Source: a virus. From it: a stretch of DNA of 22,657 nucleotides. Each line of letters opens with the position of its first letter. Within the stretch, counting starts at the first letter, position 1. The notes under the pieces were generated by a model that saw only the letters and a list, made by a program, of their open reading frames with translations, ran no database searches and was not told the origin of the DNA. Below are positions 1 to 22,657 of the stretch, in pieces. The stretch spans positions 1 to 22,657 of the IMG/VR virus record IMGVR_UViG_3300048672_000122; one strand, written 5' to 3'. A program made the translations under genes and the position numbers.

Positions 1-68
1 CTCATATAAGCGAATAGAGCGAAGAAACCTATGATTGATGCGATTGCTAACTTGTCGATCTTTTGCAT
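1..68 (-). CDS. Small membrane protein, partial (N-terminus only)
   Basis: This leftward reading frame starts at the ATG at 68-66 and runs off the left edge of the window. A strong Shine-Dalgarno (AAGGAG) lies 6-7 bases upstream, which fixes the start. The visible residues are MQKIDKLAIASIIGFFALFA, then YM: a short charged head followed by an uninterrupted hydrophobic stretch typical of a membrane anchor or signal anchor. It overlaps the end of the doubtful ORF at 47-238. The function is unknown. A holin or a small membrane-bound exclusion protein are possible for a phage, but nothing visible decides. Confidence 0.6.
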   Translation of the reverse strand, partial: MQKIDKLAIASIIGFFALFAYM

Positions 69-238
69 GTCTCTCTCCTTAAAATTGAAGTGGTGGCAGG
101 TAGTGAATTTCCTGCTTCCAAAGTTCGTTCGTCTGCTATTGAGTAAGCCATGCAATCGGCCTCGGTATTACTCAGCATAAGAACCAGTTCCACGTCCGAT
201 TCGCTATTGCTAACTGACAGCTCATCACCACTGAGCAT
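47..238 (-). CDS. Doubtful small ORF, 63 aa
   Basis: This leftward frame of 63 codons lies between the structured gap and the small membrane gene. Its product is acidic at the N-terminus and basic at the C-terminus, with no motif I recognise. The only ribosome-binding candidate is GGTGA directly touching the start codon, which is poor spacing. The last 22 bases overlap the start of the membrane protein gene, whose own strong SD sits inside this frame. It could be a real translationally coupled gene or merely leader RNA. The base-paired stem at 241-260/311-330 ends immediately upstream of the start codon and could block translation. Confidence 0.28.
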   Translation of the reverse strand: MLSGDELSVSNSESDVELVLMLSNTEADCMAYSIADERTLEAGNSLPATTSILRRETCKRSTS

Positions 239-240
239 TC

Positions 241-330
241 ACCACACGACTGAGAACTGTCCACCGTACTGCGATTTGTAATCCAAGGTGTCGCGGGCTA
301 AGCCCTATAAACAATTCTCATGCGTGTGGT
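241..330. repeat. Long imperfect inverted repeat (20-bp arms)
   Basis: The arms 241-260 and 311-330 are complementary at 17 of 20 positions and enclose a 50-base loop. The loop has short nested pairings of its own: 262-265 with 287-290, and 295-298 with 302-305. A separate 6-bp hairpin follows at 332-337/348-353. This is the left half of a 360-base stretch (239-598) in which I see no convincing gene on either strand; the best small frame, about 36 codons on the minus strand, has no SD. Confidence 0.6.
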
Positions 331-370
331 TACTGGCATTTAACCTCGCCAGTGCGGAGGTGTTGATAAC

Positions 371-395
371 ATCGGGGTAGCTCAGAATTACCGAT
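371..395. repeat. Small hairpin in the gene-free stretch
   Basis: ATCGG at 371-375 pairs with CCGAT at 391-395, and TA at 378-379 can pair with TA at 389-390 after a two-base bulge. It is one of several short stems across 239-598. On its own it would be unremarkable. Confidence 0.35.
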
Positions 396-454
396 ATTGC
401 TGATATGCCATGCATAAACTGACTTTTACATATCGCCCCTAAACAGGAATCATC

Positions 455-573
455 AACATCTAACCAGCCTGACCCCCATAAAGCAGGGTTTTATCAACTT
501 ACAATTTTTGCTAGGCTTTACTTTGGCTGCTACTCTAGGTGGCTAAGACCTAGTATCAAGCTGGTTAGATGTT
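455..573. repeat. Perfect 14-bp inverted repeat with inner hairpin
   Basis: AACATCTAACCAGC at 455-468 is the exact reverse complement of 560-573. The 91 bases between contain a 6-bp hairpin (CTAGGT 535-540 with ACCTAG 548-553). Immediately outside lies another perfect hairpin, GGCCTG 575-580 with CAGGCC 587-592, just past the stop codon of the leftward 122-aa gene. None of these stems is followed by a T tract in either direction, so they do not look like ordinary intrinsic terminators. A structured RNA, a protein-binding site or a recombination site are all possible. Confidence 0.6.
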
Positions 574-598
574 TGGCCTGATTTAACAGGCCGTAGGA

Positions 599-967
599 TT
601 AAGCTAAACGACCCCATTGCATTGCAAAGTTGCGGTCATATACATCTCTAAGCATCTGGTCAGATAAAGCCTCCAAAGCGCCTTCTGATGCATCCTCAGC
701 TATTTCTAATTCTTCTTTCTCGATCATCTTTTTGATGAGTGCTAATTGCTTGCTTGTGTCGCCCAAGTAGTAAGCACGAATCAACTCAGCACCAAACTCA
801 TCTGCTACACGATTGCATGTTGCATCGCTGAACATTCTGAAAAACTTATCATCGACTTCCTTGATTTGGTGAGCTGCGTCAGCTTTGTTTTTAGCGCGAA
901 CTTTTGCTAATTCTTCGCCAAGTATTTTGTTTTCTTGCGCTTGCAGCTTGATTTGAATTGCGTTCAT
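599..967 (-). CDS. Hypothetical leftward early protein, 122 aa
   Basis: A 122-residue, highly charged, predicted all-helical protein. The first 50 residues (KLQAQENKILGEELAKVRAK and on) look like an amphipathic or coiled-coil helix. Acidic stretches near residues 84-96 (KEELEIAEDASEG) follow, and the C-terminus is WGRLA. The start at 967 has a good SD (AGGAG, about 9 bases upstream), which lies inside the last codons of the preceding 59-aa gene, so the two are likely coupled. There are no membrane segments or catalytic motifs. I do not recognise the family; its place in the leftward operon next to an HTH protein suggests an early regulatory or accessory role. Confidence 0.75.
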   Translation of the reverse strand: MNAIQIKLQAQENKILGEELAKVRAKNKADAAHQIKEVDDKFFRMFSDATCNRVADEFGAELIRAYYLGDTSKQLALIKKMIEKEELEIAEDASEGALEALSDQMLRDVYDRNFAMQWGRLA

Positions 968-968
968 T

Positions 969-1148
969 TCAGTTCACTCCTAATTTTTTAAGTGATTCAC
1001 ATGCAAGCCATTTATTTCCATGATTAGAAAGTGCAATTTCAGATTCTTGTTTTGTTGCTCCAGTCATTTCGGAAATTTGCTTCACATCATGGTTTCTGCA
1101 ACGAATCATGATTTCTGTCATTGCCTGGTCAGCGTTTTGCTCATTCAT
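969..1148 (-). CDS. Small HTH-like leftward regulator, 59 aa
   Basis: This short gene is read leftward from the ATG at 1148-1146, with SD GGAG six bases upstream. The product begins MNEQNADQAMTEIMIRCRNH. Residues about 21-43 (DVKQISEMTGATKQESEIAL) have the spacing of a helix-turn-helix: a hydrophobic first helix, Gly in the turn, and a polar recognition helix. It is the first gene of the leftward operon, expressed from the promoter at 1182-1210 and facing a Cro-like gene. By analogy with lambdoid phages it is probably one partner of the early switch. It is far too short to be a CI repressor with a dimerisation or protease domain. It ends one base before the next start. Confidence 0.65.
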   Translation of the reverse strand: MNEQNADQAMTEIMIRCRNHDVKQISEMTGATKQESEIALSNHGNKWLACESLKKLGVN

Positions 1149-1181
1149 GTTGTTCTCCGTGTTTGTTTGCTTGATGACTCT

Positions 1182-1210
1182 ACTTTAGGCGATGCAAAAA
1201 CGATTGTCAA
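1182..1210 (-). promoter_or_regulatory. Leftward sigma70 promoter with operator
   Basis: Read on the minus strand, a perfect -35 TTGACA (1210-1205) is followed after exactly 17 bases by TAAAGT (1187-1182), a 4/6 match to the -10 box. It sits 34 bases upstream of the 59-aa HTH gene. One arm of the GCAAAAACG inverted repeat (1194-1202) lies between the two boxes, where a bound regulator would block polymerase. Confidence 0.7.
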
Positions 1211-1260
1211 TAACTTTTTTTATCATTTCGCATAAATATTTTAAGCCGTTGCGTTTTTGC
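1194..1260. promoter_or_regulatory. Candidate operator pair (9-bp inverted repeat)
   Basis: GCAAAAACG at 1194-1202 and its exact reverse complement CGTTTTTGC at 1252-1260 are centred in the divergent region. GCGATG adjoins both (1189-1194 and 1259-1264). The left arm is inside the leftward promoter; the right arm overlaps the likely -35 area of the rightward promoter. Symmetric placement over two divergent promoters is what operators of a genetic switch look like. The binding protein is inferred, not shown. Confidence 0.5.
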
Positions 1261-1279
1261 GATGTACTTGCAATATATC
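1249..1279 (+). promoter_or_regulatory. Probable rightward early promoter
   Basis: TTGCGT (1249-1254) is followed by a TGCAATATAT stretch (1269-1278). The best reading is an extended -10 (TGC then AATATA, 17-base spacing) or TATATC at 1274-1279 with a long 19-base spacer. It precedes the Cro-like gene at 1328. The -10 context resembles those of the promoters at 3772 and 7974. Confidence 0.45.
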
Positions 1280-1327
1280 TTTTTTTGATCTACCATGCAA
1301 ACATTACCAACAACAAAAGGAAACAAA

Positions 1328-1522
1328 ATGGCGACTCAAATCGAATCTAAACTTGCTTATGTTAAGCGAAAACTGAATGACCCAGCTTATAACAACATGC
1401 AATTATCACGTGCAACTGGCTTAACTCCAGCGGCAATTTCTCGCATTGCTAATGGCGATACAAAGAATCCAACGTATGAAACAGTGGAAAAAATCGCGTC
1501 TTACTTTCAGGGGTTGAAATGA
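1328..1522 (+). CDS. Cro-like HTH DNA-binding protein, 64 aa
   Basis: The protein begins MATQIESKLAYVKRKLNDPA. Residues about 24-45 (MQLSRATGLTPAAISRIANG) form a classical lambda-repressor/XRE helix-turn-helix, followed by NPTYETVEKIASYF, the usual fourth helix of this fold. It has no room for a dimerisation or protease domain, so it is like Cro or a minimal XRE regulator. I chose the ATG at 1328 because AAAGGA lies 6 bases upstream; the in-frame ATG at 1295 has no SD and sits in the promoter area. It is the first gene of the rightward operon and overlaps the next by ATGA. It probably binds the operators at 1194-1260. Confidence 0.85.
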   Translation: MATQIESKLAYVKRKLNDPAYNNMQLSRATGLTPAAISRIANGDTKNPTYETVEKIASYFQGLK

Positions 1523-1866
1523 AAATCGAGTTAAAAGAAGAAGTAATGGATGCAGTAGGAGAACTGCCTGACTTTGGCAATCTCTTGCTGCGGGAATCTG
1601 GTTATCCACACCTTAAAGACACTTCCGCATGGAATGATGCTGGAACTAAGCCAGATCATCCTTGCTTGTGTGAGACTCGAAATATTTCTGATGGCGTTAT
1701 TCATGATTCTATAGACCCCGATGATTGGTTTAAGGTTTACCAATATTGGAATGGTGAATATTTTGGTTTATCAAGTGGCACAAAGAATCACGCATCAAGA
1801 ATAGATCGAGCTACTGTAAAAGATGAATGCAATCAAGATGTTCAATGGCGTGAGGTACAGCCATGA
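1519..1866 (+). CDS. W-rich early protein, paralog A, 115 aa
   Basis: The start ATG overlaps the stop of the Cro-like gene (ATGA). From about residue 36 it shares a pattern with the gene at 1863 and the one at 3452: W-x-x-A/G-x-x-KP, a G-V-Y/ETR-like strand, an aromatic Y-x-Y/L-W-x-G segment and a terminal W-R-E-V-Q-P. The overall plan recalls small phage proteins of the DUF551 kind, short beta-rich domains with conserved Trp, but I cannot confirm membership. The last codons double as the SD (GAGGT) for the next gene. Function unknown; location suggests an early accessory role. Confidence 0.75.
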   Translation: MKIELKEEVMDAVGELPDFGNLLLRESGYPHLKDTSAWNDAGTKPDHPCLCETRNISDGVIHDSIDPDDWFKVYQYWNGEYFGLSSGTKNHASRIDRATVKDECNQDVQWREVQP

Positions 1867-2069
1867 GCAAATGGAATTGCGCAAGCACAAAACCTGCTAC
1901 ATCTGGCGTATATGAAACCAGAGCAGGGAACCATCAATTAGTCGAACCAATGTACCAGCTTTGGACTGGTACGCATTGGGACTATCCGACAAACAGCGTA
2001 GAAAACGCTAAGAAGCCATTTGGCAAAAGTCGTATTCAAGAGATCGAATGGCGCGAGGTGCAGCCATGA
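1863..2069 (+). CDS. W-rich early protein, paralog B, 68 aa
   Basis: A compact version of the same domain as paralog A: MSKWNCASTKPATSGVYETR at the start, then MYQLWTGTHWDYP, an alanine-lysine linker and a terminal EWREVQP. Start and stop are both in ATGA overlaps. The gene ends in a 23-base segment (2047-2069) that is 21/23 identical to the end of paralog A (1844-1866). No catalytic residues are apparent. I infer a tandem duplication of a small early gene; the biochemical role is not known. Confidence 0.75.
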   Translation: MSKWNCASTKPATSGVYETRAGNHQLVEPMYQLWTGTHWDYPTNSVENAKKPFGKSRIQEIEWREVQP

Positions 2070-2260
2070 TTTCTATTGATTTGAAGCCAACGTGCCAATT
2101 CAGATTATCAAAAGTTTTTAGCTCATATAAAGACCAGCCTTTGTTAAAAGATGCTTATGGCGCTGAATACGCATTACAGCAACTTTGGATTGATTCAAAA
2201 GGCTGCGTTAAGTGGGAAAATGTTGAGGTAGTTGATCTTTCTAGCGAGGTGCAATCATGA
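2066..2260 (+). CDS. Hypothetical early protein, 64 aa
   Basis: The product starts MISIDLKPTCQFRLSKVFSS and ends DLSSEVQS. I place the start at the ATG at 2066, which follows the GAGGT SD by five bases and overlaps the previous stop; an in-frame ATG at 2048 lies upstream of that SD and would be out of pattern. The C-terminal EVQS again comes from the repeated junction. The body is not clearly similar to the W-rich paralogs, although it has a W-x-D-S-K-G-C-V-K-W segment near the C-terminus. Function unknown. Confidence 0.7.
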   Translation: MISIDLKPTCQFRLSKVFSSYKDQPLLKDAYGAEYALQQLWIDSKGCVKWENVEVVDLSSEVQS

Positions 2261-2439
2261 TGTTTCTTACTGCGCCACAACTAGCGAACTTCCGCGAACA
2301 AACACACAAACCAATCGTAGGCCAATCTAAAACACAGTGCTGTCCAAGCTGCAAAAAGCAACGATCTATTGCGCAGTTCTGGAACAAAAACAAGCTGCCA
2401 GTGTTCAAGCTCTGCCGTGAATGTAGGGGGTCTAAATGA
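2257..2439 (+). CDS. Small zinc-ribbon protein, 60 aa
   Basis: The central motif C-C-P-S-C (residues 28-32) and the C-terminal C-R-E-C (about 54-57) form a CxxC...CxxC pair about 20 residues apart, as expected for one zinc-binding ribbon. The start is ATG at 2257 or, less likely, 2260; the first overlaps the previous stop and has the GAGGT SD. Such small zinc proteins are common next to nin-type genes in lambdoid phages and may bind DNA, RNA or protein, but no specific role can be read here. Confidence 0.7.
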   Translation: MMFLTAPQLANFREQTHKPIVGQSKTQCCPSCKKQRSIAQFWNKNKLPVFKLCRECRGSK

Positions 2440-2873
2440 CTTCTTACACGATCAACAGCGATGCATCACTGCAAAACTTTATCGGCTCAATTCGCGAGAC
2501 TTACAACGGCTTTAAGTTTTTGCGCGTCAACGTGAAAACAGGAAAAGACAGAAGCCTTCCGCAGAACTCTATCACTCACGCATGGTATGAGCAGATTGCG
2601 CGAGAACTACGCGAGGATAGCGCAATGGGCTGGAAATGCTACTGCAAGCTACATCATGGCGTTCCAATCATGCGCACAGAAGATGCAGAGTTTCGTGACG
2701 CTTACGACCATGTGATTAAAGGTTTGCGCTATGAGCAAAAGCTTGTTGCTATGCGCTCTTGGCCTGTCACATCAATCATGAATAAAGACCAGTTAAGCAA
2801 ATATGCTGCAGCGATGCAGGATGATTTTCGCGCTCGTGGCGTATTGCTTGAGTTCCCATCTGGTGACGCATGA
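2436..2873 (+). CDS. NinB-like recombination protein candidate, 145 aa
   Basis: The segment R-S-L-P-Q-N-S-I-T-H-A-W-Y-E-Q-I (about residues 39-54) matches the RSLxQNxxxW signature of NinB (Orf)-type phage proteins, which bind single-stranded DNA and help load recombinase in lambda. The downstream part (KCYCKLHHGVP, then YEQKLVAMRSWPVTSIM) is typical of the related proteins seen in many Proteobacterial phages. The direct neighbour is NinG, the same pairing as in the lambda nin region. The start overlaps the previous stop, with GGGGG as SD. Family assignment is moderate; single-strand DNA binding is inferred from the family. Confidence 0.6.
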   Translation: MTSYTINSDASLQNFIGSIRETYNGFKFLRVNVKTGKDRSLPQNSITHAWYEQIARELREDSAMGWKCYCKLHHGVPIMRTEDAEFRDAYDHVIKGLRYEQKLVAMRSWPVTSIMNKDQLSKYAAAMQDDFRARGVLLEFPSGDA

Positions 2874-3436
2874 CGAAATGCAAAATCTGCAAGGATCAGT
2901 TTAAGAAGCTACGTATGACTCAAAAAGTATGCGGAAAGATTGAATGTGCTGCTGCATTTGGAAAGCAAGAAACAGAACGAAAAGCGGCAAAGAAAGAGCG
3001 CGAAGAAACAAAGGTGCGCAAAGAGAAGTTAAAACGATTAGCTGATTGGGTTGCAGATGCTCAAGTTATTTTTAACAAATACATTCGACTTCGTGATGTC
3101 GGTCTTCCTTGCATTTGTTGTGGGCGCTTTCCTTCTAGTGATTTTCGTCTTGGTGGAGATTATGACTGTGGTCACTATCGTAGCCGTGGCAGTGCGGGGC
3201 ATCTTAGGTTTCACGAGGACAACGCACACGCACAACTCAAGCAATGCAACAGATGGGGAGCAGGGCGAGCAGTAGATTACAGAATAGGACTAATCCAGCG
3301 TATCGGATTGGAGAGAGTAGAAGCACTAGAAGCAAACAACATTCCGCATAAGTGGACTGTTGAGGAACTGAAAGAAATCATTGCGACATACAAGCGCAAG
3401 ATTAAAGAGTTAGAAACCAGCCGCGCCAACGGCTAG
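2870..3436 (+). CDS. ninG: NinG (Rap) recombination endonuclease, 188 aa
   Basis: Family features are clear: an N-terminal zinc region (CKICK at 4-8, C21, C26), a long charged helix rich in KAAKKEREE (about 38-58), then R-D-V-G-L-P-C-I-C-C-G (75-85), D-C-G-H-Y (99-103), L-R-F-H-E-D-N-A-H (112-120) and Q-C-N (125-127). Lambda NinG/Rap is a structure-specific nuclease acting on recombination intermediates such as D-loops and Holliday junctions. Length is close to lambda NinG (about 200 aa). One oddity: where lambda has Q-C-V-V-C-N, this protein has Q-L-K-Q-C-N, so one cysteine of the second metal site is replaced by leucine. The start overlaps the NinB-like stop by ATGA. Confidence 0.88.
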   Translation: MTKCKICKDQFKKLRMTQKVCGKIECAAAFGKQETERKAAKKEREETKVRKEKLKRLADWVADAQVIFNKYIRLRDVGLPCICCGRFPSSDFRLGGDYDCGHYRSRGSAGHLRFHEDNAHAQLKQCNRWGAGRAVDYRIGLIQRIGLERVEALEANNIPHKWTVEELKEIIATYKRKIKELETSRANG

Positions 3437-3451
3437 AACTAGGAGAAAGAA

Positions 3452-3700
3452 ATGACAAAGCGAAGTGTAACAAAGAAACCGAAGTTAACGCAATGGTTTG
3501 ATGGAAGTGTAAAGCCTGTGCGTGATGGTGTTTATTTAAGGTATTACGGCTCAACTCATGATTGCTACAGCCTATTTAAAAAAGGTGTTTGGCACTTATG
3601 GTCTGAAACGCCAGAAAAAGCAGCAAAAGCAAAAGGGAAAGCACACTTTCAGCTTCAAAAGTGGCGCGGCCTTGCACAAAATCCAGAGGTGAAACCATGA
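3452..3700 (+). CDS. W-rich early protein, paralog C, 82 aa
   Basis: A basic N-terminus (MTKRSVTKKPK) precedes the same pattern as paralogs A and B: Q-W-F-D-G-S-V-K-P, D-G-V-Y-L-R-Y-Y, then a K-K-G-V-W-H-L-W segment, an alanine/lysine-rich linker and L-Q-K-W-R. The start has a strong SD (AGGAG, six bases away), unlike the coupled paralogs. The gene ends in the same junction element (GAGGTGAAACCATGA, 3686-3700), but the reading frame opened there is only seven codons (3697-3720). It is the last gene before the terminator. Function unknown. Confidence 0.75.
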   Translation: MTKRSVTKKPKLTQWFDGSVKPVRDGVYLRYYGSTHDCYSLFKKGVWHLWSETPEKAAKAKGKAHFQLQKWRGLAQNPEVKP

Positions 3701-3725
3701 CACAAAAAGAAGAGAATTAAATTAG

Positions 3726-3752
3726 AAAGCCGCATGTGATGTGGCTTTTTTT
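3726..3752 (+). terminator. Intrinsic terminator of the first rightward operon
   Basis: AAAGCCGCA (3726-3734) pairs with TGTGGCTTT (3740-3748), nine pairs including one G-U, around a five-base loop, and is followed by a run of seven T (3746-3752). It closes the cro-ninG operon and is followed at once by a new promoter. Confidence 0.85.
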
Positions 3753-3771
3753 GCGGTCAAAATAAAATTAT

Positions 3772-3800
3772 TTGCTATTTATTCGATATTGCAGTATATT
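3772..3800 (+). promoter_or_regulatory. Promoter of the ParB/PP-loop operon
   Basis: TTGCTA (3772-3777), a 17-base spacer and TATATT (3795-3800) form a good sigma70 promoter about 40 bases upstream of the ParB-like start. The -10 is preceded by TGCAG, so an extended -10 contact is possible. The preceding terminator makes this operon independently controlled. Confidence 0.65.
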
Positions 3801-3840
3801 TTTATTTGCAGCATTTAACTTACATAACGAGAGGGAGCAT

Positions 3841-4560
3841 ATGGAAACGATGGATTTATTTTCTAATGATGAAAATCATCAAGATCAAACAATTGGCATT
3901 ATTAAGAAACAATTAGAAATTCTCGGGTCAATGTCTGGTGACAAATTGGTATCTGCGATTAACGAATTGCGCGAGATAATTCACGGATATTCACCTTTTA
4001 ACAGCGAGCCAGTTGATTTCGTAAAATGGGTAAAAAATACTCAAGTTCACGCAAATGACTATAACCCAAACAGTGTTGCACCTCCAGAAATGGAATTGTT
4101 GAGGCTATCTATCAGTTCTGATGGTTATACGCAGCCGATTGTATCAATGCCAGATGATAATAATATGTATGAGGTTATTGATGGGTTTCATCGTCATCGT
4201 GTTGGTAAAGAGTGCGCTGATATTCAATCTCGGGTTCATGGGCATTTGCCATTAGTGCAAATTAGAGCAAGTCAGCATGACAAAAACGATCGTATGGCAG
4301 CGACAATTCGCCATAATCGTGCGCGTGGAAAACATAAAGTAGAAGCAATGTCTGACATTGTTGTTGAGCTTAAGCGTCGATTCTGGTCTGATGACAAGAT
4401 TGCCAAAGAGTTAGGCATGGAGCCTGATGAAGTTTTGCGATTGACGCAAATTACTGGTCTGTCATCTTTGTTTGAGAATGCTGCATTTTCTGAGGCATGG
4501 GAAGCAGAGTCATTTACTGATATCTCAGAAGATGACCAGGAGCTTATTCATGAAGATTAA
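3841..4560 (+). CDS. ParB/Srx-fold protein (IbrB-like), 239 aa
   Basis: Residues about 68-165 form a ParB N-terminal-type domain: N-T-Q-V-H-A-N-D-Y-N-P-N, Y-T-Q-P-I, the nucleotide-binding signature V-I-D-G-F-H-R-H-R (112-120), and R-H-N-R-A-R-G-K-H (157-165), which is characteristic of the IbrB subgroup. A C-terminal helix-turn-helix-like stretch follows (W-S-D-D-K-I-A-K-E-L-G-M, about 182-193). ParB domains bind or hydrolyse nucleotides. IbrB, with IbrA, was described as a co-activator of immunoglobulin-binding (eib) genes in E. coli, and DndB of phosphorothioation systems has a related DGQHR motif. I chose ATG 3841 because GAGGGAG precedes it. Its IbrA-type partner is two genes downstream. 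Biochemical role in phages is unknown. Confidence 0.8.
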   Translation: METMDLFSNDENHQDQTIGIIKKQLEILGSMSGDKLVSAINELREIIHGYSPFNSEPVDFVKWVKNTQVHANDYNPNSVAPPEMELLRLSISSDGYTQPIVSMPDDNNMYEVIDGFHRHRVGKECADIQSRVHGHLPLVQIRASQHDKNDRMAATIRHNRARGKHKVEAMSDIVVELKRRFWSDDKIAKELGMEPDEVLRLTQITGLSSLFENAAFSEAWEAESFTDISEDDQELIHED

Positions 4561-4948
4561 GCGCATATTTCATCGTTTTGAAAAGTGTGAGGAATACAAA
4601 ACAAATATGTGGCGCATGGTTCCAATTGAAGCAAGAGGCGATCTTCAAGAGTATTCAAGGAACCTAATGATTGAACACGATGTATTTGAGGCTGTATGTA
4701 AAAAAGTGGTTGATGAATGGACATTTTCTTGCGAAGCGAATTTAACGGCCTCATCAGTCAATCATCAAGCATGGATAGGGCATGCAGCTTGCGCATATAA
4801 CCATAACGCGCCAGAAGATATTACGCGCTTAGCATGGAGAACTTTGACAGAGGAGCAGCAAGATTTGGCAAACAAAGCAGCAGATAACGCAATTGAATAT
4901 TGGCGACAAAAGCATATTGAAAAATTAAAAGGAGAGAGTAATGCCTAA
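4550..4948 (+). CDS. Conserved partner protein between ParB-like and PP-loop genes, 132 aa
   Basis: The start is ATG 4550, seven bases after a perfect AGGAG inside the end of the ParB gene; the frame extends further upstream but without an SD. It overlaps the ParB gene by 11 bases and the PP-loop gene by 8. The protein opens MKIKRIFHRFEKCEEYKTNM and contains W-T-F-S-C-E-A-N-L-T, N-H-Q-A-W-I-G-H-A-A-C and P-E-D-I-T-R-L-A-W-R-T-L-T, which I recall from uncharacterised phage proteins in the same gene position. No catalytic motif is evident; conserved Cys and His residues could bind metal. The tight overlaps suggest stoichiometric expression with both neighbours. Confidence 0.75.
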   Translation: MKIKRIFHRFEKCEEYKTNMWRMVPIEARGDLQEYSRNLMIEHDVFEAVCKKVVDEWTFSCEANLTASSVNHQAWIGHAACAYNHNAPEDITRLAWRTLTEEQQDLANKAADNAIEYWRQKHIEKLKGESNA

Positions 4949-6173
4949 ACGTGGATTAGGAATGGATGTTTTAGCAGCAGCAAAACAACGCATTGAATGG
5001 ACGTTTGATAATTTTGATCGAATTTACATTAGTTTTAGTGCTGGCAAAGATTCTACTTTGATGCTTCATTTGGTTATGGACGAAGCTAAAAAGCGAAACA
5101 AAAAAATAGGCTGCCTGTTTATTGATTGGGAATGTCAAATGCGCCTGACGATTGATTTTGCAAAGCAAATGTATGATGAATATGCGGAATGGGTTGAGCC
5201 ATATTGGGTTTCGCTTCCAATGAAAACATGGAATGCTACAAGTCAATTTGAGCCAGAATGGACAGCTTGGGACGCAAACAAAAAAGATTTATGGGTTCGT
5301 CAGCCAGACAAAATTAGCATTACTGATGGATCAGTGTTCCCATTCTATTTTGAAGGAATGCCATTTGAAGAGTTTGTGCCTTGTTTTGGCGAGTGGTACG
5401 CACAAGGGAAAAAGTGCGCTGCATTTATCGGGATTAGGGCAGATGAAAGCTTAAACCGATTTCGCACAATTGCACGTGATAAACCAATGTTTGACGGAAA
5501 GCCGTGGACGACTAAAGTCATTGCTGATTGCTGGAATATTTATCCAGTTTATGATTGGAAAACAACAGATTTATGGACGTATTTTGGTAAGTTTAAAAAG
5601 CCGTATAACAAGCTTTATGACCGAATGTATCAAGCTGGTATGAAAATATCTCAAATGCGTATTTGCGAGCCATTTGGCGATGAGGCGCGAAAAGGATTGT
5701 GGCTGTATCAAGTTGTTGAGCCTGAAATGTGGGCTAAGGTTTGTTTGCGCGTTGCTGGCGCTAATACTGGCGCATTATACGCAGATGAAAAAGGCGCTGT
5801 TTTGGGCAATCATCATGTAGCATTGCCACCTAATCACACATATAAAAGCTTTGCCAATCATTTGCTTAATACGATGCCCCGACCAACAGCAGAACATTAC
5901 AAAAACAAATTGGCTGTTTATCTAAAATGGTGGTCAAAGCGCGGATATGAGGATGGAATCCCAGATAAGGCTGAACTTAGATTGGAAAGTTACGGAAAAG
6001 TTCCAAGCTGGAGGAAGATATGCAAAACAATTTTGAGAAATGATTATTGGTGCAAAGGGTTAGGATTTAGCCCAACAAAAACATCAGCGTATAAAAAGTA
6101 TGTTGAGCTTATGAAAAAACGTAGGGCTGATTGGAAAATTTACGATGACATAAAAAATCAGGAGGCAGCATGA
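4941..6173 (+). CDS. PP-loop ATPase, PAPS-reductase-like (IbrA/DUF3440 type), 410 aa
   Basis: The PP-loop S-F-S-A-G-K-D-S-T is at residues 31-39, the ATP-pyrophosphatase signature shared by PAPS reductases, DndC and tRNA-modifying enzymes. F-I-G-I-R-A-D-E-S-L-N-R-F appears near 163-175, as in PAPS-reductase relatives, and the length matches IbrA/DUF3440 proteins. No C-terminal redox Cys of assimilatory PAPS reductase is evident, so sulfate reduction as such is unlikely. Adenylation of a substrate, perhaps a nucleobase or nucleotide, is more plausible but is inference. SD GGAGA is 6-7 bases upstream of ATG 4941. It overlaps the HTH gene downstream by ATGA. Confidence 0.85.
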   Translation: MPKRGLGMDVLAAAKQRIEWTFDNFDRIYISFSAGKDSTLMLHLVMDEAKKRNKKIGCLFIDWECQMRLTIDFAKQMYDEYAEWVEPYWVSLPMKTWNATSQFEPEWTAWDANKKDLWVRQPDKISITDGSVFPFYFEGMPFEEFVPCFGEWYAQGKKCAAFIGIRADESLNRFRTIARDKPMFDGKPWTTKVIADCWNIYPVYDWKTTDLWTYFGKFKKPYNKLYDRMYQAGMKISQMRICEPFGDEARKGLWLYQVVEPEMWAKVCLRVAGANTGALYADEKGAVLGNHHVALPPNHTYKSFANHLLNTMPRPTAEHYKNKLAVYLKWWSKRGYEDGIPDKAELRLESYGKVPSWRKICKTILRNDYWCKGLGFSPTKTSAYKKYVELMKKRRADWKIYDDIKNQEAA

Positions 6174-6394
6174 AGCAACTTGAGGAACTCAGAAAGTATT
6201 TCAAGCGTAACAGCAGATTAACGCAGCATCAAGCAACTATTCAACTTGGCATTGCTAGGCTGAGTGAGCGCATCAGGGAATTAGAATCGCAGGGATGGGA
6301 GTTTGAGCATCGTCGCATTGACGCACCAACAAGATACACGCATGCAAAAGTTTGTCAGTATATTTTGTTGAAAAGACCAAAAACAGTTGTATAA
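6170..6394 (+). CDS. Small winged-HTH protein (HTH_39-like), 74 aa
   Basis: The region R-L-T-Q-H-Q-A-T-I-Q-L-G-I-A-R-L-S-E-R-I (residues 16-35), followed by R-E-L-E-S-Q-G-W-E-F, is the pattern of the phage HTH_39 domain: helix-turn-helix then a short wing. A perfect AGGAGG lies six bases before the ATG, and the start overlaps the PP-loop gene's stop. It is the last gene of the operon. Its stop codon lies inside the -10 box of the promoter at 6368-6395, so translation to the end may interfere with that promoter. It could regulate its operon or the replication genes; the target is unknown. Confidence 0.75.
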   Translation: MKQLEELRKYFKRNSRLTQHQATIQLGIARLSERIRELESQGWEFEHRRIDAPTRYTHAKVCQYILLKRPKTVV

Positions 6395-6395
6395 T
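6368..6395 (+). promoter_or_regulatory. Strong sigma70 promoter for the structured RNA
   Basis: TTGAAA (6368-6373, 5/6), a 16-base spacer and a perfect TATAAT (6390-6395) form the closest match to consensus in the window. The predicted transcription start is about 6401-6403, exactly at the beginning of the structured segment. The promoter lies inside the 3' end of the small HTH gene. Confidence 0.7.
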
Positions 6396-6400
6396 TTAAT

Positions 6401-6506
6401 CGTGGCTTTGAACGGCTAACACTTGGTGGCTTTACGCATGGGGACTCGTATCAAGCGAGCGTTCAACATCCAGAAATGGATGCCCCAGCCGTAAAGCCTT
6501 TTTTTT
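6401..6506 (+). ncRNA. Pseudoknotted small RNA or leader with terminator, about 105 nt
   Basis: From the predicted start at about 6401 the transcript folds as follows. An outer stem of nine perfect pairs joins GGCTTTACG 6428-6436 to CGTAAAGCC 6490-6498, continued by TGGGG 6439-6443 with CCCCA 6483-6487. A CTCG/CGAG hairpin (6445-6448/6456-6459) and a six-pair hairpin with a GAAA tetraloop (6467-6472/6477-6482) lie inside. The seven-base linker between them (CGTTCAA 6460-6466) is exactly complementary to TTGAACG at 6408-6414, giving a pseudoknot. Eight T (6499-6506) follow the outer stem, so it doubles as an intrinsic terminator. It may be a free small RNA or a cis-acting leader for the replication genes, whose start codon is ten bases past the T run. 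I do not recognise a known family. Confidence 0.72.
6490..6506 (+). terminator. 3' half of intrinsic terminator before the replication genes
   Basis: The descending arm of the nine-pair stem (6490-6498, paired with 6428-6436) and the T run 6499-6506. The hairpin is unusually large because two hairpins and a pseudoknot strand sit in its loop. Confidence 0.7.
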
Positions 6507-6515
6507 GGGCAAAAA

Positions 6516-7256
6516 ATGTATTACTACCAGCATCATATAGGTGACTATCGCAAAGATACGTCTCACCTTTCGCTATTGGAGCATGGCATATACCGCCAAT
6601 TGCTTGACCTTTATTACATCAACGAACAGCCATTAAGCACAGATCATGCGATTACTATGCGCTTGATATGCGTTCGCAATGCGGACGAATCAAAAGCGTA
6701 TGAAAACGTGATAAATGATTTCTTTCAAGAAAAAGAAGATGGGTTTTATCACAAAAGATGCGAAGATGAAATTGTAAAATTTCACGGTAAAAGTGAGAAA
6801 AGTAGAGAAGCTGCTAACAAAAGATGGTCAAATAATGCAAAAGACATGCGTTCGCAATGCGGACGCAATGCGGACGGTATGCCAACCAATAACCAAGAAC
6901 CAATAACCAATAACCAAGAACCAATAAAAGAACATAAGGCGCGAGCGCCTAAATATGATTTTGTTAAAAGTTTAGTTGAACTTGGTGCTGATGAAAAATC
7001 AATTCGTGATTGGCTAGAGGTTCGCAAGAAGAAACGAGCAGCAAATACTGAAAGCTCAATTGACCACTTAGTGAGAGAATCAGCAAAAGCCAATATCTCG
7101 ATTGCTGATGCCGTTTTGATTTGCGCAACACGTAACTGGCAGAACCTTACTGCTGAATGGCTACAGCCAAAGATTCAGCATCAGTCGCGGCCTGAAAAGT
7201 TTAATCCAACGGCATACGTGAATCGAAATAGAAATGTTTTGAAGGAAATAGAATGA
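6516..7256 (+). CDS. DUF1376 (YdaU-like) phage replication initiator, 246 aa
   Basis: The N-terminus M-Y-Y-Y-Q-H-H-I-G-D-Y-R-K-D-T, then L-E-H-G-I-Y-R-Q-L-L-D-L-Y-Y (residues 1-34), is the DUF1376 signature found in replication proteins of lambdoid phages and fixes the start at 6516. That start lacks a good SD (only GGGC) and lies just past a terminator. Residues 95-140 are a low-complexity linker encoded by repeats; residues about 145-220 (F-V-K-S-L-V-E-L-G-A-D-E and on) form a C-terminal helical domain of the DnaT or helicase-loader-contact kind. By position next to a P-like protein it should correspond to lambda O, recognising the origin that appears to lie inside this gene (6668-6950). 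Function by family and context. Confidence 0.82.
   Translation: MYYYQHHIGDYRKDTSHLSLLEHGIYRQLLDLYYINEQPLSTDHAITMRLICVRNADESKAYENVINDFFQEKEDGFYHKRCEDEIVKFHGKSEKSREAANKRWSNNAKDMRSQCGRNADGMPTNNQEPITNNQEPIKEHKARAPKYDFVKSLVELGADEKSIRDWLEVRKKKRAANTESSIDHLVRESAKANISIADAVLICATRNWQNLTAEWLQPKIQHQSRPEKFNPTAYVNRNRNVLKEIE
6668..6876. repeat. 20-bp repeated dyad element (2 full copies plus 1 partial)
   Basis: A perfect 20-base direct repeat occurs at 6668-6687 and 6846-6865, and its second half (CAATGCGGACG) is repeated again at 6866-6876. The core GCGTTCGCAATGCGGACGC is a near-perfect dyad (16 of 19 positions). The two full copies are read in different frames, so the conservation is at DNA level. This suggests initiator-binding sites. 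Confidence 0.7.
6885..6926. repeat. Six tandem heptamers ACCAA(T/G)A, origin iteron candidates
   Basis: Six consecutive 7-base units run from 6885 to 6926 in the order ACCAATA, ACCAAGA, ACCAATA, twice over, so the array is also a 21-base repeat encoding NNQEPI twice. A 14-base perfect palindrome AGGCGCGAGCGCCT (6937-6950) and an A+T-rich stretch follow. Iterons beside an A+T-rich segment within the initiator gene is the lambda ori plan. Confidence 0.65.
6937..6950. repeat. Perfect 14-bp palindrome beside the iterons
   Basis: AGGCGC (6937-6942), GA, GCGCCT (6945-6950). It lies between the heptamer array and an A+T-rich stretch (about 6951-6982) in the putative origin. Confidence 0.6.
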
Positions 7257-7966
7257 ACGAATTTTCAAAATGGTTTGAAGTTCATCCAAAGTTGCAAATA
7301 TCCATGATGGATCATTTGTACAACAGATTGGATGGGGCTTACCCGCACAAATGGCGATCAAACTTTCCAGACCAGGCAAGCATTGATAATTGGGCTACAT
7401 CGTGGGCAGAGACGTTTGAGGAAGAGCGCATCACATTGGAAGAAGTTGCGGCAGGGTTGAAATATTGTAGGAAGAATCTCGAGTGGCCTCCAAGCATTGC
7501 GGAATTTGTTAAGGCATGCAGACCTAGCATCAATCCTTTAACGGCTTATTACGAGGCTGTAGCTGGCTGTCAAGCGCGTCAAAGAGGTGAGGTAGGTGTA
7601 TGGTCGCACCCTGCTGTTTATTGGGCTTCTGTGCCTCTTTCTTACGATTTGCTGAGCCAATCATACTCACAGATCAAATTAAGGTGGGAAAAGTCATTTG
7701 AAGATCAAATGAACAAGGGCGAGTGGGATGAAATCAAAAAGCCACTTGTGGCATTGCCTCCGCCATCAAAAGGAAAAACGTCAAATCATGAGGCTGCAAA
7801 AACATTAAGAGATATTGGCGCGTCAGAAATTCTCACGATCAATAAATCAGATACAGCGTGGTATCGCAAGATTTTAGATCGAGTAAAAAAAGGCGATAAG
7901 ACGGTTACGCTGAGACAGCGTAAAGTTGCAGAGGAAGCAGCAAAAGAACATAGTTATCAGGCATAA
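7253..7966 (+). CDS. Lambda P-like helicase loader, 237 aa
   Basis: The region Y-P-H-K-W-R-S-N-F-P-D-Q (about 30-41), then I-D-N-W-A-T-S-W (44-51), and L-E-E-V-A-A-G-L-K-Y-C-R-K through L-E-W-P-P-S-I-A-E-F-V-K-A-C-R (about 62-90), has the spacing and key residues of phage lambda replication protein P and relatives: an aromatic W near the start, P-x-x-F-x-x-W and a P-S-x-x-x-F-x-x-x-C finish. P proteins load the host DnaB helicase at the phage origin. The C-terminal part is charged and not diagnostic. It overlaps the DUF1376 gene by ATGA, with SD AAGGA, so initiator and loader are co-translated. Confidence 0.75.
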   Translation: MNEFSKWFEVHPKLQISMMDHLYNRLDGAYPHKWRSNFPDQASIDNWATSWAETFEEERITLEEVAAGLKYCRKNLEWPPSIAEFVKACRPSINPLTAYYEAVAGCQARQRGEVGVWSHPAVYWASVPLSYDLLSQSYSQIKLRWEKSFEDQMNKGEWDEIKKPLVALPPPSKGKTSNHEAAKTLRDIGASEILTINKSDTAWYRKILDRVKKGDKTVTLRQRKVAEEAAKEHSYQA

Positions 7967-7973
7967 ATAATTA

Positions 7974-8001
7974 TTGCATAATATAAAAAGTATGCTATAT
8001 T
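7974..8001 (+). promoter_or_regulatory. Middle-operon promoter with extended -10
   Basis: TTGCAT (7974-7979), a 16-base spacer and TATATT (7996-8001), preceded by TGC (extended -10). The predicted start is at about 8008, only six bases before the next start codon. Confidence 0.62.
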
Positions 8002-8013
8002 TAATGGTGCGAC

Positions 8014-8256
8014 ATGAATAGGTTTTGTAAATGGTGCGAGGTAAACGCAGGGCGCACATCAAACAAGGACTGTTGCGTATTGCGAAGGCTTGCACAGATG
8101 CCGCAAAACAGATTGCGAGAGTATGCAAAGAGACTGTCAAAGGCAGAGCAAGACGAACTTAGACCAAGACTAATAGATGAACGTAAGCGATTGAGGGAAA
8201 TAGAAAATGGACATAACAAATTGCACAAAGGAAGAACTAGCACAGGCCGTACTTGA
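8014..8256 (+). CDS. Small Cys-rich protein, 80 aa
   Basis: F-C-K-W-C at residues 4-8 and D-C-C at 19-21 give four cysteines suitable for a zinc site; the remainder is a charged helix (L-R-E-Y-A-K-R-L-S-K-A-E-Q-D-E-L, about 34-49). The arrangement C-x-W-C, then D-C-C-x-L-R-x-L-A-x-M-P, recurs in small middle-region phage proteins of unknown function. The start has no SD and lies about six bases after the predicted transcription start, so it may be read as a nearly leaderless message or from upstream readthrough. The last 50 bases overlap the next gene. Confidence 0.65.
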   Translation: MNRFCKWCEVNAGRTSNKDCCVLRRLAQMPQNRLREYAKRLSKAEQDELRPRLIDERKRLREIENGHNKLHKGRTSTGRT

Positions 8257-8389
8257 ATTAACTGTTGAGCTAGGCAAGACACGTAGGTCGTTAAAAGCGG
8301 CGTTAGAAGTAAATAAAACAAACACAGATTGGTGCGGAACGCTTCCAAAAATCGACCCATTAGCAACTGACCCGAGGCATGTAGTATGA
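8207..8389 (+). CDS. Hypothetical short helical protein, 60 aa
   Basis: The product begins MDITNCTKEELAQAVLELTV with a predicted amphipathic or coiled-coil helix (residues 7-38) and ends D-P-L-A-T-D-P-R-H-V-V. The ATG has an SD-like GAGGGA about 10 bases upstream. It overlaps the preceding gene by 50 bases in another frame, which is more than is usual here but still seen in phages. The stop overlaps the next start by ATGA, which supports it being a real coupled gene. Function unknown. Confidence 0.6.
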   Translation: MDITNCTKEELAQAVLELTVELGKTRRSLKAALEVNKTNTDWCGTLPKIDPLATDPRHVV

Positions 8390-8856
8390 AGAAGCGAAAC
8401 AAGAAATATAAGCCTAAGCAGGTCATTACAAACGCAATTGACTATCTACGTGGGGGGTTCAAAAAAGTAGATTCGGTATATCTAACTGAACTCAACATTA
8501 AAAACCATCTGGCTTTGGTCAGAGTTCTCAAGGGTGAAGCAGATAACGAAGATTGGAATAAGTTGTGCAGCGTTGCAAATATGGCGCTGGTAATTACAGA
8601 GCAGCACTTTAATGACCAATACAGAGAAATGTTACTAGCGGGACGCGATGCGCTGCAATCACTAGGTAAGCGACAGTTAAAGATCGGGCGGTTCGTATTG
8701 ACTGGCGAGGAAAAGTCAGCAATTGAAAACATGATGGAAGTCCACGAAGCCCAATTATTAGCTTTGCGAGTGGTTGATATAGAACGAGCATATAACGAAG
8801 TGATGCGCAGACTAGCAAGTAAAAGCGGGAACATTAAAGTCGTGGAGGAAGCATGA
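8386..8856 (+). CDS. Conserved hypothetical phage protein, 156 aa
   Basis: A basic N-terminus (MKKRNKKYKPKQV), then I-D-Y-L-R-G-G-F-K-K-V-D-S, a central L-N-I-K-N-H-L-A-L-V-R-V-L-K-G-E-A-D and a helical C-terminal half with G-R-F-V-L-T-G-E-E-K-S-A-I-E-N-M-M-E-V-H-E-A-Q. I recall this layout from uncharacterised proteins of Burkholderia and Pseudomonas phages that sit between replication and late genes. There is no enzyme motif. GAGG is eight bases before the start, and both ends are in four-base overlaps. A structural or regulatory role cannot be told apart from sequence alone. Confidence 0.72.
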   Translation: MKKRNKKYKPKQVITNAIDYLRGGFKKVDSVYLTELNIKNHLALVRVLKGEADNEDWNKLCSVANMALVITEQHFNDQYREMLLAGRDALQSLGKRQLKIGRFVLTGEEKSAIENMMEVHEAQLLALRVVDIERAYNEVMRRLASKSGNIKVVEEA

Positions 8857-9158
8857 GCAAGAAGTTAAAAGATGTTGATGCAGTTTCAGTCATTGAACTA
8901 TTAAAAGCCAATCCAGAGAAGCGGTTTCGGCTGAAATACATCACAAAATTGTTTGGCGTGTCTGAGGCAAGCATAAAGGCTCTAGCATCTGAGAATCCAA
9001 ACACGATCAAGCAAGAAAAGACTTTGGACGGCAGATTCAATTATTACTATCTAGATGATGCAGGGCAAAGAAAAGAACGATGGGTTAAACCATTCACGCC
9101 AATGACACCAGAACTATATGCAAAGCGGATTGATACAAAGGGAGTGGTGAGCATATGA
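8853..9158 (+). CDS. Winged-HTH-like protein, 101 aa
   Basis: Residues about 14-60 read as a helix-turn-helix with a wing: V-I-E-L-L-K-A-N-P-E-K-R-F-R-L-K-Y-I, then L-F-G-V-S-E-A-S-I-K-A-L-A, and the wing I-K-Q-E-K-T-L-D-G-R-F-N-Y-Y-Y-L. The C-terminus is basic and extended. A strong SD (GGAGG) precedes the ATG. It overlaps its neighbours by four bases on both sides and lies directly before the Q-like gene, so a role in timing of transcription is plausible but unproven. Confidence 0.68.
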   Translation: MSKKLKDVDAVSVIELLKANPEKRFRLKYITKLFGVSEASIKALASENPNTIKQEKTLDGRFNYYYLDDAGQRKERWVKPFTPMTPELYAKRIDTKGVVSI

Positions 9159-9505
9159 CAGATACAAGCATAGACCGTATTAAAGACTTGCTAAACGTAT
9201 GGGCACACTATTACAAGCCTCTACCTGACCGTGGCTTTCCTCGTACATGTTCGTTTGTTGTGGAGCGCGTACAAACCAGCCGATCAACGGAAACGATGGT
9301 AGATACTGTACCAGAGGACGTTAAGCGGTTAAACGACTATATCGAAAGCCTAGCGCCACAGTTCAAGCGTATTTTGTCTCTAGAGTATTTTGACAAGCGA
9401 CCGACAAAGACAAAGGCCGAGCTAATCAATATACCGCGCCAAGTGTTTGCTCTACGTGTAAGATGGATATATGAGCAGCTTACTTGGTCAATGTGGGGTG
9501 AGTAA
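9155..9505 (+). CDS. Candidate late antiterminator (Q-like), 116 aa
   Basis: Length, position (last part of the early region, upstream of terminators and terminase) and layout agree with the phi80/P21 type of Q antitermination protein. There is an N-terminal W-A-H-Y-Y segment, a middle L-N-D-Y-I-E-S-L-A-P-Q-F-K (about 61-73), and a C-terminal helix-turn-helix-like stretch with T-K-A-E-L-I-N-I-P-R-Q-V-F-A-L-R-V-R-W-I (about 87-106), similar in form to sigma region 4. Q proteins modify RNA polymerase to read through the terminator ahead of the late genes. The match is by pattern only; a sigma-like or unrelated HTH regulator is the alternative. Confidence 0.5.
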   Translation: MTDTSIDRIKDLLNVWAHYYKPLPDRGFPRTCSFVVERVQTSRSTETMVDTVPEDVKRLNDYIESLAPQFKRILSLEYFDKRPTKTKAELINIPRQVFALRVRWIYEQLTWSMWGE

Positions 9506-9548
9506 AAACAACAGATAAAAATATTTTCGGTGTGCGTTTAAATAGTTC

Positions 9549-9577
9549 TTGCATGAGTATCAAAATGAGACTATTAT
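9549..9577 (+). promoter_or_regulatory. Promoter upstream of the zinc-protein pair
   Basis: TTGCAT (9549-9554), 17-base spacer, TATTAT (9572-9577, 5/6). The -35 is the same six bases as in the promoter at 7974. The predicted start is about 9584, 28 bases before the next start codon. Confidence 0.6.
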
Positions 9578-9611
9578 TCACACATCGAAGCACAACGCAC
9601 AAGGGGCTAAT

Positions 9612-9827
9612 ATGAAAGCAATGAAAATAGATGAAAATAAAGCTGGTTGTAGGTTTGCAATAGTTTGCGCTGACGCTGGCTTTAAAGTTTATCGAGAATG
9701 CTGCAATTATGCCTCTCATGTTCGCGGTGGCATAGCAAAAACATGGCGATTAGTTGAAACATGCGCAAGTTTAGAATCGGCAGAAATGCTTTTTCAACGT
9801 AAAATTTCAGGGAAACAAAAACCATGA
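9612..9827 (+). CDS. Hypothetical protein, 71 aa
   Basis: The ATG at 9612 has AAGGGG six bases upstream and lies just downstream of the promoter at 9549-9577. A longer in-frame TTG start at 9549 would lie within the promoter and is rejected. The product starts MKAMKIDENKAGCRFAIVCA and contains G-F-K-V-Y-R-E-C-C-N-Y and T-W-R-L-V-E-T-C-A-S-L, with five cysteines but no clear zinc spacing. The stop overlaps the next start by ATGA. Function unknown. Confidence 0.65.
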   Translation: MKAMKIDENKAGCRFAIVCADAGFKVYRECCNYASHVRGGIAKTWRLVETCASLESAEMLFQRKISGKQKP

Positions 9828-10111
9828 GCAAATGTAACCGCTGCGGCGGTTCCGGCTTCCGCTGGAACAACGCCGCCGAACAAATGACCACATGCAATTC
9901 CTGCAATAATCAGGTCGTTTTATCGATGGCTATGGTTAGTGAGGAGTTGCAGCGCAAAGAGTATGTCAGAAACCATAAATTCGAGTGCGTTCCTTGGCGC
10001 GGAGCAGGCGGAGAAATTGGATCATGTATTTACTGCGGAAAAAAACAAGATTCAATTACAAAATATTATTTAGACAGAGCAAATGGCGCTCATGCAAACA
10101 GGGCAAGATAA
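9824..10111 (+). CDS. DnaJ-type zinc-finger protein, 95 aa
   Basis: C-N-R-C-G-G-S-G-F (residues 4-12) and C-N-S-C (24-27) form one CxxCxGxG...CxxC module as in the cysteine-rich domain of DnaJ. A further C-I-Y-C-G-K-K occurs near residues 68-74, with an unpaired C55 before it. Such small phage zinc-finger proteins often lie near late-gene switches and may bind nucleic acid or chaperone other proteins. The first 65 bases are clearly richer in G+C than the surroundings. The gene ends in TAA directly followed by ATG of the next gene. Confidence 0.72.
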   Translation: MSKCNRCGGSGFRWNNAAEQMTTCNSCNNQVVLSMAMVSEELQRKEYVRNHKFECVPWRGAGGEIGSCIYCGKKQDSITKYYLDRANGAHANRAR

Positions 10112-10282
10112 ATGAACGCACTTTCAAACTGGCAAAAAGAAATAGGTTTTACTTACGACAGCGCAGCACAAGCATTGGGCGTATCCAGAGCAACTTATGC
10201 GCGTTATCTTAAAGACGGTGCGCCACTGTCGATACTTTTAGCATGTGCGGCGTTAAAAGCTGGATTAAAGCCTATAAAGTGA
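10112..10282 (+). CDS. Small XRE/Cro-like HTH regulator, 56 aa
   Basis: A short gene directly abutting the previous stop (TAAATG). The product begins MNALSNWQKEIGFTYDSAAQ; residues about 16-36 (D-S-A-A-Q-A-L-G-V-S-R-A-T-Y-A-R-Y-L-K-D-G) form a clear helix-turn-helix, followed by L-S-I-L-L-A-C-A-A-L-K-A-G-L-K-P, the usual C-terminal helix of small phage Cro-type proteins. No SD stands out, so translation is probably coupled. A 12-base direct repeat (10277-10288 and 10307-10318) begins at its stop codon and may be its binding site. It is the last gene before the late region and could time late transcription. Confidence 0.72.
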   Translation: MNALSNWQKEIGFTYDSAAQALGVSRATYARYLKDGAPLSILLACAALKAGLKPIK

Positions 10283-10318
10283 CATGACAAAATAGTTGTT
10301 GTAACGAAGTGACATGAC
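10277..10318. repeat. 12-bp direct repeat after the HTH gene
   Basis: AAGTGACATGAC occurs at 10277-10288 and 10307-10318, 30 bases apart, about three turns of the helix, so both copies face the same side of DNA. The first copy includes the stop codon of the HTH gene. It is a candidate operator. Confidence 0.5.
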
Positions 10319-10368
10319 GATTATGATTAGAAATATCTAGTGTTGATTCGTTCGCACTAAAGAATATT

Positions 10369-10401
10369 AGCCTCGTATCTTAACTGATTCGGGGCTTTTT
10401 T
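10369..10401 (+). terminator. Intrinsic terminator 1 before late genes
   Basis: AGCCTCG (10369-10375) pairs with CGGGGCT (10390-10396), seven pairs with one G-U, 14-base loop, then six T (10396-10401). It probably ends early and middle transcription. Confidence 0.75.
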
Positions 10402-10525
10402 ACTTCTGGCCAGTTAAGGATTGCGAGGTTCGCGGTCGCTGGTAATAGGCGACTATAGTTTCGTGTGGCAAGCGATTAACGCATCAATTAGCCAAAACTT
10501 TCTCCCTCTCGCTATATGCGGGTTT
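10402..10525. other. Gene-free stretch between twin terminators
   Basis: Together with the flanking terminators this belongs to a gap of 308 bases (10283-10590) without a gene. The segment holds small hairpins (GCGA/TCGC 10423-10433; GTCGC 10435-10439 with GCGAC 10449-10453) and two weak -10-like boxes (TAATAG 10443-10448 after TTGCGA 10421-10426; TATAGT 10454-10459). A late promoter or the packaging (cos/pac) site would be expected about here, but neither is proven. Confidence 0.35.
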
Positions 10526-10550
10526 AGCCTCGATCCGTCGGGGCTTTTTT
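10526..10550 (+). terminator. Intrinsic terminator 2 before late genes
   Basis: AGCCTCG (10526-10532), six-base loop, CGGGGCT (10539-10545) and six T (10545-10550). Both stem arms are identical to those of terminator 1, only the loops differ. It lies 40 bases before the terminase genes. Confidence 0.85.
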
Positions 10551-10590
10551 ATTTGTAGGCAGGACACTCCGTGAGGAACCCTGAAACGTT

Positions 10591-10896
10591 ATGACCAGCA
10601 AAATCGACAAAGTGCCGAAAAGTGCAGATAAGCGATTAGCCAATTTAACAGGCGGTAGTCGCAAAGGAATCCCAAACAAAACAACGCAAGCAGCTAAAGA
10701 CGCAATCGCACAAGCAGCCGAAGAATTGGGCGGCGCTGATCGATTAGTCAATTGGGTGAAAGAAGATCCAAGCAATGAGCGCGTGTTCTGGGGGACTATC
10801 TATCCAAAGCTTTTGCCTTTGCAAGTCAATGGTGCTGGTGAGAACGGCGAGCACCTTGTGAATATCGGTCGTATTGAGTTAGTAGCTCTTAAATGA
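10591..10896 (+). CDS. Small terminase subunit candidate, 101 aa
   Basis: The segment G-G-S-R-K-G-I-P-N-K-T-T (about 21-32), followed by an alpha-helical middle and R-V-F-W-G-T-I-Y-P-K-L-L-P-L-Q-V (about 65-80), is typical of small terminase-like proteins in many Proteobacterial phages; the N-terminal half would contact DNA. It is directly upstream of the large terminase and overlaps it by ATGA, the standard arrangement. Small subunits recognise the packaging site and stimulate the large subunit. The start lacks a close SD (GAGGA is 13 bases away). A seven-codon GTG frame at 10571-10594, with AGGA six bases before it, ends in the overlapping TGA and might couple translation. Confidence 0.68.
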   Translation: MTSKIDKVPKSADKRLANLTGGSRKGIPNKTTQAAKDAIAQAAEELGGADRLVNWVKEDPSNERVFWGTIYPKLLPLQVNGAGENGEHLVNIGRIELVALK

Positions 10897-12206
10897 CAGC
10901 AGTTCAAGTAGCGATTCCCGAAAAGCTGATTCCAGTCTTTGAAGGCAAAGCAGACGTAAGAGGCGCTTACGGTGGGCGCGGCTCAGGTAAGACTAGATCG
11001 TTTGCGAAAATGGCTGCTGTACGTGGATACATTCACGGCAGAGCAGGCGAAAGCGGGATTATCTTGTGCGCACGTCAGTTCATGAACTCGCTGGAAGATT
11101 CAAGCCTGGAAGAAGTAAAGCGGGCAATTGAAGAAGAAGAATTTCTTGCTGATTACTACGAGATCGGTGACAAGTTCATTAGAAGCAAAGATAAGCGGAT
11201 TAACTTCGCGTTTGCTGGCTTAGATCGAAACATCGCAAGCATTAAGTCTAAAGGCCGTTTGCTGCTGTGTTGGGTAGATGAAGCAGAGCCGGTAACAGAT
11301 GAGGCGTTTGTAACACTGATTCCTACCTTGCGCGAAGAAGGCGAAGGATGGTCTGCTGAGTTATGGGTAACGTGGAATCCAAAGAGAAAGAAAGCATCTG
11401 TAGAAAGCCGTTTCAGGTTTTCAAAAGATCCACTAGTTAAAGTTGTTCAACTTAACTGGACTGATAATCCGAAATTCCCTGAGAAGTTAGACCGCGACAG
11501 ATTGCGTGACCTTGAAGAAAGGCCAGAGCAATACGGTCACATTTGGGAAGGTGATTACGTTTCAGCAGTTGAGGGCGCTTACTTTACTAGGCATCTTCTG
11601 AAAGCTAAAGAAGAAGGCCGAATAGGATTTGTACCTGCTGACCCGTTGATGACTATTCGCTTATTTGCGGATATTGGCGGTACTGGCGCAAGGGCTGATG
11701 CTTTTACCTTTTGGGCTGCTCAGTTCATCGGCTTAGAGATTCGGGTAATCAATTACTACGAGGTGCAAGGTCAACCAATTGACGCGCATCTTAACTGGCT
11801 ACGCGCTCAAGGTTACACACCAGACAAAGCACAAATCTGGCTGCCTCATGACGGTGATACGCAAGAGAAGGTCTATGACGTTTCTTACGCATCTGCCTTC
11901 AAGAAAGCAGGTTACAGCGTTGAAGTAATACCTAATCAGGGTAAAGGCGCTGCAAACCAGCGTATAGAACGCGCTAGGGTGCTTTTCCCACGTATCAGAT
12001 TCAACGAAGAAACTACCAGTGGTGGACGCGATGCGCTTGGTTGGTATCACGAAAAACGAGACTTAGAGAGAAACATTGGACTTGGGCCTGAACATGATTG
12101 GGCTTCTCATGGTGCTGATGCTTTCGGTCTTATGTGTGTTGCTTATACAGAGCCTAGCTCAGTAGCACCTAAACCTATTAGTTATAGAACACGGACAATT
12201 GCATGA
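10893..12206 (+). CDS. terL: Large terminase subunit (ATPase/nuclease), 437 aa
   Basis: Walker A G-G-R-G-S-G-K-T lies at residues 27-34 and Walker B L-L-L-C-W-V-D-E at about 123-130; both belong to the packaging motor ATPase. W-N-P-K-R-K (about 160-165) is a typical motif after the ATPase core. The C-terminal RNase H-like nuclease shows F-A-D-I-G-G-T-G (about 257-264), L-P-H-D-G-D (about 316-321) and D-W-A-S-H-G-A-D-A-F (about 401-410), supplying the acidic metal ligands. The enzyme translocates DNA into the prohead and cuts concatemers. It resembles the Terminase_3/PBSX-like class. It overlaps both neighbours by ATGA. Confidence 0.93.
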   Translation: MTAVQVAIPEKLIPVFEGKADVRGAYGGRGSGKTRSFAKMAAVRGYIHGRAGESGIILCARQFMNSLEDSSLEEVKRAIEEEEFLADYYEIGDKFIRSKDKRINFAFAGLDRNIASIKSKGRLLLCWVDEAEPVTDEAFVTLIPTLREEGEGWSAELWVTWNPKRKKASVESRFRFSKDPLVKVVQLNWTDNPKFPEKLDRDRLRDLEERPEQYGHIWEGDYVSAVEGAYFTRHLLKAKEEGRIGFVPADPLMTIRLFADIGGTGARADAFTFWAAQFIGLEIRVINYYEVQGQPIDAHLNWLRAQGYTPDKAQIWLPHDGDTQEKVYDVSYASAFKKAGYSVEVIPNQGKGAANQRIERARVLFPRIRFNEETTSGGRDALGWYHEKRDLERNIGLGPEHDWASHGADAFGLMCVAYTEPSSVAPKPISYRTRTIA

Positions 12207-14542
12207 AGAAAGAAAAAATGTCAGATGACGATCTTCTTGCGCTATTACAGCGTAAAGAAGACGACGCTGCACACTACGTGCATGGTCAGCTAGGTCAAGA
12301 GCGTGAGACTGCTTTGCGTGAATACTACCGCATGCCTTACGGTAACGAGGAAGATGACGGATGGAGTAAAGTTGTATCTTCTGACGTGTCCGACTCTGTA
12401 GAATGGATTCTCCCCGCACTGTTAAAGACATTCACTAGCACAGATAAAGCGGTATCTTTCGAGCCTTCTACGGCTAAAGATGTTGCAGGCGCTGAACAAG
12501 CGACTGATGCATGTAATTACGTGTTCTATAAACAGAATAACGGGTTCTTAGTTCTCTATACCGCGATCAAAGATATGCTCACGGTTCGGAACTGTGCTGT
12601 CATGTGGCGCAAAGAGACTAAGGAAACAGTCTCAAGTATTCCGTTTAAGGGTGCGACTCAAGAAATGCTTGCGATGCTGATGCAAGAGCAAGATGCAGAG
12701 ATTGAAGCGGTCAATCAAGTTCCAATGATGGGGCAAGACGGACAGCCTGTTCTAGATGAAATGGGGCAGCCTGTTATTGCTTATGACGGTCGCTTAAAGA
12801 AAACAGAGAAGCGCACAATCTGTAAGGTCGAAGCATTCTCACCTGAAGACTTGTTAGTTGAGCGTGAGTGGACGTCACCATTGTTGCAAGACTGTCCTTA
12901 CGTTTCGCGCTTGATGCGCGTTACCATGTCCGATCTCAAAGAAATGGGCTTGGTAGTAAGTGATGACGACGACTTAGAAGGCTCTGATTCTCCAAGCGGT
13001 GCTCATACTCGCTTAAATGACGTTCAACGCACAGATACCTCAACGCTTGGCTATGGTGAAGATGAGGACTATGGCGATGAGTCAATGTCTGACGGCTGGC
13101 TGCGTATTGAGTTCGTTCTCGTTGATATGGATGGAGACGGTATTGCAGAGCGTCGCTGCATCTATCGCTTGCAAGACAAGATACTGAAAAACGAAGTTGT
13201 CTCACACGTTCCTATTGCAACGGCTTCACCGATCCTGAATACACATCGTTGGGACGGTCAGTCTATTTGGGATTTGGTCAGCGACATTCAAAAGCTGCAC
13301 ACAGAATTGTTGCGTCAAACTCTCAACAATCTGTATCTCACGAACAATCCACGCACTAAAGTTCTCACGGATTCCAACTGGTCGCCTCTCGCTAATCTTG
13401 ACGATTTGCTGGACTCTAGACCGGGCGGTATCTTGCGTCAACGTGATGCAAATGCGATCTCTGAACAGGTAACGCCATTCAGTGCTGGCGCTTCCATGCC
13501 TATGTTGGAGTATGTGCAAGGTATGAGAGAAAACCGTACTGGTGTTTCTCGTACTAGCATGGGGATGAATCCTGACAGCCTGAACAACACAGCTACAGGC
13601 AGACAGATCGACCAAAGCGCATCACAGCAACGTGTTGAGTTGATTGCTCGCATTATCGCTGAGACGTTGATTAAGCCTATCTTTCAGGGGATTCTCAAGA
13701 TTCTCACAGATGGTGAAATGCAAAAGTTGTCTTTCCGTTTGCGTGATGAGTTCGTAGAGTACGACCCAAATGAATGGCGCGATTCTTACGATATGACAAT
13801 CAATGTTGGTCTTGGTACCGGTGACACACAACTCAAAGCAGCGCAGTTAAGCAACATCTATCAATTGCAACAAGCAGGCTTGCCAATGGGTTTAGCGACT
13901 CCACAGAACTTGTACCACACAATGGCGAAGATCGTGGAAAACAGCGGCTTCAAAGATGTACAGAACTTCGTACAAGATCCACGCAATGCACCACCAGCAC
14001 CACCGCCACAGCCGCCTATTGAAGTTCAATTGGCACAGATGAAGATACAAGCAGACGCGCAGAAGTCTCAAGCGGATATGCAGAACGAGATTCAAAAGTT
14101 CCAAGCTGAGACGCAAATGCAGATCGAGATTGAGAACATTAAGGCTGAAGCGAAACGCCAAGAAATCCAAGCCAGTTTGGAATTGCAAGCAGCAAACGAT
14201 CAACGAGACGCAGAACGCGAACAGATGAAAGCTCAATTCGATGCGGCAATGGAACAGCAAAAACTTGAGTTCGAACGCTGGAAGGCTGAACTTGATGCGC
14301 GTGTGAAGTTGCGTGTGGCGAACATTGGCAATGAAGTAAGCGGTGATGAGTTGCTGAACGAATTGGGTGATGCCGCTGCAATGGGCGATTATTCCCCGAT
14401 CAATCAAATCATGATGATGCAAGCTCAAACGGCTGATGCGATCAATCAATTAGCGCAGCACATGAGCAAGCCTAAGCAGATCGTTCGTGATGCAAGCGGC
14501 AAAGCTATTGGCGTTCAATCTGTAGAGGTTGGCAATGGCTAA
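12203..14542 (+). CDS. Portal protein, P22 gp1-like, 779 aa
   Basis: This long protein follows terL directly. Features: an N-terminal helical region with W-I-L-P-A-L-L-K-T-F (about 68-77); a central D-M-D-G-D-G-I-A-E-R-R-C (about 310-321), the recurring D-x-D-G-D/E-G stretch of P22-type portals; R-W-D-G-Q-S-I-W-D-L-V and R-P-G-G-I-L-R-Q-R in the stem/crown area; and a Q/E/K-rich coiled coil at about residues 606-705, matching the C-terminal barrel of P22 portal (725 aa). The end K-P-K-Q-I-V-R-D-A-S-G-K-A-I-G is a short conserved tail. As a dodecamer it forms the DNA channel at one capsid vertex. Start at 12203 overlaps terL by ATGA. Confidence 0.87.
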   Translation: MKKEKMSDDDLLALLQRKEDDAAHYVHGQLGQERETALREYYRMPYGNEEDDGWSKVVSSDVSDSVEWILPALLKTFTSTDKAVSFEPSTAKDVAGAEQATDACNYVFYKQNNGFLVLYTAIKDMLTVRNCAVMWRKETKETVSSIPFKGATQEMLAMLMQEQDAEIEAVNQVPMMGQDGQPVLDEMGQPVIAYDGRLKKTEKRTICKVEAFSPEDLLVEREWTSPLLQDCPYVSRLMRVTMSDLKEMGLVVSDDDDLEGSDSPSGAHTRLNDVQRTDTSTLGYGEDEDYGDESMSDGWLRIEFVLVDMDGDGIAERRCIYRLQDKILKNEVVSHVPIATASPILNTHRWDGQSIWDLVSDIQKLHTELLRQTLNNLYLTNNPRTKVLTDSNWSPLANLDDLLDSRPGGILRQRDANAISEQVTPFSAGASMPMLEYVQGMRENRTGVSRTSMGMNPDSLNNTATGRQIDQSASQQRVELIARIIAETLIKPIFQGILKILTDGEMQKLSFRLRDEFVEYDPNEWRDSYDMTINVGLGTGDTQLKAAQLSNIYQLQQAGLPMGLATPQNLYHTMAKIVENSGFKDVQNFVQDPRNAPPAPPPQPPIEVQLAQMKIQADAQKSQADMQNEIQKFQAETQMQIEIENIKAEAKRQEIQASLELQAANDQRDAEREQMKAQFDAAMEQQKLEFERWKAELDARVKLRVANIGNEVSGDELLNELGDAAAMGDYSPINQIMMMQAQTADAINQLAQHMSKPKQIVRDASGKAIGVQSVEVGNG

Positions 14543-14828
14543 CGGTACGGGTGTTGCAGTCATTGATTTTGGTGCGCATCCTGGCAGCAATGAGGCATCT
14601 GTGACGATCACAGGTCAATCATCTATTAGCGCGACAAGTAAGGCCGAATCTTGGGTGATGGGCGACGACACAACGTCAGATCATACTGCAAGCGATCACA
14701 AGTATTTGCCGCAATTGGCTTCTTTTACTTGTGGCACACCATCAGCAGGCACAGGCTTTACGATTTACGGCAGAAGCGTACATAAATTAACGGGAACATT
14801 TTCCCTTCGATGGGTTTGGAGTGATTAA
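14535..14828 (+). CDS. Small virion protein, 97 aa
   Basis: The product begins MANGTGVAVIDFGAHPGSNE and ends T-F-S-L-R-W-V-W-S-D; the middle S-F-T-C-G-T-P-S-A-G-T-G-F-T-I-Y-G-R alternates hydrophobic and polar residues, pointing to a beta-sandwich. Similar F-G-x-x-P-G-S-x-x-A-S-V-x-I-T-G-Q proteins occur in the structural regions of many phages. The ATG at 14535 has SD GAGG six bases upstream and overlaps the portal stop by eight bases. A head-decoration or neck protein is the likeliest role, by position and fold prediction only. Confidence 0.6.
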   Translation: MANGTGVAVIDFGAHPGSNEASVTITGQSSISATSKAESWVMGDDTTSDHTASDHKYLPQLASFTCGTPSAGTGFTIYGRSVHKLTGTFSLRWVWSD

Positions 14829-16328
14829 ATGGCATTAGATACAAATATCGTAGGCGCACTTTCCGGTACTGGTGCAGATGTAAATGCATCGCGTCAGTTA
14901 AAAGTTGTTTTAGAGACTGATGCAACGGCAAGCCCTGAAAATGTAGGTTGTACTCGTCACTTTGGCGAGAATGACGGAGGGGCTTTAACTGGAGTTCCTT
15001 TGTTGCGTTCTCCAGAAGTTGACGTGGATTACCGTGAACGCGCTGCGGCTGATACGATCATGGATGACCATGTATTCAACACGACAGCGCAAGATACTGG
15101 TAAGCATACATACAGCAACACCACGATGACTAATGCGTGGACGGCAGGCCAAGTCACAACAAATGCTTCATCAATCACTACAACAACAACTGGAACGGTA
15201 TTTGCGACTTACGCATTTTTTCCGATCCTTGGCACGACAACATTAGCGACAGACACAGAGATCGGGTTCTCTGCACAGCCACAGTCAAACGTATTCATTG
15301 AGTTTGGTATCGGCATTCCGGGCGCTCAAACTGTTGCGCCAACTGACGGTGTATTCTTCCGCTTGAGTGCATCCGGCTTGCAAGGCATTGCATCATTCAA
15401 CGGTGCTGAAACATCAACGGGGATTTTCCCTGCTGCTGATGGTGCAGGCACTTGGACTTATACCAATGCAAAACGTTACCAGTTTATTTGCTATGCAACG
15501 ACAGTCGAGGCGCAATTCTGGGTAAATGACGGAACAGGCGCTAACTGCTTAGGCACAATTCCTCTGCCTTCTGGTCAAAGCCGCATGTGCATGTCTAGTG
15601 CAGGTCAATTCTTCCTCAAGCATCGTCATACAGGTGGCGCGGCTGGTGGCGTGATTCAAGCGACAATGGGCGCATATAACGTTCGTATCGGTGGGCCACA
15701 AATGTCCACTACATTATCAACGCAAGGTAATCGATTAAACGGCTCTTATCAAGGTTTGAGTGGCGGCACAATGGGAACGCCTGCTCGATTCGGCACGATC
15801 ACAACAGGTAATGAAGCAAACGTCACGGCAGCAGTGCCAACGACTACGACTGCCGCGCTAGGCTCTGGCCTTGGCGGTACGTTTTGGGAGACTGTTTCAC
15901 TAGCGGTGAATACTGACGGCATTATTATGTCCTATCAAGTTCCAGCGGGGACGGTCAATTATCCAGGTAGACGTCTGATCTTGCGCGGAATGTACTTATC
16001 AAGTCATGTTCAAACGGTAATTGCTGGTGGGCCATACATTGCAGAATGGTTCTTGGCGTTTGGTCATACAGCAGTATCTTTGGCGACCACAGAGACAGCA
16101 ACAAGTAAAGCGCCACGACGCATTGCATTGCCATTCACGCAGGTAATCACTGCTGCTCAAGCCGTATCTACTTTGGTGTCACAGCCAACGCAATTTGTTG
16201 ATTTTGGCGATGCTCCGATCTTTGTTAATCCGGGCGAGTTTGTACAACTATGCACACGTCATATCGGAACGGTCGGCACAACTGGAACTGTAGTGCATAG
16301 AGTAACGCCTGTTTATGGTTGGGAGTAA
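14829..16328 (+). CDS. Large virion structural protein of unknown role, 499 aa
   Basis: The start directly abuts the previous stop (TAAATG). The protein is rich in Thr, Ser, Gly and Ala and almost free of Lys/Glu runs, as in beta-rich virion proteins. Residues 30-75 (E-T-D-A-T-A-S-P-E-N-V-G-C-T-R, then R-S-P-E-V-D-V-D-Y-R) form a conserved-looking head domain. Residues about 130-290, with F-I-E-F-G-I-G-I-P-G and R-Y-Q-F-I-C-Y-A-T-T-V-E-A-Q-F-W-V, look like a concanavalin-type jelly roll. I recall such proteins next to portals of aquatic podoviruses, without known function. A head fibre, decoration protein or adhesin is possible. Confidence 0.6.
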   Translation: MALDTNIVGALSGTGADVNASRQLKVVLETDATASPENVGCTRHFGENDGGALTGVPLLRSPEVDVDYRERAAADTIMDDHVFNTTAQDTGKHTYSNTTMTNAWTAGQVTTNASSITTTTTGTVFATYAFFPILGTTTLATDTEIGFSAQPQSNVFIEFGIGIPGAQTVAPTDGVFFRLSASGLQGIASFNGAETSTGIFPAADGAGTWTYTNAKRYQFICYATTVEAQFWVNDGTGANCLGTIPLPSGQSRMCMSSAGQFFLKHRHTGGAAGGVIQATMGAYNVRIGGPQMSTTLSTQGNRLNGSYQGLSGGTMGTPARFGTITTGNEANVTAAVPTTTTAALGSGLGGTFWETVSLAVNTDGIIMSYQVPAGTVNYPGRRLILRGMYLSSHVQTVIAGGPYIAEWFLAFGHTAVSLATTETATSKAPRRIALPFTQVITAAQAVSTLVSQPTQFVDFGDAPIFVNPGEFVQLCTRHIGTVGTTGTVVHRVTPVYGWE

Positions 16329-16333
16329 GTTAA

Positions 16334-16741
16334 ATGTCTCTATTGCTGGCTCTGCTTGCCGTAGAGACGCCTGACGCGCCAAGCATACCAACTAACGAAG
16401 TATCGAAAGTATATGTAAGGCGAGGCAAGAAAGTTCTGCTATTCAACACACCAGAAGAAGCAGACAGATACTTACTCGCTGAACAAGAAGCAAACGAAGC
16501 AATACAGAAGGCGCAAAAGACTTCTAGACGCGCTAGAAAGCGTCTCAAAGACAAGATTTACCCTGCTGCTGCATCAATCGACCTAGTCGAAATTGAACAG
16601 CTTACAGTTCGTTTTGATCTTCCCTATGATCTACCGAAGATGTACGAGGAAGCGCAGTGGGACAAGTTGGCCTTCATTGCAGAGCAACTGAGACAGATGC
16701 AAGACGAGGAAGAAGTTGAACTTTTACTGATGGCGATATGA
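16334..16741 (+). CDS. Hypothetical virion-region protein, 135 aa
   Basis: GGAG in the end of the previous gene serves as SD, eight bases before the ATG. After a short hydrophobic start (MSLLLALLAVETP), too weak for a confident signal peptide, the protein has K-V-Y-V-R-R-G-K-K-V-L-L-F-N-T-P-E-E-A-D (about 25-44), a charged helix with S-R-R-A-R-K-R-L-K-D-K (about 64-74), and a C-terminal helix that ends E-V-E-L-L-L-M-A-I. Position between portal and scaffold suggests a head-related accessory or assembly factor. No motif decides. Confidence 0.6.
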   Translation: MSLLLALLAVETPDAPSIPTNEVSKVYVRRGKKVLLFNTPEEADRYLLAEQEANEAIQKAQKTSRRARKRLKDKIYPAAASIDLVEIEQLTVRFDLPYDLPKMYEEAQWDKLAFIAEQLRQMQDEEEVELLLMAI

Positions 16742-17049
16742 ACAATACAGAACAACGAGAAGTAATCGCAAGAGGTCAAGAAGCGGCAAGAATCATCGAA
16801 TCTGATGTATTCAAATTGGCGCTTGAAACGCTAAGAAATAGCGTTACTGAACAGTGGAAAAACTGCCCTATCCGCGACAAGGAAGGACAGCTTCTTTTGT
16901 TGCAGTTAGCAAAGCTGACTGATAAATTTGAGGGCATCTTTGTTGGCTTAGTTGAACAAGGAAAAATGGTTCAGCACAAGATAGATTTGGATGACGCAAG
17001 AAACGAACCGCAAGCAAGACGTTTCATGCGCAAAGTTTTCAACGGTTAG
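16738..17049 (+). CDS. Hypothetical head-assembly-region protein, 103 aa
   Basis: An all-helical protein: R-G-Q-E-A-A-R-I-I-E-S-D-V-F (about 12-25), then W-K-N-C-P-I-R-D-K-E-G-Q-L-L-L-L-Q-L (about 40-57), and a basic C-terminus A-R-R-F-M-R-K-V-F-N-G. The R-G-x-E-A and W-x-x-C/S-P-x-R-D signature recurs in small proteins just upstream of scaffold and capsid genes in podovirus-like genomes. It overlaps the preceding gene by ATGA and is followed by an 82-base untranslated gap with hairpins. Role unknown. Confidence 0.62.
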   Translation: MNNTEQREVIARGQEAARIIESDVFKLALETLRNSVTEQWKNCPIRDKEGQLLLLQLAKLTDKFEGIFVGLVEQGKMVQHKIDLDDARNEPQARRFMRKVFNG

Positions 17050-17066
17050 GCACTTAACCACACGCA

Positions 17067-17111
17067 AACGCTGTGAAGCGCTGCTATTTCCCCATAGTGC
17101 AAAGGTGGGGA
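17067..17111 (+). promoter_or_regulatory. Hairpin pair upstream of the scaffold gene
   Basis: CGCT-GTGA-AGCG (17069-17080) is a four-pair hairpin with a GNRA tetraloop, inside the 15-base sequence AACGCTGTGAAGCGC (17067-17081) that recurs at 19121-19135. A second hairpin pairs TCCCCA 17089-17094 with TGGGGA 17106-17111. Neither has a T tract. They could protect mRNA or mark a processing site. Confidence 0.4.
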
Positions 17112-17131
17112 GATATTGACTAGAGGTAAAA

Positions 17132-18088
17132 ATGGACGGACACGCTAACGCACCCGAACCGACAATTAACGATTTGGCGGCTCTCTTAAATGACACTCCT
17201 TCCGAGGAATCAGCAGAACAAGAGGACGCAGAACTAAACGCTGATGATTCGACCGTAGAAAACGACACCGAAGAAAAAGCAGACGATCAGACAGAGAAAG
17301 ATTCTGAGGAAGAAGAAGCCGAGGAAGAAGAGCCTGCACCTGAGCGAAAAATCAAAGTCACCATCAAAGGTGAAGATGGTACAGAAGTAGTCGAAGAAGT
17401 TCCCGAGACTGAACTGGTCAAAGGCTATCAACGACAAGCGGATTACACGCGCAAGACGCAAGCACTTGCGGAACGTGAACATCAAGCCGTTCAAACACTT
17501 CAAGCCAAGCACCAAGAAATCCAAAGCCAATATTTACATCAAGCAGAGCTAACACGCGCTGCGGTAGTACAAATGGCGGGGATTAAAACACCTGACGAAA
17601 TGGCGTATCTCGCACAAACCGATCCGGCTGGATGGGTAGCGGAAAACCAGCGTCAAAAGCAGATTGAAGCCTATCTCGGAACTCTGGATCAACAGATTCA
17701 AGCGGAGAGACAACAAGCGCAAGCTGCACAGGAAGAACAACGCGCAATGGAACGAAAACAAGCGTTTGACAATGCTTGGAAGAACCTAGCAGCCGCGAAG
17801 ATCGACCGAACAGCACTTGAGGGGATTTTCTCTAGTGCCACAAAGAATTACGGATTCACACCCGAAGAACTCAACAACATTTACGACCATCGAGCCGTTC
17901 TCCTTATGAGAGATGCGGCTGCATATCGTGAATTGCAATCGAAGAAAGCAGAAGTCACCAAGAAAGCTGACTCAGCCCCTCGATTGCCAAGCAAACAAAA
18001 CGTAGCTAATCCAAAGGATAAGGCGCTTGAGCAGAAGTTCAAAACTGGTCGCGCAAAGCTTAACGATTTGGCTGCATACCTATCTTAA
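17132..18088 (+). CDS. Capsid scaffolding protein, 318 aa
   Basis: Residues about 20-70 are strongly acidic (long runs of E and D), followed by E-R-K-I-K-V-T-I-K-G-E-D-G (about 71-83), G-Y-Q-R-Q-A-D-Y-T-R-K-T-Q (about 98-110), a long Q/E/A-rich coiled coil (about 110-215) and a basic C-terminus, here rich in K around 270-310. Acidic N-terminus, coiled middle and basic capsid-binding end directly upstream of the major capsid gene is the usual picture of a scaffold. It would direct prohead assembly and then leave the shell. SD AGAGG is five bases from the ATG. Confidence 0.8.
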   Translation: MDGHANAPEPTINDLAALLNDTPSEESAEQEDAELNADDSTVENDTEEKADDQTEKDSEEEEAEEEEPAPERKIKVTIKGEDGTEVVEEVPETELVKGYQRQADYTRKTQALAEREHQAVQTLQAKHQEIQSQYLHQAELTRAAVVQMAGIKTPDEMAYLAQTDPAGWVAENQRQKQIEAYLGTLDQQIQAERQQAQAAQEEQRAMERKQAFDNAWKNLAAAKIDRTALEGIFSSATKNYGFTPEELNNIYDHRAVLLMRDAAAYRELQSKKAEVTKKADSAPRLPSKQNVANPKDKALEQKFKTGRAKLNDLAAYLS

Positions 18089-18105
18089 ATTAAGGAGTAT
18101 CAATC

Positions 18106-19077
18106 ATGACAGTTCCATCAAATTTATTCCAAGCGGCATCTGTTAAAGGTAATCGTGAGGACTTGATCGACAAAATCTTTCAAGTGTCACCAACAGAAAC
18201 GCCAATTACTAGCGCAGCAGGCAAAGTAACAGCAACTTCCGTTTTCCACGAATGGCAAGTTGATAGCTTGGCTGCACCTGTTTCAACTAATGCGGCAATC
18301 GACGGTGATGACGCAACTTTGCAAGCTCAAACAGCTACACAGCGTTTGGGTAACCATTGCCAAATCTTGACAAAGACAATCGGTGTTTCTCGTCGTACTA
18401 ACTTGATCAAGAAAGCTGGTCGCGGTTTAGAGTTGGGCTATCTCAAAGCTAAAGCGATGACAGAACTCAAGCGCGACATCGAGAAAACAGCAGTTTCGTT
18501 GAATCCTGCTGTAGCTGCTACTACTTCCGTAGCTGGCAAGATGGGCAGCTTGGCTGTGCAGTGCGTCACTAACACTTCTCACGGTGCTGGCGGTTCTACT
18601 GCTGCTTGGACTTCTGGTGCACCAACTGTAGCGCCAACATCAGGCACAGGCCGTGCTTTGACTGCTGCTTTGGTTTCGACTGTTCAGCAATCTATCTTCA
18701 CTAACTCAGGCACACAGCCAGGCGAAATCTATCTTTCTCCTGCACATAAAGTGGTGTTCTCTGGCTTCACTGGTATTGCTACTAACCGCTTGGATTTGAA
18801 AACCAAGTCTCAACAAGGCGCGATCATCGTAGGTGCTGATGTGTACATGGGTGACTTCGGTGCAATCAACATCGTTCCTCATTACATGATGGCTGGTTCT
18901 ACTGATGCTTTCATCTTGAACACTGACTACATCGACTTGGCGTTCTTGGACGGTATCAAAGAATCACCATTGGCGAAAACTGGCGATTCTGAACGTATCT
19001 TGATTACTGCTGACTGTACTCTTGCGGTTCGTAGTCCAGCGGCTCAGGGCAAAATTTCTGACCTCACTGGCGGTTAA
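18106..19077 (+). CDS. Major capsid protein, SU10/DUF5309-like, 323 aa
   Basis: The start K-G-N-R-E-D-L-I-D-K-I-F-Q-V-S-P-T-E-T-P (about 14-33), then H-E-W-Q-V-D-S-L-A-A-P (about 48-58), and G-N-H-C-Q-I-L-T-K-T-I-G-V-S-R-R-T (about 82-98) follow the pattern of the DUF5309/SU10-type HK97-fold capsid proteins, including the helix L-K-R-D-I-E-K-T-A (about 121-129). The strong SD AGGAG is eight bases before the ATG. The codon choice is more restricted than in neighbours, as expected of the most highly expressed gene. A UUCG hairpin follows the stop. Confidence 0.85.
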   Translation: MTVPSNLFQAASVKGNREDLIDKIFQVSPTETPITSAAGKVTATSVFHEWQVDSLAAPVSTNAAIDGDDATLQAQTATQRLGNHCQILTKTIGVSRRTNLIKKAGRGLELGYLKAKAMTELKRDIEKTAVSLNPAVAATTSVAGKMGSLAVQCVTNTSHGAGGSTAAWTSGAPTVAPTSGTGRALTAALVSTVQQSIFTNSGTQPGEIYLSPAHKVVFSGFTGIATNRLDLKTKSQQGAIIVGADVYMGDFGAINIVPHYMMAGSTDAFILNTDYIDLAFLDGIKESPLAKTGDSERILITADCTLAVRSPAAQGKISDLTGG

Positions 19078-19094
19078 TCAGTAGTTTAGCAATA

Positions 19095-19120
19095 GGGGAG
19101 GGCTTCGGCTCTCCCTTCTT
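19095..19120 (+). terminator. Stable UUCG hairpin after the capsid gene, partial terminator
   Basis: GGGAGGGC (19096-19103) pairs with GCTCTCCC (19108-19115) around a TTCG loop closed by C-G, plus one outer G-U, nine pairs in all. Only a short pyrimidine run (TTCTT) follows, so termination would be partial. It may also protect the capsid mRNA 3' end. Confidence 0.55.
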
Positions 19121-19135
19121 AACGCTGTGAAGCGC
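19121..19135 (+). repeat. Second copy of the 15-bp GTGA-hairpin element
   Basis: AACGCTGTGAAGCGC, identical to 17067-17081, contains the CGCT-GTGA-AGCG hairpin and is followed at once by AGGAG, the SD of the next gene. The two copies bracket the scaffold and capsid genes. Confidence 0.55.
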
Positions 19136-19146
19136 AGGAGAAAAGA

Positions 19147-19470
19147 ATGGAAAGTATAGGCTCATTCAAGATTGACGAAGGCGTGGACGCTTTCGGCACT
19201 CGCACTGAGATTATCTTTGACGGTGAACAAGTCGTAAATAAGCGCTCATTTGACGCTGCACCACTGTTGAAAGAAGCGGCAGAGGCTCGCGCTGTCACTG
19301 CATCAGACAGATGGTCTGAAGGCTTAGGAACTCGCGTAGGAACTGTACCTATGGCGATCTATCAAGACGCTTTAAGGCTCTCCAACGTTGAAGAACGAAA
19401 TAAGTATTTGTTGAATTGGATTCGACAAAACCCGCATTTCTGCACCTTTGATAAGTTCCTCAAAAAATGA
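19147..19470 (+). CDS. Hypothetical head-completion-region protein, 107 aa
   Basis: The protein begins MESIGSFKIDEGVDAFGTRT and contains D-A-A-P-L-L-K-E-A-A-E-A-R (about 37-49) and W-I-R-Q-N-P-H-F-C-T-F-D-K-F-L-K-K at the C-terminus. The L-x-E-A-A-x-A-R, then N-P-x-F-R/C-T arrangement is common in small proteins directly after podovirus capsid genes. AGGAG lies six bases before the ATG and just behind the GTGA hairpin. It overlaps the adaptor gene by ATGA. Role in head completion is inferred from location only. Confidence 0.62.
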   Translation: MESIGSFKIDEGVDAFGTRTEIIFDGEQVVNKRSFDAAPLLKEAAEARAVTASDRWSEGLGTRVGTVPMAIYQDALRLSNVEERNKYLLNWIRQNPHFCTFDKFLKK

Positions 19471-20057
19471 CCTATTCCGAACTAAAAACAGCGATTGCCG
19501 ACTTCTTGCACCGCACAGATTTAACCACACAGATTAGTGGTTTTATCGAACGGGCAGAGGCGGCATTATTCCGCGAGATCAACGTTAAAGACTTGCGCGT
19601 ATCTGTCACTGGCACGACTACGGGCGAGTATGTAACTTTGCCTGATGATTTTAGCGAAGTCGTTCGCGTAACGTGTACTTACTCAGGCACTGAGTACGAT
19701 CTTGATTATGGATCACAGCCAATCGACTACACGATGACAGCGCCAAAGTATTACGCGCTGGAGAATAACAAGTTGCGGATATTTGGCACGTCAACGGGAC
19801 AAGCTTACACGTTGTATTACACGCCAAAAATGAGCGCACTAAGCGATTCAAACACATCTAATTGGCTATTGGCAAATGCTTCTGACTTGTATTTGTACGC
19901 ATCAAGTTTAGAAGCGGCTCGATACATGCGAGATCAAGCACTTGAGGACAGATTAACTGCCCAAGTAGCGCCATTGGTTGACAGTATTAAACGATACACA
20001 GAGCGCAAAGGGCAACCAACAAGCGGCTCTTTACAGATTAGACCACGGAGATACTAA
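19467..20057 (+). CDS. Head-to-tail adaptor, P22 gp4-like, 196 aa
   Basis: The N-terminus M-T-Y-S-E-L-K-T-A-I-A-D-F-L-H-R-T-D (1-18), then I-S-G-F-I-E-R-A-E-A-A-L-F-R-E-I (about 23-38), followed by L-P-D-D-F-S-E-V (about 58-65), is the signature of gp4-type head-to-tail joining proteins. A central Y-Y-A-L-E-N-N-K-L-R-I-F segment and a helical C-terminus with Y-A-S-S-L-E-A-A-R-Y-M also fit. These proteins form a ring below the portal that extends the channel toward the tail. Start in ATGA overlap without its own SD. Confidence 0.75.
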   Translation: MTYSELKTAIADFLHRTDLTTQISGFIERAEAALFREINVKDLRVSVTGTTTGEYVTLPDDFSEVVRVTCTYSGTEYDLDYGSQPIDYTMTAPKYYALENNKLRIFGTSTGQAYTLYYTPKMSALSDSNTSNWLLANASDLYLYASSLEAARYMRDQALEDRLTAQVAPLVDSIKRYTERKGQPTSGSLQIRPRRY

Positions 20058-20995
20058 TGGGCTTAGAAACTGGCACGTACATCAGCGATTTGGTCACAAC
20101 AAATCCGCTAGGCTCGGACGCAAAGAGTACAGCAGATGACCATTTACGACTGATTAAATCATGCTTGAAAACGACATTTCCAAGCGTAACAGGCGCGGTC
20201 ACTAAGACGCACACAGAACTTAATACTGTGACTGATCGCGGCCTTATCGCTGGTCAGACTTGGACTGGCGATCATACTTTCCCCGCGACTACTTACGGTG
20301 TCACGGCAACGCTTGGCGATAGTTCGCTCAAGTATGCAACGACTGAGTTTGTTGCTAATACTGCGTTTTCTTCTGCGTTACCTGCACAGCTAGGTAATAG
20401 CGGAAAACTGCTGACGACTAACGGCACGACTGCAAGCTGGTCATCTGTAAAAACGGTCAACAGCCAATCAATATTAGGTTCTGGCGATATTCCTATCGGC
20501 ATGACTTTGCTTGCAACGATAACGCCAACAGCAGCAGCAAACATTGACGCTCTTACGACTTTCTCAAGCTCTTACGACAATTATCTGATTATCGGTACAG
20601 GCCTAAGTGTTGCGGCTGACGATACTTTCAGGTTTAGATTTGCTGTTGCTGGCTCTGTTGATTCTGGCTCAAATTATTACACGGCAGATAGTTACACAGT
20701 AGCAGCTATTACAGCATCTAGCACTTCAGGAATTGTCGCATCAACGACTACCTCGGCAGGTATAGGCGCAAACTTTGCAATGCGTATCTATAACGCAAAC
20801 GACGCAACGCGATTGAAAACGGCATTTTCTGAGCATAGCTCGCAAAGTGCTGCGACACCCGCCTACATTATTCGAGGTGCGGCAACGGTGTACACGGCTG
20901 CAAATGCTGTCTCAGGTATTCGCCTTTTCTTACTTGGTGGCGCTAATTTTGGCGCAACAGGAAAGATTCGCATCTTCGGTTATCAAAACTCCTAA
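20057..20995 (+). CDS. Tail fibre-like protein, 312 aa
   Basis: The N-terminal part G-T-Y-I-S-D-L-V-T-T-N-P-L-G-S-D-A-K-S-T (6-25), then D-H-L-R-L-I-K, is a module seen at the start of many phage tail fibre and collar proteins, probably the virion anchor. The middle L-G-N-S-G-K-L-L-T-T-N-G-T-T-A-S-W (about 112-128) is also a common fibre motif. The C-terminal 150 residues are Ser/Thr/Ala/Gly-rich and end G-A-T-G-K-I-R-I-F-G-Y-Q-N-S, likely the receptor-contacting tip. It starts in a TAATG overlap with the adaptor gene, an unusual position for a fibre. Confidence 0.72.
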   Translation: MGLETGTYISDLVTTNPLGSDAKSTADDHLRLIKSCLKTTFPSVTGAVTKTHTELNTVTDRGLIAGQTWTGDHTFPATTYGVTATLGDSSLKYATTEFVANTAFSSALPAQLGNSGKLLTTNGTTASWSSVKTVNSQSILGSGDIPIGMTLLATITPTAAANIDALTTFSSSYDNYLIIGTGLSVAADDTFRFRFAVAGSVDSGSNYYTADSYTVAAITASSTSGIVASTTTSAGIGANFAMRIYNANDATRLKTAFSEHSSQSAATPAYIIRGAATVYTAANAVSGIRLFLLGGANFGATGKIRIFGYQNS

Positions 20996-21006
20996 TAGGT
21001 GAAAAC

Positions 21007-21261
21007 ATGACAGACAAAATTTGCTATTGGGATGCTAAAGCAGGTAAGCAAAAAGAGCGCGATGCAACACCAGAAGAACAGGCAGAGATCGACGCGCGAA
21101 GAAGCGCACCACCATCTAAGGCTTCAATTAATGAGCCAATCATTGCCGAGATTGCGCAATTAGATTTAAAGCGCATCAGACCATTAGCAGAGGGCGATTC
21201 CGCATACTTGGCAACGCTTAACGCTCAAATCGCAGCACTACGCGCAAAACTGGTGAAATAA
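21007..21261 (+). CDS. Fibre-associated small protein, 84 aa
   Basis: The protein starts MTDKICYWDAKAGKQKERDA, followed by T-P-E-E-Q-A-E-I-D-A-R-R (21-32) and a helical C-terminus with L-A-T-L-N-A-Q-I-A-A-L-R-A-K-L. This plan, an aromatic strand, E-R-D-x-T-P-E-E-x-A-E-I and a helix, is shared with small proteins encoded after tail fibre genes, some of which help fibre assembly. SD AGGTGA is five bases before the ATG. Chaperone function is inferred from location. Confidence 0.62.
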   Translation: MTDKICYWDAKAGKQKERDATPEEQAEIDARRSAPPSKASINEPIIAEIAQLDLKRIRPLAEGDSAYLATLNAQIAALRAKLVK

Positions 21262-22657
21262 TGCCATTCGTAAATATCAATCAGGTAGGCGGTATTGGCG
21301 TAGTGCGCGATCTATCTACGCATGAGTTACCGCCAAACGCTTGGACTGACGCGAAAAACGTTCGTTTCCTCGACGGTAACGCTGTTCAGTTCTACGGGCA
21401 TGGGCAAGTATATGGAACTCCAACGAACATACCGCAGCACGTATTAGCGGCTCAAATCTCTGGCGCTCGGTATTGGATTTACCTCACTGCGGCCAATGCT
21501 TATGCGGTGACGAACTCTGGCGGCTCTACTGTAACCACGAACATCACTCACGCGACTCCGCGCACTGGTGTTGTGAATCAGTGGACTAGTACCATGCTTT
21601 CAGGCATTCCAATTGTAAACGTTGGCGATGCTTCTAAAGTGCCGATGTATTGGGATTTGAACCTAGCCAATAAGTTTGTCGATCTTCCTGCTTGGCAATC
21701 AAATTGCTTCTGCAAATCTCTACGCGCCTACAAACAATTCTTGGTGGCTTTGAATGTTTCAAGGCAGCCATTAAAGACGATTTCTAGCATTACGAGAGTA
21801 GGCACGACAGCAACGCTTACAACATCATCTGCACATGGCCTAAGTAATGGCGATCCTGTTTATATTACGCAAGCTACACCAGCGCAATACAACGGCACTT
21901 TCACAATTGCTGTAACAGGCGCAACGACATTTACTTACACAATGTCAAGCGATCCAGGAGCGAGTGCAACGGGTGGAATTTTATACGCTGGAACGGTTAC
22001 AAATTACCCGCGCATGATTAGATGGTCACACCCTGCCGACCCCGGCTCTGTTCCTTCTTCATGGGACGTGAACGATGCTACAAAAGATGCTGGCGAGTTT
22101 GATCTAGGCGAGGGAAGCGACCCTATTATTGACGGTCAGCAATTGCGCGACTCATTCATGATCTACACAGAAACAAGCGTGTGGAGAATGGATTTTACAG
22201 GCGGTCAGAACATTTTCAAGTTCTCAAAAGTTCTCGGCATATCTGGCGCATTGAATAAGAACTGTATCGTTGAGGTCGATGGGTTCCACGTAGTTCTTAC
22301 GAATCAAGACGTTATTGTACATGACGGTCAGACAGCAACTAGCGTAATGGACAAGCAGACTAGACGCGATCTATTCCAGAATATTGACGCGACTGCATCT
22401 GACAAGTGTTTCGTATTTAAAAACCCGTTCTTCAACGAGGTTTTCATCTGCTATCCGTCAGTTGGTCAGACGGTATGCGATAAAGCAATGGTCTGGAACT
22501 ATAAAGACAAAACGGTGTCATTCCGTGACATTCCAAACCTGAATCATGCAAACTTTGGCGCGGTTGATAACTCGCTCAATTCAACGTTTGATTCTGATTC
22601 TCTACCGTTTGATTCTGACTTGTCATTGTTCAATAGTAGCGACTTTGTACCGTCAAC
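21261..22657 (+). CDS. Tail nozzle/stabilisation protein, P22 gp10-like, partial (3' end outside window)
   Basis: The frame opens with a TAATG overlap with the previous stop and remains open for 465 codons to the window edge. The N-terminus is MPFVNINQVGGIGVVRDLST. Later W-S-H-P-A-D-P-G-S-V-P-S-S-W-D (about 255-269) and D-L-G-E-G-S-D-P-I-I-D-G-Q-Q-L-R-D (about 281-297), I-Y-T-E-T-S-V-W-R-M-D-F (about 301-312) and repeating V-W-N-Y-K-D-K blades suggest the beta-propeller of gp10/gp12-type nozzle proteins, which close the channel in podovirus tails. Residues about 174-243 (T-L-T-T-S-S-A-H-G-L-S-N-G-D-P-V-Y-I, Y-N-G-T-F) look like an inserted FCCH/Ig-like module. Family call moderate. Confidence 0.68.
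   Translation, partial: MPFVNINQVGGIGVVRDLSTHELPPNAWTDAKNVRFLDGNAVQFYGHGQVYGTPTNIPQHVLAAQISGARYWIYLTAANAYAVTNSGGSTVTTNITHATPRTGVVNQWTSTMLSGIPIVNVGDASKVPMYWDLNLANKFVDLPAWQSNCFCKSLRAYKQFLVALNVSRQPLKTISSITRVGTTATLTTSSAHGLSNGDPVYITQATPAQYNGTFTIAVTGATTFTYTMSSDPGASATGGILYAGTVTNYPRMIRWSHPADPGSVPSSWDVNDATKDAGEFDLGEGSDPIIDGQQLRDSFMIYTETSVWRMDFTGGQNIFKFSKVLGISGALNKNCIVEVDGFHVVLTNQDVIVHDGQTATSVMDKQTRRDLFQNIDATASDKCFVFKNPFFNEVFICYPSVGQTVCDKAMVWNYKDKTVSFRDIPNLNHANFGAVDNSLNSTFDSDSLPFDSDLSLFNSSDFVPS

Follow-up and report, generated by a model that had tools for sequence, protein, structure and literature searches.

What kind of RNA lies in the short gap between an HTH_39 gene and a replication initiator gene in the phage DNA analyzed here (hereafter the window, meaning the whole stretch of 22,657 nucleotides), and what might it do for the phage? 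The initial annotation had read this gap as a pseudoknotted RNA with its own promoter and terminator, noted a likeness to HDV-like ribozymes, and suggested either a new phage small RNA or a leader. Our analysis places the RNA in a widespread family that is absent from Rfam, which we refer to as class A, and we think it probable that this is a new family of structured phage leader RNAs controlling the replication operon in cis by transcription attenuation.

All of the elements listed in the initial annotation are present in the window: the promoter, the 9-pair outer stem and 5-pair inner stem, the CTCG/CGAG hairpin, the GAAA-capped hairpin of 6 bp, the linker that perfectly complements a strand near the 5' end, and the eight T residues that follow the outer stem. 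That list had nonetheless overlooked two helices, which we call P0 and P5 (Table 1). When folded as a single sequence, the window RNA has a minimum free energy of -39.8 kcal/mol (z -4.1), a stability reached by none of 200 shuffles; in a second shuffle set, equally stable folds arose in 4 of 1,000. This single-sequence fold contains the outer (9-bp) and inner (5-bp) stems and both hairpins, and it leaves 6460-6466 unpaired. An exact complement of at least 7 nt between an external and an internal strand was found in 0 of 1,000 dinucleotide shuffles.

Table 1. Features of the RNA locus and its surroundings (window positions unless another locus is named).
Feature	Position	Strand	Remark
HTH_39 gene, upstream	6170..6394	+	Relatives often have a P22-type cro here
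Sigma-70-type promoter, TTGAAA-16 nt-TATAAT	6368..6395	+	11 of 12 consensus bases
-35 box, TTGAAA	6368-6373	+	Followed by 16-nt spacer
-10 box, TATAAT	6390-6395	+	
Predicted transcription start	6402..6403	+	At or adjoining first base of P0; predicted from promoter profile of relatives
P0, 5' hairpin, TGGC/GCTA (6403-6406/6415-6418)	6403..6418	+	Loop is the P1 5' strand; comparative
P1 5' strand, TTGAACG	6408..6414	+	Comparative
P5 5' strand, CTTGGT	6422..6427	+	Adjoins P2 on its 5' side; comparative
P2 5' strand (6428-6436 and 6439-6443)	6428..6443	+	Small internal loop; fold and comparative
P3 hairpin, CTCG/CGAG (6445-6448/6456-6459)	6445..6459	+	Fold and comparative
P5 3' strand, ATCAAG	6450..6455	+	Inside P3 loop; one G-U pair; comparative
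P1 3' strand, CGTTCAA (J3/4)	6460..6466	+	7 nt between P3 and P4; exact complement of 6408-6414
P4 hairpin, CATCCA-GAAA-TGGATG (6467-6472/6477-6482)	6467..6482	+	GNRA loop; fold and comparative
P2 3' strand (6483-6487 and 6490-6498)	6483..6498	+	Closes terminator stem; fold and comparative
T8 tract of intrinsic terminator	6499..6506	+	SD-like region directly 3'; sequence
Replication initiator gene, DUF1376	6516..7256	+	Primosomal/O-like
Lambda P-like helicase loader gene	7253..7966	+	
Class C RNA, L003	4757-4901		
Class C RNA, L004	1770-1910		
Class C RNA, L063	2861-3000		

Two viral contigs, L036 and L037, were found through the neighboring HTH_39 gene; their DNA is about 90% identical to that of the window up to the promoter. 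Downstream of the promoter, their RNA sequences are wholly different from the window's, and yet the topology is the same: P1 is formed by TTGAACG/CGTTCAA in the window, by TTGGCCG/CGGCCAA in L036, and by TTGGCGG/CCGCCAA in L037. The identity ends at 6408-6419, just past the promoter, and therefore the RNA and the initiator are swapped together, as a single cassette, while the promoter ahead of them is conserved. Further members came from a structural scan of loci fetched via the downstream DUF1376 gene, and a pattern derived from the lower P2 stem of diverged relatives matched at least 120 viral contigs, with about one match expected by chance according to our own estimate. We read 82 distinct sequences from the pattern matches, and our alignment (A2) comprises 66 sequences. 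The search pattern fixed some P2 bases and T5, so that conservation at those positions is partly by construction; P0, P1, P5, P3, and P4 were left free.

A covariance model (R2) was built from 39 pattern matches only, without the window, L007, L036, L037, and L055, and it recovered all five of these left-out members. It matched the window at 6392-6497 with 30.9 bits (E 5.9e-7, within its own record) and the other four with E values of 5e-10 to 1e-15. One locus that resembled a member in an early scan, L025, was dropped, as the models give it no support. Searches of Rfam at gathering and permissive thresholds (E up to 10 for the window) returned no match for the window or its diverged relatives, in agreement with the earlier remark that no known family fits. 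DNA and protein similarity searches in named phages likewise gave no match for the window region, such hits as occurred being chance pieces. Family representatives matched only three Manatee Spring metagenome phages, plus two weak pieces at chance level, and they had no match among plasmids. A locus in an uncultured Lachnospiraceae, the single match among genome contigs to a DUF1376 gene with an upstream T-run pattern, is not matched by the class A model and was rejected. We found no earlier description of this RNA in the open-licence papers that were searched.

Comparison of the relatives provides what we regard as decisive support for the predicted fold, above that given by single-sequence shuffles. 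For the full pseudoknotted structure across the 66 sequences, 92.9% of cells were paired, whereas shuffles reached 74.7% and slid controls 34-47%, and 506 cells were double changes compared to 161 in shuffles; the aligned sequences are related, and such cell counts are not independent events. Changes on both sides were seen in 31 of the 39 proposed pairs, with some in every helix (P0, P1, P5, P2, P3, and P4). P0 was paired in 93.9% of cells, with double changes in all four of its pairs, P1 was paired in 97.5%, and the two helix segments of P5 were paired in 92.1% and 89.0%, with double changes in all 5 pairs. An unguided ranking by mutual information placed P1 column pairs at ranks 1 and 2, followed by pairs from P2, P5, P0, P3, and P4. 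In addition, five diverged members that were folded singly each gave the same P2/P3/P4 three-way junction, with P1' unpaired between P3 and P4. The pairings put forward in the initial annotation, the 7-bp pseudoknot among them, are thus kept by compensatory change in relatives, and the covariation of P0, P1, and P5 rules out a plain terminator.

The ends of the putative transcript can also be read from the relatives. Across the 66 sequences, a -10 element lies at -12 to -7 from the first base of P0 and T is preferred at -35, and the best-scoring -10 hexamer falls 6 to 9 nt ahead of P0 in 56 of them. Because the -10 box keeps a constant distance from P0, we conclude that P0 is probably the 5' end of the transcript. 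In the window, the -10 box and the HTH_39 stop codon overlap. At the other end, a G+C-rich stem runs directly into a T-run, as in intrinsic terminators, termination itself being a prediction; our simple terminator scan admits loops of 3 to 8 nt only and does not list this one. The T8 tract is no artifact of the search pattern, since the window, L036, and L037 were all chosen without a T-run criterion and all carry it.

These features bear directly on the likeness to HDV-like ribozymes. The strand order P1-P2-P3-P1'-P4-P2' is indeed that of the nested pseudoknot in these ribozymes, with P1 nested into P2 together with P3 and P4, and a self-cleaving RNA of this kind, or a degenerate one, would account for it. 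However, in the window and its relatives P4 abuts the 3' strand of P2, and therefore the J4/2 junction and its catalytic C are absent, as the initial annotation had pointed out. The window RNA also adds P0 and P5, and its P1 strand sits in the loop of the very hairpin at which the promoter would start the RNA; a transcript that most probably begins at P0 would have hardly any upstream sequence to cleave. With no Rfam match even at E values up to 10, we reject the ribozyme reading, to which we assign a negligible probability.

Thirty phage records (17-40 kb) contain exactly one locus each, second matches being on the opposite strand at the same place, and this single copy per phage rules out a dispersed module. 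Among 81 distinct downstream reading frames, nearly all have about 9 nt (mostly 8-14) between the T-run and the start codon; distances of -2 to 2 arise where the frame has another possible start that lies earlier. Among 20 other nonredundant downstream proteins, 16 matched replication-initiation, primosomal, or DnaD-like/helicase-loader PHROGs, from several unrelated families, and the remaining 4 were one helicase, two HNH endonucleases, and one protein without a match. A downstream toxin gene, as in type III toxin-antitoxin systems, was not found, the downstream genes being mostly replication initiators. Thus, of the earlier suggestion of a new phage small RNA or leader, the new RNA is borne out, and a leader is likelier than a free-standing RNA because the RNA immediately precedes a gene that is usually the replication initiator or the first gene of the operon.

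Several observations on the genes around the RNA deserve mention in their own right. At L144, L163, L184, L204, and L217, genes for HNH or GIY-YIG endonucleases lie between the RNA and the initiator, as though homing elements had inserted right behind the leader and occupied its start site. Within the DUF1376 gene of the window (6884-6929) there are short direct repeats, ACCAATAACCAAGA-like, whose DNA is nearly identical among otherwise diverged DUF1376 genes (e.g., 42/42 nt in L008) and which resemble origin iterons inside an initiator gene, cf. lambda O. The window also encodes a ParB-like protein (phrog_2159; 3772-4560), in a record without detectable ParA or integrase.

Because the structure always adjoins a replication initiator or its operon and occurs in single copy, we considered whether it might instead take part in replication initiation itself, acting as an origin or priming element in the form of DNA or of an RNA primer. 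The promoter, the start aligned with P0, and the T-run point rather to a transcript, and the iteron-like repeats inside the DUF1376 gene are better candidates for an origin; we consider a role as origin or primer very improbable. As for the phages that carry the RNA, tyrosine integrase, serine recombinase, ParA, and S24 repressor genes were found in 0 of 30-31 carrier records, some of which are incomplete. Given the absence of these genes, and within the bounds set by incomplete records, the carriers appear to be lytic or of an unrecognized lifestyle.

Other phages have different RNAs in the same position. A second undescribed structured leader, which we refer to as class C, lies upstream of a DUF1376-type gene at L003, L004, L005, L063, L071, L073, L076, L077, L080, L082, and L119. 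It has a GCGC hairpin on its 5' side, and the loop of this hairpin pairs within a long P2 stem. The pairing of the P0 hairpin loop with P1' is the same as in class A (100% and 96% of cells paired), and the covariation of class C is well above controls. In class C, the 3' strand of P2 contains the ribosome-binding site in place of a terminator. Class C, which we call a sister on the basis of its slot and its loop pairing, is not recovered by the class A model, and the class C RNA of L004 has no match in Rfam.

RNAs of the int-alpA/C4 type were also observed directly upstream of DUF1376 (L013, 5913-5984; L024, 1918-1994; L022, 4297-4370), as well as at L006, L015, L018, L078, L079, L091, and L094. 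Among those tested, only L013 passes the Rfam cutoff, L022 and L024 falling below it. In several, including L013 and L024, the P3 loop is by eye complementary to the ribosome-binding region. One contig, L007, bears both a class A RNA (2483-2575) and an int-alpA RNA (4129-4194; RF02996, 42.8 bits), about 1.5 kb apart.

A terminator design in one form and a sister that masks the ribosome-binding site in another are the usual signature of cis-regulatory leaders, and this is our main argument for attenuation. Linkage to the downstream gene, a terminator platform, and Shine-Dalgarno sequestration in the sister form were all found here, as in riboswitch and attenuator leaders. Under this model, transcription would start at the P0 hairpin from the dedicated promoter, and the RNA would fold into the three-way junction of P2, P3, and P4, with the 7-nt J3/4 strand pairing with the P0 loop (P1) and the P3 loop pairing with the strand that enters P2 (P5). 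Transcription would then stop at the P2 stem and its run of about 8 T, some 10 nt before the replication gene's start codon, and the product would be an RNA about 105 nt long. The P0-P1 and P5 pairings would lock the P2 hairpin and stabilize the terminator, making the pseudoknotted state the OFF state. Disruption of the pseudoknot would be the switch, in which the balance may be shifted by a factor of the phage or of its host, or else by RNA that other copies supply, so that read-through allows the initiator and helicase loader to be expressed. The RNA would then probably decide whether the replication gene is switched on. The sequence evidence shows the parts on which this model is built, namely the family, its fold, the position of the promoter, the single copy, and the placement ahead of replication genes. 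However, a classical riboswitch attenuator would have a conserved competing antiterminator helix, and none stood out in the covariation table of the 66 sequences.

Alternatively, the RNA could serve as a leader for translation or stability, with the structure shielding the 5' end and the U8 tract beside the start codon offering a site for ribosomal protein S1 or a standby ribosome, in place of a terminator. Hairpins at the very first base commonly stabilize RNAs, and P0 would be one; the U8 lies 8-14 nt ahead of the start codon, and the ribosome-binding site seems to be where class C acts. Yet a stem of 14-20 bp with a G+C-rich base that passes directly into about 8 T has the textbook form of an intrinsic terminator, and we regard this alternative as quite unlikely.

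A dedicated promoter for an RNA whose transcription would mostly end early is also compatible with a small RNA acting in trans. The terminated RNA of about 105 nt could be a regulator like P4 CI RNA, C4 antisense RNA, or Gifsy IsrK, with the P0 loop pairing to the P1' strand, or to some other site, of nascent leaders from other phage copies to give copy-number feedback or RNA-based superinfection immunity. The P0 loop begins with CUUG, which conforms to YUNR, the U-turn-like sequence of antisense loops, and the core of this loop is variable, with 17 distinct loop hexamers among which matched pairing is kept. RNAs of the C4/int-alpA type, moreover, hold the same position before DUF1376 in other phages, and P4 CI RNA and IsrK provide precedents (PMC4825925). 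Pairing within one molecule nevertheless explains the covariation, and classical lysogenic immunity is unlikely because integrase, serine recombinase, ParA, and an S24-type repressor are missing in 30 of 30 records. On balance we hold a trans-acting regulator to be possible but doubtful.

The attenuator that we favor could also be part of a broader arrangement, which we offer as a speculation that is unlikely to hold in full. Phages without a recognizable repressor or integrase may use this pseudoknotted RNA family as a replication switch or copy-number governor, which would act as an attenuator in cis and, once terminated, in trans via its U-turn-like loop. Class A, class C, and C4/int-alpA RNAs, whether unrelated or distantly related, would then compete for one slot between cro and the initiator.

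Whatever the mechanism, class A adds a widespread and strongly supported RNA family at the main early decision of a phage, that of copying its genome. Since the same slot is also used by C4/int-alpA-type RNAs and by a sister in which the terminator gives way to masking of the ribosome-binding site, replication genes under RNA control may, in tailed phages, far outnumber the few cases studied (P4, P1/P7, and Gifsy). The fold, a kissing 5' hairpin joined to a three-way junction and a terminator, is small and experimentally tractable.

Among known systems, the P4 CI, C4 antisense, and int-alpA RNAs (RF01695 and RF02996) are likewise structured leaders that lie immediately before phage replication genes and have promoters of their own. 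In these RNAs, however, P1 encloses P2 and P3 and a loop is complementary to a nearby target, whereas the window RNA forms a crossed three-way junction with a terminator stem, matches neither RF01695 nor RF02996, and lacks the P1-enclosing fold with its CUAG and CGAAAAG junctions; we therefore rejected a C4 antisense or int-alpA identity. Gifsy-1 IsrK resembles it as a phage RNA that ends at its own terminator and can be read through into the downstream gene, as is predicted for the window RNA. IsrK occurs in two forms, one a terminated RNA and the other a read-through mRNA, and acts in trans on its long form, the downstream gene encoding an antirepressor, and P4 CI RNA brings about premature termination of its replication operon (PMC4825925). 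Lambda nutR/tR1 has the same position, a terminator between cro and the O and P replication genes. Termination at lambda tR1 depends on Rho and is regulated by N acting at nut, whereas in the window the terminator is intrinsic and is fused to a pseudoknotted RNA that has a promoter of its own. Class A is thus a new RNA family, and the task that it likely performs, leader-mediated control of a phage operon, belongs to a known kind.
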